Assembly (NCBI GenBank): GCA_002401455.1
Contig: NVTE01000009.1
Coordinates: forward strand, 1 to 64,000
Reading direction: 5' to 3'
Source of the DNA: Alphaproteobacteria bacterium
GTDB taxonomy: Bacteria; Pseudomonadota; Alphaproteobacteria; Sphingomonadales; Emcibacteraceae
Length of the DNA: 64,000 nucleotides
Position numbers and translations under genes: made by a program. Each line of letters opens with the position of its first letter. Positions within the stretch are counted from its first letter, which is position 1. Shown here piece after piece: positions 1 through 64,000 of the stretch. Below the pieces are notes generated by a model. The model searched no databases. It was not told the origin of the DNA and worked only from the letters and a program-made list of their open reading frames with translations.

Positions 1-2
1 AT

Positions 3-98
3 TCCATGAACCTGGAAGCGGTCAATACTTACGAAGGCACCCATGACATCCATGCCCTGATCCTGGGCCGGATGCAAACCGGCATCAGTGCATTCTGA
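3..98 (+). CDS. C-terminal end of an acyl-CoA dehydrogenase (glutaryl-CoA dehydrogenase-like), truncated by the window edge
   Basis: Reading frame ...[31 protein letters not shown]; typical acyl-CoA dehydrogenase C-terminus ([16 protein letters not shown]). Stop overlaps the next start (TGATG). Confidence 0.75.
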
Positions 99-1240
99 TG
101 GCAGGTGGCGCGCTCTCCCATATCAAGGTCCTCGATCTTAGTCGAATCCTTGCCGGCCCTTGGTCGACCCAGTTACTGGGCGACCTCGGGGCTGAGGTGA
201 TCAAAGTGGAACGCCCAGGCGTCGGGGATGATACCCGCACCTGGGGCCCGCCCTTTGTTGTTAATGGCGATGGGACCCCGGGAGACGCGGGTTATTTCCT
301 CTGCGCCAACCGCAACAAGCAGAGCCTGCAGATTGATATCACTTCGGAAGAGGGCCAGGCGGAAATCCGCGCCCTGGTTAAAACCGCTGACATTGTGGTG
401 GAGAATTACAAAGTCGGCGGCCTGAAGAAATATGGTCTGGATTATGACAGCTTAAGTCTGATCAATCCGGGCCTGATTTATTGTTCGATCACCGGCTTTG
501 GCCAGACCGGCCCCTATGCAAACCGTCCGGGCTATGACTTCCTGATTCAGGCCATGGGCGGCATGATGAGCATCACCGGCGAAAAAGACGGGGTTGCCGG
601 TGCCGGACCCCAGAAGGTCGGGGTTGCGGTCGCCGATATCATGACCGGCATGTATGCCACCGTCGGGATCCTCGCCGCCCTCGCCCACCGGGACCGGACG
701 GGAGAGGGACAATATATTGACCTCGCCCTCCTCGACTGTCAGATGGCGATGCTGGCCAATCAGAATATGAATTATCTGGTCGGCGGTCAGTCACCGGAAC
801 GCATGGGCAATGCCCATCCCAATATTGTGCCGTACCAAGTGTTTGAGACCTCTGATGGTCACCTGATCCTGGCGATCGGCAATGACGGACAATTTCGCCG
901 CTTTGCCGAATTAAACGACCAGGACTGGGCTGATGATCCGCGCTTTGCCACCAATCCGGCCCGGGTGAAAAACCGGGATGAACTGGTGACGCAGATGGGC
1001 GCAGTGATGCAGGGCAAATCGACCGCCCAGTGGATCGACATCCTTGAGCAGCATACTGTGCCCTGTGGTCCGGTCAACACCATCGAGCAGGCCTTCCAGG
1101 ACCCGCAGGTGATCCACCGGGGCATGCAGCGGGAGATCATCCGTGAGGACGGTGTCATCATCCCGACGGTGAGCAATCCGCTGAAGTTTTCCAAGACTCC
1201 GGTGCGCTATGACCTGGCCCCGCCGCGCCTGAAAAAATAA
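98..1240 (+). CDS. CaiB/BaiF family CoA-transferase (class III)
   Basis: LSRILAGPWSTQLLGDLGAEVIKVERPGVGDDTR ... GYDFLIQAMGGMMSITG; translationally coupled to the upstream acyl-CoA dehydrogenase. Confidence 0.92.
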   Translation: MAGGALSHIKVLDLSRILAGPWSTQLLGDLGAEVIKVERPGVGDDTRTWGPPFVVNGDGTPGDAGYFLCANRNKQSLQIDITSEEGQAEIRALVKTADIVVENYKVGGLKKYGLDYDSLSLINPGLIYCSITGFGQTGPYANRPGYDFLIQAMGGMMSITGEKDGVAGAGPQKVGVAVADIMTGMYATVGILAALAHRDRTGEGQYIDLALLDCQMAMLANQNMNYLVGGQSPERMGNAHPNIVPYQVFETSDGHLILAIGNDGQFRRFAELNDQDWADDPRFATNPARVKNRDELVTQMGAVMQGKSTAQWIDILEQHTVPCGPVNTIEQAFQDPQVIHRGMQREIIREDGVIIPTVSNPLKFSKTPVRYDLAPPRLKK

Positions 1241-1267
1241 CGGCCTAATGAGAGATGAGTATCAGAC

Positions 1268-1462
1268 ATGAGTAATGCAGCAGCGCCGGACCAGAAACAG
1301 GTGGTCTATATCGAAACACTGGCCCGGCAATTGGTCCGCCGTTTTGGCAGGGCCCACTCCCTGGAGATTTGCCGGAATAACCAGTGGGGCAAGGTTCTGG
1401 ACTTCATCGAACAGAACCACAACCAACTAAACCGCCCCAGCTCAAGAAAGACCGGCGTTTAG
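1268..1462 (+). CDS. small hypothetical protein (64 aa)
   Basis: Short ORF just downstream of the CoA-transferase; no recognised family. Confidence 0.45.
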   Translation: MSNAAAPDQKQVVYIETLARQLVRRFGRAHSLEICRNNQWGKVLDFIEQNHNQLNRPSSRKTGV

Positions 1463-1645
1463 GCCTGAGGGGGGCTGGAAGTTTTAGGGGCATGTCGGCA
1501 GCGGCTGCGTGGGGTCAAAGGACGTTGCGTCAGTTATACAGGCCGGTGACGCCCTCCCCATGATTTTGAGTAGTTTAATAAATTATGTATTGCATCCCTA
1601 TACTTTCATACTAACATTTAAAAATACCACTTCCGACATGGTTTT

Positions 1646-2065
1646 TTAGAAAATTGAAAAATATACAATGCCGCCTTTATGTGAAATTAATAGTTCACGA
1701 TCTCCATCGCCATTTGATATTTCCTTCAAACAAATAGATTGGTTGCGAGGAATAAAGTGAAGAGCACCGTATAGTTTATGTCCATTTTCAAAAACTGAAC
1801 TATCTAAGAAAATATCTGATGAAATGAGTTTACATCCCTTAACTTTATCAAAACCATCGAACTCAAACACATAAGCTCTGCCGTTATACCCATTATGAAG
1901 ATTGTTAATCCTCTCCTCATAAACAGGTGCATCAAAAATGGCCTGTTCTCTTGGAACAAGTTCCATAATTCTATCTTCTATTGGTGTTTGCAATAAGATA
2001 TATGTTGAAAAAGAGGCCCAAACAAAAACCGTTAGAACTAATAAATACTTCATAGCTCTTTGCAT
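1646..2065 (-). CDS. hypothetical protein with N-terminal membrane anchor/signal segment
   Basis: 139 aa ORF, MQRAMKYLLVLTVFVWASFSTYILLQ hydrophobic N-terminus; AT-rich. Confidence 0.5.
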   Translation of the reverse strand: MQRAMKYLLVLTVFVWASFSTYILLQTPIEDRIMELVPREQAIFDAPVYEERINNLHNGYNGRAYVFEFDGFDKVKGCKLISSDIFLDSSVFENGHKLYGALHFIPRNQSICLKEISNGDGDRELLISHKGGIVYFSIF

Positions 2066-2232
2066 TTATCTTCTCCCTCTGCATAAAGTCAGATTATGAT
2101 CCCTCATTATTTAAAGCTACCGCAAGAGTCCGCTGTGGGTTCTAAATGCGGCCGCGCAATAAAATTAATCGATAGAATGGAATTAATCAAGGATCGCGTA
2201 AAAAGAGTGTTTTGTGGCTTATCAGGAAGGGG

Positions 2233-2249
2233 GTAGGAACTATTCCTAC
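2233..2249. promoter_or_regulatory. inverted repeat, candidate operator of the ParD-like gene
   Basis: GTAGGAA-CTA-TTCCTAC perfect 7-bp arms, about 40 bp upstream of the 2289 start codon. Confidence 0.4.
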
Positions 2250-2288
2250 TTTGTGGCATACTCATGGCTAACGAAAGGATTTTAAGTC

Positions 2289-2546
2289 ATGTCACAACCC
2301 AAAAAATCTTATGTCGTCGGTCATCATTATGAAAGCTTTATCTCGCGTCAAATCACCGGCGGACGGTTCAATAATGCCAGTGAAGTCGTTCGGGCAGGAT
2401 TACGAATGCTGGAAGATTATGAAACACGCCTAGGCGATATTCGTGCCCTGACCGATGCCGCTGATGACGATATAGCGGCAAAGAATTACACAGTTTATCC
2501 TAAAACTGGTGATCTGGCCGATGAGGTTATTAAGCGGGGAATTTGA
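2289..2546 (+). CDS. type II toxin-antitoxin antitoxin, ParD/CC2985 family
   Basis: 85 aa; [34 protein letters not shown] ribbon-helix-helix ParD signature. Confidence 0.85.
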
Positions 2547-2593
2547 AGGCCGTTAATTTCTATTGTTCCCGGCCCTCACCCCCATAAGACCCG

Positions 2594-4666
2594 CTAGAAT
2601 TTTATCGTGACACCAGCATAGACCGAGCGTGGCTTGCCGGGGAAATAACGCTCATCGGTGAAGATGGTATAATCGGCCCGCTCGGCATAGGTCGCATTGG
2701 TCAGGTTCATCACCCGCAGGAAAAAGCCATAATTATTTGACAGGGCGATCTCGGCCCGCAGGTTCAGATAATCATGACCGTCATATTTATGCAGGTTCTC
2801 CGGGTCGAGGTAATAGGACCCCATACGCACCCATTCAAGTTCGGCCTTGACCTTGTCGGTCGGCTGCCACATGACCTGTAGGCTGCCGAAGTGGCGGGGC
2901 GCGGTGTCAATGTCATTGCCGTTCAGGTTGACGCCGCGGCTGATATAATCAAAGGTATAGCGGTGACGGGCAAAGCTGATATTACCCCGGACACTCAGGC
3001 TCTCGCTCAAGGCGATCTTGACCATGACATCGGCGCCCAGATGGTCGGAGGTGCCGTTGTCGACATTAAAAAACGCGCTGTCCCGGAAGATATAATTGTC
3101 TTTCTTCATGGCATAGACCGCGACATTATAGCTCAGCCGGTCCTGCTGGCCCCGGAAGCCCAGCTCAATGCTTTTCAGGTTAACTTTGCCGAGATCGGCC
3201 GTCTGCTGTGCCCGTTGCAGGCGGTAAAGTTCCGTCGCCTGGGGTGCCCGGAACCCATGACCCAGATTAAGGTAGGCATCATGGTTGTCATGATATTTAT
3301 ACAGCAGGCCGAGCTTGGGCGAAATGCTGGTGAAATCATTCTTGCCGCTCTCCGGCCGACTGTAACGACAGCCGCCAAAGCCACAGGTGGTGCCGTCTTC
3401 CCGGGTGCGGCCCGAGACCATGTTATTGCTATAGTCATAGCTCATATATTCCAGCCGGGCACCGGCCAGCAGGTGCAGTTTCGCACTGATCGCCCAGTCG
3501 CCCTGAAGGAAGGCCGCCGCCATGACGCTGTCGACATCATAGTCATAGTGTTTGCCGGTCGGGATCGTCGCCTGCAGGAAGGCCGAACCCTGGGTCGGGC
3601 TGTCCTGGGTCTGTTTTAGGGAGCCACTGGTATATTCAAGGTCGGCCCCGACGATGATCTCAAGATCACTGCCCTCGTTAAAATAGACCCCATTTTGCAG
3701 GCCAAAGCTGGTCTGTTTATTTTCTTCCAGCGGTTGGCCGGGCAGGAAATGCATCAGGAATTCCATGTCCAGCAGCCGGAAATAAGGTGTCATCTGCCAG
3801 CGGACATTCTCACTGATACTCCGGGAAAAACGCGACCAATAGCGCAGGGACTTGGCCTTGCGAAAGGCTTCCGGGTTGGGGTTGCTTTTCGCCAGGTCCT
3901 CGTCTTTATAGGCATCGAGCCCGGTGATATAGCCGGCGGTTTCCTGATCCAGGTTGGTCAGGGTCAGATTCGAGGCCACGGTCCAGACCCCACCCGCATA
4001 GTCATGACGCAGGCTGATCTTCTGCTGATCATAGCCGGACTGGTCCCGGTAACCGCCGTCATGGGTGATCGTCGCCTGAAGCAACAGTCCCTGTTTTTTG
4101 CCGGTCACGCCTTTGGAGAAATTAAAGCGCAGGAAGTCATTGGCCCCGCCCTCAAAACTGAGACGACCCGCGTCGGTGGTCGCCGCCGGGGTGATGACAT
4201 TGACAATACCGTGCAGGGCGTTGGAGCCATAAAGCGCCGACCCCGGCCCCTTGGTGATCTCAACCCGGGTTGCCTGTTCGGTGAAGACTTCAAACAACTC
4301 GTTGACGTTACAGAACCCAGCCGACCGCAGCGCGATGCCGTCCTGAGCCATCAGGAAAGCCCCGCAAGCGCCCGCACCGGTGAAGATCGGCGAGCGAATA
4401 GAAGCCAGATATTCCTGACCGTCATTGCGGGCGAAATTAACCCCGGCAACCCGAACCGCCAGTTCACTGAAATGGCTCGCCTTGACTGTTTCCAGTTCCG
4501 CTTGTCCGATCAGGGCCAGATTACCGCTCTGTCCGGACAGGGGCTTGTCGCTCCTGCTGGTGGTGGACACCACTTCTTCCAGATCAGTCTCCGCTGCATA
4601 AGCCCCCGGTCCGGCAAGCGCTACTGTCACCAGCAGGCCTGCCGCATATACTTTGCTTCTGTTCAC
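2594..4666 (-). CDS. TonB-dependent outer-membrane receptor
   Basis: 690 aa; signal peptide, plug domain (RVEITKGPGSALYGSNALHGIVNVITP), C-terminal VYAGVTIKF beta-signal. Confidence 0.92.
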   Translation of the reverse strand: MNRSKVYAAGLLVTVALAGPGAYAAETDLEEVVSTTSRSDKPLSGQSGNLALIGQAELETVKASHFSELAVRVAGVNFARNDGQEYLASIRSPIFTGAGACGAFLMAQDGIALRSAGFCNVNELFEVFTEQATRVEITKGPGSALYGSNALHGIVNVITPAATTDAGRLSFEGGANDFLRFNFSKGVTGKKQGLLLQATITHDGGYRDQSGYDQQKISLRHDYAGGVWTVASNLTLTNLDQETAGYITGLDAYKDEDLAKSNPNPEAFRKAKSLRYWSRFSRSISENVRWQMTPYFRLLDMEFLMHFLPGQPLEENKQTSFGLQNGVYFNEGSDLEIIVGADLEYTSGSLKQTQDSPTQGSAFLQATIPTGKHYDYDVDSVMAAAFLQGDWAISAKLHLLAGARLEYMSYDYSNNMVSGRTREDGTTCGFGGCRYSRPESGKNDFTSISPKLGLLYKYHDNHDAYLNLGHGFRAPQATELYRLQRAQQTADLGKVNLKSIELGFRGQQDRLSYNVAVYAMKKDNYIFRDSAFFNVDNGTSDHLGADVMVKIALSESLSVRGNISFARHRYTFDYISRGVNLNGNDIDTAPRHFGSLQVMWQPTDKVKAELEWVRMGSYYLDPENLHKYDGHDYLNLRAEIALSNNYGFFLRVMNLTNATYAERADYTIFTDERYFPGKPRSVYAGVTIKF

Positions 4667-4672
4667 TGTATT

Positions 4673-6802
4673 TTAGTCCTCTTTGGTCCCTTGGGACGCT
4701 TTTAATCGTTGCGCCCGCGTTATGACATACTGACGAATATCTTCCAGCTGTTCCGTGCTCAGCTGGTCCTTGAAAGACACCATGCCGTTATCTTTCAGAA
4801 TACCGTCCTGGGTAATATCAAACCAGGTGTCATCGTGCAAGGCCAGCGTATAACGCAAGTCGGGCAGAACCCCGGCGCTGACGGCTTTATCGCCGTGACA
4901 GCTGCTGCAAAAACGATGGAACAGGGCATTACCATTGGCCGCCTGTTTGTCATCACCATTACCCACGGGCGGCTCTGGCAGATCAGGCTCGACATATTTC
5001 CAGTCGGGCAGCTTGTCAGTCCCGCCGAGCTTGAAGGTCAGAATCCGGCTGTTGTTGCTGACCCTGCCCGATTTCAACGCCGCTTCCCCGGCCAGCAGCG
5101 GGAACACGCCGCCCCACCCGGCCAGGATGGTGACATATTGCTCGCCGTCAACACTGAAGGTAATCGGCGAGGCCACGATACCGGTCTGGGCCGGGAACGA
5201 CCACAGCTTGTCGCCATTTTCTGAATTATAGGCAACAAAATAGCCGGCCGCATTGCCCTGGAACAGGACCTTGCCCTTGGTATTGAGCAGACCGCCATTC
5301 CACGGTCCGGGATGCTGGACGCGCCATAGTTCTTTCTGAGCCACCGGGTCCCAGGCCGAGATATGACCCTTGATCATGGACATGACCTGATCTCTGGCCG
5401 TCTTGTCATCAGGCATTGAGGCCGCGGCCATATCGATGCCCAGATTGATCCCCGGACGGATGGCCTTGAAATCTTTATCCGGGGCATAGAGGAAAGGCAC
5501 TTCCTGGGCCGGGATATAGACGATTTTGCTGTTGGGGTTATAGGACATCGGGTGCCAGTTATGGGCACCAAGTGGATTGGGGAACGCCAGCCACGGGCTA
5601 TCATAATAGCGGGCTCTGGGGTCTTCCACCGGACGACCTGTCTCCATGTCAATATGACTGGCCCAGTTAACGTCGACATAATTTTCCGCCGACAGCAGCT
5701 CACCGGTTTCCCGGTCGAGCACATAAAAGAAGCCATTCTTCGGCGCCTGCATCAGCACCTTGCGGGCTTTGCCGGCGATCTCCAGATCAGCAAGAATCAT
5801 ATGCTGGGTCGCGGTATAGTCCCACATTTCACCGGGCGTCGTCTGATAATGCCAGACATATTCGCCGGTGTCAGGCCGCAGGGCCAGAATCGAGGACAGA
5901 TAGAGATTGTCGCCGCCGCCCGGGCTGCGCAATTCCTGATTCCACGGGGAGCCATTGCCCACGCCAACATACAGCAGGTCCAGGTCCGCATCATAGGCCA
6001 TGGAGTCCCAGACGGTGCCGCCACCGCCCAATTTCCACCATTCGCCGTTCCAGGTTTTGGCCGCCGTCTCCAAGGCCGGAGTCTCAAAGCCATCCGCCGG
6101 ATTGCCCGGGACGGTGTAAAAGCGCCAGACCTGCTCTCCGGTAAGGGCATCATAAGCCCCGACATAACCGCGGACGCCAAACTCTGCGCCGCCGTTGCCG
6201 ATGATCACTTTGCCTTTAACGATGCGCGGGGCACCGGTGATGCTATAGGGGTATTTCTGGTCAATGGTCATGACGTCCCAGATTTTTTCACCCGTCTTGG
6301 CGTCCAGGGCAATCAGCCGGCCATCGAGGGTGCCGACATAAACCTTGCCCTGCCAGACGGCAACGCCCCGGTTGACCACATCGCAACAGGCGTTGACCGC
6401 CCATTCGCCGGGGACTTCCGGATTAAATTCCCACAACAGTTCTCCGGTGACCGCATTCAGGGCATAGACCCGACTCCAGGAGCCAGTGACATACATCACA
6501 CCGTCGATGACGATGGGGGTCGCTTCCAGGCCCCGGTGCGTGTCGAAATCATAATGCCAGTCCAGCCCCAGATCCTTGACGTTTTTGTCGGTGATCTGAT
6601 CGAGGGGACTATAACGCTGCTCATCATAAGTCCGGCCATGGGCGAGCCAGTTCTGAGGCTCCTGATCGGCGGCAAGAATCCGCTGATCGCTGGCGGTGGC
6701 GGCGCTGAGGTCAGCCACTTGGGCGTCCACTTGTGCATCCTGGCTACAGGCGGCAAGAAATGAGGCGGTGATGAGGGGAAGAATCAGTCTGTAAAGGTTC
6801 AT
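4673..6802 (-). CDS. PQQ-dependent quinohemoprotein alcohol dehydrogenase with C-terminal cytochrome c domain
   Basis: 709 aa; vicinal-Cys motif NACCDVVNRG, W-motif repeats, GEMWDYTATQHMIL, haem motif CSSCH. Confidence 0.93.
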   Translation of the reverse strand: MNLYRLILPLITASFLAACSQDAQVDAQVADLSAATASDQRILAADQEPQNWLAHGRTYDEQRYSPLDQITDKNVKDLGLDWHYDFDTHRGLEATPIVIDGVMYVTGSWSRVYALNAVTGELLWEFNPEVPGEWAVNACCDVVNRGVAVWQGKVYVGTLDGRLIALDAKTGEKIWDVMTIDQKYPYSITGAPRIVKGKVIIGNGGAEFGVRGYVGAYDALTGEQVWRFYTVPGNPADGFETPALETAAKTWNGEWWKLGGGGTVWDSMAYDADLDLLYVGVGNGSPWNQELRSPGGGDNLYLSSILALRPDTGEYVWHYQTTPGEMWDYTATQHMILADLEIAGKARKVLMQAPKNGFFYVLDRETGELLSAENYVDVNWASHIDMETGRPVEDPRARYYDSPWLAFPNPLGAHNWHPMSYNPNSKIVYIPAQEVPFLYAPDKDFKAIRPGINLGIDMAAASMPDDKTARDQVMSMIKGHISAWDPVAQKELWRVQHPGPWNGGLLNTKGKVLFQGNAAGYFVAYNSENGDKLWSFPAQTGIVASPITFSVDGEQYVTILAGWGGVFPLLAGEAALKSGRVSNNSRILTFKLGGTDKLPDWKYVEPDLPEPPVGNGDDKQAANGNALFHRFCSSCHGDKAVSAGVLPDLRYTLALHDDTWFDITQDGILKDNGMVSFKDQLSTEQLEDIRQYVITRAQRLKASQGTKED

Positions 6803-6834
6803 GGGAATATCTTTACTGTTAGAATGAAGTTATC

Positions 6835-6877
6835 AAAAAAAGAACCTCCGGGTAGAGCGGGAACTCCCACCCGGAGG
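6835..6877 (-). terminator. Rho-independent terminator of the 6891-9221 TonB receptor gene
   Basis: Minus strand CCTCCGGGT...ACCCGGAGG stem (9 bp), then TTCTTTTTTT. Confidence 0.75.
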
Positions 6878-6890
6878 CATTGCGTCTGAG

Positions 6891-9221
6891 TTAGTAACTC
6901 ATACGCAACGTCAGGTACCATTCACGGGGACGGGCATATGTGCCTTCCGTGAAACCAACACCCGGCTGGTTAAAGCCAGAGATCAGGTATTTTTCGTCAG
7001 AGAGGTTACGACCACCCAGAATCAGTTCCCACTGCTCGCCCGGATGTGAATAGGTCACCGCCGCATTGAACAGGTGAAGCGCAGGCTGGGTCAGCTCTGG
7101 TGTATTCTCAGCATTGTTGTAGATCGTGCTGTTATAGTTCCAGTCACCGTGCACCATCAACGTGCCTTCATTGTCCAGATCGACAGTATATTCAACCCCA
7201 ACGGTGGAGGAGAATTCCGGCGTATTAGCAAATTTGCTGGCGAGACTGATGGTCGCGAAGGGATCGCTGATCTCAACATATTTGGCATCGGTATAAGCCA
7301 GACCAACGGTCAGGACCAGATTATCGGTCGCCATGGCCTGCAGCTCAAGTTCTGCGCCTTTGATTTCCGCTTTACCGGCATTGACAGTGATCGGCGTGAT
7401 GCCTTCCTGGTTAACCACCTGAAGATTGGAATAGTCGGTATAATAAGCCGCACCATTCAAGCGGACACGGCCATCGGCCAGGTCGGACTTGAAGCCCACT
7501 TCATAGGCCCATACTTTTTCAGGCTTGAACGGACGAGCCGCTGGTTGCGGATCAACTGTCCGGCCGGTGAAGCCGCCAGACTTGAAGCCTTTGGACACGG
7601 ACACATAGGTGAAGAGGTTATCATTCCAGCGATATTCAACCCCAATACGCGGGGAGGTATCGGTGATGTCCAGCTCTGCGGTATCATCCGGCACCAGCAT
7701 GGCACCAGAAACCGTTTCAATATGAACCGGACGATAATCCTTGTTTTCCTTAGTATAGCGAATACCGGCTGTGATGCTCAAGTCATCGGTGATGCTATAG
7801 GAGGCCTGACCAAAGGCGGCATAACTTACATTGTTAACGATGTTCAACTCGTCAAGACTCAGGAACGGCAGACCGCCCAGAGGGACAAACACGTTATCCC
7901 GGCCACTTTCTTCGAAGTAATACAGACCCGCGAGCCATTTCAACTTGCCGTCCATGGACAGACCGGTAAGCTGCAGTTCCTGAGTGAACTGGCTGTGCTC
8001 ATACAGGTTAGAGGTATGGTCGATGGTGACCGGTGAGTTATCCCCGTCCCGGCCAAACTCTGCGTCGAGCTTGCGATAGGCGGTGATCGACTTGAAGTCT
8101 ACGTTGTCATTGACGGCATAATCCAAAGTTAAAGCGATCCCGAACAGATCGAGGTTGGAGAAATTCGGACCTGTGCCATAAGTGGTAAAGGGGTCATCGG
8201 TCAGGAACCGGTCATCATAGGGTGTGCGATCATTGAGCGGGTTTGCATCCCCGTTCAGGTTAAAGGCCGGGCCACAGGCTTCAACCGGGATCGCCCCGGC
8301 GATACAGCCATTGTAAAGACCAGCAAGCTGGGTCGCTCCCGGATAGACATTGAGCAATTTTGACACGGCTGAATGGGCGCGCGAACGGGTCGCATCAACG
8401 ATCAAAGTTGCCTGCAACCGGTCCGTGGCATTCAGCTGGAAGATACCTTTAGCGGTGAAGGTGTTTTCATCACCCAGCTCCGTGTTCTGTCCAATGGCTT
8501 GATCTGGATAAGAAATATCCGGACCATGCTCACCGGTGAACGGGATACGTTTGGCATAACCGTCCCGGTTCTTGGTGGAGAAGCTCAAGGAAGACAGCAA
8601 TTTGTCTTCGATCAGGGGAATATCTGCGGTCATACGCAAGTCACGACGGTTATAGCTGCCGATAGTGGCGTCAGCCTTAAGGGCGAATTCCTCACCCGGC
8701 ATGGCGGACACGATATTGATCGCGCCACCGATGGTGTTCCGGCCAAACAGGGTACCCTGAGGACCTTTCAGCACTTCGATGCGCTGCAGGTTGAGCAAGT
8801 CAACGATGCCGCCAACAGAACGCGCCACATAGACACCGTCCACATAAAGGCCCACGCCCGGGTCAATGGTCAGCAGGAAGTCAGACTGGCCAATGCCACG
8901 AATGAAGGTCGTGATGGACGCGGAACTACCGGTCAGGGCCGAGGTGAAGTCCATGATCAGGCTCGGGGTGTAGTCGCCGATCTCGGAAATATTGCTCAGG
9001 CCTTTTTTCTGCAGGGAATCGGCGGTGAAGGCGGAAACCGCAATTGGCACATCCTGAAGGCTCTCGGAAACTTTCCGGGCGGTGATGACAATCTCTTCAA
9101 GACCGACTGATTTCTCTTCAGCAGCGAAAGTGCTTGAGGTCATGAGGCCGGTGGCCAGAAGGCTCGTCGACAAGACCATCATCGAGGTCGACTTTAAATT
9201 TAGGTTTAAAAACTTGTGCAT
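6891..9221 (-). CDS. TonB-dependent outer-membrane receptor
   Basis: 776 aa; LEEIVITARKVSESLQDVPIAVSAF TonB box/plug, ...REWYLTLRMSY terminus. Confidence 0.93.
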   Translation of the reverse strand: MHKFLNLNLKSTSMMVLSTSLLATGLMTSSTFAAEEKSVGLEEIVITARKVSESLQDVPIAVSAFTADSLQKKGLSNISEIGDYTPSLIMDFTSALTGSSASITTFIRGIGQSDFLLTIDPGVGLYVDGVYVARSVGGIVDLLNLQRIEVLKGPQGTLFGRNTIGGAINIVSAMPGEEFALKADATIGSYNRRDLRMTADIPLIEDKLLSSLSFSTKNRDGYAKRIPFTGEHGPDISYPDQAIGQNTELGDENTFTAKGIFQLNATDRLQATLIVDATRSRAHSAVSKLLNVYPGATQLAGLYNGCIAGAIPVEACGPAFNLNGDANPLNDRTPYDDRFLTDDPFTTYGTGPNFSNLDLFGIALTLDYAVNDNVDFKSITAYRKLDAEFGRDGDNSPVTIDHTSNLYEHSQFTQELQLTGLSMDGKLKWLAGLYYFEESGRDNVFVPLGGLPFLSLDELNIVNNVSYAAFGQASYSITDDLSITAGIRYTKENKDYRPVHIETVSGAMLVPDDTAELDITDTSPRIGVEYRWNDNLFTYVSVSKGFKSGGFTGRTVDPQPAARPFKPEKVWAYEVGFKSDLADGRVRLNGAAYYTDYSNLQVVNQEGITPITVNAGKAEIKGAELELQAMATDNLVLTVGLAYTDAKYVEISDPFATISLASKFANTPEFSSTVGVEYTVDLDNEGTLMVHGDWNYNSTIYNNAENTPELTQPALHLFNAAVTYSHPGEQWELILGGRNLSDEKYLISGFNQPGVGFTEGTYARPREWYLTLRMSY

Positions 9222-9378
9222 TAAAAATACTCCCTATACATGCATTATGGCCGGCCTTTACCTAAGACCAGCCTATTTGTTAATCAGTCTCAAAATGGCA
9301 TAGATCAACCGCCGCTACTCCACTGAGAGCGCACAAAAAAGTTATCTGAAAGAGAAAAAATCTGAATTTCCAAGGATA

Positions 9379-10347
9379 TTAGTTAAGACTGACCTTGGCT
9401 TCATTACGGAAGGCGCGGGGTGAAGCCCCATATTTATCCTTAAATACCCGGGAAAAATGGGTCATACTATTAAAGCCCCAGGTAAAGGCTATATCGGTGA
9501 TCTTCTGATGAGAGACACTATGGTCTTGAAACTGCTGGGCACATTCCTCCAGCCGACGATTTAGCATATATTGGCCGACAGTTTCACGGTTCCTGGCAAA
9601 CTCGGCAAAAATTTGGTGCAGATAACGGGGCGTAATTTTAAAAATTTCGGCAATTTTTGTCGGAGATAAATCCGGATCACAGAGGTTATAATCAATGAAG
9701 CGCAGGATGTGCAGATACCGCTCCCGCCGGATGGAATTGGGCGAGATGACCGTATTTCTTGCCCCCTGAAATGAGGTGACCAGAAGATCAAGAATGCTGT
9801 TGGCCAGTTGCCGATTAATAGCATCGGTGGTCGGCGCGTTACCCTGGGTCCAGAAACCGCGCAGCATCTGCGACAACAGGCCGCTGATATCCCGCTGGCC
9901 GGAAAACTTATAGCCAACCATATCTTCCGGGTTGGCAATCCGTTCCAGAAGGGCGTCACAGGGTATCCGCATGACCCCCATGGCGATCGGATCATCAAAG
10001 TCAACACTATAGGGAGAACTGCTGTCGACCAGGGTAAAGTCCCCGGCATCGAGGCAAACCTCTTTCCCGCGCTGGGTCGTCAGGCTTTTATTGGCCAGCT
10101 GCAAATGAAGTAGAAACACTTTGTCTTTTGCCTTGGCGGCATGGTGTTTGGTATGGGTCACTTTCGAGCTTGTGGTCTGAACCCGGGCATAGGTTAAATC
10201 CCCCAGTGGCACTGAGACAAGTTCGGCATTAATATCATCATTGACAGCGAAATCCGTTACCAGATCCGTGAAGGCCTCACAAATGGCATCATTCCAATAT
10301 TCCCGCCGCAGTTTTGGCGCTAGTCCCTTTGTCGAAAATACGTCCAT
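9379..10347 (-). CDS. AraC family transcriptional regulator
   Basis: 322 aa; C-terminal HTH KITDIAFTWGFNSMTHFSRVFKDKYGASPRAFRNE. Confidence 0.92.
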   Translation of the reverse strand: MDVFSTKGLAPKLRREYWNDAICEAFTDLVTDFAVNDDINAELVSVPLGDLTYARVQTTSSKVTHTKHHAAKAKDKVFLLHLQLANKSLTTQRGKEVCLDAGDFTLVDSSSPYSVDFDDPIAMGVMRIPCDALLERIANPEDMVGYKFSGQRDISGLLSQMLRGFWTQGNAPTTDAINRQLANSILDLLVTSFQGARNTVISPNSIRRERYLHILRFIDYNLCDPDLSPTKIAEIFKITPRYLHQIFAEFARNRETVGQYMLNRRLEECAQQFQDHSVSHQKITDIAFTWGFNSMTHFSRVFKDKYGASPRAFRNEAKVSLN

Positions 10348-10572
10348 TCCTCTGTCATTCCCATTGATACATGGCCAAATTATACATGACCAGGAATGGC
10401 ATCAGAGATACCATTCATGTGACTTATTTTATTTGCTTTCCCTTATCGCCTCCCCAAGTGACGTTTATGGATGTTATTATATCCAAATAATAAACACAAA
10501 ACTTATCTGAGAGGGAACAGGGTTTTTCTCATCAAGACGGGGGGGGGTAATTTCGATTGTCAAAAACCAACC

Positions 10573-11073
10573 CTAACGGTTTTCTTTCATCAGGCGGCCT
10601 TTTTCCCGGTTCCAGTCGCGCTCTTTTTCCGTCGCCCGCTTGTCATGGGATTTTTTTCCGCTGGCTAGGCCGATCTTGACCTTAACCCGGTTCTTGGCAT
10701 TGAAATAGATCGACAGCGGCACCAGGGTCTTGCCCTTGCGCTGAATGGCGGCGGCAATCTTGTTGACCTCACGCCGATGGAGCAATAATTTACGGGGACG
10801 ACGGGCTTCATGATTGAAGCGGTTGCCCATCGCATATTCCTTGATATAGGCATTGATCAGGAAGATCTCGCCCATCTTGGCCTCGGCAAAGGCATCGGTA
10901 ATATTGACCTCGCCGGCCCGCAGGGATTTCACTTCGGTGCCGGTCAGCACAATCCCGGCCTCAAAATCCTCCTCGATAAAATAATTATAACGGGCCTTGC
11001 GATTGAGCGCGATGGTCCGGCTGCCGCTCTTTGATTTATCCTCGGTTTTTGATTTTGATTTTGATTTTGCCAT
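10573..11073 (-). CDS. smpB: SsrA-binding protein SmpB
   Basis: [43 protein letters not shown] ... [25 protein letters not shown]. Confidence 0.97.
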
Positions 11074-11076
11074 GTC

Positions 11077-11955
11077 TTAGGTCAGCAATCCAGCTTTGAC
11101 CATGGCGGCCCGGATCAGGTCTTTGGTCTCCTCAGAAATCGCTACCATCGGCAGGCGCATCTCCGCCGAACAAATGCCCAACAGTTCCATGGCATATTTC
11201 ACTGGACCCGGATTTGGTTCAACAAACAAGGCATCATGAAGGTCGGTCAGCCGGTCCTGAATCTCGAGCGCAGCCTTGAAATCACCGGCCAGGCACAGAT
11301 TCTGAAAATCAGATACCAATTTTGGTGCCACGTTCGAGGCCACTGAAATACAGCCAACCCCGCCGTGGGCATTGAAGCCGAGCGCAGTCTGGTCTTCGCC
11401 GGACAATTGAATGAAGTCTTCGCCCATGGCCACCCGCTGTAGCGGCACCCGGGCCACATTACCCGTCGCATCCTTGACCCCGACAACATTTTTCAGCTCG
11501 CGAAAACAGCGGGCCATGGTGTCCACAGACATGTCAACCACTGACCGGCCGGGGATATTATAGATCACCAGCGGTAGATCGACCGCGTCATTCAGAGCTT
11601 TGAAATGCTGAAACAGGCCTTCCTGATTGGGCTTGTTGTAATAGGGCATGGCGATCAGGGCCGCATCGGCCCCCGCGTCCTTGGCATGTTGAAGCAGGCT
11701 GATGGCTTCACTGGTAGAGTTTGATCCGCAGCCAGCAATGACCGGTACCCGTCCCGCTGTCTCCTCGATGCAGATTTCCGTGACCCGGTTATGCTCCTCA
11801 TGATTAAGGGTCGGCGATTCTCCGGTCGTACCGCAGGGCACCAGGCCATGGGTCCCCTGTTCAATCTGCCAGTTCACCAGCGCCCGAAACGCCTTCTCAT
11901 CAACCTGTCCATTGGCGAACGGGGTAACAAGGGCAGTAATCGATCCTCTTAACAT
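11077..11955 (-). CDS. dapA: 4-hydroxy-tetrahydrodipicolinate synthase
   Basis: [22 protein letters not shown] ... [15 protein letters not shown] ... [16 protein letters not shown]. Confidence 0.97.
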
Positions 11956-12071
11956 AGGGGAACTCCTTAAATATTTGAATTTTATGCAGGCAAAATAGTC
12001 TGCCTTTGAGCCGACTGCAAGCCATGAATTGACAAAGGAGACGCTTTATTTACTTAAGGTGCCTTTTGGGC

Positions 12072-12100
12072 AAAAAAAAGGCGGGAAAAACCTCCCGCCT
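12072..12100 (-). terminator. Rho-independent terminator of the EF-hand protein gene
   Basis: Minus strand AGGCGGGAGGTTTTTCCCGCCTTTTTTTTG. Confidence 0.8.
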
Positions 12101-12132
12101 GATCTCTTTATATAGGAACTGAATAAAGGGCC

Positions 12133-12642
12133 TTAGTTCCGGTCGCCCATTTTATGCATTTTTTTCATTTTATGCATTTTTGTGGCCCGGTCCTCCTTAT
12201 TCAGAACCCCGTCATCATTATGGTCCATGCGGATGAAATTGCGGTCACCCTTGGCCTCGAATTCAGCCTTGGAAATCTTGCCATCGCCATTGGCATCCAT
12301 TTTATCGAAATGTTTCTGGACTTTTTTCTGCTTGGCCAACTCTTTGGCTTTTTGGTGCTGCTCCTTCATATTCTTTTGAAAGACAGCAAATTCCGCCGCG
12401 TCCAGACTGCCATCGCGATTTTTATCCGCGCCGGAGAAATTCTGGTCGTGGAAAGCCTTGAATTCAGCCTTATCGACAGTGCCGTCGGCATTGGCATCCA
12501 TCAGTTTCAGCATCATATGGTGCTTGCCTTTCATATCCATATCCATTTTGTGCTTCATATGCATGCCGCCTTCGGCAGTTGCCACCGCAGAAAACGACAC
12601 CGCCATTAGGGAAGCCAAAGCGATAAGTGGTAATTTTTTCAT
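12133..12642 (-). CDS. secreted/periplasmic EF-hand calcium-binding protein
   Basis: Start placed at MKKLPLIALASLMAVSFSAVATAEGG (signal peptide); four EF-hand loops: DANADGTVDKAEF, DKNRDGSLDAAEF, DANGDGKISKAEF, DHNDDGVLNKED. Confidence 0.85.
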   Translation of the reverse strand: MKKLPLIALASLMAVSFSAVATAEGGMHMKHKMDMDMKGKHHMMLKLMDANADGTVDKAEFKAFHDQNFSGADKNRDGSLDAAEFAVFQKNMKEQHQKAKELAKQKKVQKHFDKMDANGDGKISKAEFEAKGDRNFIRMDHNDDGVLNKEDRATKMHKMKKMHKMGDRN

Positions 12643-12747
12643 TTCTATTCTCCAATAATATTTGGTTTTTTGATCAAAAACCCCTCTACCCGAAGAATAA
12701 TACGCCGGGACAGGGAAAACCCTACGGTATTTTTTCCTATTCAAGGA

Positions 12748-13950
12748 TTATTTCGGTGGAGAACTCTCGTTTTCCACCCGCCGGACTGATCTGACCATGA
12801 ATAGGACCAACAGACACAGACCCGCCATGAAATAATAGGTCTGGCCGCCAAATACATCATACAGGGGACCCGAAAGCAACATCACGAGCCCCAATGCCAT
12901 CCCCATAGGGACCGAACTATAGAGCGACTGGGCAGTGGTGAAATATTTATCCGGCACCCGGGTCGACAGATAATACATGGCGACCAGATGGGATGCGCCG
13001 TAGGTCAGGCCGTGAAAGGTCTGGACAATGACCAGCAACGGTAAGGAGGAGGTCTGGGCCAGCACTATCCAGCGCACAGCTCCAAAGGCGGCAATGATCG
13101 CCAGCAGATACATGGGCCGAACTCGGCTAACAAGCCGCCCCCCAAAGATAAACACCAGGACTTCGGCCACCACCCCGATGGCCCACAAGACCCCGATGGC
13201 CCCATTATCCAGTCCCTGGGTCGCCCAGTGAATACTGCCCATGACATAAACAAAGCCGTGGCTCATCTGAATCAGACTGAGCACCACAAGGAACATGATA
13301 AACGGTCGGCTGGTCAGCAAGAACTTCAGCGGAGAGAGACCCTCCGCCCCCTGCTCGGTGTGAAGAGGAGCAGGTTTCCGCTCCTCTCGGGGCAGAAAGA
13401 AGACGGCAAAAAAGGTGATCACCAGACTGCCCAAACAAAAATACAGAAAATTGTCGTAACCAAAATGATCCAGGTACTTGCCAAACAAAACCGAGACGAG
13501 GACAAACACGATCGAGCCCACAGATCGCACCCGGCCATATTGCAGGCCATATTTATCACAGGTCCGGACCGCATAGCTTTCCATCAGGGGAGACATGGCA
13601 CTGAGCGCAACTGAAAACAGCAAAGTCACCAGGACAAAATGGGAGAAACTGCTGATGAAGAAATAACCGACAAAGAAAAAGGACGCCAACGCCTGAAGCA
13701 CCATCATTGGCCGGCGCACGGTGCCCCATTTGTCACATAACTGGGCAATGAAGGGTGAGGATAATACCTTCAGAAGCGATGGAAACCCCAGCAGAAAACC
13801 AATTTCACCGGGCGACATTCCGACCTTGGCCAACCACAATGCCCAAAAGGGCAGGACGATGCCCACATAGAGAAAAAAGCCGCTATAGACCCCGGCCACC
13901 TTATAGGCCACCGGCTTTCTAAAACTGCTGATATTTTCTTTCTGGGTCAT
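12748..13950 (-). CDS. MFS transporter (HcaT/nucleoside-H+ symporter-like)
   Basis: 400 aa, about 12 TM segments; YSGFFLYVGIVLPFWALWLAKVGMSPGEIGFLLG. Confidence 0.85.
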   Translation of the reverse strand: MTQKENISSFRKPVAYKVAGVYSGFFLYVGIVLPFWALWLAKVGMSPGEIGFLLGFPSLLKVLSSPFIAQLCDKWGTVRRPMMVLQALASFFFVGYFFISSFSHFVLVTLLFSVALSAMSPLMESYAVRTCDKYGLQYGRVRSVGSIVFVLVSVLFGKYLDHFGYDNFLYFCLGSLVITFFAVFFLPREERKPAPLHTEQGAEGLSPLKFLLTSRPFIMFLVVLSLIQMSHGFVYVMGSIHWATQGLDNGAIGVLWAIGVVAEVLVFIFGGRLVSRVRPMYLLAIIAAFGAVRWIVLAQTSSLPLLVIVQTFHGLTYGASHLVAMYYLSTRVPDKYFTTAQSLYSSVPMGMALGLVMLLSGPLYDVFGGQTYYFMAGLCLLVLFMVRSVRRVENESSPPK

Positions 13951-14006
13951 TTAAATACGGGCCTATTAACTATCTGAGGACAGAACTAGGCCCTTATTAT
14001 AAGCTC

Positions 14007-15236
14007 TTAGTCAACGCTTTTCTTCTGCCACCAGTCGGCCGACTTTACCCGGCGGCGGCGGTTATATTTGTCATCCAGCCACAGGGCCAGCTTCCGGAAC
14101 CGCCCCCCGGCCAGCTTTTGCCAGACCCGGTTATACCATTTGCTATAATCGCGATTATAGGGACAAACCCGTATACAAATGGAACAATCCGTATTCTGGT
14201 TGACCCAGAATTTAAAACATTTCTCCGCATCCGTTGACCATTTGACAACGCCTTTCAGGTTAGAGCGATTAAACATCAGATCGGACGGAGCCTCAAAGCT
14301 AATGGCCTTGGGGGGACAACCCTTGGCACAGCGATTGCAGATATCGCAAAACGCCTTAACCCCGAAGCTTTTCGGTTTGTCATGAACCAGCGGCATGTCG
14401 GTAAAAATTTTACCCAGCCGAAGTCGCGCGCCAAATTCCGGGGTAATCAGCAGGCTATGACGCCCGCCTTCGCCCAGCCCCGCCTGAACCGCCAGCGGCA
14501 CCGCCAGGGCACTGTCATTCATGGTGGCATAGGCCCGGTAACCCAGATTACGGATATATTGTGTGATCGTCAACAGGGTCACACAATCATTAGTATAGCC
14601 CATTCCCGTCGCCGATCCAGCCAGAGCTGACGGCACCGTTGCCGTCAGGTCCTTATCCATGGCCTCCCCCGTGACAATGACATTGGGCAGGTCGTTGGGA
14701 ATATCTAGCGGCTTACATTTTCCCTTGGTGTCATATATCCCGTCATACATCCAGCGCTCATCATAGGCACATATACCCACCAGATCGGCCCCGGCAAAGG
14801 CGGCAACCTTGCGAATATCATTGGTTGCTTGTTCGGAAGAATCAAATTCATAGGGCTCGTGCCAGCCATCATCATGGGATGTAAAATGATCGTGAAATCC
14901 TTCCTTCCGGCCATCCTTCTGTTCCCGCAGCACATTGCAGACATGCCAGGCCGCGTTCCGCAAGGCATAGTCACGCTGACTGAAACCATCTGATTTCCGG
15001 GCCTTGGCATTGGGCATGTAATAGCCCTGATAAAAATCCATCACCTTCTGGCTTGAGACATCATCATCCCACAGGGCCCGACAAAAAACATCATCCCGCT
15101 GGCTGAATTTCTCGAATGTTTCCAGAACCTCGATTCCAGTCAGATCATCAATATCACGACGATAATCAAAATAATTTTTTCGTTCCGACGCTTTTTCGGC
15201 TATAGAAGAGTCTGCTACTTTTGCACTCGCACTCAT
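14007..15236 (-). CDS. reductive dehalogenase-like protein (corrinoid/4Fe-4S), cytosolic type
   Basis: Start placed at MSASAKVAD; RdhA-like GYRAYATMNDSALAVPLAVQAGLGEGGRHSLLITPEFGARLRLGKIFTDMPL, CDICNRCAKGCP (Cx2Cx2Cx3CP) and Cx10Cx2Cx3CP clusters; no Tat signal. Confidence 0.8.
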   Translation of the reverse strand: MSASAKVADSSIAEKASERKNYFDYRRDIDDLTGIEVLETFEKFSQRDDVFCRALWDDDVSSQKVMDFYQGYYMPNAKARKSDGFSQRDYALRNAAWHVCNVLREQKDGRKEGFHDHFTSHDDGWHEPYEFDSSEQATNDIRKVAAFAGADLVGICAYDERWMYDGIYDTKGKCKPLDIPNDLPNVIVTGEAMDKDLTATVPSALAGSATGMGYTNDCVTLLTITQYIRNLGYRAYATMNDSALAVPLAVQAGLGEGGRHSLLITPEFGARLRLGKIFTDMPLVHDKPKSFGVKAFCDICNRCAKGCPPKAISFEAPSDLMFNRSNLKGVVKWSTDAEKCFKFWVNQNTDCSICIRVCPYNRDYSKWYNRVWQKLAGGRFRKLALWLDDKYNRRRRVKSADWWQKKSVD

Positions 15237-15286
15237 ATCAATCTTTCTGATATATAATAAGGAGGTAAGGGATGGCACATATCATA

Positions 15287-15320
15287 GCAGAATACTGTTT
15301 GTTATCAAACATCTTTCTGC
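15287..15320. promoter_or_regulatory. 34-bp dyad, candidate MarR-family operator
   Basis: GCAGAA-TAC-TGTTTG-TTAT-CAAACA-TCT-TTCTGC in the divergent intergenic region between the rdhA-like and marR-like genes. Confidence 0.55.
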
Positions 15321-15367
15321 AACAATATGATATAATACGATTTATTCATTTATACAGGGGATGTAGT

Positions 15368-15832
15368 GTGAAAAAAAAAGAGTTAAGTTATGGTATGCTG
15401 GATAGAATGGTCGGCCTGGAACTGCGTAAGGCCCAGATGCTGGCCCGCCAGACTTTTCTGGACCTGTTGAAGGGGCACATCCTGCCCGGGCATTTCACTA
15501 TCCTGGTCCTGATCGCCAATAACCCGGGACAAAGCCAAAGCCGTATTGCCGAAGCGGCAGGGTTTGACCGCTCCACGCTGGTACCGGTCCTGAAGCAATT
15601 TGAAAAAGACGGCTTGATCGAAAGGGTAGCGGCCCGCAATGACCGTCGGTCAAAAACCATGACCATCACGGCCAAAGGAAAGAAGCTCATTAAAAAATTT
15701 AATGACGACATCAAAAGGCTGGAAGATCGGCTGGTTGAGGGCCTGGGCCAGGAAAAACATGCCCAGCTTTCGGACCTCCTGATCCAGTTCCAGCACTTGC
15801 TTCAAAGCTGGACAAAAAAAGACGGCGATTAA
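15368..15832 (+). CDS. MarR family transcriptional regulator
   Basis: GTG start at 15368 (VKKKELSYGMLDRMVGLEL); winged helix GQSQSRIAEAAGFDRSTLVPVLKQFEKDGLIERVAARNDRRSKTMTITAKGK. Confidence 0.88.
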   Translation: MKKKELSYGMLDRMVGLELRKAQMLARQTFLDLLKGHILPGHFTILVLIANNPGQSQSRIAEAAGFDRSTLVPVLKQFEKDGLIERVAARNDRRSKTMTITAKGKKLIKKFNDDIKRLEDRLVEGLGQEKHAQLSDLLIQFQHLLQSWTKKDGD

Positions 15833-15854
15833 GAGTCGATTTAAAGGCCAGAGA

Positions 15855-16436
15855 TTAAATAGAGGTCTGATAGAGAATATCTTCCAGGTCCCGGCACGGC
15901 ATCTTCAGAACCCTAATGGTCAGGGTGTAAGAAAATCCGGCCCGGCACATACTGGCCAATTCTTTTTCCATCAACTCTGCCCCATCATGACGGATACTGA
16001 AGGCCCCGAATCTTCTTTTGCGGGCATATTTCACCGCTGCCAGAAAATCCATATCCTCATATTGTTCCGCCAGAGCCTCCAACACCTCTGCCACCAGGTC
16101 GGCCGCCACCCCCTTGGCCTGTAATTTCTGGCCAACCTTCATTTTTGAATTGCCGCTGCGAATCAGGGATCGGGCCCGGGCCTCAGCATATTGCCGGTCA
16201 TTGACAAGATTTTGCTGCACCGCCTTGTGCACGATATCGTCAATCCAGTCCTTAGCCTGTGGCATGAGGGCTTGTGTGTCCGAGCCTTCCTCGTCCGATA
16301 ACCGTCGCCGGGCTTTACGGCCCAGAACCTCCCGCAGGTTTTTTTCCGTGGTTGCAAATCTTTGCAGGTAGTTATAGGTTGCTCTCACCAGATAATCCCG
16401 CGTCAAGACCGGCCTTTTTGATTTTCCTTCTCTCAT
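15855..16436 (-). CDS. recX: RecX family regulatory protein
   Basis: RATYNYLQRFATTEKNLREVLGRKARRR ... LVNDRQYAEARARSLIRSGNSKMKVGQKLQAKGV. Confidence 0.85.
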   Translation of the reverse strand: MREGKSKRPVLTRDYLVRATYNYLQRFATTEKNLREVLGRKARRRLSDEEGSDTQALMPQAKDWIDDIVHKAVQQNLVNDRQYAEARARSLIRSGNSKMKVGQKLQAKGVAADLVAEVLEALAEQYEDMDFLAAVKYARKRRFGAFSIRHDGAELMEKELASMCRAGFSYTLTIRVLKMPCRDLEDILYQTSI

Positions 16437-16458
16437 AACAGTACAATATCAGACTCAC

Positions 16459-17376
16459 ATGACAGATAACAGAGCCCCCAGTCACTTTATTTACCTTGCC
16501 CTGCTCGCCCTCTTCTGGGGCAGTGCTTTCATGTTTGTAAAAATCTCTCTGGACAGCATATCACCGCTGACATTGTCCGCCAGCCGCATCGCTATCGGTG
16601 CTATTGTCTTAACCCTCATTACGCTGAAAATGGGTGAGAAACTTCCCCAGGACCGGGGCCAGTGGCTGCTCTGTGCCATTATCGGCATCATTGGCAACGT
16701 CATTCCCTTTTTTCTGCTCAACTGGAGCATACAATTTGTCGATAGCTCTCTGGCCGCCATATGCATGTCCCTGTCCCCGCTTTTTACCATAACGCTGGCC
16801 CATTATATGACCCACGATGAGAAATTCAGTGCCAATAAACTGATCGGCATCATTTTCGGCGTTCTCGGTGTGGCCAGCCTTTTTTATGGCACCATGGTCG
16901 AGGTCGCCACCTCCACGACACTTCTTCTGGCTTTATCCGGCCTGCTGGCAACGGCCTTTTTCTATGCCCTGGCCGGGGTGCTGGTAAAAAGGCTGAAAAA
17001 CAAGAATCCCCTGAGCACCTCCTCCGCCATGCTGATCTCCGCCGCCGTGATTACCATTCCCCTGGCCCTGATCTTTGAGACCCCCTGGACCCTCACCCCC
17101 ACAGCACCGGCGGTATATTCCGTTCTGATATTGGGTGTTTTTGCCACCGGAATCGCGGCCCTTATCCTGTTTCACCTGACCCATCTGGCGGGGGCGACTT
17201 TTGTCTCTTACGGCACCTACCTGATTCCCCTGGTGGGCATGACCGCCGGATATATCTGGCTGAATGAGCCCCTGACAACAACCTATCTTGTCTCGGTTTC
17301 ATTCATTTTCACTGGAATATTTCTGGCTGAGAAAAGAACAAAAAAGCCTAAGTTAAAACCAACAAACAAGAAATAA
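16459..17376 (+). CDS. EamA/DMT family transporter
   Basis: 10-TM EamA pattern; YLALLALFWGSAFMFVKISLDSISPLTLSASRI. Confidence 0.93.
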   Translation: MTDNRAPSHFIYLALLALFWGSAFMFVKISLDSISPLTLSASRIAIGAIVLTLITLKMGEKLPQDRGQWLLCAIIGIIGNVIPFFLLNWSIQFVDSSLAAICMSLSPLFTITLAHYMTHDEKFSANKLIGIIFGVLGVASLFYGTMVEVATSTTLLLALSGLLATAFFYALAGVLVKRLKNKNPLSTSSAMLISAAVITIPLALIFETPWTLTPTAPAVYSVLILGVFATGIAALILFHLTHLAGATFVSYGTYLIPLVGMTAGYIWLNEPLTTTYLVSVSFIFTGIFLAEKRTKKPKLKPTNKK

Positions 17377-17568
17377 GTTGGAAATTCACTCAACAACCTC
17401 TAAAATGCTCCAAAAGTTAACGGACGATTAAAAATAAAACTTGCGATACTGAGCGACAAAATGTATCGAAGCTGAAATAAATTGGACAGGGAGGCACGCA
17501 ACTATTGTTGGCGTCCTGTTGTACTGGTGGATGTTTCCACGGGAAAATACAAGTGATTTTGAACATAC

Positions 17569-19317
17569 ATGCGTGAACCAATTCCAACACATGACACGAC
17601 CCTTCCGCGCAGGCTTGCTGATTTTGGCACCCTGTTGGAAGCTATCGAATATGCAGCCAAAGGCATCCGGGGCCTGAATTTTTATTCCCCCCGCGGCGAA
17701 CTGGAAACCAGCATCAGCTTTAAGGAAATCGCGAAGAAGTCCCAGGAGATCGGTCGGCGCTTCATCCATTTCGGCATCAAAAAAGGCTCCCGCGTGGCCC
17801 TGATTGCCGAAACCAATGATGAATTTGTCTGTTATTTCATCGGCTGCCAATATGCCGGTCTGTTGCCGGTCCCCCTGCCCCTGCCAACCTCTTTCGGCGG
17901 CCGCGAAGGCTATACCGCCCAACTGAACCAGCAAATGAAAAGCTGTGGCGCCCGGGTCGCCATTTCCGCGTCCTATATGCTGCCGTTACTGGATGAGGCC
18001 ACATCGGGCCTGAAAAAAATGAAATTTGTCGGCACCTCCGACACCTTCGAAGCCCAGGCATCCCTGAAAGAGATCAAGAATGTCGCCCTGCCGGAAGCCC
18101 ATCCGGAAGACCTGGCCTATCTGCAATATTCATCAGGCAGCACCCGCTTTCCCCATGGCGTGGCCGTAACCCATAAATCCTTGCTGGCCAACTGCCACGG
18201 CATTGGCAACGAAGGCATGGACCTGACAGAAGATGACCGGGTTGTTTCCTGGCTGCCCTTCTATCATGATATGGGCCTGGTCGGCACCCTGCTGGCCCCC
18301 ATCGCCAATCAGGTGACCACCGACTATCTGGCGACCGAGGCCTTTGCCCGCCGTCCCCTGCAGTGGCTCAAGCTGATTTCAAAAAATAAGGGCACCCTGG
18401 CCTATAGCCCGACCTTTGGCTATGACATCTGCGCCCGTCGCGCCAGCCCGACCAAAATCGCCGACCTGGATTTATCCAGCTGGCGGGTGGCCGGTATTGG
18501 CGGCGACATGATCCGGTCCGATGTCCTGACCAATTTCCAGGACACCTTCAAGGACGTTGGTTTCCGACACACAACCTTTGTACCAAGCTATGGCCTGGCG
18601 GAATGCACCCTGGCGGTCAGCTTCGCCCGCAAGAATACCGGCTTTGAAATTGACCTGATCGATGAAAAAGTTCTGACTGGCGAAAAAAAATTCCTGAAAG
18701 AAGCCAAGGTCAATGGCAACGGGGTTAATTATCGCAATGTGGTCAATTGTGGCATCCCCATCGCTGAATATGAACTTGAAATTCGCGATGACAATAATAT
18801 CGACCTCGGCGAATATCAGATTGGCCGGGTTTGTGTGCGCGGAACCAGCGTCATGGTCGGCTATTTCGAGGACCCCGAGGCCACCGACAGCTGCCTGTCC
18901 GAAGACAGATGGCTCGATACCGGCGACATGGGTTATATGAAAGAAGGCGCGCTCTATATCATTGGCCGGGTCAAAGACCTGATCATTATCAATGGCAAAA
19001 ACCATTGGCCCCAGGATATTGAATGGGCTGTCGAACAGTTGGACGACCTGCGCAGCGGCGATACCGCGGCCGTATCCATTCCCGGTGAACGGGATGAGGA
19101 GATCCCGGCCATTCTGGTACAATGCCGCACCCGGGACGCCGCAGAACGCACCGCCATGGAAAATAAAATCAAGGACACCGTTCATAACATGATCGGCATT
19201 TCTCCGGTTGTTGCCTTAATTCCACCGCGCTCTCTGCCCCGCACCTCCTCCGGTAAATTAAGCCGAGTGAAAGCCAGAAAGCAATATCTGGCCGGCGACC
19301 TGGTTTTTAATTCCTGA
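17569..19317 (+). CDS. fatty acyl-AMP ligase / acyl-ACP synthetase (AasR-like, sphingolipid cluster)
   Basis: AMP-binding enzyme: LAYLQYSSGSTRFPHGVAVTHKSLLAN ... WLPFYHDMGLVGTLLAP ... GYFEDPEATDSCLSEDRWLDTGDMGY; next to ACP and SPT genes. Confidence 0.88.
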   Translation: MREPIPTHDTTLPRRLADFGTLLEAIEYAAKGIRGLNFYSPRGELETSISFKEIAKKSQEIGRRFIHFGIKKGSRVALIAETNDEFVCYFIGCQYAGLLPVPLPLPTSFGGREGYTAQLNQQMKSCGARVAISASYMLPLLDEATSGLKKMKFVGTSDTFEAQASLKEIKNVALPEAHPEDLAYLQYSSGSTRFPHGVAVTHKSLLANCHGIGNEGMDLTEDDRVVSWLPFYHDMGLVGTLLAPIANQVTTDYLATEAFARRPLQWLKLISKNKGTLAYSPTFGYDICARRASPTKIADLDLSSWRVAGIGGDMIRSDVLTNFQDTFKDVGFRHTTFVPSYGLAECTLAVSFARKNTGFEIDLIDEKVLTGEKKFLKEAKVNGNGVNYRNVVNCGIPIAEYELEIRDDNNIDLGEYQIGRVCVRGTSVMVGYFEDPEATDSCLSEDRWLDTGDMGYMKEGALYIIGRVKDLIIINGKNHWPQDIEWAVEQLDDLRSGDTAAVSIPGERDEEIPAILVQCRTRDAAERTAMENKIKDTVHNMIGISPVVALIPPRSLPRTSSGKLSRVKARKQYLAGDLVFNS

Positions 19318-19415
19318 ACAGTTAATCTAATTATTGACGGATCAACCATCCAGACGGTAACCTGCTCCCACAGAGGTGCCCTAAAGGAGTGCCAACAAGG
19401 GATGCTCAAAGTCAT

Positions 19416-20351
19416 ATGACAAAAATAGCCGCCGTTACCGGTGCCACCGGATTTGTCGGGACACATCTGGTGCGCGACCTGATCGCCCAGGGTTTTCAGG
19501 TCCGGGCTCTGACCCGCAGGCCCCAGCCCCCAACCGACAATATCACCTGGATCGAAGGCGACCTGGACAATCTGCCTGCCCTTGGAAAACTTATCAAGAC
19601 GGCGGATGTCCTGTTTCATGTGGCCGGTCTGGTCAAGGCCCGCCAACCCCAGGAATTCGACCGGGTCAACAGCCTGAGCGTCCAGACCCTACTCACCGTC
19701 ATCCATAAATCCACTGCCCAACCGCATTTTATCCTGCTGTCCTCCCTGGCCGCCCGGGAAAGACATCTGTCGAGCTATGCCCAGAGCAAACGCCGGGGCG
19801 AAGAAATCCTGATCGATCAGGCACAAGACCTGCCCTGGACCATCCTGCGGCCGCCGGGAATTTATGGCCCCCACGACATGGAGACCCTGAAAATATTCAA
19901 GGCGGTTACCTGTCGAATCACCCCGCTCCCCGGGGGCGCTAACAACCGGGCCTCCTGGATTTATGCCCCGGATCTCGCCCGTGCCATGATCGCCGTCGCC
20001 CAGAATCAGGCCTGTTTTGGACAAATTCTGGATGTGGACGATGGCACCCCAGAGGGCTACTCCAATCAGGACATGTATGAAACAGCCGCAAACATACTGG
20101 ATATCAGAGCTTTTCAAGTGGTTATTCCCAAATTTATCCTGAAATTTATCGCCCATATCAATGTCTTATTTTCGACATTATTCGGCTATACCCCCATGGT
20201 CACACCCGATAAAGTTAATGAATTATGTTACCCGGACTGGATATGTCGGGGACCACATGTTATGAGAATGACAAACTGGAAACCGGAAACAGACCTGAAA
20301 CAGGGGTTTGAAAAAACCTTGAAATGGTATAAAGACCATAATTTAGTATAG
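19416..20351 (+). CDS. NAD-dependent epimerase/dehydratase (SDR), CerR-like 3-ketosphinganine reductase candidate
   Basis: MTKIAAVTGATGFVGTHLVRDLIAQGFQVRALTRRP; YAQSKRRGEEI; position in the SPT operon. Confidence 0.85.
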   Translation: MTKIAAVTGATGFVGTHLVRDLIAQGFQVRALTRRPQPPTDNITWIEGDLDNLPALGKLIKTADVLFHVAGLVKARQPQEFDRVNSLSVQTLLTVIHKSTAQPHFILLSSLAARERHLSSYAQSKRRGEEILIDQAQDLPWTILRPPGIYGPHDMETLKIFKAVTCRITPLPGGANNRASWIYAPDLARAMIAVAQNQACFGQILDVDDGTPEGYSNQDMYETAANILDIRAFQVVIPKFILKFIAHINVLFSTLFGYTPMVTPDKVNELCYPDWICRGPHVMRMTNWKPETDLKQGFEKTLKWYKDHNLV

Positions 20352-20428
20352 TGTACCGAGAGCGGTTTCAATTTTGCAGCACAGATGTTGCAAGTTTGGT
20401 TCTGGCCATAATGCGGATGGAAAAATGT

Positions 20429-20677
20429 ATGACCCAAAGCGTCGATGAAATTTTTGAGCAGATTTGCGCGCTCATCAAGCCCTTCAATAATAAGAATGTT
20501 CCCCTGAACAAAGACACCGTCTTCAGTGTCGATCTGGAGCTTGATTCCCTAACCGTCATGGATCTTCTGTCTGAAATTGAAGACGAGTTTGATATCACTG
20601 TCCCCCTCAATATGCTTCCTGACCTGGAAACAATTGGCCAATTCACCCAAGCCGTACAGAAATTGCTGAGCGAATAA
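20429..20677 (+). CDS. acyl carrier protein (AcpR-like)
   Basis: VDLELDSLTVMDLLSEIEDEFDITVPLNMLPDLETIGQ, DSL phosphopantetheine motif; stop overlaps next start. Confidence 0.9.
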   Translation: MTQSVDEIFEQICALIKPFNNKNVPLNKDTVFSVDLELDSLTVMDLLSEIEDEFDITVPLNMLPDLETIGQFTQAVQKLLSE

Positions 20678-21906
20678 TGACCCTTGATCTTTTTGATAAA
20701 TTTGACCCGATCCTGAAGGATTACAACAGCCTGCCCGACGGGGCTGCCAATCCTTTCACCGTCAGCATGGAAAAAGTTCTGTCGCCGACGACCGCCATTA
20801 TCAATGGCCGGGAAACCATCCTTGCCGGCACCAATAATTATATGGGCATGACCTTTAATGCGGAATGTATCGCCGCCGCCCAAGAAGCCTTAAGCACCCA
20901 GGGCACTGGCACCACCGGTTCGCGAGTCCTCAATGGCACCTATAACAGCCATAAGCAACTGGAAACCACCCTGAAAGAATTCTACGGTACCGACCATGCC
21001 ATCGTTTTTTCCACCGGGTATCAGGCCAATCTCGGCGTTATCTCCACCCTGGCCGGGCCTAAAGACTATGTGGTCATTGATGCCGACAGTCATGCCAGCA
21101 TTTATGACGGCTGTGCCATGGGCAACGCCACCGTCGTCCGTTTCAAGCATAATAACCCGGAAAATCTTGATAAACGTCTGACCCGTATCCGCCGGGATGA
21201 CCCGGAAGCCGGCATTCTGGTGGTGCTCGAAGGCGTCTATAGCATGCTCGGTGATCAGGCTCCCCTGAAAGAACTGACCAGAATTTCCAAAGATCACAAG
21301 GCCTATGTCCTGGTGGACGAAGCCCATTCCATTGGTGTCTTCGGCGAAACCGGTCGCGGTGTCGCCCAGGAACAGGGCGTTGAGGATCAGGTCGACTTCA
21401 TCATCGGTACTTTCAGCAAGAGCGTCGGCACCATTGGCGGCTATTGTGTCTCCAACCATCCGAAATTCGAGGCCCTGCGCCTGGTCTGCCGACCCTATAT
21501 CTTCACCGCCTCTCTGCCGCCGTCTGTGGTCGCCTCGGCCACTAAGGCCCTGGAACTGATTGCCAGCACCAATCTGCGCAGCAAACTGCTGGATAATTCC
21601 AGGAAGCTCAACAAAGGGCTGAAATCAATCGGGTTTACCATGGGCACCACCGGGGAAAGCCCCATCGCCGCCATCATCGTCGACGACCAGAATACCGCCA
21701 TTGCTTTCTGGGGCGAAATGCTCAAGGAAGGCGTTTATGTCAATCTGGCCCTGCCGCCAGCAACGCCAAACCGCCTCAATCTGATGCGCTGCAGCCTGTC
21801 TGCCGCTCATACTTTTGAGCAGATTGACTTTATGCTGGAAAAATTCGAATTGGTCGGCAAAAAACTGGGCCTGATCCAGGAAGTCTCCGCCCGGGCCACA
21901 GCTTAA
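20677..21906 (+). CDS. spt: serine palmitoyltransferase (alpha-oxoamine synthase family)
   Basis: NNYMGMTFNAECIAAAQEALSTQGTGTTGSRVLNGTYNSHKQLE ... VDEAHSIGVFGETGRGVAQEQG ... GTFSKSVGTIGGY; ACP plus acyl-ACP ligase neighbours. Confidence 0.88.
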   Translation: MTLDLFDKFDPILKDYNSLPDGAANPFTVSMEKVLSPTTAIINGRETILAGTNNYMGMTFNAECIAAAQEALSTQGTGTTGSRVLNGTYNSHKQLETTLKEFYGTDHAIVFSTGYQANLGVISTLAGPKDYVVIDADSHASIYDGCAMGNATVVRFKHNNPENLDKRLTRIRRDDPEAGILVVLEGVYSMLGDQAPLKELTRISKDHKAYVLVDEAHSIGVFGETGRGVAQEQGVEDQVDFIIGTFSKSVGTIGGYCVSNHPKFEALRLVCRPYIFTASLPPSVVASATKALELIASTNLRSKLLDNSRKLNKGLKSIGFTMGTTGESPIAAIIVDDQNTAIAFWGEMLKEGVYVNLALPPATPNRLNLMRCSLSAAHTFEQIDFMLEKFELVGKKLGLIQEVSARATA

Positions 21907-21913
21907 CCTGGCC

Positions 21914-22912
21914 CTAGCTTAATCTGATGAATTTCAGGCGCTCTGTCACGGTCACGAACAGTTCACCGGCCTCATCGGCCTCATAATAACTGCCGTCGAG
22001 GACAAATGGAGTCTCCAGCACAATCCGCGCATGCTGAATCTCGGCAATGATATTGCCCGCGTGATCTATGCCGTCATAATTGCCCCGCAGCATAAGCTTG
22101 CCGGTTTCCAGAACCGCCTGGGGTGTATTTTCAACACTGATGAAATGCGCTTTATCCTGACGGTGCCCCAAGGTGTGCTCTGTGCCCCCCTTTGGTCCGA
22201 TAGAGATGCCCCAGAAGGCCTGATCAAGAGTGGTGATCAGGACCATGAAAAAATGCCCGACAACGGCGCCCCGCTGATTGCGGTTAATGCGGATGGCCTC
22301 GTCAAGGCTGAACTTTCCCAGGGCGCTGCGGTAGGCCTTCTGAATCAATGCGATGACATTCAGCCCGGTGCGCATGCGGTACAGAAAACCACGGGCGGAT
22401 ATTTTACCCTGGAATACTCTTTTTCGCTTGATGATATCGCCAGCGCAAAAGAAAAGCCCATACAGATACCCAATCCCTCTGACCCCCTCAAGCTTGATCA
22501 GGGGATATTCTGTCACCCGGGTCAGCAAATCGCCCTTTTGATGATGCGCCAAAAGGGTTTTCAGGGCGAGGTGGGGTTCGGTCTGGTTTGCACCAAGATT
22601 ACCGGCGACGATATTATTGTCGCCCGCTGGCAGGATGGCCAGGGGAATATCCATCTTCTTCAACATCTCTTTTTCAATGATATGTTCAAAGATGGCAGAG
22701 GTAAGGGCCCGGTCGCCGACGATTACAATCGCCTCGACCTCCGCCTGCTGAAACCGGGTCAGGGCTTCGGCAATATCCTTATGCTTTTCGACCTCATAAT
22801 GGAAGATGCCCGATCCGTTGGCGATGACGGCACGAATCCTGTCCATCTCCCCGGTCCCTTTAAATGAGGACGGACTGCTTAAAATAGCGATAATTCCCAA
22901 CTGCACTTCCAT
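21914..22912 (-). CDS. diacylglycerol/ceramide-kinase-like protein (DAGK_cat fold, divergent)
   Basis: IVIVGDRALTSAIFEHIIE ... IPLAILPAGDNNIVAGNLG, aligns by eye with the DAGK GGDGT..LPLGTxNDFA region; location in sphingolipid cluster. Confidence 0.7.
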   Translation of the reverse strand: MEVQLGIIAILSSPSSFKGTGEMDRIRAVIANGSGIFHYEVEKHKDIAEALTRFQQAEVEAIVIVGDRALTSAIFEHIIEKEMLKKMDIPLAILPAGDNNIVAGNLGANQTEPHLALKTLLAHHQKGDLLTRVTEYPLIKLEGVRGIGYLYGLFFCAGDIIKRKRVFQGKISARGFLYRMRTGLNVIALIQKAYRSALGKFSLDEAIRINRNQRGAVVGHFFMVLITTLDQAFWGISIGPKGGTEHTLGHRQDKAHFISVENTPQAVLETGKLMLRGNYDGIDHAGNIIAEIQHARIVLETPFVLDGSYYEADEAGELFVTVTERLKFIRLS

Positions 22913-23079
22913 TGTTTTAGTATAAGTGTTTTATTATTTAATATTACTTATTATTTTTGGCCTCATAAAAACCATAAAATCCATTCATGAGGTAAAAAAA
23001 TATTTTCTTTTGACTATATTATTCTATACCAAAAGCTATTAGTTTGAAATTAGGCTAAATCAAGATTAAAAGCGACTTA

Positions 23080-24255
23080 ATGCTGAAAAAAATTGATATA
23101 TATATATTACGGCAAATAATTGTCCCCCTGTTCGTAACGCTCGGCATATCGGCGCTGCTGCTATTGCTTGAAAAAATGCTCAGTCTGTTTGATTTTGTTA
23201 TCAATCAGGGCGGACCGATTGATATTGTCTGGCGCATGCTGGGCAATCTGATGCCCCAGTATCTGACCCTGGTCCTGCCCCTGTCCATGTTTCTGGGGGT
23301 ATTGCTGGCGGTCCGCAAATTTGCACTCAACAGCGAACTGGACGCCATGCTGGCGGCGGGCATGAGCCTCAACCGGCTGATCGTATCGTGCATTTATATC
23401 GCCGTCATCCTGCTGATCGTCAATGTCATCGTGGTCGGCTTTGTCCAGCCCTATAGCCGTTATACCTATCAGGGTCTGGTCTTTGACATCCGAAGCGGGG
23501 CCCTGGGGGCCAGCATCAAGGCCGGAGAATTTACCTCGCTGGGCAATGGCCTGACCCTGCGGATCGAAGAATCCCGGGATTCAGGCCGGGAACTGATTGA
23601 TATTTTCGCCCAGAAAGAATCCGCCGACGGCCGCATTCAGTCCATCAGCGCCAAAAAAGGCAACTTTTTTATCTCGCCCGACAAACGCTATATGATCCTC
23701 AGGCTCTATGATGGAACTCTGATTGACCTGGACATCACCCAAAGCCGCCCCAGTATTGTTAATTTTGATTTGCATGACCTGCCACTGGCCGTACCCAATT
23801 TCGCCACCTTCCGGGAGCGGGGCGAAGAAGCCAAGGAAATGACCATCCTTGAACTGTGGCAGGCACGCAACAGTGATGACCCGGAGATCATTGCCATGAT
23901 CCATTCCCGCACCGCCCGTGCTCTCTCGATATTGATTGTTCCGTTTCTGGCGGTCCCGCTCGGGCTGGTGGCCAAACGGTCCGGCCGGGCACTTGGCATT
24001 ACGGTCGGGGTTGTCATTCTGCTGATTTACCACAAAATTCTGGAATTTGGCCTGGGATTTTCCGCCACCGGGGATGTTTCTCCCTGGCTGGTGATCTGGC
24101 TGCCGACGCTGTTGCTGATCCTACTCACCGCCCGATTATATTACATTGGGACCTACAAAGTCGGCGGCCTGCCGCTGAGAAGGATTGAAATTATCTACGA
24201 AGTAACAGTCGATGCCATAAGCCGCATGATCAACCGGTTACGGGCGGTAAATTAA
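23080..24255 (+). CDS. LptF/LptG (YjgP/YjgQ) family permease
   Basis: LKKIDIYILRQIIVPLFVTLGISALLLLLEKMLSLFDFVINQGGP; six-TM LptFG pattern. Confidence 0.9.
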   Translation: MLKKIDIYILRQIIVPLFVTLGISALLLLLEKMLSLFDFVINQGGPIDIVWRMLGNLMPQYLTLVLPLSMFLGVLLAVRKFALNSELDAMLAAGMSLNRLIVSCIYIAVILLIVNVIVVGFVQPYSRYTYQGLVFDIRSGALGASIKAGEFTSLGNGLTLRIEESRDSGRELIDIFAQKESADGRIQSISAKKGNFFISPDKRYMILRLYDGTLIDLDITQSRPSIVNFDLHDLPLAVPNFATFRERGEEAKEMTILELWQARNSDDPEIIAMIHSRTARALSILIVPFLAVPLGLVAKRSGRALGITVGVVILLIYHKILEFGLGFSATGDVSPWLVIWLPTLLLILLTARLYYIGTYKVGGLPLRRIEIIYEVTVDAISRMINRLRAVN

Positions 24256-24256
24256 G

Positions 24257-25384
24257 ATGGAAAGATTTCTCAAATATTCCAGCCACCTGGGAGGGATCAT
24301 TAATCCGGGTAGTATGGACATCTATGTGGCCAAACTGTTTGCCAGCCGCTATATTTTTATTCTGTGTGGGCTGGTGGCGACGCTGCAAATGCTCGACTTA
24401 TTGTCAGAATCTGATAATATTCTGGCCGGAGAAGGCGCGGTTTACACAGACCTTTGGCGTTATGTTACCTTAAGAACCCCAACCTTACTCTCGCTGTTCT
24501 CGCCCTTTGTCGCCCTGCTATCTGCCATCATGTGCCTGGCCGGCCTCAATGTGCACAGCGAAATTATCATCATGAAAACCGCCGGCTGGTCGGCGTTCAG
24601 AATTATCACACCCATGATCATGGTATCCCTGTTGATCGGCGCCCTGCATTTTGTCTTCACCGAGACCGTGACCATCGGGGCCAAGGCGGAGCTTCGCAAC
24701 TGGAAAGAAAATAAATATGCCACTGACCTGCCCCCGGCACCGGATACAGTCTATGATACCTGGGTCAATGATGGCAATAACCTGATCAAGGCGGAAAGTG
24801 CCAGCCGCAACGGCAGCATCCTGCTACTGGACAAGGTCACCCAGTATATCCGGGATAAAGACCTGCGCATCACATCCCTAATCAAGGCTGATTTTGCCGT
24901 CTACCGCGATGGAAAGTGGACCATGTTTGAGGTCAGGGAATTTGACATCCGGACCCTGAAAGTGACCCCCATGGAAAATCTGGTCTGGGAAACGGGCATT
25001 CTGCCGGAACGGTTCATCGCCCTGGCCCTCAAGCCGGATCAGGTGAATTTGCAACGGCTCAGGACCGCCATTACTCAGCTCAAGAAAGAAGGCCACAATA
25101 CCGCAGGCTTTGAAACCATGCTCTATCAAAAATTTGTCTCACCCCTCAGCACCTTGCTGATGCCCCTTCTGGCGGGCTTGGCAGCTTTCGGACTGCATCG
25201 GGGCGGTGGACTGTTCGCCCGTATTGCCCTGACCGGAGCTATGGGTTTTGGCTATTTTGTTATCAACAACCTGTTTGTCGCCCTCGGTCAGTATGGCGCG
25301 GTGCCCCCGCTGGTTGGTGCCTGGTTGCCCTTTTTACTATTTTTCCTCACCGGCCTGTCTTTCATCCTGCTCACAGAAGAATAA
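24257..25384 (+). CDS. LptF/LptG (YjgP/YjgQ) family permease
   Basis: MDIYVAKLFASRYIFILCGLVATLQMLDLLSESDNIL ... NVHSEIIIMKTAGWSAFRI. Confidence 0.9.
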   Translation: MERFLKYSSHLGGIINPGSMDIYVAKLFASRYIFILCGLVATLQMLDLLSESDNILAGEGAVYTDLWRYVTLRTPTLLSLFSPFVALLSAIMCLAGLNVHSEIIIMKTAGWSAFRIITPMIMVSLLIGALHFVFTETVTIGAKAELRNWKENKYATDLPPAPDTVYDTWVNDGNNLIKAESASRNGSILLLDKVTQYIRDKDLRITSLIKADFAVYRDGKWTMFEVREFDIRTLKVTPMENLVWETGILPERFIALALKPDQVNLQRLRTAITQLKKEGHNTAGFETMLYQKFVSPLSTLLMPLLAGLAAFGLHRGGGLFARIALTGAMGFGYFVINNLFVALGQYGAVPPLVGAWLPFLLFFLTGLSFILLTEE

Positions 25385-25404
25385 CTCAGATTAAGAGACC
25401 TCAT

Positions 25405-26550
25405 ATGACGACACCAATCACCATCAAAGAAGTGACCAGCAAACAGGACCTGAAGCGGTTCGTCACATTGCCCTGGAGCCTCTATAAAGACGACCCCAAC
25501 TGGGTTGCCCCCCTGGTCATGGAACGGATGGAGGTCCTGGACCAGAAGAAGAACCCTTATTTTGAACATGCCCGGGCCAAACTGTGGCTCGCGCTCAAAG
25601 ACGGGGTGGTTGTCGGCCGGATCACGGCACAGATTGATGAGCTTGTGGAACAACGGCATCAGGAGAAAATTGGCCATTTCGGCTTTTTTGAATGCATCAA
25701 TGACCAGAAGGCCGCCGGGGCGCTGCTGGACACCGCCATGGCTTGGCTGAAAAGTGACGGCCGGACCAAGGTGATCGGCCCCTTCAGCCTGTCGATCAAT
25801 GAAGAAGCCGGCATGCTGGTCGACGGATTTGATACCCCGCCCAGCCTGATGATGAATCACGCCCTGCCCTATTACCAGGACCTGATGTCTGCCTACGGTA
25901 TGGAGAAAATCAAGGACCTCTGGGCCTATTACCTGAGATTTGACAAGGACGTATTGCCCCCGACCATCAATAAACTGATCAAGCGCAGCATGCGGGATGG
26001 CAAAGTCCGACTGCGTAAGATCAATATGAAAAATTATGAACAGGATATGAAAACCATCCTCGATATCTTTAACGATGCCTGGTCGGAAAACTGGATGGCC
26101 CTGCCCTTCACCGATGCCGAACTGGCCAAAACAATCAAGGATTTGAAACTTCTAATCAGGCCGAATTTCACCTATATTGCCGAATATGACGGCGTGCCCA
26201 TGGCCATGATGGTGACCCTGCCCAACCTCAATGAAATTATTGCGGATCTCGACGGAAAATTACTCCCCCTTGGCATCTTCAAGCTATTGTGGCGGCTGAA
26301 AGTGAACCCGACCTATAAAACCGTACGGGTGCCCCTGATGGGGGTCCGGAAAGAATTCCAGAATACCGTTGTCGGCGGGGCCATGGCCTTTGCCCTGATA
26401 GAGGAATGCCGCCAGCAGGCGGAAAAGGCCGGCTGCACCCACGCGGAGCTGTCCTGGGTCCTGGAAGACAACACCCGCCTGACAAAAATGCTCGAGACCA
26501 TCGGCTGCTGGCGCTACAAAAATTACCGCATGTACACAAAAGAACTGTGA
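25405..26550 (+). CDS. GNAT-fold N-acyltransferase, bacterial ceramide synthase (bCerS)-like
   Basis: 381 aa; LPWSLYKDDPNWVAPLVMERMEVLDQKKNPYFEHARAKLWLALKDGVVVGRI; follows the sphingolipid operon genes. Confidence 0.78.
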   Translation: MTTPITIKEVTSKQDLKRFVTLPWSLYKDDPNWVAPLVMERMEVLDQKKNPYFEHARAKLWLALKDGVVVGRITAQIDELVEQRHQEKIGHFGFFECINDQKAAGALLDTAMAWLKSDGRTKVIGPFSLSINEEAGMLVDGFDTPPSLMMNHALPYYQDLMSAYGMEKIKDLWAYYLRFDKDVLPPTINKLIKRSMRDGKVRLRKINMKNYEQDMKTILDIFNDAWSENWMALPFTDAELAKTIKDLKLLIRPNFTYIAEYDGVPMAMMVTLPNLNEIIADLDGKLLPLGIFKLLWRLKVNPTYKTVRVPLMGVRKEFQNTVVGGAMAFALIEECRQQAEKAGCTHAELSWVLEDNTRLTKMLETIGCWRYKNYRMYTKEL

Positions 26551-26631
26551 ACAGACATATTCCTGCCCCATATGCCTGCCAATGTGGCCCTATTGAAACT
26601 ATAAAATACACCAATTACCGGACCAGAATAT

Positions 26632-27291
26632 ATGCCTGAAGATCAGATGACACCCCCAAAAAAAACATTGTTCCAGCGGATGAAAACCTATTTCATCACC
26701 GGCCTTGTCGTCGCCTCACCTGTGGGGATCACCATCTATCTGGCTCTGGCGTTCATTGACCTGATTGACCGCAACGTCAAACCCCTGATCCCCGATGCCT
26801 ATAACCCCGAAACCTATCTGCCCTTCCCCCTGCCGGGCCTGGGCCTGGTGTTTCTGTTTTTGATGCTGACAGTGCTCGGATTTTTTGCCGCCAATTTTCT
26901 CGGCAAATATCTGATCCGGGTCGGCGAGCGACTGCTCAACCGCATGCCGGTAATCCGTAGCGTTTATAACACCCTGAAGCAAATTTTCGAGACCGTAATT
27001 TCCGAAAATAAAGGCAGTTTTCAGGAAGTGGTGCTGATCGAATATCCGCGCAAGGACCTGTGGGCCATCGCCTTCATCTCCGGGGAAAATACCGGAGAAA
27101 TACAGGAAAAGCTGAGCCATGACGTGGTCAATGTCTTCCTGCCGACAACGCCAAATCCCACATCGGGCTTTCTGTTATTTGTGCCCCGGAAAGATATTAT
27201 CCGGCTCGACATGAGCCCCGATGAGGGGGCAAAATATGTCATCTCAGCCGGCTTGGTCGACCCCAGCAACCTGCCCCGAAAAGAAGACTGA
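26632..27291 (+). CDS. DUF502 family membrane protein
   Basis: MKTYFITGLVVASPVGITIYLALAFIDLIDR ... NRMPVIRSVYNTLKQIFETV ... TTPNPTSGFLLFVPRKDI. Confidence 0.92.
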   Translation: MPEDQMTPPKKTLFQRMKTYFITGLVVASPVGITIYLALAFIDLIDRNVKPLIPDAYNPETYLPFPLPGLGLVFLFLMLTVLGFFAANFLGKYLIRVGERLLNRMPVIRSVYNTLKQIFETVISENKGSFQEVVLIEYPRKDLWAIAFISGENTGEIQEKLSHDVVNVFLPTTPNPTSGFLLFVPRKDIIRLDMSPDEGAKYVISAGLVDPSNLPRKED

Positions 27292-27297
27292 AGCTCC

Positions 27298-29391
27298 TCA
27301 GCCTGAAGTCAGGTATTTAACCCCTTCGTCCCGTTCAAACAGATACAGCAGAACCCGCAGCGCCCGGCCACGGTCACTGTTCAGGTCCGGGTCTTTTTCC
27401 AGGATCAGCCGGGCATCATCCCGGGCCATGGCGATCAGAGGACCATGCTCCTCAATACTGGCGACCCGGAAGTCAGGCATACCGCTTTGCCGGGTGCCGA
27501 GCAATTCTCCGGCCCCGCGCAGGCGCAGGTCCTCTTCGGCGATCAGGAAACCGTCATCGGTCTCCCGCATGATTTTCAGACGGGCTTTTGCCGCCTCACC
27601 CTTTAAGGCACCATAGAGTAGTAAACAGGTGGATTTTTCCATCCCCCGCCCGACCCGGCCGCGCAACTGGTGTAATTGGGACAGGCCAAATCTTTCCGCA
27701 TGCTCAATCACCATGATGCTGGCCTCGGGTACATCGACTCCGACCTCAACCACGGTGGTCGCTACCAGCACAGAAATCTCGCCCCGGACAAAATGGTCCA
27801 TGACCGCATCTTTTTCTTTCGCCTTCATCTTGCCGTGAACCAGCCCGACCCGGGGGCCGAAAATCTGTTCCAAATGGCGAAAGCGCTCTTCTGCTGCCGC
27901 CAAGTCCAGCACCTCGGACTCTTCGACCAGCGGGCAGATCCAGAAGGCCCGGGTGCCAGCGTCCACCGCCCGGCGAATGCCCTGAACCACATCATCAAGC
28001 CGGTTCAGGGGCACGACCCGGGTATCAATGGCTTTGCGTCCCGGTGGTTTTTCTGTCAGCTGCGAGACATCCATATCGCCGTACGCGGTCAGGGTCAGGG
28101 TCCGGGGAATCGGCGTCGCGGTCATGGCCAACACATCCATGGTCGTGCCCGGCCGCCCCTTGGCCGACAGGGCCATGCGCTGCTCAACCCCGAATCGGTG
28201 CTGCTCATCGATGACCGCAAACCCCAGGTCATGATAGTGGACATCTTTCTGGAACAGGGCATGGGTGCCGACCAGAATGTCAATCTTGCCCGCCTGCAGA
28301 TCGTCCAGCAGCAGGGCCCGGGCCTTGCCCTTGTCCCGGCCGGTCAGGATCGCGACCCGCACTTCCATGCCTGTCGTCATCTGGCACAGGCCGGCATAAT
28401 GCTGACGGGCTAATATTTCGGTCGGTGCGATCATCGCCGCCTGGACCCCGTTGCCGACCGCCACCAGCATAGCCAGCAGCGCGACCACGGTCTTGCCGCT
28501 GCCCACATCGCCCTGCAGCAGGCGCATCATGGCAAAAGGCTGGGCCAGGTCCTGTTCAATCTCCGCCCCACTGCGCACCTGGGCCCCGGTCAACTGATAG
28601 GGCAGGTTATCCAAAAGCTGTTGTTTCAGGGGACCCTTGGCGATCAGGGACCGGCCTTTTTTCTTTTGATTCTGCCGGCGCATGATCTCCAGCGCCAGCT
28701 GGTTGGCCAGAAATTCATCATAGGCCAGCCGGGTCCGGGCCAGGCTAGCCGCCAACAGGTCCGCCGGGCTTTCTGGCTGATGGGCATTTTTCATGGCCTC
28801 AATCCAGCTGGGCCAGCCTTCCCGTTTCAGCAAGGGCGCATCCTGCCATTCGGGCAGGTCGACCAAACGGTCAAGGGCACCCCGGACAATCTTGGCCATG
28901 ACCTTGCCACTGATGCCGGCGGTCAGCGGATAGACCGGCTCGACCCCGGGAATCTGGCCCCGCTGTTCCGGCAGCAGCATATAGTCCGGGTGGGTCATTT
29001 GAAGCTGGGAATTATAGACCTCGACCCGGCCACTGATCAGGCGCAGCTCGCCCTCGGGCAGTTGGCGCTGGATATAGTCGCCCTTGACATGAAAAAAGAT
29101 CAGCTGCAATTTGCCCGTATCATCATGGCACCAGACCCGGTAGGGCCGCTTGCTGCCCCGGGGTGGAATATCATGGTCATCGATGGTCACCTCAACCGTG
29201 ACGATCTGGTCATAGGTGATATCGGTCAGCGCCGGACTGGCACTGCGGTCGATGATATCCACCGGCAAATGCCAGAATAGGTCCAGCACCCGGCGGCCGA
29301 TGATTTTCTCCAGCAGGGTAGCAATCCGCCCGCCGACACCGGGCAGACTGATCGTATCGGCAAAAAAGGGATATAATATTTCTGGACGCAT
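27298..29391 (-). CDS. recG: ATP-dependent DNA helicase RecG
   Basis: 697 aa; RLLQGDVGSGKTVVALLAML, DEQHRFGVEQR, TATPIPRTL, QLRGRVGRG. Confidence 0.97.
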   Translation of the reverse strand: MRPEILYPFFADTISLPGVGGRIATLLEKIIGRRVLDLFWHLPVDIIDRSASPALTDITYDQIVTVEVTIDDHDIPPRGSKRPYRVWCHDDTGKLQLIFFHVKGDYIQRQLPEGELRLISGRVEVYNSQLQMTHPDYMLLPEQRGQIPGVEPVYPLTAGISGKVMAKIVRGALDRLVDLPEWQDAPLLKREGWPSWIEAMKNAHQPESPADLLAASLARTRLAYDEFLANQLALEIMRRQNQKKKGRSLIAKGPLKQQLLDNLPYQLTGAQVRSGAEIEQDLAQPFAMMRLLQGDVGSGKTVVALLAMLVAVGNGVQAAMIAPTEILARQHYAGLCQMTTGMEVRVAILTGRDKGKARALLLDDLQAGKIDILVGTHALFQKDVHYHDLGFAVIDEQHRFGVEQRMALSAKGRPGTTMDVLAMTATPIPRTLTLTAYGDMDVSQLTEKPPGRKAIDTRVVPLNRLDDVVQGIRRAVDAGTRAFWICPLVEESEVLDLAAAEERFRHLEQIFGPRVGLVHGKMKAKEKDAVMDHFVRGEISVLVATTVVEVGVDVPEASIMVIEHAERFGLSQLHQLRGRVGRGMEKSTCLLLYGALKGEAAKARLKIMRETDDGFLIAEEDLRLRGAGELLGTRQSGMPDFRVASIEEHGPLIAMARDDARLILEKDPDLNSDRGRALRVLLYLFERDEGVKYLTSG

Positions 29392-29475
29392 GCGTTTATA
29401 TTTGATTCATGTTGCTATTTTTCCTATCACTACCCTAAACCTTTAACCCTGAACCCACAATAGATTGTAGCAGCT

Positions 29476-29793
29476 ATGCCCTCATTTGATGCCCCCGGCT
29501 TTATCGAACCCGCTATCGACGACAGCGAGTCCCTCGTGATTCGCCGCAAACGGCTGAAATTCAGAAGCCAGCACCGGGGCATCAAGGAAGCTGATATCCT
29601 GCTGGGCCATTTCGCCGACCGCCATGTGGACGGACTCAGTGTGCCGCAACTGGACCGCTATGAGAATCTGCTGCGCGAACCGGACCTGAAAATTGTCGCC
29701 TGGATCACCAAGGACGCCCCGGCTCCGGAACATTTACAGAATGATGTTATGGACATGCTACAAGCCCTCGATTACCTCAAGATTATCACGTGA
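29476..29793 (+). CDS. sdhE: FAD assembly factor SdhE (succinate dehydrogenase assembly factor 2)
   Basis: RKRLKFRSQHRGIKEADILLGHFADRH ... LDRYENLLREPDLKIVAWITK. Confidence 0.9.
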   Translation: MPSFDAPGFIEPAIDDSESLVIRRKRLKFRSQHRGIKEADILLGHFADRHVDGLSVPQLDRYENLLREPDLKIVAWITKDAPAPEHLQNDVMDMLQALDYLKIIT

Positions 29794-32700
29794 ATAAAAC
29801 CGAGCAATTCATAAACGCCGAGGTGCCGCTGCAGGTGGCGTCCACGCCCGAGGGCATGGACGCGCTGTTCCTGGCCCAACTGCTGAATCCTGGCAAGTCT
29901 TCTGAAGGGCCAAATACCCTGCTGCATATTGCCCGTGATGATCACCGCATGAGCAACCTGGCCGACCTGGTGGCCTTCTTCTCGCCGGAGACTGAAATCC
30001 TCACCTTCCCGGCCTGGGACTGCCTGCCTTATGACCGGGTATCACCCAATCCCGACATCAGCGCCAGCCGTATGGCGACCCTGAGCCGTCTGGTCTGGGA
30101 CCCGGCACCAACGACAACCAAACGGCTGGTCCTGACCACCATCAATGCCGCCACCCAGATGATCCCGGAGCGCGACTCCCTCCGTAACCTGTCCTTCTCC
30201 GCCAAGGTCGGCGACCAGCTTGATGTGGAAAAGATGGCGGCATTTCTCAGCCGCAATGGTTACGCCCGGTCCAGCACCGTCATGGAGCATGGCGATTTTG
30301 CCATTCGCGGCGGCCTGATTGATATCTTCCCCGCCGGCCAGGAAACCCCGGTCCGCATCGACCTGTGGGGCGACACCATCGACGTGATCCGGCGCTTTGA
30401 CCCGATCAGCCAGCGCACCGCCGACAAGATCGACGACATCTCGCTGGTGCCCATGAGCGAGGTGATCCTGGACGAGGACAGCATCCGCCGCTTTCGCGGG
30501 GCCTATGTGCGGGAATTCGGCACGGTTCTCAACCAGGACCCGCTGTATGAGGCGGTCAAGGAAGGCCGCAAGCATCAGGGCATGGAACATTGGCTGCCCT
30601 ATTTTCATTATAAGCTCGAAACCCTGTTTGACTATCTGCCCGGCTGTCCGGTCAGCATGGACCATCTGACCACAGAGGCCTTCGCCGACCGCCTGACCGC
30701 CATCAAGGACTATTACCAGTCCCGGAAAGACGCCTACAGTCAATCGAGCAAGAGATCTGGCAAGGGCGCGGCCACCAACCTGTCGAGCTATAAACCGCTG
30801 CCGCCGGAAAAATTATACCTGACCGCCGACCAGTGGCAGACCTGGTGCGAAGCCCGGAAAATTCATCAGTTCACCAGCTTCCGCGCCCCCCCCGCCACCA
30901 ATCATATGGAGCTGGACGGCAAGGTCGGCCGGGATTTTGCCCCCGAACGCCATGACCCGAAACAGAATGTCTATGACGCCCTGCGCCAGCATTGTGTCAA
31001 GCTGCAGGGCCAGGGCAGACAGGTCCTGATCGCCTCCTATAGTGCCGGATCACAGAACCGGCTGGCCCTGGTGCTGAAAGAGCACGGCATGGCCAACCAT
31101 CTGGAGCTGGACAGTTGGGCCCAGGTTAAATCTGGGCGGCAAAACCTGGCACCGGGCACCATCGGCCTGATCGTCCTGCCGCTGGAACATGGCTTTGACA
31201 CCGGAGATCTGGTGATCATCGCCGAGCAGGATATCCTCGGCGATCGCCTGGTGCGCAAGGTCCGCAAATCCCGCAAGGCAGAAAATTTCATCAGCGAAGC
31301 CTCGGCCATCACCCCCGGCGACCTGGTGGTCCATCTGGACCACGGCATCGGCCGTTATGAGGGCCTGCTCACCATTGACGTGAGTGGCGCGGCCCATGAC
31401 TGTGTCCACCTGACCTATCACGGCGGCGACAAGCTTTATGTGCCGGTGGAAAATATCGAAATCCTCAGCCGCTATGGCTCCGAGGGCAGCGACGGCCAGC
31501 TGGACAAGCTGGGCGGTGTCGCCTGGCAGGGTCGTAAAGCCAAGCTGAAAATGCGCATCCGGGATATGGCCGACCAGTTAATCAAGGTTGCCGCCCAACG
31601 GGCCCTGCGCAAAGGGGCCGTCATTCTGCCACCCGAAGGCCTATATGATGAATTCTGCGCCCGCTTCCCCTATACGGAAACCGATGACCAGTTGCGCTCC
31701 ATCGCCGATGTGATCAAAGACCTGGGCAGTGGCAAGCCCATGGACCGGCTAATCTGTGGTGATGTGGGCTTTGGTAAAACCGAAATTGCCCTGCGCACGG
31801 CGTTTCTGGCGGTCATGGAGGGCTATCAGGTGGCGGTCATCGCCCCAACCACCCTGCTGGCCCGTCAGCATTTTAAGACCTTTACTGATCGCTTCCAAGG
31901 CCTGCCGGTGAAAATCGGCCATCTGTCCCGGCTGGTGCCGTCCAAAATCCAGAAGTTGACCAAGGACGAGATGGAAAGGGGCACCTGCGAGATCGTCATC
32001 GGCACCCATGCCCTGCTCAGCAAAACCATTCGTTTCAAGAACCTGGGCATGATCATCATTGATGAGGAACAGCATTTTGGCGTGGTCCATAAAGAACGCC
32101 TGAAAAAGATGAAACATGACGTTCATGTGCTGACCCTGACCGCGACCCCGATCCCGCGCACCCTGCAGCTGGCCATGAGTGGCATGCGCGGCCTGAGCCT
32201 GATTGCGACCCCGCCGGTGGACCGGTTGGCGATCCGGACCTTTGTCCTGCCCATGGACAGCCTGGTGATCCGCGAAGCCCTGATGCGGGAACATTACCGG
32301 GGCGGCCAAAGTTTTTACGTCTGTCCCCGGGTCGCCGACCTGAAGGAAATTGAAGATTTCCTGAAAGAACATGTACCCGAAGTCAAGGCTGTCACCGCCC
32401 ACGGCCAGATGCCCCCGACCCAGATCGAGGACATCATGAATGCTTTCTATGACGGCAAATATGATGTGCTGATTTCCACCACCATCGTCGAATCGGGTCT
32501 GGATATTCCGACCGCCAATACCATGGTCATTCACCGGGCGGATATGTTCGGTCTGGCCCAGCTCTATCAGTTGCGCGGCCGGGTTGGTCGCTCGAAAATC
32601 CGCGCCTATGCCTATCTGACCCTGGAACCGCGCCGCCTGCCGACGCCCCAGGCGGAAAAACGCCTGCAGGTCCTGCAGACCCTGGACACCCTGGGCGCGG

Positions 32701-33320
32701 GCTTCAGCCTGGCCAGTCATGACCTTGATATCCGCGGCGCCGGCAACCTGCTGGGCGAAGAACAGTCGGGCCATATCAAGGAAGTCGGCATGGAGCTCTA
32801 TCAGCAGATGCTGGAAGAAGCCGTGGCCCAGGCCCGGACCGGCATCACCGATGAAGAAATCGACGGCGTCTGGTCGCCCCAGATCAATGTGGGGGCCACG
32901 GTGCTGATACCTGAAAGCTATGTGCCCGACCTGAACCTGCGCATGTCGCTCTACCGACGGCTGGCCGACCTCAGCAACCGTCAGGAAATTGATGGCTTTG
33001 GTGCCGAACTGATTGACCGCTTTGGTGACCTGCCCGAGGAGGTGGAGCATCTGCTGAAAATCATCCTGATCAAGCATTTCTGCCGCCTGGCCGGGATTGA
33101 GAAAATCGAAACCGGCCCCAAGGGCGCCATTGTCACCTTCCGCAAATCAAAATTTGCCAATCCGGCCGGTCTGGTTGAGTTCATCAGCGCCCAGTCCACG
33201 GTCACCAAGCTGCGCTCTGATCACCGGCTGGTCTATGTCCGCAAATGGGCGAAGATTGAGAATCGGCTGCAGGGATCCCTGAACCTGGCCCATGCCTTAG
33301 CTAAGGCGGCGGAAATTTAG
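29790..33320 (+). CDS. mfd: transcription-repair coupling factor Mfd
   Basis: 1176 aa; PGDLVVHLDHGIGRYEGL, RLICGDVGFGKTEIALRTAFLAVM, DEEQHFGVVHKERLKK, QLRGRVGRSKIRAYAYLT. Confidence 0.98.
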   Translation: MNKTEQFINAEVPLQVASTPEGMDALFLAQLLNPGKSSEGPNTLLHIARDDHRMSNLADLVAFFSPETEILTFPAWDCLPYDRVSPNPDISASRMATLSRLVWDPAPTTTKRLVLTTINAATQMIPERDSLRNLSFSAKVGDQLDVEKMAAFLSRNGYARSSTVMEHGDFAIRGGLIDIFPAGQETPVRIDLWGDTIDVIRRFDPISQRTADKIDDISLVPMSEVILDEDSIRRFRGAYVREFGTVLNQDPLYEAVKEGRKHQGMEHWLPYFHYKLETLFDYLPGCPVSMDHLTTEAFADRLTAIKDYYQSRKDAYSQSSKRSGKGAATNLSSYKPLPPEKLYLTADQWQTWCEARKIHQFTSFRAPPATNHMELDGKVGRDFAPERHDPKQNVYDALRQHCVKLQGQGRQVLIASYSAGSQNRLALVLKEHGMANHLELDSWAQVKSGRQNLAPGTIGLIVLPLEHGFDTGDLVIIAEQDILGDRLVRKVRKSRKAENFISEASAITPGDLVVHLDHGIGRYEGLLTIDVSGAAHDCVHLTYHGGDKLYVPVENIEILSRYGSEGSDGQLDKLGGVAWQGRKAKLKMRIRDMADQLIKVAAQRALRKGAVILPPEGLYDEFCARFPYTETDDQLRSIADVIKDLGSGKPMDRLICGDVGFGKTEIALRTAFLAVMEGYQVAVIAPTTLLARQHFKTFTDRFQGLPVKIGHLSRLVPSKIQKLTKDEMERGTCEIVIGTHALLSKTIRFKNLGMIIIDEEQHFGVVHKERLKKMKHDVHVLTLTATPIPRTLQLAMSGMRGLSLIATPPVDRLAIRTFVLPMDSLVIREALMREHYRGGQSFYVCPRVADLKEIEDFLKEHVPEVKAVTAHGQMPPTQIEDIMNAFYDGKYDVLISTTIVESGLDIPTANTMVIHRADMFGLAQLYQLRGRVGRSKIRAYAYLTLEPRRLPTPQAEKRLQVLQTLDTLGAGFSLASHDLDIRGAGNLLGEEQSGHIKEVGMELYQQMLEEAVAQARTGITDEEIDGVWSPQINVGATVLIPESYVPDLNLRMSLYRRLADLSNRQEIDGFGAELIDRFGDLPEEVEHLLKIILIKHFCRLAGIEKIETGPKGAIVTFRKSKFANPAGLVEFISAQSTVTKLRSDHRLVYVRKWAKIENRLQGSLNLAHALAKAAEI

Positions 33321-33352
33321 GGCCATGACATAGATACAATCTTTATCTTTTA

Positions 33353-33367
33353 TTAAGCCATTATTAG
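33353..33367 (+). promoter_or_regulatory. candidate CtrA-like box
   Basis: TTAA-GCCATTA-TTAG, near-match to TTAA-N7-TTAA, upstream of the flagellar rod-type gene at 33429. Confidence 0.3.
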
Positions 33368-33428
33368 ACTTGCCCCCCTATAGTTCAGGGAATCAGGTCA
33401 GAGGACCGCATTCCAGGGAAAGAACATA

Positions 33429-33830
33429 ATGTTCAAGGCGCTGCAGACAAGTGTATCAGGCTTAATTGCTTCCAGCACCCGCTTAAACGTGGCGGCGAGC
33501 AATATCGTCAATGCCCGTGTCGCCTCCTCCCCCAAGGGCACCACCGGCCCCCGGCAGACCTTCAGGGCAGGTTACAGCCCCCAGCGGGTGGCCCAAACCA
33601 CCACAGCCGGCGGCGGCGTCCGGGCCACCGGGGCCCCGGTATCCCCGGCCAGCCTGTCCGTCTATGATCCGACCTCGCCTTTTGCCAATGAACAGGGCGC
33701 GGTTGATATGCCCAATGTCTCCCTGCCCGTTGAAATTTCAGAATTGAGAAGAGCCCGCCATGCCTATGAGGCCAATGCCAAGGTCATAAAAACTCTGGAT
33801 GATACCTTCAAAACTCTCCTGAAAATTTAG
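33429..33830 (+). CDS. flagellar basal-body rod family protein (FlgC-like)
   Basis: FKALQTSVSGLIASSTRLNVAASNIVNARV N-terminus and SLPVEISELRRARHAYEANAKVIKTLDDTFKTLLKI C-terminus. Confidence 0.82.
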   Translation: MFKALQTSVSGLIASSTRLNVAASNIVNARVASSPKGTTGPRQTFRAGYSPQRVAQTTTAGGGVRATGAPVSPASLSVYDPTSPFANEQGAVDMPNVSLPVEISELRRARHAYEANAKVIKTLDDTFKTLLKI

Positions 33831-34002
33831 CAGATATTAATCTCTCCCCCCTATAATGACACGGTCTATCTGAGTACGGCTTATGACCGACCTATGTCTT
33901 TCTTCTAGTTGCCAATGATTTTATTATTTTATACACTTTCAGATCAGCGCCTTTGGGCGCCTTAAGGGCTCTTAAAGCCAATAATGACTAGGGATTAGAT
34001 CA

Positions 34003-34557
34003 ATTAAGTCGGAATTTACACATAAAAAAATCCTCATCGTTGATGATGATGTTTTTTTAGCAAAAATCACCCGGTCCATCCTTGAGATGTTTGAGGTCTC
34101 CTCCGTGCGCCTTGCCGCCAGCAATGCTGAGGCGATCCTCTTATTGGATAATCACAGATTTGATTGTATTTTTGTCGACAATATGATGAGCGAGAAAAAT
34201 GGCCTGGACCTGACCCGACATATTCGCGGGTCAGAAGAGCAGCCAAATCAAAAATCCGCTATTATTCTCTGCACCGCCTTCACCGGGCTGAAGTCGATTA
34301 TTCAAGCAAGGGACGCCGGGGTAACCGAGATTTTGGCCAAGCCGGTATCCCCGGACCAGATTATGGAAAAATTGGGCAATGCCCTCTTCAGTCAGCGCAA
34401 TTTTATTGATACCGATGTCTATGCCGGACCCGACCGCCGACGTCGCATGCGGGGGGCTTTTAGCACCAATGAGCGGCGCAAGGAAAACCCCGCCCCCAGC
34501 ACAGAGGAAGCCGACAAAAATGAGGATGGCGTCCCTCAGGATCAAAAGAGAGCTTAA
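34003..34557 (+). CDS. CheY-like response regulator with C-terminal extension; probable AUU start
   Basis: ORF-track start is 34087, but the in-frame upstream codons read (I)KSEFTHKKILIVDDDVFLAKITRSILEMF, the receiver N-terminus. Nearest in-frame stop TGA is at 33985; no ATG/GTG/TTG lies between. AGGGA precedes ATT at 34003. Confidence 0.7.
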   Translation: MKSEFTHKKILIVDDDVFLAKITRSILEMFEVSSVRLAASNAEAILLLDNHRFDCIFVDNMMSEKNGLDLTRHIRGSEEQPNQKSAIILCTAFTGLKSIIQARDAGVTEILAKPVSPDQIMEKLGNALFSQRNFIDTDVYAGPDRRRRMRGAFSTNERRKENPAPSTEEADKNEDGVPQDQKRA

Positions 34558-34959
34558 ATGGTGATGAATAATTATACCCCCCAACAGCAAAAGATGCTGC
34601 GCCAGGCTCAGGCCGTCATTGATGACGCGAGTGATACCTATGATGAAATATTAAAGGCCCATATTCGGGACTTGAAAGAATCACTGGCCGAAGGAAACCT
34701 GACTGAGTCCTGTCGGGTCTGCTACCGCATCCAGACCCAGGCCACCACATTTGGCTGGCCCCTGGCCTCCGAGATCGCCGGCTGGTTCAAAAGGCTGCTG
34801 AATAGCCAACAGGACAAGGGGCTGGATTCTGCCATCAACGGTTTATTCCTCGACAGTTTAGACATCCTCATCACAGAAGACCTGAAATCCGACTCCCAAG
34901 CTGCCATCAAACTCTGCCTTCACATCGAGTCTGAACTGAAAGCCACAGAAAGTCCTTAA
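34558..34959 (+). CDS. hypothetical helical protein, possibly a degenerate Hpt-like partner of the response regulator
   Basis: 133 aa, starts immediately after the response-regulator stop; CYRIQTQATTFGWPLASEIA resembles an Hpt core with His replaced. Confidence 0.55.
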   Translation: MVMNNYTPQQQKMLRQAQAVIDDASDTYDEILKAHIRDLKESLAEGNLTESCRVCYRIQTQATTFGWPLASEIAGWFKRLLNSQQDKGLDSAINGLFLDSLDILITEDLKSDSQAAIKLCLHIESELKATESP

Positions 34960-35205
34960 CATGAGCCAGAAAGGACCGGCTTTATTCGTAGTGCAACGCC
35001 TGAATATGGTCCGGCTCTTCATCATTTTACGTCTCCGATTCTATACTCGGACACCCCTTAACAGACTGCACAGTTTTTTAGAACCACCTTAAAGTTAATG
35101 AACCAGCCCCCCCCCTGGACAGGTGTTTGCTTGACTTTGTTATTGAGAACAATATCTTGGTCATATTAGCTGAGCAGATAGGATTGTATAATCCGCTTTG
35201 TTGTA

Positions 35206-35886
35206 ATGATGTCAGGGATATATAATATTGTGAGATTTGAATTTAACAATTCACCGTGGAAGATTGCCAATCCACAGCAAAAGAGATTTCTGGGAAAAGC
35301 CATTCCCCCGTTGCCCAATATGCCGAAGGAGGTTGCCCCTCCCGTTTTCTGGACTTGTACGCCGCCGTTTTACCAAAATGTAAATCTCATCTGCATCAGC
35401 CATAATCTGGGCGAGGATGAGAAAATAAATCTATATTATCTTCAGCATTATTCACCAGAAGATAAAGAAAATACCTTTCATTTCCTCAATGGGCTTTCAC
35501 ATCCTATTCACGTCCTTAATTCAAAAATATCTCTTATTCTTGCCCCCGAACATATTCTGGATTATCTCTGCTTTTTTTGCTTTTTTGTTCATGGTGAATC
35601 AGGCCCGTTTTATGTTTTGCGGAACAGAGAAGACCCCGCAATCCCGCAATCCATATGGGCGGGAGATTTTTTCGGTTGTGATTCCCTGAATGATTTATTC
35701 AGAGAACCCTGTGTCACGGTTGCCAATCCTGAAGGAAGCACCCGATATTCTACCTTAATATATTACAGCAACGTGCTATCCATAGCCGACTTTTCTATTC
35801 AGCCCGATGGTATGATTATGATGGAAGAAAGTGAAAGCCTCCTTTCTGACCTGCCGTTTACCCTAAATATTTCCCTAAAAATTTAA
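35206..35886 (+). CDS. uncharacterised protein homologous to the C-terminal domain of the downstream VirD4-like ATPase
   Basis: 226 aa; PPFYQ, LAPEHILDYLCFFC and REPCVTVANPEGSTRYSTLIYYSNVLS match PPFYQ, LRPKHIADYLAFYC and KEPHVLEVRKNSEGITDYYRVNATVLC of the next gene. Confidence 0.75.
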   Translation: MMSGIYNIVRFEFNNSPWKIANPQQKRFLGKAIPPLPNMPKEVAPPVFWTCTPPFYQNVNLICISHNLGEDEKINLYYLQHYSPEDKENTFHFLNGLSHPIHVLNSKISLILAPEHILDYLCFFCFFVHGESGPFYVLRNREDPAIPQSIWAGDFFGCDSLNDLFREPCVTVANPEGSTRYSTLIYYSNVLSIADFSIQPDGMIMMEESESLLSDLPFTLNISLKI

Positions 35887-35899
35887 AAAGGAACGACCC

Positions 35900-38053
35900 G
35901 TGACACGAAAAGTATCAAGCAGTTTACCGGATCAGGGATTATTGGTTGGCTGGTCACTGGAAACGGTCGCCCGTCAGAAAATATTTGGCTTTCATTCGGA
36001 ACGGGATTATCAGAAACCAAGCCAGTTTCTGGAACCTATTCTTCAGGAGGAAGAAGGTCATCTGATAACCATCGCCCCCACGGGCACAGGAAAGGGCGTA
36101 AGCTCCATCATTCCTGCCTTGCTGCGCTACCCCGGCCCAATCGTTGTTATCGACCCAAAGGGTGAGAATTACGCGGTAACCGCCCGCAGGCGTCGGGAAA
36201 TGGGACAAAAAGTTGTGGTATTAGACCCGTTTGAAATAACCGATGCCTCCCGTCTGGACAGGGCAAGATTTAACCCGCTGGATTTTATTTCCCCAACGTC
36301 CGATAGCCTCATTGAAGATACGGAAATGCTCGCCGCCATACTGGCAGGGGAAGAATTGGCAACCGCCCGCGAGGTCTTCTGGCCACGAATGGGCTATCAG
36401 TTGATCGTTTTTATTATTCTTTATCAATTCAGAACACTTCCGCCGGAAAAATGGACCCTGCTGGAGACCCGACGAATCATTGGTCAAGGGCCGGAAGCCT
36501 TGGGCAAAATTGGTGAGGAGGTCATGAAAGGAAATGATGAAATATTAAAAAGTCAGGCTGGTCTGGTCTTAAATCCTGCTGACAGCACTGTTGGCGGTTA
36601 CTGGGCCCATGCCCAGTCTATGTTGAGCTTTCTCAAAGGCCGCCTGCTTGAGAAGAACCTGATTAAGTCAACCTTTTCACTGGATGACATTGTTGAAAAC
36701 AAACCAATCACGCTATATCTGGTGATCCCGCCTGAAAAACTCACATCACATAAGGCCTTGATGCGATTATGGTTGAGTACAATTGTCTCTGCCATCAGTT
36801 GCCGAACAATTCGTCCAAAAACACCAACGTTGATGATATTGGATGAGGCCGCCCAGCTTGGCCATATGCCTCAAATCGAAGACGCCATCACCCTGTTGAG
36901 AGGATACGGCGTGAAAGTGTGGAGTTTCTGGCAGGACCTGTCACAAATAAAAAAACTCTATCCCGTCAGTTGGGAAACCATCCTTAACAACTGTGCCGTA
37001 CAACAATTTTTTGGCCAGACGACGGAACTTGCGGCCCGGGCAGTCCATGATGTGAGCGGCTATGGCTCAGCGGGAGAAATCCGACGCCTTGACCGTAGCG
37101 AAATGGTATTAAGTATCGGCGGGGACAGTCCTGTCATTGTGCAAAAGCCAAATTATCTGGAGGATGAGCCCTTCAAAGGTTTATTTGACCAAAACCCTTT
37201 TTACCGTGATGCAGAAGACGTCAAACAGATCGGACGGTCTCAACGTATTTTCCGACGCCATGACCCGTTAGCCAAATTGAGGCGACAGGGACCACGAAAA
37301 GGCCGAACCGGAACCTCTTATCCCTCAATAACCAGAGAGGCGGATCTGGACCGCCGTCTGCATAGTCATCCGATTTCTGCTGAACGCTGGCAAGAGGTCC
37401 CCGAGGATGAGAAGGCATCCCTTTTGGAACAAGTGGAGCAACTCTATTGGATGCCTTATTTTTCCGATGGGGAGAATGTGACCCTGCGGTGCTGGCAGCC
37501 GCCCTTTTATCAGGACGCCTGGCATTTTGAACTTCGGCTCGAAATTGATGGCCAGACAAAATTTGGATATTTTCTGATACAGGAAGATAAAATATATCCC
37601 TTCACCGGCGGCGAGATGGAGATCATAGAATTAAACAATGAGCTAACCTTAGATTTAAGGCCGAAACATATTGCCGACTATCTGGCCTTTTACTGTGCAA
37701 ACTACATCAGTCCCTACGGGCGGTTATTTTTAGTGGACCATCCCGATGAACTGGTTTTAGTTGAGGATGTGGATAAAGCCTATTATCAGGCCATCTGTGA
37801 CGAGCTTAAGGAACCCCATGTCCTTGAGGTACGCAAAAATTCCGAGGGCATAACGGATTACTACCGGGTGAATGCGACGGTCCTGTGTGGGGATACCCTG
37901 TCCCGTATTACCTTTGGCGTTCATACGTCAGGATGTGTGGACATGGACGAAATAGAAGTCCTCTTTGCAGAAGTTCCAACCCTCAGCCAAAATTTTCTTA
38001 GAATCGCCGACCTGATCTGGCGGGAGAAAGCCGACACGAATAATACCGTTTAG
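35900..38053 (+). CDS. soluble VirD4/TraG-like (type IV coupling protein-like) ATPase with novel C-terminal domain
   Basis: 717 aa; Walker A ITIAPTGTGKGVSSIIPALLRYPGPIVVIDPKGENYAVTARRR, LMILDEAAQLGHMPQIEDAITLLRGYGVKVWSFWQDLSQIKKLYP; no N-terminal TM helices. Confidence 0.88.
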   Translation: MTRKVSSSLPDQGLLVGWSLETVARQKIFGFHSERDYQKPSQFLEPILQEEEGHLITIAPTGTGKGVSSIIPALLRYPGPIVVIDPKGENYAVTARRRREMGQKVVVLDPFEITDASRLDRARFNPLDFISPTSDSLIEDTEMLAAILAGEELATAREVFWPRMGYQLIVFIILYQFRTLPPEKWTLLETRRIIGQGPEALGKIGEEVMKGNDEILKSQAGLVLNPADSTVGGYWAHAQSMLSFLKGRLLEKNLIKSTFSLDDIVENKPITLYLVIPPEKLTSHKALMRLWLSTIVSAISCRTIRPKTPTLMILDEAAQLGHMPQIEDAITLLRGYGVKVWSFWQDLSQIKKLYPVSWETILNNCAVQQFFGQTTELAARAVHDVSGYGSAGEIRRLDRSEMVLSIGGDSPVIVQKPNYLEDEPFKGLFDQNPFYRDAEDVKQIGRSQRIFRRHDPLAKLRRQGPRKGRTGTSYPSITREADLDRRLHSHPISAERWQEVPEDEKASLLEQVEQLYWMPYFSDGENVTLRCWQPPFYQDAWHFELRLEIDGQTKFGYFLIQEDKIYPFTGGEMEIIELNNELTLDLRPKHIADYLAFYCANYISPYGRLFLVDHPDELVLVEDVDKAYYQAICDELKEPHVLEVRKNSEGITDYYRVNATVLCGDTLSRITFGVHTSGCVDMDEIEVLFAEVPTLSQNFLRIADLIWREKADTNNTV

Positions 38054-38075
38054 GGACCAGAATTTACTCCCTGCA

Positions 38076-41000
38076 TTACTTAAAAGATGTCAGATTTTTC
38101 CTGATTTGCGCGGCATCCAGAGGTTTGTCGATGGCATCCAAAAATGCGGCGTAGAGGTCTGTCACCACGGCAAGTTTTGGTCTAGAGGTATTTTTATCTT
38201 TATAGATGTTATCATAGCTCAGCACAATCAGACCCAGAGCCAAGTCCGGCTTCCCCATCCTGAAATGCAACCATCCTAGCCGGGCTTTCGAAATTTCCAG
38301 TGCAAAAACATAATCGCCTTTATTTTCCTCTGAAAATCGGTCAATTGCCGCTTGAATATGCGTTAAGGCCTGATCATAATTCCCTATTTCACAATGGGCG
38401 AAACCCAGTTTGCTGCGCAAATAAGCGACACTGATTATGGAAAGTTCACCCTTCTTTTCATAGGCCTGCATAGCTTTCTCACAGATGGCTATGGCGTCAT
38501 CAAATCGTTTTTGGAGATTCAAATTATGGACAAGACTATCAAGAAGAGTAAGGCTAGTTTCATGATCATATCCCAATTCCTCGCCATATAACGCGTAGGA
38601 TTCTCTGATATTCTCTTCTGATTCTTCTATAAGTCCCTGATTTTCCAAACAATTTGCCAAGTTCCACAATAGTTTAGCACGCCACTGAATTCCTAGGACC
38701 TCACGCGCCTTGCCACTCCCCAGAAGGTAATTCAATAACGGTATCGCATCTATCCAACGCTGTTGTTCCATGAGGTTGTCGGAGAGTCTAATAACAGCAA
38801 AAAGGGTGTTTTTATGACCAACCCCAACAGCCTCTGTTGACTGCTCTATGGACTTATGATGATATTTTTCTGCCTCCAGATATCTTTTTTGGTGATCAAG
38901 GTTGATCGCCAGTTCTCGCGTTGTCCAGATGACAAACTCTTCCTCAGGCTGTTCTTCCTGATCAAAAATCTGAAAAGACCGTCGACAATATTTCTCAGCA
39001 ACTTCATATTGTCCCAAATTCTGATGAATGGTTGCAAGACGGTTTAACTGACGAAGACAATTGCGGTGATTAAGGCCATTGGCCTTCTCGGCATGGTGTA
39101 AACTGTTTAAATAAAAGGACTCTGCGACTTTATACTTCTCCTGATGAAAAAGTGATTCTGCAAGAAAAAAGTCCAGATCAACCGCGTCACCTTCTGAGAT
39201 ATCGATGTCTATTTTCATCATTTTCCGGAAAAGGTTTTCACTGTCGGCGTGTTTACCTTGAGGAGTCAGGCTAAGGGCTAATCTAAATATGGCCCAATAG
39301 ATTCTGTCGGGCTGTTCGGCAAAAAAATCTTCACATGTGGCCAGAGCTTTTCTGAATAATATCTCTGCCTCACCATATCTTTCCTGCTCACAAAGAAATT
39401 CGCCATGATCGAATTGGGACATTATTGATCCCGTGCCGTTTTTAATTGATCTGCTGCCGTTTTTATTCTCCGCTTTGTCAACAACAGCTAAAAGGCGATT
39501 GTAATAATCTTCTGCTTCTTCCAGCCGTTCCACTTTCTGCAACAGCTTGGCAAATAGATAAAGATGATTTACAGTATTTTCATGGTCCGGACCGTATTTT
39601 TTTTCAAAGATAGCAAGGCTTTCCCGCAGAAGTTCTTCGCCCTCATCATACTTCCCAAGCTTGATAACATTGATTGCTAAATTTAATATAGATTGCGATG
39701 TTCCGGCATGCTCCCGACCAAAAACACCTTCACCAATGCGCAGGCTTTCGCGGAATCTAATTTCGGCACTTTTAATCTTTCCAAGCGCGACCAGGGTATG
39801 GGCCACAAGACTGTTCGCATCTGCCATTTTATCACTCTCAGGGCCATAAAGACGTTTGATTTTCTCTTCATAATCCTTACTGATCGCGAAAGATTCCTCA
39901 TATTTCCCAAGCGCAGAAACCGCTTGTGAGAGATAATTTTGAGCTTTGAGAAGTTTGGGATGGGTTTCTTCAACCACCCCCTGTAATATTTCCATACTTT
40001 GTCTGAACAGACTTTCTGCTTCTCCATATTTTTCTTGATCATACAAACAATCTGCAAGATCAATCAGCAAAACGCCCCCAGCGTAGGAGGTCAATTTATT
40101 TTGACTCTCAATGACTTTAAAACTACGTCTTAAATCATTTTCTGCCTCCAGATAATCACACATAGCATTTAAAGCGATACCACGCGCCTGCAGGGCCTTC
40201 GCCAACAGCATATCGTCCCCTAGTCCTTGGGCAAGCTCTACGGCTTGTTCGGCAAATTTTTTCATTAGTGAATAATCAGAGTCCATTCCTGCGGCTCTTA
40301 CATTTAAACAGAAACCTATAATACGGACCTTTTGAGACTCACTAACCTCTCTTTCCATCAGGTGACTTTCCAATGTCCCCAGGACGGTTTTCAACATGTA
40401 GAAATTATACTCCCCCTCGAAAAATTCCATCGCCCGCAAAATGGGCTGGAAATATTGACTATCATTGAGCGCGATCGCCTGTTGAATCGCCTGCTCCAAG
40501 GCAGAAATAGTTTCATCAGAGAGATGCATTTCTTCGGATGATCTGAATTGACCCAAAAAATACTCAACATAGAACTTATGGCTTTCGCGCTTCTCATCAT
40601 CGGAAATAAGGCTGCTAACAACATCACGAACCAAACCGTTCAAGGTATAAAAACCCGCCATATCCGCGATAGGAGAGAAAATAGACAGTTCTACAATATC
40701 GTTGAATTCCCCGTCCGGAATGCCAATTTTAAATCGCCCGATTACAGCTTCTGCAATCTTTTTATTGAAACGATCAAGGGGGGACAGGCGAATAAGCAGC
40801 CATTTCATGCGTTCATCATAATCCCGGATAAAACGGGTAACCAGTTCATGTGTGATGGCATTGCGGCCACTGCCCTCTACTTTGAAATCATCCGGAACCG
40901 GTGGTTGCTGCGTATTGTATTTTAAATGCAGATAATGGTCCGCATGAAGGTCCAATAAAAAAGGATGCGCCGTTGCGATGGTATCGCCCGCATCTTTTAT

Positions 41001-42044
41001 ACTGGCACTCTTTACGATCTCCGCCCGGATGTCTTGTTCTTCAATGGGGATTAGGCTCAAGAAATGATCGGCATCCTCCGCCGCCAACCCGTCCAAGGCA
41101 TGATGAGCATCCACCATATCTTCGGTCCAGTCGTCATCCAGTACGGCCCAATGGAGCTTCTCCCGCGAGAAAAACACAAACAGGGCGTTCTTGACCAACA
41201 TGACCAATTCTTTAATGGCGCTATCCACAGGATGTTTTCTTAATTTCAGATTTGTCGGCTGGTCTTTCCACAGAATCTCATATTCATCAATGAAGATAAC
41301 AATCTTCTGTTTCGCTTCCTGTAGCCCCTGAAAGCCACCGGCCACCCGTGCGTTTTGGTAACGCCTGAGGTCCTGCGCCAGAAAATAGGGCAATAACTCT
41401 TCCACCTCCGAGCCCGGGATGATGTCTACACTATTGGGCTTTTGCAACCTGGAAAGTTCAGCAAATAATTTTTGCGTAATTATCCGGTTGCCCTTTTTAA
41501 CGACCCATCGTCCGCCTTTGGCCAGTAATGCGCCGACACCGGGCAGTCCGGCAAAAAGTTCAACAACCAAATCTCCACCCGCTTCGGCCACATTGGCGAA
41601 AAAATCTTCCCCCCGTGCGAACAGTCTTTTGACCTTGTCCGGTTGGGCTTGCTCGGCAAAGGATTTTTCCCAAAAAACCGCAAAAGCAATGTCAAACATG
41701 GCAAAGCTGATGTCATGCCTTTTGGCAAAATTATTGCGTAACCGCAGCATAACTTCCCACGCGGCGGCCTGGGCATTACCCCGCAGGTCAACATGGGCGG
41801 AGATAACATCGGCAAAGAGGTCTTTATCTTCGGGTTTAATATGTTTCAGGGATAAATTTAAGGCTTTGCACAGGGCCGTTTTCCCCTGACCGCCAACACC
41901 GTGATAAACAAGAATCTTAACTTTATCTCCCTTTATCTCAGCCAGCCGTTCGCGAAATAATTTGCGCGGCCCTTCCCGGTCAGTAAAGAGGTCCTCTGCC
42001 GGTGGTTTTTTATCTCGTGTGAGATACTTGGAACGTGGCGGCAT
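38076..42044 (-). CDS. STAND-type (NB-ARC/NACHT-like) ATPase with long tetratricopeptide repeat array
   Basis: Start refined to MPPRSKYLTRD (GAGGAG upstream; the longer ORF starts at 42107). Walker A YHGVGGQGKTALCK, Walker B KIVIFIDEYEILW, then many TPR-like repeats (e.g. EEAEDYYNRLLAVVDKAE, GEAEILFRKALATCEDFF). Confidence 0.82.
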   Translation of the reverse strand: MPPRSKYLTRDKKPPAEDLFTDREGPRKLFRERLAEIKGDKVKILVYHGVGGQGKTALCKALNLSLKHIKPEDKDLFADVISAHVDLRGNAQAAAWEVMLRLRNNFAKRHDISFAMFDIAFAVFWEKSFAEQAQPDKVKRLFARGEDFFANVAEAGGDLVVELFAGLPGVGALLAKGGRWVVKKGNRIITQKLFAELSRLQKPNSVDIIPGSEVEELLPYFLAQDLRRYQNARVAGGFQGLQEAKQKIVIFIDEYEILWKDQPTNLKLRKHPVDSAIKELVMLVKNALFVFFSREKLHWAVLDDDWTEDMVDAHHALDGLAAEDADHFLSLIPIEEQDIRAEIVKSASIKDAGDTIATAHPFLLDLHADHYLHLKYNTQQPPVPDDFKVEGSGRNAITHELVTRFIRDYDERMKWLLIRLSPLDRFNKKIAEAVIGRFKIGIPDGEFNDIVELSIFSPIADMAGFYTLNGLVRDVVSSLISDDEKRESHKFYVEYFLGQFRSSEEMHLSDETISALEQAIQQAIALNDSQYFQPILRAMEFFEGEYNFYMLKTVLGTLESHLMEREVSESQKVRIIGFCLNVRAAGMDSDYSLMKKFAEQAVELAQGLGDDMLLAKALQARGIALNAMCDYLEAENDLRRSFKVIESQNKLTSYAGGVLLIDLADCLYDQEKYGEAESLFRQSMEILQGVVEETHPKLLKAQNYLSQAVSALGKYEESFAISKDYEEKIKRLYGPESDKMADANSLVAHTLVALGKIKSAEIRFRESLRIGEGVFGREHAGTSQSILNLAINVIKLGKYDEGEELLRESLAIFEKKYGPDHENTVNHLYLFAKLLQKVERLEEAEDYYNRLLAVVDKAENKNGSRSIKNGTGSIMSQFDHGEFLCEQERYGEAEILFRKALATCEDFFAEQPDRIYWAIFRLALSLTPQGKHADSENLFRKMMKIDIDISEGDAVDLDFFLAESLFHQEKYKVAESFYLNSLHHAEKANGLNHRNCLRQLNRLATIHQNLGQYEVAEKYCRRSFQIFDQEEQPEEEFVIWTTRELAINLDHQKRYLEAEKYHHKSIEQSTEAVGVGHKNTLFAVIRLSDNLMEQQRWIDAIPLLNYLLGSGKAREVLGIQWRAKLLWNLANCLENQGLIEESEENIRESYALYGEELGYDHETSLTLLDSLVHNLNLQKRFDDAIAICEKAMQAYEKKGELSIISVAYLRSKLGFAHCEIGNYDQALTHIQAAIDRFSEENKGDYVFALEISKARLGWLHFRMGKPDLALGLIVLSYDNIYKDKNTSRPKLAVVTDLYAAFLDAIDKPLDAAQIRKNLTSFK

Positions 42045-42113
42045 ACTCTCCTCTTTTTCCTGAATAATGTCTTCTAGAAACTTATTGCATGAAGCAAGGG
42101 GCTGCAAGTGTTA

Positions 42114-42564
42114 ATAAAGCGCCATTGCTTTTGATATTGTCTATGCCGTTGATCCAGATGAACCATATATGGTTCGGGTGGCCAAGACAGCGATCAACTG
42201 GGGCTATACCAATTGGAAGGGTATGACCTTTGGGCTGATTTTCGCTGCCGCCTTTCTGGCATTTCTATTATTATTGCTAAAATGGGGACGGTCACGTAAT
42301 CCGATACTCAACAGTCTTAAGGGGCTGGTGACGGGTGTCCCGTTATGCGTTTGTGTCAACTGCACGATGCCGATTGCGTTTGATGTGATTGTGGTGGCCA
42401 CCCTGATTGCTATTGGGATGCCGGTTGGGTTGGCCATGACCCTGCTGTTTTCACTGGATATTTTCAATATTTATCCTGCCATGGTCATTGGGCAGTATAT
42501 CTCCCGCAAGCTTTCGCTTTTTTTGCTGGTAAGCGTGGGGAGTGGGGCGAGTGACCGGGATTGA
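42114..42564 (+). pseudogene. truncated integral-membrane permease fragment next to tRNA-His
   Basis: Open frame without an obvious start, SAIAFDIVYAVDPDEPYMVRVAKTAINWGYTNWKGMTFGLIFAAAFLAFLLLLLKW...GLVTGVPLCVCVNCTMPIAFDV...; 3' end runs into tRNA-His. Confidence 0.55.
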
Positions 42565-42620
42565 ACCGGCGACTTCCAGAATCACAATCTGGCGCTCTAA
42601 CCAACTGAGCTACACCCGCC
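42543..42620 (-). tRNA. tRNA-His(GTG)
   Basis: Minus strand G-GCGGGTG-TAGCTCAGTTGGTTAGAGC-GCCAGATTGTGATTCTGG-AAGTC-GCCGGTTCAATCCCGGT-CACTCGC-C-CCA; anticodon GTG, encoded CCA, extra G(-1). Confidence 0.96.
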
Positions 42621-42877
42621 ACAGGTTTGAGTGACGTTCTTTTACGTCCAGTTGGTCACAGGGTCAAGAGAAGATTTTACCTTTTTCACTAATCCCCCCC
42701 ACCGGCCCTTGCACACACCCCTGTCGACCCTGAAAATTCCCATGAAAGAATCCCCGCCCAGCTCATCTGCATAATTTTTAATCAGCCCCCGCCTATTTAT
42801 TAGGCATTTTTCATCTTTGTGCCCGCCAGAAACCCCTCTCGCCCTTGCATTTTATAAGTTTCCTCTCCGCCCCGGAA

Positions 42878-42895
42878 TTGGCACGAAAAATGCTT
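42878..42895 (+). promoter_or_regulatory. sigma-54 (RpoN) promoter of glnB-glnA
   Basis: TTGGCACGAAAAATGCTT: -24 GG and -12 GC with 12-nt spacing, about 60 bp upstream of glnB. Confidence 0.7.
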
Positions 42896-42927
42896 ATAAA
42901 GATGATGTACCGCCACATGAAATTTAG

Positions 42928-43293
<366 letters not shown>

Positions 43294-43343
43294 CTGACCC
43301 CTAAACCTCTTTTTGTACCCATACCAATCAGGAAACCAGAAAT

Positions 43344-44753
43344 ATGTCAGATATTAATACCGTCCTTGAAATGATCAAAGATAAAGACATTGCCTTCATC
43401 GACCTCCGTTTTACGGACCCGAAAGGCAAATGGCACCATCTTACCATGGATTCCAGCGTCTTTGATGAGGACATGCTCGAAGAAGGCGTGATGTTCGACG
43501 GCTCCTCCATTGCCGGCTGGAAGGCGATCAATGACTCCGACATGATCTTGATGCCCGACCCGACCAACATCACCATGGACCCCTTCATGGACCAGCCAAC
43601 AATGGTGCTGTTCTGCTCAATCCTGGAACCAGCCACCGGTGAGGGCTATGTCCGTGACCCCCGCTCCACCGCCCAACGTGCCGAAGAATATCTGAAATAC
43701 ACCGGCATTGGCGACACCGCCTATTTCGGTCCTGAGCCTGAATTCTTCATGTTTGATGATGTCAAATTCAACGTGGATTATAACAGCGCCGGCTATACCC
43801 TCGACGATATCGAAGGCCCGTATAACTCAAACCGTCAGGAAGAGTTTGGCAACCAGGGTCACCGTCCCGGCGTTAAAGGCGGCTATTTTCCGGTTGCCCC
43901 GGTCGACACCTGTTCCAACATCCGCGGCGAAATGGTTACCATCATGAAAGAGCTTGGCCTGCCCATGGACAAACATCACCATGAAGTTGCCCCGTCCCAG
44001 CATGAGCTTGGTATGATGTTCGGCACCCTGGTCCAGACCGCTGACCGGGTTCAGATCAATAAATATGTCACGCATCAGGTGGCCCATGAGCATGGCAAGA
44101 CCGCAACCTTCATGCCTAAGCCCATCGCCGAAGACAATGGCTCCGGCATGCATGTCCATATGTCCATATGGAGTGACGGAAATCCGCTGTTCGCCGGCAG
44201 TTCTTATGCTGACCTGTCCGAAACCGCGCTCTATTACATTGGTGGCATTATCAAGCATGCCAAGGCCCTGAACGCCTTCACCAACCCATCCACCAACAGC
44301 TACAAGCGCCTGGTGCCCGGATTTGAAGCCCCGGTCCTGCTGGCCTATTCCGCCCGCAACCGTTCAGCATCCTGTCGGATTCCCTACAGCACAAGCCCGA
44401 AAGGTAAACGGATTGAAGTGCGGTTCCCTGATCCGACCGCCAACCCGTACCTCGCCTTCGCAGCCATGCTGATGGCTGGCTTGGACGGCATTGAGAATAA
44501 AATCCACCCGGGCGATGCCATGGATAAAGATCTGTACGCCCTGCCACCAGAAGAACTGAAAGAAGTTCCGACCGTCGCCGCCTCCCTCGAAGAAGCCCTG
44601 GCCGCCCTGGATGCGGACCGTGAGTTCCTGAAAAAAGGCGATGTCTTCTCCGATGACCAGATCGATTCCTATATCGTCCTGAAACAGGAAGATATTGACG
44701 TGGTTCGCGTGCTGCCTCATCCGGCAGAATTTAAACTTTACTATTCTGCCTAA
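43344..44753 (+). CDS. glnA: glutamine synthetase type I
   Basis: [18 protein letters not shown] ... [10 protein letters not shown] ... [11 protein letters not shown] ... [36 protein letters not shown]. Confidence 0.98.
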
Positions 44754-44777
44754 TCCATTTAATAAAACCACCTGATG

Positions 44778-44813
44778 AACCTCAGCCCCTTGATCAGGGG
44801 CTGAGGTTTTTTT
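44778..44813 (+). terminator. Rho-independent terminator of glnA
   Basis: AACCTCAGCCCCT-TGATC-AGGGGCTGAGGTTTTTTT. Confidence 0.92.
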
Positions 44814-44898
44814 ACCTTACGGTTGTATTTATGAATAAGTTAATTATTAACTGTTTCAATCCATACTTCCTTCAGGAATAACAAAAAGAAGCAATAGA

Positions 44899-45435
44899 GT
44901 GCCGCATTTCAAACAATTTCAGCGCAAAGCAAAAGAGGAGAATATCAATTCTCAGACCCTGCTTGCGACAGATTACCTGAACCACTTCAATGAAGTTCAT
45001 ATGCTCATGGACATGCTACCCTCCATGCCAGACTGTATGGAGGATATTCGGGAGTGGGCCCCCATAAGTTATCAGGACCATTTCAGGAATAGTGTATTTG
45101 CGGCTAAAGACCTGGCCATTGAGGCCTACGAGCATTCCCCCGCTGAATACCGTCTGCCCTTTGAGCAGACCGTCGCTAAAATGGATGACCTGGTTCTGCA
45201 CACCATCGCCCAGGCAGAGGAACAGGTCGCCCGGGATGATGAGAGTGCCCTGCAAAGACTAATCGAGAGCTACACCCCCCTGATGATCGCCCTGATCGAA
45301 AAATGTGGCGGCATCATCAACGGTGAGAAACATATGACTCACCAGGACAGTATAGACCAATATTTTGACGATGATGAAGACAAGCTGGACGGTGAGGATC
45401 TGGACCAAGATGCGATTGACGACCTTTTTGGCTAG
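44899..45435 (+). CDS. hypothetical protein with acidic C-terminal tail containing two QDxID motifs
   Basis: 178 aa; helical body, tail THQDSIDQYFDDDEDKLDGEDLDQDAIDDLFG*. Confidence 0.65.
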   Translation: MPHFKQFQRKAKEENINSQTLLATDYLNHFNEVHMLMDMLPSMPDCMEDIREWAPISYQDHFRNSVFAAKDLAIEAYEHSPAEYRLPFEQTVAKMDDLVLHTIAQAEEQVARDDESALQRLIESYTPLMIALIEKCGGIINGEKHMTHQDSIDQYFDDDEDKLDGEDLDQDAIDDLFG

Positions 45436-45450
45436 GGAACCAAAGCCCGG

Positions 45451-46089
45451 CTAAAACCCTTCACAACAGAAAGCAACCAGGCGATCACGGGTCGTTTCCC
45501 ACGGCTCTTTTTTACAGGCCTTGTGAGATAGCAGGCTGATCCGGTGGAGATGATTGATGGTATGATGCATCACTCCCATTATAAAATGAATCCGCCAGTA
45601 AACATCTTCTTCGCTCAGTTCGGGTTTTATATTCTGGAAATAGGGCACAAAGCGGGCGAAAACATCCACTTCCTGTCGCAACACATTGTCCATGTCACTG
45701 GCCTCTTCCAGGTAAGACCGCGCCAGAAAACGGATATAGACTGAAAACCCTTTGTCCTCGTCACACAGCCAGTAGATAGGCGGCGTCAGCATGGCACTGA
45801 TCAGGTCCCGAAGGGTGACATCCCTGCCCTGTGCCTGTGCGGCTTCATCGGCCTCATGCAACAACCGCAGCCGCTCATGATTCATCAACGTCGCCCGACG
45901 CACATACACCGCCTGGAACAGACCCTGTTTGGAGCCGAAATAATAATTCACCGCCGATAAATTAACCGCGGCTTTCGAGGTTACCGCGCGAACGGAAACA
46001 CTGGCAAAACTGCCATTGGCAAAGAGTTCTTCGGAAACATCAAGAATGCGATCCCTGGCATTCTGACCGGTGTTTTTTTTGGGTTTCAT
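45451..46089 (-). CDS. TetR family transcriptional regulator
   Basis: ARDRILDVSEELFANGSFASVSVRAVTSKAAVNLSAVNYYFGSKQGLFQAVYVRR. Confidence 0.93.
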   Translation of the reverse strand: MKPKKNTGQNARDRILDVSEELFANGSFASVSVRAVTSKAAVNLSAVNYYFGSKQGLFQAVYVRRATLMNHERLRLLHEADEAAQAQGRDVTLRDLISAMLTPPIYWLCDEDKGFSVYIRFLARSYLEEASDMDNVLRQEVDVFARFVPYFQNIKPELSEEDVYWRIHFIMGVMHHTINHLHRISLLSHKACKKEPWETTRDRLVAFCCEGF

Positions 46090-46197
46090 GACTGATCTGC
46101 TTTTTAAGGAATTTTCTGTTTATGGCAACAGATTTACAACCTGTTTAAAACATACGTTTAGAATAGGGAAAGTGCAAGTTGTATTTAAGGTCAGGGC

Positions 46198-47007
46198 CTA
46201 GTTTTTGTCGCCCTTATCCGGACCAGACCCGGCTTGGGGCGAGGACGGTGTCGAGGCAGCCTGTTTCCCAAACCGTCGCCGGTGACGGATCACAGCCATA
46301 GGAATCGTCAGAACATACAGCAATCCGACCACCGACATTGTCGCCCAGATCTGGGTGACCAGCAGGGTGGCCAATATGGCAATACCCAGCAGGTAAAACA
46401 GTACATATCGCCGTTGAATGCTTAACTTCTTGAAAGTAAAAGTTGGCAGGCTGCTGACCGTCAGGGCCGCGATAACCCCGAGATAGATGCTACAGAAGAT
46501 CGGGTTTCTCAGGAATTCAAGGTCTGTCAGAAAATACAGGATCATCGGCCACAGCGCCAGGGCCGCCGAGGCCGGTGCCGGAATGCCGGAGAAATAATCC
46601 CGCTTTTCTTCCTCGTCGACCTCTTCATCCTCACTCATGGTATTAAACCGGGCCAGGCGCAGGGCCATGGCGATAGTGAAGACAAGGGCCAGCAACCAGC
46701 CGATGCCCTTCACGTCCCTGAGCGCCCAGGTATACATGATCACCGCCGGAGCCACGCCGAAACTGACAATATCCGACAGGGAATCAAGTTCGGCCCCGAA
46801 TTTGGACGTGCCCTTCAGCATCCGGGCCACCCGGCCATCCAGCCCATCCAGCACACCGGCAATCAGGATCGCCAACACAGCGCCCTCCCACCGGCCCAGA
46901 ATGGCAAACCTCAGGCCGGACATGCCCGCACAGATAGCCAGCACCGTGATCGCATTGGGCACCAGGCTGCGGATGGGGAAGATATGTCGGTCTTTCGAAT
47001 GGGGCAT
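46198..47007 (-). CDS. pssA: CDP-diacylglycerol--serine O-phosphatidyltransferase
   Basis: LDGLDGRVARMLKGTSKFGAELDSLSDIVSFGVAPA (CDP-alcohol phosphotransferase motif). Confidence 0.95.
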   Translation of the reverse strand: MPHSKDRHIFPIRSLVPNAITVLAICAGMSGLRFAILGRWEGAVLAILIAGVLDGLDGRVARMLKGTSKFGAELDSLSDIVSFGVAPAVIMYTWALRDVKGIGWLLALVFTIAMALRLARFNTMSEDEEVDEEEKRDYFSGIPAPASAALALWPMILYFLTDLEFLRNPIFCSIYLGVIAALTVSSLPTFTFKKLSIQRRYVLFYLLGIAILATLLVTQIWATMSVVGLLYVLTIPMAVIRHRRRFGKQAASTPSSPQAGSGPDKGDKN

Positions 47008-47029
47008 AGAATGAATTCCGGATTATAGC

Positions 47030-47749
47030 CTAACGAATGTCGCCTTCGCGGTTCCGTTCTTTGGTTTTTTCATTGGCAATGACGGTTTCGCCGGCAACCG
47101 CCCGCTGGCCGACACAGACCATGGAATGAACCCCTTCGGGCAGGTAAACATCCACCCGGCTGCCAAAACGGATCAGACCAAAGCGTTCGCCGGCCTTATA
47201 GTCCCGGCCATCTTCCGCCCAGCATAAGATGCGCCGGGCAATCAGCCCGGCAATCTGGACAAAGGCATATTCCCGACCTGAGGCAGTTTTCAGCAATAGC
47301 GCATGGCGCTCATTATCAACACTGGCTTTTTCCAGAGAGGCATTGAGGAACTTGCCTGGCGTATAGGCCTGTTTTACAATTGTGCCATCAATAGGCACCC
47401 GGTTCACATGGACATCAAAAACATTCATGAAAATGCTGACCCGGGTGCGGGTCTCGTCGCCAAGTCCCAACTCTTGCGGCGGCACGGCATCACACACCGA
47501 CTGGATGACCCCATCTGCCGGGCTGACCACCAGGCCGTCCTTGATGGGGGTTACCCGTTCGGGGTCCCGGAAGAAATAGGCGCACCAGATCGTTAATATC
47601 AGTCCGACGACACCCAGAAGATCCATCCCCAATAAATAAAACAAGACAGTGACGGCACCAAATCCCAGAATGAATTTATGCCCTTCCCGGTGAAAATAGG
47701 CTAATAATGGCGGTAATTTATCCATAATTTTATCCGTTGTGTTTGTCAT
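47030..47749 (-). CDS. psd: phosphatidylserine decarboxylase
   Basis: [12 protein letters not shown] ... [19 protein letters not shown]-like segment; ...[18 protein letters not shown]. Confidence 0.94.
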
Positions 47750-47780
47750 ATGTTAGTTGTAATGCAGTCTGCGACCATCA

Positions 47781-49673
47781 TCAAACTATTTTATCGAGCT
47801 CTGGATTAAACACTTCAAGCTCCGCCAGTTTCTCGATCGCAGCGGTGGCTTCTTTTTGTTTCTGCCACATGCTGTAATAGGCCCCTTTACGACTGATCAA
47901 CTCGTCATGTCGGCCGCGCTCAATAATCTCCCCCGCGTCCAGGACAATGATCTCATTGGCCTTGACGATGGTTGACAGTCGGTGGGCGATGACAATGGTT
48001 GTCCGCTGCAGTGATATTTCCTCAAGGGCCTGCTGAATGCCCTGCTCCGTATGAGTATCCAGAGCTGATGTTGCCTCGTCCAGCAGGAGAATAGCCGGAT
48101 TTTTCAGGATCGTCCGAGCAATGGCCACCCGTTGTTTTTCCCCGCCGGATAATTTAAGACCCCGCTCGCCGACTTCGCTGTCATATTGATCGGGCAGGTC
48201 CCGGACAAAGCGATCGATCTGGGCATGCTGAGCCGCGGCCGTCACCTCTTCATCGGTGGCATCGGGGCGGCCATAGCGGATATTATAGCGGATTGTGTCA
48301 TTAAACAGCACCGTATCCTGGGGCACAACACCAATCTGCCGTCGCAGGCTTCGTTGGGTAATTTGGCTGATATCCTGGCCATCAATAAGAATTCGCCCTG
48401 CTGTCACATCATAGAATCGGAATAAAATACGCGAGATGGTTGACTTCCCGGCGCCACTAGCCCCGACAATCGCCGTTGTTGTCCCGGCAGCGACTTTGAA
48501 GGAAATATTTTTCAGGATCGGTCGGTTTTCCGCATAATGGAAAGAGACATTATCAAATTCCACTTCGCCGCCATTGATCATAAGCTCCCCGGCATCCGGC
48601 TGATCGGTGACATCTGAGTCCTTGCGGATCATGGAGAACATTTTTTCCATATCCACCAGGGACTGCTTGATCTCACGATAGACAAACCCCAGGAAATTAA
48701 GCGGCATATAAATCTGAATCAGCAGGGAATTGACCAGAACAAACTCCCCAATAGTGAAGCGGCCATCAACCACCCCCTGCCCCGCCATCACCAACACGAT
48801 CACCAGGCCAGCGGAGATAATCAGGCTTTGCCCAACATTCAGCAGGGCCAGCGAGGTTTGGCTGCGCACAGAGGCCTTTTCATATTTCGCTAGGGCCACG
48901 TCATACCGTCTCGCTTCATGGCGTTCATTGGTGAAATATTTTACCGTCTCAAAATTTAGCAGACTGTCAATGGCCTTGGTGTTGGCTTCGGTGTCCTGCT
49001 TGTTCATTTCCCGGCGAAATTTCAGCCGCCAGTCGGTCACCTTAATGGTGAAGACAATATAGCCGCCCAGGCAGATGAAGGTCACCAAGGCATAATAAAA
49101 GCCGAACCTTGACCAGAAAACAAAAGTGATCAGTAGAATCTCAAGCAAGGTCGGCAGGATGTTGAACAACATAAACCGCAGCAGGAAATCTATGCCCCGC
49201 GTGCCACGTTCAATCACCCGACTCAGTCCCCCGGTTTTTCGTTCCATGTGAAATTTAAGGGACAGGTTGTGAAGGTGGCGAAACGTGCTGAGCGCAACAT
49301 TTCTCAGCGCATTCTGCCCGACTTTGGCAAAAACCGCGTCCCGTATTTCACCGAAAAACAAGCTGAGTACCCGCGCCAGGCCGTAGCCCAAAATCACCGC
49401 CAAGGGCGTCACCAGAACAACTGTCTTCACATCGGGCTGAAACCCAGGTGTCAGAGCATCAACCGCGTCCTTGAACAGAAAGGGCACGTAGATGCCGATC
49501 AATTTTGCGGTGACCAGAAAAAACATCGCCAAAACGACCCGCATTCTGAGATCCCACCGCCCCTTCATCCAGACGAAAGGCAGCAACGTCTTTATGGTCT
49601 GCCAATGATTTTCCTGGTCCTGTTCGGCGTTTTCATCATCAGATGCAGAATATGAAGGCTTGTGATGAGCCAC
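47781..49673 (-). CDS. ABC transporter, fused permease/ATPase of the ATM1/HMT1 type
   Basis: 630 aa; FHMERKTGGLSRVIERGTRGIDFLLRFMLFNILPT; VGASGAGKSTISRILFRFYD; LSGGEKQRVAIARTILKNPAILLLDEATSALDT. Confidence 0.94.
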   Translation of the reverse strand: MAHHKPSYSASDDENAEQDQENHWQTIKTLLPFVWMKGRWDLRMRVVLAMFFLVTAKLIGIYVPFLFKDAVDALTPGFQPDVKTVVLVTPLAVILGYGLARVLSLFFGEIRDAVFAKVGQNALRNVALSTFRHLHNLSLKFHMERKTGGLSRVIERGTRGIDFLLRFMLFNILPTLLEILLITFVFWSRFGFYYALVTFICLGGYIVFTIKVTDWRLKFRREMNKQDTEANTKAIDSLLNFETVKYFTNERHEARRYDVALAKYEKASVRSQTSLALLNVGQSLIISAGLVIVLVMAGQGVVDGRFTIGEFVLVNSLLIQIYMPLNFLGFVYREIKQSLVDMEKMFSMIRKDSDVTDQPDAGELMINGGEVEFDNVSFHYAENRPILKNISFKVAAGTTTAIVGASGAGKSTISRILFRFYDVTAGRILIDGQDISQITQRSLRRQIGVVPQDTVLFNDTIRYNIRYGRPDATDEEVTAAAQHAQIDRFVRDLPDQYDSEVGERGLKLSGGEKQRVAIARTILKNPAILLLDEATSALDTHTEQGIQQALEEISLQRTTIVIAHRLSTIVKANEIIVLDAGEIIERGRHDELISRKGAYYSMWQKQKEATAAIEKLAELEVFNPELDKIV

Positions 49674-49796
49674 AATTGTTCCCTTTTGAAATCTGTTGCT
49701 TAGGTTAAGTATACTGATATGGGAAACATTTACAGTATTTTAAGGCTCTGGTCCTAATATTCCAATACTAATAATCTTTCCATCAAGGAATCAATT

Positions 49797-50246
49797 GTGC
49801 CGACCAGCAACCCCTTAGAAAACACCCCACCCCCGACTATTTTTAATCTGGGCCAGTTACTCGACGATGTAGCGCTGCAAATCACCGGCGATTCCATCGA
49901 TATCCCCTCCCGTTTTTCTTTTGTCTGGCATAATATTAATTTTGCCGGACAGGTGCTGCTCATAAACGACTCCCAGAACCAGTTTTCCATTAACCTGGTC
50001 GCTAACCTTGGCCATATCCCCTTCAGTGCTGAAGACAGAGCCCACAGGAAAAAACTACTGGAATCCTTTACCCCATTGTTTATGAAGGGAGATTTCAGGC
50101 TGGCAGTCAATAGCCAGATACAGATGGTTATGCTGACCAATTTTACCGGGCCCGTGAATGCCAAACGTATTATGGAGGTTATCACCTGTACCCTACTGGA
50201 CCTGCAAACCGACCTTAAATCAGTACAGGCATCAATTTCCGGCTAA
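49797..50246 (+). CDS. hypothetical protein (149 aa)
   Basis: Intact ORF in a gap between convergent/divergent neighbours; no recognised family. Confidence 0.6.
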   Translation: MPTSNPLENTPPPTIFNLGQLLDDVALQITGDSIDIPSRFSFVWHNINFAGQVLLINDSQNQFSINLVANLGHIPFSAEDRAHRKKLLESFTPLFMKGDFRLAVNSQIQMVMLTNFTGPVNAKRIMEVITCTLLDLQTDLKSVQASISG

Positions 50247-50271
50247 ATTTAAGGCAATACTTTGGCGAAGG

Positions 50272-51360
50272 TCAGTCGACTATCGGGGCTGATGGCAACA
50301 GGAATTTTTGGCCGGGATAGATAAGGTCAGGGTCCTTGATCAAACTTTTATTAGCCCCAAAGATCAAAGTATAATGAAAGCCTGAGCCATAGAGTCGGCG
50401 CGCGATATGCCACAGGCTGTTGCCGGGACGTACGATGACCTCGCCCTTGGCTTTGCTGTTGTCAATATCGGTTCCCCGGATGAAAGGCTGTTCGATGCGC
50501 ACTTCCACATCATCGCCGTCCAAAATCTGGTCAATGCGAATGATATGTTCTTTAAAGTCCAGTTCCCTGACAAAGGAATGGTGCCAGTCCCCCTCATCGG
50601 ACGCCGCGACCTCGGCCAGATAACCATTATCCAGATAAATCCTCACCCGGGCATTTTTAGCCGCAACGCCGGAAATAATGACATTGGAATTTTCATCATA
50701 ATCTAAACTGTCCAGTGAAAGCCCCTTGGCCAGTTCGGAAAAATTCACCAGACGGGGTTTTTGCAGAACCCGTGTCGGGCCGCCTCCAGTCCGGGGGCTA
50801 AGGATAACAATAACCCCGTTGGTTTCATCCTCGATAAAACGATCTTCATCCCGGCTTGGCACAGCAACGATCACCACGTCACTGGAAAAGACCTCGAACT
50901 GACCGGGCATTGTCGATTTCAGGCTGAGCTCTGTCGGGCCACCTGGCAACGGATCATCAAACAGGAGCACCCATTCCCCATTGCGGTCTGCCACCGCCGA
51001 TCCAATGACCTTGTCACGGGCGTAAATATAAATATCACTGTTCGGCTCGGCACGGCCCGCAATCACCCCGGTACCATTGCGACTGATGCGCACAATATCA
51101 AAGCTTGGCAATATGGACGTTATCTGGGCCACGGCCTCTGTCTGCGCTGGCGCATCCGTTGGCACAGGGATCTGGACCTGAAGAATATCAGGCAAATTAT
51201 CAGAAGAAAACAGGTCTTTGGCCCCGTCTTCAGCGAAGAAAACAATCCACAGAACGGCACTAAGGGCAACAATTGCCAGCACGATAATGCTGACTTTCAA
51301 GGCCCTGTTCGGTCCGTTTTTTTCCCTTTTCCGGGAGAAGTTTGAAGGCTGCTCTGTCAA
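50272..51360 (-). CDS. LysM domain-containing membrane-anchored protein
   Basis: N-terminal TM; C-terminal GEVIVRPGNSLWHIARRLYGSGFHYTLIFGANKSLIKDPDLIYPGQKFLLP. Confidence 0.9.
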   Translation of the reverse strand: MTEQPSNFSRKREKNGPNRALKVSIIVLAIVALSAVLWIVFFAEDGAKDLFSSDNLPDILQVQIPVPTDAPAQTEAVAQITSILPSFDIVRISRNGTGVIAGRAEPNSDIYIYARDKVIGSAVADRNGEWVLLFDDPLPGGPTELSLKSTMPGQFEVFSSDVVIVAVPSRDEDRFIEDETNGVIVILSPRTGGGPTRVLQKPRLVNFSELAKGLSLDSLDYDENSNVIISGVAAKNARVRIYLDNGYLAEVAASDEGDWHHSFVRELDFKEHIIRIDQILDGDDVEVRIEQPFIRGTDIDNSKAKGEVIVRPGNSLWHIARRLYGSGFHYTLIFGANKSLIKDPDLIYPGQKFLLPSAPIVD

Positions 51361-51588
51361 TTACTTACCAAATCCATTTACAAAAATGCCCAGCTTATAT
51401 ACTGCATCGCTTAAGGATTGTCAGTATCATTTTGTTCCTAAGCAGGCATTATAATATATTCATTAACACAGTTGCTTTACAGTAGCGCCATAGATAAGGT
51501 GAAAAATTGTCAAAACTATGACGCTGGGAACAGACAATTCCGACCAGCCCTCTCAGGCTCAGAGGGTTCAGGAAGTGAAAGGTTAAGT

Positions 51589-52173
51589 ATGGCCCATATC
51601 AAGTCTCTTTGTGTCTATTGCGGCTCCCGGCCGGGCCGCAACAGTCATTTCAAAAATATTGCCCGAAAATTCGGCGAGATCCTGGCTCAGGAAAAAATCC
51701 GCCTGGTTTATGGCGGCGGTAATGTGGGACTTATGGGAATTCTCGCCACGACTGTTATGAAATCAGGGGGCCAGGTCACCGGCATCATTCCCCAACACCT
51801 TAACGAAGAGGAAGTGGGGTGGAAAGAGGCCACCGATTTTTTTGTCGTCGATAACATGCATGAACGAAAGCGCATGATGTTTGATCATTCTGATGCCTTC
51901 GTCGCCCTGCCCGGCAGTATCGGTACCCTGGACGAAACCATAGAGGTGATCACCTGGAAACAGCTAGGGTTGCACAACAAACCGATCATCCTGGTCAATA
52001 TGGATGGTTATTGGCAGCCCTTCCTGGCCCTGATTGATAACTTCATCCAGGAAGAATTCACCAGCCCCGAAACCCGAGACCTGTTTCAAGTGGTAAAAAC
52101 AGTTGAAGATGTAGTCCCCCTGCTCAAAACTTTGCCAGAAATTGACCCGATCACAAAAAACACCTTAATTTAA
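51589..52173 (+). CDS. TIGR00730/LOG family Rossmann-fold protein (cytokinin riboside 5'-monophosphate phosphoribohydrolase-like)
   Basis: Start refined to MAHIKSLCVYCGSRPG; VYGGGNVGLMG; LPGSIGTLDETIEVITWKQLG (PGGxGTxxE-type motif). Confidence 0.92.
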   Translation: MAHIKSLCVYCGSRPGRNSHFKNIARKFGEILAQEKIRLVYGGGNVGLMGILATTVMKSGGQVTGIIPQHLNEEEVGWKEATDFFVVDNMHERKRMMFDHSDAFVALPGSIGTLDETIEVITWKQLGLHNKPIILVNMDGYWQPFLALIDNFIQEEFTSPETRDLFQVVKTVEDVVPLLKTLPEIDPITKNTLI

Positions 52174-52298
52174 GCAGATTCTTTCGTTTCAGCCCTTCAC
52201 ATCCGCTATAAGCAATGATAGTTTGCGCTCGAGCAATGGTTTAAAAACCTCACCCGAAATGGCATTTATTTCCGTGCCGCTATATTTAAAGGTTCCTT

Positions 52299-53513
52299 AT
52301 GGCTAAAATCAAAGTAGAAAATCCTGTCGTCGAACTCGATGGCGATGAAATGACCCGTATCATCTGGGCTTGGATCAAAGAAAAACTGATTCACCCGTAC
52401 CTGGACATTGATCTGAAATATTACGATCTCAGCGTTGAAAAACGGGACGAGACCGATGACCAAATCACCATTGATGCGGCCAATGCCATCATTAAATATG
52501 GCGTCGGCGTCAAATGTGCGACCATCACACCGGACGAAGATCGGGTTAAGGAATTTAACCTCAAGCAAATGTGGCGGTCCCCTAACGGCACGATCCGTAA
52601 CATCCTTGGCGGCACTGTTTTCCGCGAGCCGATCATCTGTTCCAATGTACCGCGCTTGGTCCCGGGCTGGACTCACCCGATCGTTATCGGACGTCATGCC
52701 TTTGGTGACCAATATCGCGCCACAGACTTCCTGGTCCCCGGTGCCGGTAAACTGACCATTAAATTTGAGCCAGAAGACGGCGGCGAGCCCATCGAACGTG
52801 AAGTCTTCAACTTCCCTGGCCCCGGTGTTGCCATGTCCATGTATAACCTGGACGCCAGCATCCGTGATTTTGCCCGGGCCTGCATGAACTACGGTCTGAC
52901 CCGCGGCTGGCCTGTATACCTGAGCACCAAGAACACTATCCTGAAAGCCTATGACGGCCGCTTCAAGGATCTTTTTGAGGAAATTTTCCAGGCTGAATTT
53001 GCGGCAAAATTCGCTGATGCCGGCATCACCTATGAGCATCGCCTGATTGATGACATGGTTGCCTGTGCCATGAAATGGAACGGCGAATTCGTCTGGGCCT
53101 GTAAAAACTATGATGGCGATGTTCAGTCCGACACCGTTGCCCAGGGCTTTGGTTCCCTCGGCCTGATGAAATCCATCCTGATGACTCCCGATGGCTCCGT
53201 CGTCGAATCAGAGGCTGCTCACGGCACCGTAACCCGCCATTACCGCATGCATCAGCAGGGCAAAGAAACCTCCACGAACCCGATCGCATCGATCTTTGCC
53301 TGGACCGGCGGCCTCAGCCACCGTGCCAAGCTCGACGGCAACGAGGCTCTGAAAGCATTCTCAGCCACTCTTGAAAGAGTATGTGTTGAAACCGTTGAAC
53401 AAGGCTATATGACCAAAGATCTGGCGCTGCTGGTTGGTCCGGAACAGGCGTGGCTCACCTCCCGTCAGTTCTTTGACAAGATCGACGAGAACCTGCAAAA
53501 AGCTATGGCATAA
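52299..53513 (+). CDS. icd: NADP-dependent isocitrate dehydrogenase
   Basis: [55 protein letters not shown]. Confidence 0.98.
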
Positions 53514-53540
53514 CTTAACGTATTGCCACAAACAATTTAT

Positions 53541-53574
53541 CCCGCGCCTGGAGCTCCCGGCGCGGGATTTTTTT
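53541..53574 (+). terminator. Rho-independent terminator of icd
   Basis: CCCGCGCC-TGGAGCTCC-(C)GGCGCGGG-ATTTTTTT. Confidence 0.88.
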
Positions 53575-53815
53575 ATGGGGAATTTTTTATTTTGACCTCA
53601 AGCGCCGGCACTTTCCTTGATTCTCCGCTTTAGTAAACTAAAGCTAGGGCAACTTAGGCTATCCTCGTATTAACTCGGGCGGCCACTTGGCCTTGCCTCA
53701 GACCAATCTGGTCTTCGGTTACGAAGCCCTTTCCGGACAAGGTGATAATAAGGGGGGAGCGCGTGAGCGCGGGGGGAACTTAAGTAGTGAGAGGAACGAA
53801 CGATAGTTCCCTCCT

Positions 53816-55015
53816 CTAAAAAAGGTCCGCTTCAGCCTGGCCGAAATCTACGTGGGAGCTGCTGCCGTAGGCCTCTTTAATCCGGTGCTTTAAGGTCGGA
53901 TTTTCATTGAGCAGGTGATGGAACTCCCGGGAATCCAGAATGAAAAAGTGACATCGGGATTGAGTTACATAGGTCGACTTGTAGGTTTCCTTTTCCATCA
54001 GCGATTTAGCTCCGAAAAATCCACCGGCCTCAAGGGTTGTTTGATGGCTCTCATTCTTGCGGTTGACCTGGCCCGAGACAATAAGATACATTCTGTCAGC
54101 CAGTTGCCCCTTGACCGCCATCAGGCTGCCTTTTTCCACCACACTGGAGCGCAGATATTTAGCTATCGTCCTGATTAGGTTGGCATCAAGCCCCTTGAAC
54201 AAAGGCACATTGGCCACCAGCCCCCAACGAATAACAAAGTCCCGCTGGTGAATTTCATTGGCAAAACCTGACGCGATGATCCCGATCGGCAGGGCATACA
54301 TGCAGACGCCGAAAATCATCACCACGCCACCAAAAAGGCGCCCGGCCCAGGAGATCGGCACAATATCACCGTAGCCAATGGTGGTCAGGGTGGCTAGCGC
54401 CCACCATAACGCATCCGGGATGGTGCCAAAGGCCTCCGGCTGAACATGACGTTCCAGATAATACATGATGGTGGCGGCAAAGGACGACAGGCCGAGCATG
54501 ATCACCAGGGTTGCCAGCAGGGCCCGCCGTTCGGAATAGAGCACACTGCCCAGAGAAGCCAGTGCTGGCGAATAGCGCATCAGTTTGAACAGGCGCAGCA
54601 GACGGAAAATTCTCAGCAACCGTAAATCAATGCCGAAAGCAAACAGCAGCGACGGGGCAATGGCCAGGAAATCAATCACCATCAGAGGCGAGGTGACAAA
54701 CCGCAGTCGGAAACGTGCCTTATTGCCATCATTGGGATCTGACCTATATTCCACCGACACCCAGACCCGTAATATATATTCGATGCAGAATATCAGCAGG
54801 GAAAATATTTCAAAGGCGATGAATTCCCTGTGATATTGCCGGGTAATTTCGGGCACCGTATCCAGGGAAACCGCCGCCACATTCAACAGAATCAGGCCGA
54901 CCATGAAGCCATCAAAAAAACCGGCAACCCGGTTGCCACTCAGGCCCATTTCAATCACTTCAAACAGTTGCCTGCGTAGCGTCTTCCCCCTTTGGCTATT
55001 CTGGCCCTCTTCCAC
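53816..55015 (-). CDS. voltage-gated potassium channel with C-terminal cyclic-nucleotide-binding domain
   Basis: GTG start refined to VEEGQNSQRGK (the ORF-track start at 55180 overlaps alaS); selectivity filter TLTTIGYGDIVP; S4 LLRIFRLLRLFKLMRY; CNBD-like tail. Confidence 0.9.
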   Translation of the reverse strand: MEEGQNSQRGKTLRRQLFEVIEMGLSGNRVAGFFDGFMVGLILLNVAAVSLDTVPEITRQYHREFIAFEIFSLLIFCIEYILRVWVSVEYRSDPNDGNKARFRLRFVTSPLMVIDFLAIAPSLLFAFGIDLRLLRIFRLLRLFKLMRYSPALASLGSVLYSERRALLATLVIMLGLSSFAATIMYYLERHVQPEAFGTIPDALWWALATLTTIGYGDIVPISWAGRLFGGVVMIFGVCMYALPIGIIASGFANEIHQRDFVIRWGLVANVPLFKGLDANLIRTIAKYLRSSVVEKGSLMAVKGQLADRMYLIVSGQVNRKNESHQTTLEAGGFFGAKSLMEKETYKSTYVTQSRCHFFILDSREFHHLLNENPTLKHRIKEAYGSSSHVDFGQAEADLF

Positions 55016-55031
55016 GTTGCTCTCCCCTAAA

Positions 55032-57671
55032 TTATAATTTCTCCAGCACCTCTTCAATGGCCCGGATTGCCTGATCCGCCCTGGCCCCGTCCGGGCCCCC
55101 GGCCTGGGCCATATCGGGACGACCGCCACCGCCCTTACCACCAACAGCCATGGCTCCGGCCCGCACCAGATCAACCGCATTGATCTGGCCCTTGAGGTCG
55201 TCGGTCACCGCCGTCAACACACCAGCCTTACCGTCATTGACCGCAATCAAGGCGATAACCCCAGAGCCAATCTGGGTCTTGGCCTCATCCGCGATGCCAC
55301 GCAAGTCCTTAGCCTGAACCCCCTCGAGCACCCGACCAATAAATTTGATCGTGCCGATAGTTTTAATCTCAGAACCGCCTTTGGCATCGCCGCCACCCAT
55401 GGCAATTTTCTTACGCAGGTCGGCAATTTCTTTTTCTGCGGCCTTGCGGTCATCCAGCAAGGAGGACAGACGTCCCGCCAATTGCGCCGCTGTGCTTTTG
55501 ACCCGCGACACGGCCTCGGCCAGATACTCTTCCTGCTGGTTGATATAGTCGCCAGCGGCTTCGCCGGTGATGGCTTCGAGCCGCCGTACACCGGAGGCAA
55601 CCGCGCTTTCGCCGATCAGCCGAAAAGTGCCAATGTCACCGGTACGAGCCACATGGGTGCCGCCGCACAGCTCGACAGAATATTTGTCGTCGCCCATGGA
55701 TACCACCCGTACTTCGTCGCCGTATTTTTCACCGAACAGGGCCATGGCCCCCGACTCAACCGCCTCTTCCGGGGTCATCAACTGGGTCGTGACCGCACTA
55801 TTCTGACGGATAATCCGGTTAACGGTCTTTTCAATCTCTGCCTTATCAGCGGCGGTCAGCGCCTTGGCGTGGCTAAAGTCAAACCGCAACCGGACGGCCG
55901 ATACCATGGAGCCCTTCTGGGTCACATGATCGCCAAGATGTTTGCGCAGCACCGCATGGAGGATATGGGTCACCGAATGATTGGCCCGGATCCGGTCCCG
56001 GCGCTCGCCATGGACGGTCATATCGACAATGTCATCCACCGTAAAAGTTCCGGCGGTAATTTTGGCCATATGCACATGCAGCTTACCCAGCTTCTTGGCC
56101 GTATCCGTGACAACAGCATCGCCACCGCCTTGAAGGAACAGGGACCCAATATCACCCATCTGGCCACCAGATTCGCCGTAAAAAGGCGTCTGGTTGGTCA
56201 AGATCGCCACCTCATCGCCGACGCCGGCCGCCCTAACCTGGGCCCCGTCCCTGACAATCGCGAGGATTTTACCTTCGGCCTGGGTTGTGCCGTAACCAAG
56301 GAATTCTGTGGCCCCAAACTCTTCACTGACCTCGAACCAGATGTCTTCTGTCGCCGCACTGCCGGAACCTTTCCAGGCGCCCCGGGCATCGGCTTTCTGC
56401 TTATCCATGGCCGCACGGAACCCGGCCTCATCCACGGTCAAGCCCTGGGTCCGTAATACATCCTGTGTCAGATCCAGCGGGAAGCCGTACGTATCATACA
56501 GCTTGAACGCCACATCCCCGGCCAGCACGCCGCCACCCGTTAATTTTCCGACGGCTTCATCCAACAGCCGTAACCCCCGCTCCAGCGTCTTCTTGAACCG
56601 CAGTTCTTCCAGCTTCAGGGTTTCCGTGATCAACGCTTCCGCCCGTTTCAGTTCGGGAAAGGCCTGGGCCATTTCCTGCAACAAAGCCGGCACCAGTTTA
56701 TACATCAGCGGCTCGTGACAGCCCAGAATATGGGCATGGCGCATGCCCCGGCGCATGATCCGGCGCAGGACATAACCGCGGCCTTCATTGGACGGCAGAA
56801 CACCGTCTGCAATCAGGAAACAGGCCGAGCGCAGATGATCGGCAATCACCCGGTGGGAGACATTCTTCGGCCCGTCAGATGCGACACCACTGAATTTGGC
56901 AGAGGCCTCAATCAACTGGCGGAACAGGTCAATTTCATAGTTATCATGGGTACCCTGAATCACGGCGACAAGGCGCTCCAGCCCCATGCCGGTATCAATA
57001 CAGGGCATCGGCAGGTCGTTACGGGTGCCATCGGCCATCTGGTCATATTGCATGAACACCAGATTCCAGATTTCCACATAACGGTCACCATCTTCATCCG
57101 GGCTGCCGGGCGGGCCTCCGGCAATATGGGCCCCATGGTCATAAAAAATCTCGGAACAGGGACCGCAAGGTCCAGTATCACCCATGGACCAGAAATTATC
57201 GGCGGTGGCAATGCGGATGATCCGCTCCTCGGGCAGGCCAGAAATTGCCCGCCACAGATCAAAAGCCTCATCATCCTCATGATAAACCGTGACCAGAAGC
57301 CGGGCCGGGTCCAGGCCATATTCCCGGGTCAACAGGGTCCAGGCATGACGGATCGCCTGTTCCTTAAAATAATCCCCAAAGGAGAAATTTCCCAGCATTT
57401 CAAAGAAAGTATGATGGCGGGCGGTGTAACCCACATTGTCCAGGTCATTATGCTTGCCGCCGGCCCTGACACATTTCTGACTGGAGACCGCCTTAACATA
57501 GGACCGGGTTTCGGCACCGGTGAACACATTCTTGAACGGCACCATCCCGGCATTGGTAAACATCAGGGTCGGATCATTTTGCGGCACCAGCGGTCCACTG
57601 GCCACGACCTCATGCCCCTGTGCGGCAAAATAATCCAAAAAGATTTTCCGGATTTCATTGGTGCCCTTCAT
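55032..57671 (-). CDS. alaS: alanyl-tRNA synthetase
   Basis: [48 protein letters not shown] ... [16 protein letters not shown] ... [13 protein letters not shown]. Confidence 0.98.
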
Positions 57672-57757
57672 CTCAACATACCTTTTCTATTATACACATA
57701 ATCTTTAGAGTTTTAGCGAGTGCACCTGTTCCTGTCCAGTTCTGGTTAGCCTTATGA

Positions 57758-57786
57758 CAAAAAAAGGACGCCACAACGGGCGTCCT
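57758..57786 (-). terminator. Rho-independent terminator of recA
   Basis: Minus strand AGGACGCC-CGTTG-TGGCGTCCTTTTTTTGT. Confidence 0.85.
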
Positions 57787-57834
57787 GATAATTTAGGCAG
57801 AGGTCATTTAAGAAAAAGTGGTTCGGTTCAGCCC

Positions 57835-58911
57835 TCAGCTGTCATCCTCATCACTGGGGCGGCTCATGCCGTCTTTCAGCATCGCCTTCTCCAAGAGTCC
57901 ATTGTTTTCCCGGATCTGCAGTTCCAGTTTATCGGCCAACTCAGGATTTTCCCGCAGGAAGCGTTTTGAATTCTCCCGGCCCTGGCCAATGCGTTGACTG
58001 TCATAGGAATACCAGGAGCCTGATTTTTCCACGATGCCGGCTTTGACGCCGAGATCAATCAATTCCCCGTTCTTGGAAATGCCCTGGCCATACATGATGT
58101 CGAACTCAACCTGCTTGAAGGGCGGCGCGACCTTGTTCTTGACAATTTTCACCCGGGTCAGGTTACCGACGATTTCTTCTTTTTCCTTGATGGCCCCAAT
58201 GCGGCGAATATCAATCCGAACAGAAGCATAGAATTTCAGGGCATTACCGCCGGTGGTGACTTCCGGGCTGCCATACATCACGCCGATTTTATGGCGAATC
58301 TGGTTGATGAAAACCACCATACATTTTGATTTGGCGATGGAACTGGTCAGCTTGCGCAGGGCCTGTGACATCAGCCGGGCCTGAAGCCCCACATGGGTGT
58401 CGCCCATTTCGCCTTCCAGTTCGGCCCGTGGCACCAGAGCCGCCACACTGTCAATCACCAGAATCTCAACCGCGCCGGAGCGCACCAGGGTATCGGCAAT
58501 TTCAAGGGCCTGCTCACCGGTATCGGGCTGGGAAATCAGCAATTCATCAATATCCACGCCCAGCGCCTTCGCATAGATCGGGTCCAGCGCATGTTCCGCA
58601 TCGACAAAGGCCGCGACACCGCCGGCTTTCTGGATTTCTGCCACCGCATGCAGCGCCAGCGTGGTTTTACCGGAACTTTCCGGACCATAAATTTCGATCA
58701 CCCGCCCCCTGGGCAGGCCGCCAATGCCCAAGGCAATATCCAGCCCCAGAGAGCCGGAGGAAACCGCCTCGACCTCAAGCGCGGTACCCTTGCCAAGCTT
58801 CATGATTGATCCCTTGCCAAAAGCGCGTTCAATCTGACTTAATGCAGCATCAAGTGCCTTCTGTTTATCCATATTACCGCGTCCTACGATTTTTAATTCT
58901 GCCGATGCCAT
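57835..58911 (-). CDS. recA: recombinase RecA
   Basis: Start refined to [57 protein letters not shown]. Confidence 0.98.
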
Positions 58912-58964
58912 TATCTGCTCCTCTATATCCCATAGCCAGTTGAAGGTTTCAATCACAGACAAAT

Positions 58965-58979
58965 GTACACACTTTGTTC
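58965..58979 (-). promoter_or_regulatory. candidate LexA (SOS) box upstream of recA
   Basis: GTAC-ACACTTT-GTTC on +, one mismatch to the alphaproteobacterial GTTC-N7-GTTC SOS box; about 55 bp from the recA start. Confidence 0.5.
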
Positions 58980-59105
58980 TTTTTGGCAAGAACATTTTTA
59001 ACCCATTGAAATATAAAGATTATAGTTTTAACATTATCTCTTTGTTCTCATAAATTAATTTTAAATCTCTGAAAAAAACACCCCCACAACCCTGATTCAG
59101 GTGAA

Positions 59106-61577
59106 TCATGCACTCTCCAGAACCTCTTTGACCTGCTCGGCCAACTGCTTCAGACTGAAAGGTTTAGGCAGGAAATAAAAATCATCTTCACCCGGCGTTT
59201 TTTCAAAGGCATCCTCCGCATAGCCTGAGATAAAGATCACCTTCAGTTTATCATTGGTTTCCCGGATTTTGCGGACCAGCGTCGGGCCATCCATGATCGG
59301 CATCACCACGTCGCTGATCAATAGATCCAGCTCATCCTCAATCTTTTTGAACAGCTCAAAGGCGGTGTCGCCACTGTTGGCCTCATAGACATTATAGCCC
59401 TTGTTTTTCAGGGCCCGGGACGCGAACATCCGAACCGCGTCCTCATCCTCTACCAGCAGGATCGTGCCCTTTCCGGTCAGGTCTCGTGTGGGTTTTTCCG
59501 GAACTTCCGGCTCGGCTTCCACCACGTCTTTCTCGACTTCTTTATGGACGGGCAGATAAATGCTGAAGGTTGTCCCCTTGCCTACCTCACTGTTTGGGAA
59601 CACAAAGCCGCCGGTTTGCTTGACGATACCATAGACCGTCGACAGGCCAAGGCCCGTCCCCTTACCGACTTCCTTGGTACTGAAAAACGGTTCAAAAATC
59701 TTGCCCAAATGTTCCTTGGAAATCCCACACCCGGTATCCTCCACTTCCAGCAGCAAATATTCATTGGGCGGCATGACCTGATAGCGTTTGCTGAGAACCC
59801 TGGACTCCTGCAGGGAAATATTACGGGTTCGTATGGAAATTTTACCGTGATTATCCATAGCATCCCGGGCATTGACACAGAGGTTGATAATCACCTGTTC
59901 CATCTGCCCCTGGTCGACCTTGACATGGCCCAGGTCCCGCCCATGGGTCATGTCAAGTTCGATACTATCACCAATCAAGCGTCCCAGAAGATTGGAGAGT
60001 TCCGCCAGCACATCGGTGATCATCAATACCTTTGGCCGCAAGGTCTGCTGCCGGGAGAAGGCCAGAAGCTGGCGCACCAGGTTTGCCGCCCGGTTAGCAT
60101 TCTGTTTGACCTGAATGATATCAGAAAAAGACTGGTCCCCCGGACCATGGCGCACCAACAGCAGGTCGCTGAATCCGATGATCGCGGTCAGCAGGTTATT
60201 AAAGTCATGAGCGACCCCGCCGGCCAGTTGCCCCACTGCCTGCATCTTCTGTGACTGGGCAAATTGTAATTCCAGGTTTTTCTGTTCTGTGGTGTCGATC
60301 AGGTAGAGAATGGCAACCTTGTCATGATCATCAAATTTATTGAGGCGGGTAATATAGATCTGACTATGCTTTTCCCCCTTTCCCTTGAAGCCAAGGTCGG
60401 CAATGGAGCTGGCCCGACCGGTCTTCAATGTCGTCCTGATCTGGTCATAAAAGTCCTGATATTCCTCCGGATCAATGATATGCTTCAGGCTACGGGTGTT
60501 TTTAATCTCCAACTCCTGAACATATTCCCGGAAAATATGATTTCTCTCCAGCACCTCGCCCTGCTCGGAAACGATGGCGATGCCAATGGGGGATTCCCGG
60601 AAGAAACGGTCAAAATTGATATTTCCCGTATCGGCGTCATTGGCGGCGGCCACCGACTGACAGGAAAAGACCTGACATATTCTAACCCCGCCATTGGCCG
60701 ATACCGACTCAAGCACCCCACTATTCTTCTGGTCCCCCAAGATGGCTTCTATGGGCAGGAATTCCAGCAACACCTCTTCACCGGATAACGTTCGCACCTG
60801 AATTTGGCCGTTTAATTGCTTAGGCGCGGTGGCACAGAAATCAGACAAAGGCAGCGGAAGATGTACATCCTTGGCGGACTGTCCGGTCATCCAGTGCAAC
60901 AGCATGTCATTAGCGTAAATGATCTGCCCTTCCTCCGACACGGCGATCAGGCCACAATCACCACAATCCAGAAAGCTGCCCAATTGCTCCAGGTTAAATC
61001 CCTGATCCTGCTGCCCCAAATTTTCCACCGGCATTTCAGATGTGGATCCACTGAAGGTCCAGCTGATAAAGTTCTCCTGACCCGCTTTCCGGTTGAGGGT
61101 CACATCGGCATATTTTTTCCCTTTGCTCCCGGTAATAATCCCTATAATAAGGGAGTGCCGACTGTCTTCATCCAAGGTCAATAAATTTCTCTTCAGGAGC
61201 CTGGCCTTGTCGCCGGCCATCAGCCCCAGAGGAGACAGGATTTCCCTGTTCAGGGTCTCTTTCAGGAACAGACGATACGGTTTATTGCAATAAACCAGTT
61301 CACCCTCAAGTGAGGTAATGGCCTGCGGTTGCTCAATCCTGGTGACGGTGAGTGTCTCTGCCAATGCCGGAGATGTTTTATGGCCAATGTAAAGATAGCG
61401 GCCGATGATCCCCACTGTGAGTACCAAACTGCCAGCGGCCAGAAAATAGCCCGTCGTCACCACGCCCAAAGCCAGGCCCAACAGAAGGCCCGCCAAAGAC
61501 AAAAGTCCGCCAATACCGGCAATGGTTATCAATAAAGCGTAATCAACTGGTCTAGGGTGTAAATTCATATTTTCCAT
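59106..61577 (-). CDS. cckA: CckA-type hybrid histidine kinase (PAS, HisKA, HATPase, receiver)
   Basis: [44 protein letters not shown] ... [18 protein letters not shown] ... [23 protein letters not shown]; next to flhB. Confidence 0.92.
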
Positions 61578-61696
61578 TGCTCACTGACTTAAAATCACTT
61601 CAACCTCTAACGTGCCATATTATTCAGGTGAATTCATTTGTTTTTTTCTCTTATCAAGATCTTAGCCGAATTCCAGGTTATGCTCGGCAATAGGGC

Positions 61697-62791
61697 CTAC
61701 AATTCCGTTGCGGTATAATTGGCTGCTTCGCCCTTCTTGAGGCGCAAGATATAGCCAACCACCTCGGCCACGGCTTTATAATGATCTTCTTGAATTTCCT
61801 CGTCCACTTCAACGGTGGCAAACAGGGCCCGGGCCAGGGGTGGATTTTCAAGAATAGGAATATTATTCTCTTTGGCCACCTCGCGAATTCTCAGGGCAAT
61901 ATGGTCCGCCCCCTTGGCCACAACCATGGGCACATCCATTTTCGCATGTTCATATTTCAGGGCGACCGCATAATGGGTCGGGTTAGTTACCACAACATCC
62001 GCCTCCGGAACCGCCGCCATCATCCGGCCTCTGGCGCGCTCCTGCCGAATTTGGCGCAAGCGGGCTTTAATATGCGGATCGCCGTCTGTTTGTTTCATTT
62101 CATCCTTTATTTCCTGCTTGGTCATGCGCATTTTTTTCACATGCTGAAACTTCTGAAACAGAAAATCAAGACCGGCAATAACGGCCATGACCGCCACCAC
62201 GCCACCTAAAATGCGCAATACCATCACATATATGACATCCGCCACATCACCGGGATCCCTTGTCATCATCTGCTCTAACCGGTCACGTTCGGGCCAAACC
62301 AGCAACAACACCACACAACCGACAATGATAATTTTGATGATGGACTTTGTAATCTCAACAAAATTCTGCATCGAAAACAATCTTTTCAAACCCGCGAGCG
62401 GGGAAATCTTACTCAACTTTGGGATAATTTTTTCCACGGTGAGGATGGGGGGATGCTGAATAACCGCGCCCAGAAACGCGCCCACCATCAAAATAATCGC
62501 CGGAAGAGTCAAATAGCTAAAAACGCCGCCAAAGGTTTCTGCGGCAAATGCCCGCAAATTATTACCATCCATGGAGATTTTGTACGAAGAACCCAGAATC
62601 TTACCCAGAATATCCCGGATGCCCGCCATACTGGATTTTGCCGAAATCATAATAATCACTGTCGCCGAAAACAGGATAAACCAATGTTTAACCTCCTGAC
62701 TCTTGGCCACCTCACCCTTGTCGTGGGCCTCCTGCAATTTTTTGTCGGTGGGTTCTTCTGTTTTCTGGGATTCGTCCTGATCGTCTGCCAT
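61697..62791 (-). CDS. flhB: flagellar biosynthesis protein FlhB
   Basis: KTEEPTDKKLQEAHDKGEVAKSQEVKHW ... VVTNPTHYAVALKYE (NPTH autocleavage site). Confidence 0.97.
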   Translation of the reverse strand: MADDQDESQKTEEPTDKKLQEAHDKGEVAKSQEVKHWFILFSATVIIMISAKSSMAGIRDILGKILGSSYKISMDGNNLRAFAAETFGGVFSYLTLPAIILMVGAFLGAVIQHPPILTVEKIIPKLSKISPLAGLKRLFSMQNFVEITKSIIKIIIVGCVVLLLVWPERDRLEQMMTRDPGDVADVIYVMVLRILGGVVAVMAVIAGLDFLFQKFQHVKKMRMTKQEIKDEMKQTDGDPHIKARLRQIRQERARGRMMAAVPEADVVVTNPTHYAVALKYEHAKMDVPMVVAKGADHIALRIREVAKENNIPILENPPLARALFATVEVDEEIQEDHYKAVAEVVGYILRLKKGEAANYTATEL

Positions 62792-62797
62792 TGGATG

Positions 62798-63559
62798 CTA
62801 TCCCGTATACAAGAAAGCACCCAGGGCACTTTCCATATGTTGCAGGAACCAGTTCATGGCCGCCGCCAGAACAATCCCAAGGATCATAAAACCCGCCGCG
62901 ATGTTCAGTGGCATGGCAATGAAAAACACCTGAAGCTGGGGCATCAGACGTGCCAGAATACCCAGGCCAATATTAAAGATCAGACCATAAACAATGAAGG
63001 GCGACGCAATCTGCACGCCAAGCATAAAAGAGTTAGCCACCGTATTGACCACAATTTCAGCAAAATCATTCATCTTGAGATCGCCCCCGACAGGAAACAG
63101 GATATAGCTGTCATACATGGCTGCAATCATCATGTGGTGCATATTGGTAATAAAAATCAACACCACCGCCATCAGGGTCAGGAAGGTTGACATCAATGCA
63201 CTTTGCGCCCCCTGTGCCGGATCAAAAGCCTGGGCCATGGCCAGACCGGTCTGCATGGCGATGATCGTGCCCCCCACATGCAGTGCGGTCATCAAAAGCT
63301 TGATCGCCGAGCCAATCAGCACCCCGATCAGGACCTCAAAAAGAATCATCATAAACAGCATCAGGGGTGAGGCCGGCATGGCCGGTAACAGGGTACGGAC
63401 CGATATATAGATCAACAAAGACACCGACAGGGCCATGATCAGACGCACACGCTGAGGGATAGCGGTTTCACCAAGGGCGGGAAGCAGCATGACCATAGCT
63501 CCCAACCGTGAAAAAACCAGAAGAAACCCAAAAATCTCCTTTGGTATAAGGTCAGCCAA
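62798..63559 (-). CDS. fliR: flagellar biosynthetic protein FliR
   Basis: FLLVFSRLGAMVMLLPALGETAIPQRVRLIMALSVSLL; overlaps fliQ. Confidence 0.95.
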   Translation of the reverse strand: MADLIPKEIFGFLLVFSRLGAMVMLLPALGETAIPQRVRLIMALSVSLLIYISVRTLLPAMPASPLMLFMMILFEVLIGVLIGSAIKLLMTALHVGGTIIAMQTGLAMAQAFDPAQGAQSALMSTFLTLMAVVLIFITNMHHMMIAAMYDSYILFPVGGDLKMNDFAEIVVNTVANSFMLGVQIASPFIVYGLIFNIGLGILARLMPQLQVFFIAMPLNIAAGFMILGIVLAAAMNWFLQHMESALGAFLYTG

Positions 63560-63818
63560 GATTCATAATCCGTTCCGCAATAAGCTCCATAAAGTCCGCC
63601 AGAGTCTGCCCCATAAAGGGTAAAAATATAAACAAAGAGACAAAGATGGCAATGATTTTGGGGACAAACGTCAGGGTCATTTCCTGTATCTGTGTCAGGG
63701 CCTGAAAGAGCGCGATGGTAAGTCCGACCAACAACGCCACCATCATGACAGGGCCGGACACCTTAATGAGGACCCAAATGGCTTCCTGTGCAATGTCTAA
63801 TACGTCCGCCCCGTTCAT
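63552..63818 (-). CDS. fliQ: flagellar biosynthetic protein FliQ
   Basis: 88 aa; LVGLTIALFQALTQIQEMTLTFVPKIIAIF. Confidence 0.96.
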   Translation of the reverse strand: MNGADVLDIAQEAIWVLIKVSGPVMMVALLVGLTIALFQALTQIQEMTLTFVPKIIAIFVSLFIFLPFMGQTLADFMELIAERIMNLG

Positions 63819-63923
63819 GGTTTATCTTTCTTACTTACTTTTTTTGGCTTATTTTTTTAGCTTAGATTTAGATGGCGGGATAGTCGCGGAAAAGCGGCAG
63901 AAGTACAGAAAAATCCCCCCAGC

Positions 63924-64000
63924 CTAAATAGGCATTTTAATGATGTCCTGATAGGCGGCAATCACTTTATCACGTACAGCGACAACCGTTTCCAGTACCA
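63924..64000 (-). CDS. fliE: flagellar hook-basal body protein FliE, C-terminal part (truncated by window edge)
   Basis: Minus-strand reading VLETVVAVRDKVIAAYQDIIKMPI*, typical FliE C-terminus, upstream of fliQ. Confidence 0.88.
   Translation of the reverse strand, partial: VLETVVAVRDKVIAAYQDIIKMPI

Follow-up and report, generated by a model that had tools for sequence, protein, structure and literature searches.

The 64,000-nucleotide stretch of DNA examined in the present study (hereafter the window) carries an accessory island with genes for a 226-aa protein, a VirD4/TraG-like ATPase and, convergent to the latter, a STAND-like ATPase (Table 1). The initial annotation had described three AT-rich genes next to tRNA-His, and they lie where it placed them, in the stretch of lowest GC content in the window (0.457, compared with 0.501 to 0.581 in every other 7.6-kb stretch). 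The GC3 of the island genes is likewise low, at 0.41 to 0.51 versus 0.55 to 0.75 for the other long genes of the window. In five genomes of the same genus that lack the island, the 133-aa gene is found near tRNA-His, followed by glnB and/or glnA, indicating an insertion of ~7.6 kb in the window; the uninterrupted site in relatives is bordered by the same tRNA-His. This insertion spot looks variable, since in L166, one of the five genomes, a tRNA-Gly separates the 133-aa gene from tRNA-His, and past tRNA-His the gene content of a further relative (G013) differs. Searches of the island for an integrase, an attachment repeat or a duplicated tRNA end were negative, and PADLOC 2.0.0 returned weak partial matches only and no complete described anti-phage system. 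At the island edge, a 131-aa membrane ORF overlapping tRNA-His is similar to the last part of an ArsP-type permease (PF03773, E=0.0013, which is below cut-off) and is possibly a gene fragment left there.

Table 1 Features of the island and its borders, in window coordinates
Feature	Position	Strand	Basis or remark
133-aa gene	34558-34959		upstream flank of island
Accessory island (insertion)	34960-42542	.	between 133-aa gene and tRNA-His; ends approximate
Partner protein, 226 aa, free copy of unnamed domain	35206-35886	+	homologous to ATPase C-terminus
Soluble orphan VirD4/TraG-like ATPase, 717 aa	35900-38053	+	GTG start; PF02534, PF12696
Walker A of 717-aa ATPase	36074-36097	+	motif intact
Walker B of 717-aa ATPase	36830-36862	+	motif intact
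Fused C-terminal partner-domain copy in ATPase	37397-38032	+	profile E=2.7e-71 (the profile includes this copy); BLAST match to 226-aa protein
STAND-like ATPase with TPR array, 1322 aa from ATG 42044	38076-42044	-	motifs; TPR_12 E=1.5e-72
Walker B (IVIFIDEYE) of STAND-like ATPase	41277-41303	-	motif reading
P-loop (GVGGQGKT) of STAND-like ATPase	41877-41900	-	motif reading
Permease-like ORF, 131 aa	42169-42564	+	PF03773, below cut-off
tRNA-His	42543-42619	-	ARAGORN; host gene bordering island, likely hotspot

The 717-aa ATPase belongs to the VirD4/TraG superfamily, whose coupling proteins serve as DNA motors in conjugation and type IV secretion. Its nucleotide-binding core matches PF02534 (E=7.1e-55) and PF12696 (4.5e-17), and includes both Walker motifs and a QDLSQ motif. 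The highest 19-residue hydropathy mean is only 1.42, which indicates that the protein has no TM helix, as the initial annotation had stated, and by this measure it lacks the N-terminal membrane anchor of most coupling proteins. Models for VirB4 (PF03135) and relaxase (PF03432), the two searched, had no match in the 69%-complete source assembly; within that assembly no cognate relaxase/VirB machinery was recognised, in line with the earlier statement that no T4SS gene is present. A PDB profile search with the ATPase found Cag5 alone, and viral-contig scans with either the ATPase or the 226-aa protein's domain yielded no relatives. AlphaFold2 predictions from shallow alignments were too poor to use for both (pLDDT of 40 and 48, respectively).

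Homology between the 226-aa protein and the C-terminal part of the ATPase (residues ~500-711) is shown by BLAST, independently of the domain profile (28% identity, E=1e-8), and by a shuffle test, in which the local score was 133, compared with a shuffled mean of 31.8 (z=20.7). The window thus holds one domain twice, free and fused to the motor, referred to below as the partner domain. No Pfam family scores above cut-off for it, and neither NCBIfam nor PDB has a match, a PDB profile search with it having returned chance matches only. The family is present in 26 of 385 alphaproteobacterial genomes; most members are free proteins of ~200-260 aa whose genes adjoin core genes and no coupling-protein gene. 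A total of 45 sequences of the domain were gathered. The residues conserved best in it (Phe-Tyr, Asn, Tyr, Pro and Gly) do not resemble those of a catalytic site, so that a structural or adaptor role would seem more likely. In Sinorhizobium the domain is fused to an nSTAND1-ankyrin protein, and in G214 (L083) its gene overlaps that of a 1414-aa P-loop protein, named by no Pfam model, which we read as STAND-like; the domain therefore connects both to the motor and to STAND-like proteins. A domain tree groups the free copy of the window with the STAND-fused copy of Sinorhizobium (98/91), and most ATPase-adjacent copies elsewhere with weaker support, although these placements are provisional because of long branches. 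The domain was also observed in G300 (L084, 7795-10886) as at least two, perhaps three, tandem copies encoded by separate genes without a coupling protein, and in G118 (L048, 7086-11324) in the middle of a 1412-aa pentapeptide-repeat protein with C-terminal membrane segments, whose gene is located between core genes.

STAND proteins are well known in defence, and the third island gene encodes an ATPase of similar layout. Its open frame (38076-42107, minus strand) would give 1343 aa from a TTG at 42107; the 1322-aa product is more likely because the ATG at 42044 is preceded by a ribosome-binding-like GAGGAG. The protein contains, in order, the P-loop, the Walker B motif, a sensor-1-like FFSRE, a GxP-like AHPFLL and then ten TPR_12 stretches, which is the motif order of STAND ATPases and agrees with the initial annotation of a convergent ~1,320-aa ATPase with Walker A, Walker B and a TPR array. 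Curated STAND, NB-ARC and NACHT models had no match to it, TPR models alone scoring, and we term it STAND-like from its motifs. The first part of the protein had no match outside its own genome among 251 genomes of the order. Its best plasmid relative, from Priestia, is 22% identical and neighbours DUF87, restriction-endonuclease and HEPN genes; a search of phage records with the window protein found no relatives.

A total of 14 independent loci with an orphan VirD4-like ATPase were found, from Alphaproteobacteria, another class of Pseudomonadota, a cyanobacterium and a Bacteroidota plasmid. These are the window, Sinorhizobium (on three plasmids, counted once), Roseobacter MED193 (L003), a Xenococcaceae MAG (L004), a Hyphomicrobiales MAG (L005), L025 (G034), L047 (G147), L049 (G121), the Runella plasmid (L134), L138 (G462), L176 (G896), L177 (G854), L178 (G909, from another class) and L179 (G605). 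When 12 orphan rows were placed in a tree together with 38 other coupling proteins, of which many adjoin relaxases or are membrane-anchored, they formed a single clade (100/99), with a support of 100/97 after four later loci were added; its extent is a lower bound because loci were collected for their resemblance to the window ATPase. A reading of gene lists, with Pfam applied to selected proteins, showed no relaxase or VirB gene near the 14 ATPases. The earlier description of the window ATPase as an orphan is thereby strengthened, as it falls in a distinct TM-less clade without T4SS genes nearby, homologues of which were not seen inside T4SS loci.

Coupling proteins that lack a transmembrane domain, such as TraJ of pIP501, are known, and among such proteins are some that act through small partner proteins (PMC7434980). 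The window ATPase could be a coupling protein still serving a T4SS elsewhere in the cell, with the small protein as a membrane or substrate adaptor; the Sinorhizobium plasmids bearing the orphan are typed conjugative, and VirB4 occurs somewhere in three of the four other orphan-bearing genomes tested. We consider this improbable, given that G462 has no VirB4, that the source assembly, a MAG that is 69% complete, matches neither VirB4 nor relaxase, that relaxases were not seen near any orphan, and that the orphan clade is separate from relaxase-adjacent coupling proteins. Hydropathy also speaks against a membrane adaptor, the L047 partner having no TM segment and the window partner one marginal segment only.

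Six of the 14 loci (the window, Sinorhizobium, L047, L049, L176 and L177, the last found by six-frame search) have a gene for the partner domain directly before the ATPase gene and in the same orientation, with the two frames touching, nearly touching or overlapping. One sub-clade of the ATPase tree (99/97) has the partner upstream in every member. At L049 the pair is broken, by our reading by an insertion sequence. Such a broken copy, together with the low GC, the insertion flanking a tRNA and the truncated permease-like ORF, would suit a degenerating relic of a mobilizable element that happened to persist next to an unrelated STAND gene. This seems very improbable for the window, where all three frames are open, the ATPase motifs are intact and a relaxase, integrase or attachment repeat was not found, and it sits poorly with the recurrence of the upstream partner in divergent lineages.

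Several orphan loci have features of their own. Five (L005, L025, L047, L138 and L176) are solo or nearly solo among ordinary genes, and the L025 protein (10900-12351), alone among core genes, lacks the GK lysine of Walker A, has an altered Walker B and is an apparent pseudo-ATPase. In L004 (9043-11203) the N-terminus of the ATPase resembles that of the upstream gene product (z=6.9), which ends in a ribosomal L7/L12-like domain; this is perhaps a second case of a domain common to motor and partner, although the likeness is only a hint because BLAST gives no match. On the Runella plasmid (NZ_CP031031.1, typed non-mobilizable; L134, 4188-14152), caspase-family and TPR genes surround the ATPase, and the caspases are not counted as immune evidence because their products appear, by our reading, to carry signal peptides. 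In G472, G257 and G378 (L139, L140 and L141), another kind of coupling-protein-like ATPase, which seems to have an N-terminal TM segment and has no evident relaxase, is encoded at a similar core-genome position next to a conserved gene of ~160-180 aa.

A large STAND-like ATPase lies beside the orphan in five of the 14 loci, namely the window and four other lineages: Sinorhizobium (the nSTAND1-ankyrin protein and an NB-ARC/TPR protein), L177 (an AAA_16 protein), and L003 and L179 (P-loop giants without a Pfam match). Partner, ATPase and STAND occur together in the window, Sinorhizobium and L177. The STAND-like proteins of different loci are alike in build and differ in sequence; homology among them was considered and rejected, as they are similar only over their TPRs. 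By our reading, such neighbours are present at 5/14 orphan loci versus 0/15 ordinary coupling-protein loci (p=0.017), whereas under a plain P-loop rule the excess vanishes (4/14 versus 2/15 controls, with 6/28 for free-domain loci). In the window, the match counted under this rule is the STAND itself, the other match there being the repair gene mfd. The association is suggestive only, because the excess depends on how STAND is scored. The VirD4-STAND pairing proposed by the initial annotation is thus upheld as a kind of arrangement that recurs, but the STAND and ATPase of the window are not a fixed pair, since relatives of this STAND were never found beside such an ATPase, and several orphan ATPases stand alone.

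Defence-type neighbours were identified at three of the 14 orphan loci, a count without a matched control for defence genes in general. They comprise a patatin scoring as a CBASS phospholipase effector in Sinorhizobium (7e-47), a MkoA-like (Mokosh-like) helicase in L003 (5e-68), and a Card1-type nuclease (2.8e-35) and a DUF4062 protein in L178, DUF4062 proteins having been reported as antiphage NADases (PMC13174449). The earlier proposal of a candidate defence-like system is in keeping with these genes, but the recurrent companion of the ATPase is the 226-aa protein, which had been left unexplained.

In the main rival explanation, the 226-aa protein and the ATPase are a self-sufficient pair and the STAND is an independent accessory gene in a tRNA-His hotspot, where such genes gather. 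L047 and L176 have the pair without a STAND neighbour, and both the absence of the window STAND from the order and the non-homology of the STAND-like proteins outside their TPRs favour this view. Five lineages with STAND-like neighbours, the domain-STAND fusion of Sinorhizobium and the overlap of the domain gene with the P-loop giant in G214 point the other way, and we regard such independence as possible but on balance unlikely.

Comparison with described systems places the island between several of them. It has the ATPase core, Walker motifs and QDLSQ motif of VirD4/TraG coupling proteins (PF02534), but its ATPase has no relaxase or VirB gene nearby, falls in a separate clade and, like other orphans, carries or accompanies an unnamed domain. 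The closest functional analogue is HerA-DUF4297, in which a ring-type DNA-pumping ATPase of the same FtsK-HerA superfamily assembles with a partner encoded alongside into an active antiphage complex (PMC11291478); the window ATPase is, however, of the VirD4 branch, and its partner domain has no nuclease family match or obvious catalytic residue set. STAND/NLR-like immune ATPases (Avs, bNACHT and LypB) similarly combine a P-loop ATPase with a repeat array, LypB of Caulobacter being an AAA+ plus TPR protein in an alphaproteobacterium (PMC13236601). Unlike these, the window locus has no recognised effector domain or lypA/lypC-like neighbours, and its STAND adjoins a VirD4-like ATPase, a pairing absent from the open-licence literature searched. 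The PADLOC match of the ATPase core to mad8 of MADS is weak (E=2.9e-8, 31.6 bits only), and other MADS genes were not recognised at the locus.

Taken together, our preferred reading, to which we assign a probability of roughly 45%, is that the island was acquired and is a defence-like module around a coupling-protein ATPase no longer tied to conjugation, with an adaptor domain and a STAND sensor. The anchor-free VirD4-like protein would presumably assemble into a ring in the cytoplasm and grip or pump DNA, and the partner domain, free and on the ring, would serve as the adaptor. The STAND-like ATPase may detect a signal of an invader through its repeat array, oligomerise, and switch the ring on either directly or via the adaptor. 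The orphan clade, the upstream partner, the domain's links to motor and STAND-like proteins, the STAND-like and defence-type neighbours, the insertion of foreign composition beside a tRNA and the HerA-DUF4297 precedent (PMC11291478) argue for a defence module. Against it are a window STAND without a relative in the order and unlike those of other loci except in its TPRs, the solo loci, the loss of the excess under the P-loop rule, the lost Walker A lysine of L025, the usual occurrence of the partner domain without an ATPase, and the lack of a complete PADLOC system. A broader version, in which a single domestication turned VirD4-family proteins into cytoplasmic immune motors against incoming DNA, with the adaptor domain plugging different STAND sensors into the ring, is more doubtful.

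TM-less coupling proteins have been described previously (PMC7434980); what seems new is an orphan clade that has a partner domain of its own and lies repeatedly beside STAND-like genes, for which no description was found in the open-licence literature searched. The partner domain represents a concrete unannotated alphaproteobacterial family that is directly testable. The clade itself is anchor-free, has this domain in one branch and lies at times beside immune-type genes. If the reading is true, a motor of conjugation would have been turned to another use, plausibly against invading DNA.

Follow-up and report, generated by a model that had tools for sequence, protein, structure and literature searches.

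The window analysed here, a 64,000-nt stretch of contig NVTE01000009.1 from an alphaproteobacterium of the Emcibacteraceae, contains an accessory insert next to a tRNA-His gene (Table 1). A gene for a 226-aa protein lies directly upstream of the gene for a VirD4-like ATPase, and both products carry a domain that is called X below. A gene for a STAND-like NTPase with tetratricopeptide repeats (STAND-TPR) lies in the same insert, convergent with the ATPase gene. The preliminary description of this DNA missed that the ATPase has no membrane anchor, that the block is an insert at tRNA-His, and that X is found on NLR-like proteins elsewhere.

Table 1. Genes, domains and sites of the insert (positions in the window)
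Feature	Position	Strand	Evidence
Stand-alone X-domain protein, 226 aa	35206..35886	+	ORF; outside profile E=2.1e-34
X domain of stand-alone protein (~residues 51-221)	35356..35868	+	hhalign boundaries
VirD4-like ATPase, C-terminal X, 717 aa, no N-terminal transmembrane anchor	35900..38053	+	Pfam; hydropathy
VirD4/TraG-type ATPase domain, Walker A APTGTGKG, Walker B LMILDEAAQLG	35900..37213	+	Alignments
X domain fused to ATPase (~residues 524-698)	37469..37993	+	Outside profile E=2.1e-26; hhalign 98.9%
STAND-like NTPase with tetratricopeptide repeats, 1343 aa	38076..42107	-	P-loop GVGGQGKT; TPR_12 1.5e-72
ArsP-like permease fragment, remnant at insert edge	42169..42564	+	Weak Pfam match E=0.0013, below cut-off
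tRNA-His (gtg), insertion site	42543..42619	-	ARAGORN; present in relatives' empty sites too
Accessory insert, GC ~42-50%	34960..42542	.	Synteny; GC

The insert at tRNA-His

In four genomes of the same genus (G015, G010, G004 and G008), tRNA-His, glnB and glnA come next after the counterpart of the gene at 34558-34959, at an interval of less than 1 kb; G008 has a tRNA-Gly and a short stretch at the site in addition. No such block was found at the tRNA-His site of these genomes. In the window, the stand-alone X gene, the ATPase gene, the STAND-TPR gene and the permease fragment all lie between this gene and tRNA-His, on the 3' side of the tRNA, and the GC content of the insert (approximately 42-50%) compares with 50-61% in the preceding DNA and 51-54% in the DNA that follows. 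A different element of approximately 23 kb, with a second tRNA-His, occupies the same site in genome G013 (L119 3617-19901 and L120 1-7117), and the tRNA-His site looks like an integration hotspot. No left att repeat of the window insert was found. By eye, the G013 element is adjoined by an integrase-like reading frame. The permease fragment covers positions 173-282 of the 294 positions of its Pfam model in a match below the cut-off; it ends inside tRNA-His and is apparently a truncated remnant.

Domain X: homology, spread and ancestry

The proposal that the 226-aa protein and the C-terminus of the ATPase have a domain in common was borne out by direct alignment, by shuffling and by an outside profile. 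Both ORFs have the positions given in the preliminary description. BLASTP (E=7e-12) aligns residues 53-217 of the 226-aa protein with ATPase residues 534-693, with 26% identity. When the ATPase C-terminal region was shuffled 2,000 times, no shuffle scored above 25 bits, against 51 bits for the real sequence. For a non-circular test, a profile was made solely from X domains of other organisms, 44 in all, with no window sequence among them; the search that yielded these members had used the window copies as part of its seeds, several of the seeds (Sinorhizobium, Tistrella) having been reached through the stand-alone copy alone. This profile matched only two of the 372 ORFs of the window, the 226-aa protein and the ATPase C-terminus (E-values in Table 1). 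An HMM comparison, a check of the kind that the preliminary description had called for, agreed: hhalign against a smaller outside set of X domains gave 99.7% for the stand-alone copy and 98.9% for the ATPase C-terminus. Domain X is approximately 170 aa long, with the boundaries given in Table 1. Its three motifs occur in the order originally described, namely PPFYQN in the stand-alone copy and PPFYQD in the ATPase, LAPEHILDYLCFFC and LRPKHIADYLAFYC respectively, and REPCV..EGSTRY and KEPHV..EGITDYY respectively; the "TxYY" described for the third motif is literal in the ATPase copy only, and the spacing of this motif differs by two residues between the copies.

No known family had been recognised for X in the preliminary description, and it gave no match in Pfam, NCBIfam, PHROG or PADLOC; nor did its members have any Pfam family in common. 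Staphostatin A matched 1 of the 46 members of the X profile A9 at E=0.015, which was taken as chance. In a sequence search of solved structures with X, the best match was monellin (E=0.083). Two AlphaFold models, for which the two window copies were the only input, had mean pLDDT values of 48 and 53; at this low confidence, both predict strands, a long helix and a final sheet of strands in the same order, and Foldseek found nothing for them at E<=0.001. X has no clear membrane segment.

A search for other carriers, which had also been suggested, found X across the alphaproteobacteria in both stand-alone and fused form. It was present in 25 of 385 genomes of the class (approximately 6.5%), 11 of which have several copies, and in 11 of 399 genomes of the phylum. 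When the stand-alone protein was compared with the 101 nearest genomes, the window's own among them, only the window's genome gave a match. X was also found in five plasmid records and in no phage record; a viral origin was rejected on the latter result and on scans of viral contigs, none of which had a contig bearing X.

X occurs at the C-terminus of nSTAND1-ankyrin proteins on Sinorhizobium plasmids and in genome G566. A second nSTAND1 protein of G566 has X internally, an AAA_16/TPR protein from Thiodictyon ends in X, and in G758 a stand-alone X gene adjoins an nSTAND1-ankyrin gene. The Sinorhizobium X locus also encodes a patatin similar to CBASS phospholipase effectors (PADLOC, 7e-47). The window is linked to these NLR-like nSTAND1-ankyrin proteins by the C-terminal X that they carry in Sinorhizobium and G566; unlike them, the window STAND-TPR protein has no X, as judged with the outside profile on the 372 window ORFs. 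The pattern is reminiscent of the effector-associated domains (EADs) of bacterial conflict systems, small domains that recur in stand-alone form and as terminal fusions to STAND proteins, with several copies per genome (PMC8195603). X likewise occurs both on its own and as a terminal fusion, with several copies in one genome, and is linked to STAND proteins, a likeness in pattern of use alone. Unlike EADs, it adjoins peptidases and chaperones and is not fused to known effectors, and its low-confidence models are alpha+beta.

Genes for DUF6782 putative metallopeptidases directly adjoin X at four loci according to Pfam (L057, L079, L081 and L084), and genes of the DUF6782 sequence cluster adjoin it at three others (L068, L082 and L083). 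An Hsp70-like gene identified by Pfam lies directly before a stand-alone X gene in L077 (7038-10320), and a similar one does so in L072. These neighbours favour a reading in which X would bind clients in proteostasis, such that the VirD4-like ring would unfold or move proteins delivered by X, while other X proteins would feed DUF6782 or Hsp70-like proteins. We consider this reading unlikely, since the substrates of VirD4 motors are mostly DNA or secreted proteins, and the distribution of X-VirD4, sporadic and on islands, is unlike that of housekeeping proteostasis. At L079, L081 and L083, several putative metallopeptidase genes of the DUF6782 cluster lie near a single X gene. In L073 and L075, stand-alone X genes lie near genes that by eye are lysozyme-like.

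In a tree of 49 X rows, the stand-alone X of the window groups with the X of genome G776 (99/94), and next joins the X domains fused to the nSTAND1-ankyrin proteins of Sinorhizobium (99/87 and 99/92). A separate group is made up of the X partners of other VirD4s and has the NLR-fused X of Thiodictyon within it (95/94), and the ATPase-fused X is a long branch with no firm place. The AU test rejected a grouping of the stand-alone X with the VirD4 partners (p=2.5e-5); a sister relationship of the two window copies (p=0.38) and a grouping of the fused X with the VirD4 partners (p=0.27) were not rejected. These results bear on the suggestion that the locus arose by duplication or fusion of one domain. 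The fusion stands, as X is indeed fused to the VirD4-like ATPase; a recent local duplication appears unsupported by the tree and the AU test. It would require that a tandem copy of the X gene had joined the ATPase gene at its 3' end, without any particular functional meaning, and although the copies are adjacent and their sisterhood was not rejected, we hold this highly improbable given their low identity and the free tree, in which the stand-alone copy sits among NLR-fused X domains and the fused copy falls elsewhere.

The VirD4-like ATPase and its pairing with X

Residues 51-375 of the ATPase match T4SS-DNA_transf (PF02534, E=7.1e-55), and TraG-D_C (PF12696) is also matched (E=4.5e-17). The protein resembles the VirD4/TraG coupling proteins in its nucleotide-binding domain, the Walker A and B motifs of which are conserved in alignment, and its C-terminal extension sits where some coupling proteins carry one. 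Unlike these proteins, the window type has no N-terminal membrane domain, occurs in several hosts without VirB4, and is paired with X genes. An N-terminal transmembrane domain is usual, but not universal, in type IV coupling proteins. In the window ATPase, Walker A lies at residue 61 with no hydrophobic stretch upstream of it, and the maximum hydropathy over 19 residues before Walker A is 0.67, compared with 1.9-2.2 in two more distant VirD4 relatives. Anchor-less relatives were also found in Roseobacter, in one cyanobacterium, and in one Hyphomicrobiales genome without X.

VirB4 (PF03135), used here as the sign of a type IV secretion partner, was not found in the window's own genome (69% complete) or in G746, G1030, G1053, G362 and G862; G704 and G911 do have VirB4, but on a contig other than that of the VirD4-like gene. 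The X-VirD4 module is read as non-secretory because several carrier genomes have no VirB4. The same result weighs on the idea that the ATPase is a coupling protein without a membrane domain of its own, serving conjugation or mobilisation of the island, with X as its anchor or as an adaptor to the relaxosome. The block is mobile, and the best Pfam match of the ATPase is a T4SS DNA-transfer ATPase; moreover, coupling proteins without a membrane domain are known (PMC7434980), and TraI has been proposed as the anchor of TraJ in pIP501 (PMC12857230). We regard this role as quite unlikely, however, since the six genomes that have the ATPase subfamily without VirB4 include near-complete ones, neither a relaxase nor a VirB gene was recognised beside the window pair, and X itself offers no clear membrane segment.

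An anchor-less VirD4 gene has an X gene immediately before it in the window, in Sinorhizobium (L008/L009), and in genomes G746, G704, G1053, G1030 and G911, which belong to one family other than that of the window. Six junctions were read overall: the two genes overlap by an ATGA stop/start in G746, G704, G1053 and G911, and are separated by 3 nt in Sinorhizobium and 13 nt in the window. Among 249 genomes of the family of G746, six have the VirD4 subfamily, seven have X and five have both, a co-occurrence of P=1.6e-8 by a naive hypergeometric test that ignores kinship, with two genera involved. In all five genomes with both, the adjacent X is the sole X of the genome. The recurrence of the pair in other genomes supports a functional partnership of X and the ATPase. 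In the open-access literature, nothing was found on an anchor-less VirD4 paired with X, nor on DUF6782. In S. meliloti RCAM1115 (L009 155-1529), the VirD4-like gene is annotated as two reading frames and is apparently broken.

None of the other VirD4s of these pairs has a fused X, and of the loci seen only the window therefore has the fusion. This bears on the possibility, which follows the competition suggested in the preliminary description, that the free X is an inhibitor or decoy that would occupy the site of the fused X and silence the ATPase until displaced, much like an antitoxin. The two window copies are homologous, and the X gene precedes the ATPase gene and is coupled to it, which fits the usual order of toxin-antitoxin operons, in which the antitoxin gene comes first. 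Such silencing nevertheless seems very unlikely, as the ATPases of all other pairs have no fused X for a free one to compete with, and the free X of the window falls in a different branch from the other VirD4 partners.

A STAND-type ATPase gene adjoins the X-VirD4 pair in the window, Sinorhizobium, G704 and G1053, and in the latter two the STAND-X-VirD4 block adjoins tRNA-Ser. No STAND gene was found beside the pair in G1030 or G911, and none was seen in G746, where the pair (L089 5730-10212) is near dnaA. No tblastn hit joined the window STAND-TPR protein to the STAND proteins found at other X loci, and its link to them is therefore one of type and position only.

A candidate role for the module

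With PADLOC, X had no match, the STAND-TPR protein matched only a generic TPR model, and the ATPase matched mad8 of MADS (PDLC04140, 2.9e-8) along with weaker models, so that none of the three was identified as a component of a catalogued defence system. Mad8 is the best defence-model match of the ATPase region; it is a weak match to the motor domain only, and no other MADS gene was identified in the window. A further comparison, in manner of working, is with HerA-DUF4297 and HerA-Sir2, two-component defence systems in which a HerA motor is encoded with a partner protein (PMC12198126, PMC11291478). The window likewise encodes a motor of the same superfamily with a partner. It differs in that its ATPase best matches VirD4, not HerA, and that X matches no nuclease or Sir2 family.

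We put at about even the chance that the block is an accessory, mobile, non-secretory ATPase module in which X serves as adaptor, most likely acting against invaders (anti-phage or anti-plasmid). The stand-alone X gene and the ATPase would form its core. In favour of this reading are the homology of the two X copies, the recurrent order of X and VirD4 and their co-occurrence, the lack of a hydrophobic N-terminus, the lack of VirB4 in six genomes, the X fusions to nSTAND1-ankyrin proteins (in Sinorhizobium with the patatin), the STAND-type neighbours, the location at tRNA genes, and the several X copies in 11 of the 25 X-positive genomes. HerA/VirD4-type motors are ring-shaped translocases of nucleic acid or protein, and the VirD4-like protein may assemble into such a ring in the cytosol, moving nucleic acid or protein with neither an anchor nor a type IV secretion channel. 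X would be a protein-interaction or ligand-recognition domain that acts as adaptor of this motor, possibly through X-X or X-motor contact, and elsewhere it may serve NLR-like STAND ATPases as a terminal module for recognition. In the lineage of the window, the motor would have its own C-terminal X and pair with a free X as well. Detection of an invader by a sensor or by X could then engage the motor, and the block would spread between genomes as a tRNA-gene island, along with STAND-type ATPases. Against a defence role, X matches no known defence family, the ATPase is only weakly similar to mad8, X-VirD4 has no neighbouring STAND gene in some genomes, and many stand-alone X genes are located among ordinary chromosomal genes.

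A broader proposal, which we make more tentatively and rate at somewhat less than an even chance, is that X is a new adaptor or recognition domain linking NLR-like STAND proteins, orphan VirD4-like motors, and metallopeptidases or chaperones, and that X-VirD4, together with STAND-TPR, is an undescribed mobile immune system built on a former conjugation motor in the cytosol. If the module is as proposed, a conjugation motor would have been recruited without anchor or channel into a mobile, probably immune module, with X as an uncatalogued adaptor, and a role of orphan VirD4 genes outside secretion would become testable. The X profile A9 may provide a handle for NLR-like and VirD4-like systems missed by current defence catalogues.

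Some minor features of the other anchor-less VirD4 loci were observed. In Roseobacter MED193 (L001 738-5798), a gene for a 1686-aa protein with a marginal AAA_16 match (E=0.033) is divergent from the anchor-less VirD4 gene. The cyanobacterial anchor-less VirD4 (L002 5043-7200) has an N-terminal extension of approximately 100 residues, and its neighbour resembles, by eye, the C-terminal domain of ribosomal protein L7/L12.
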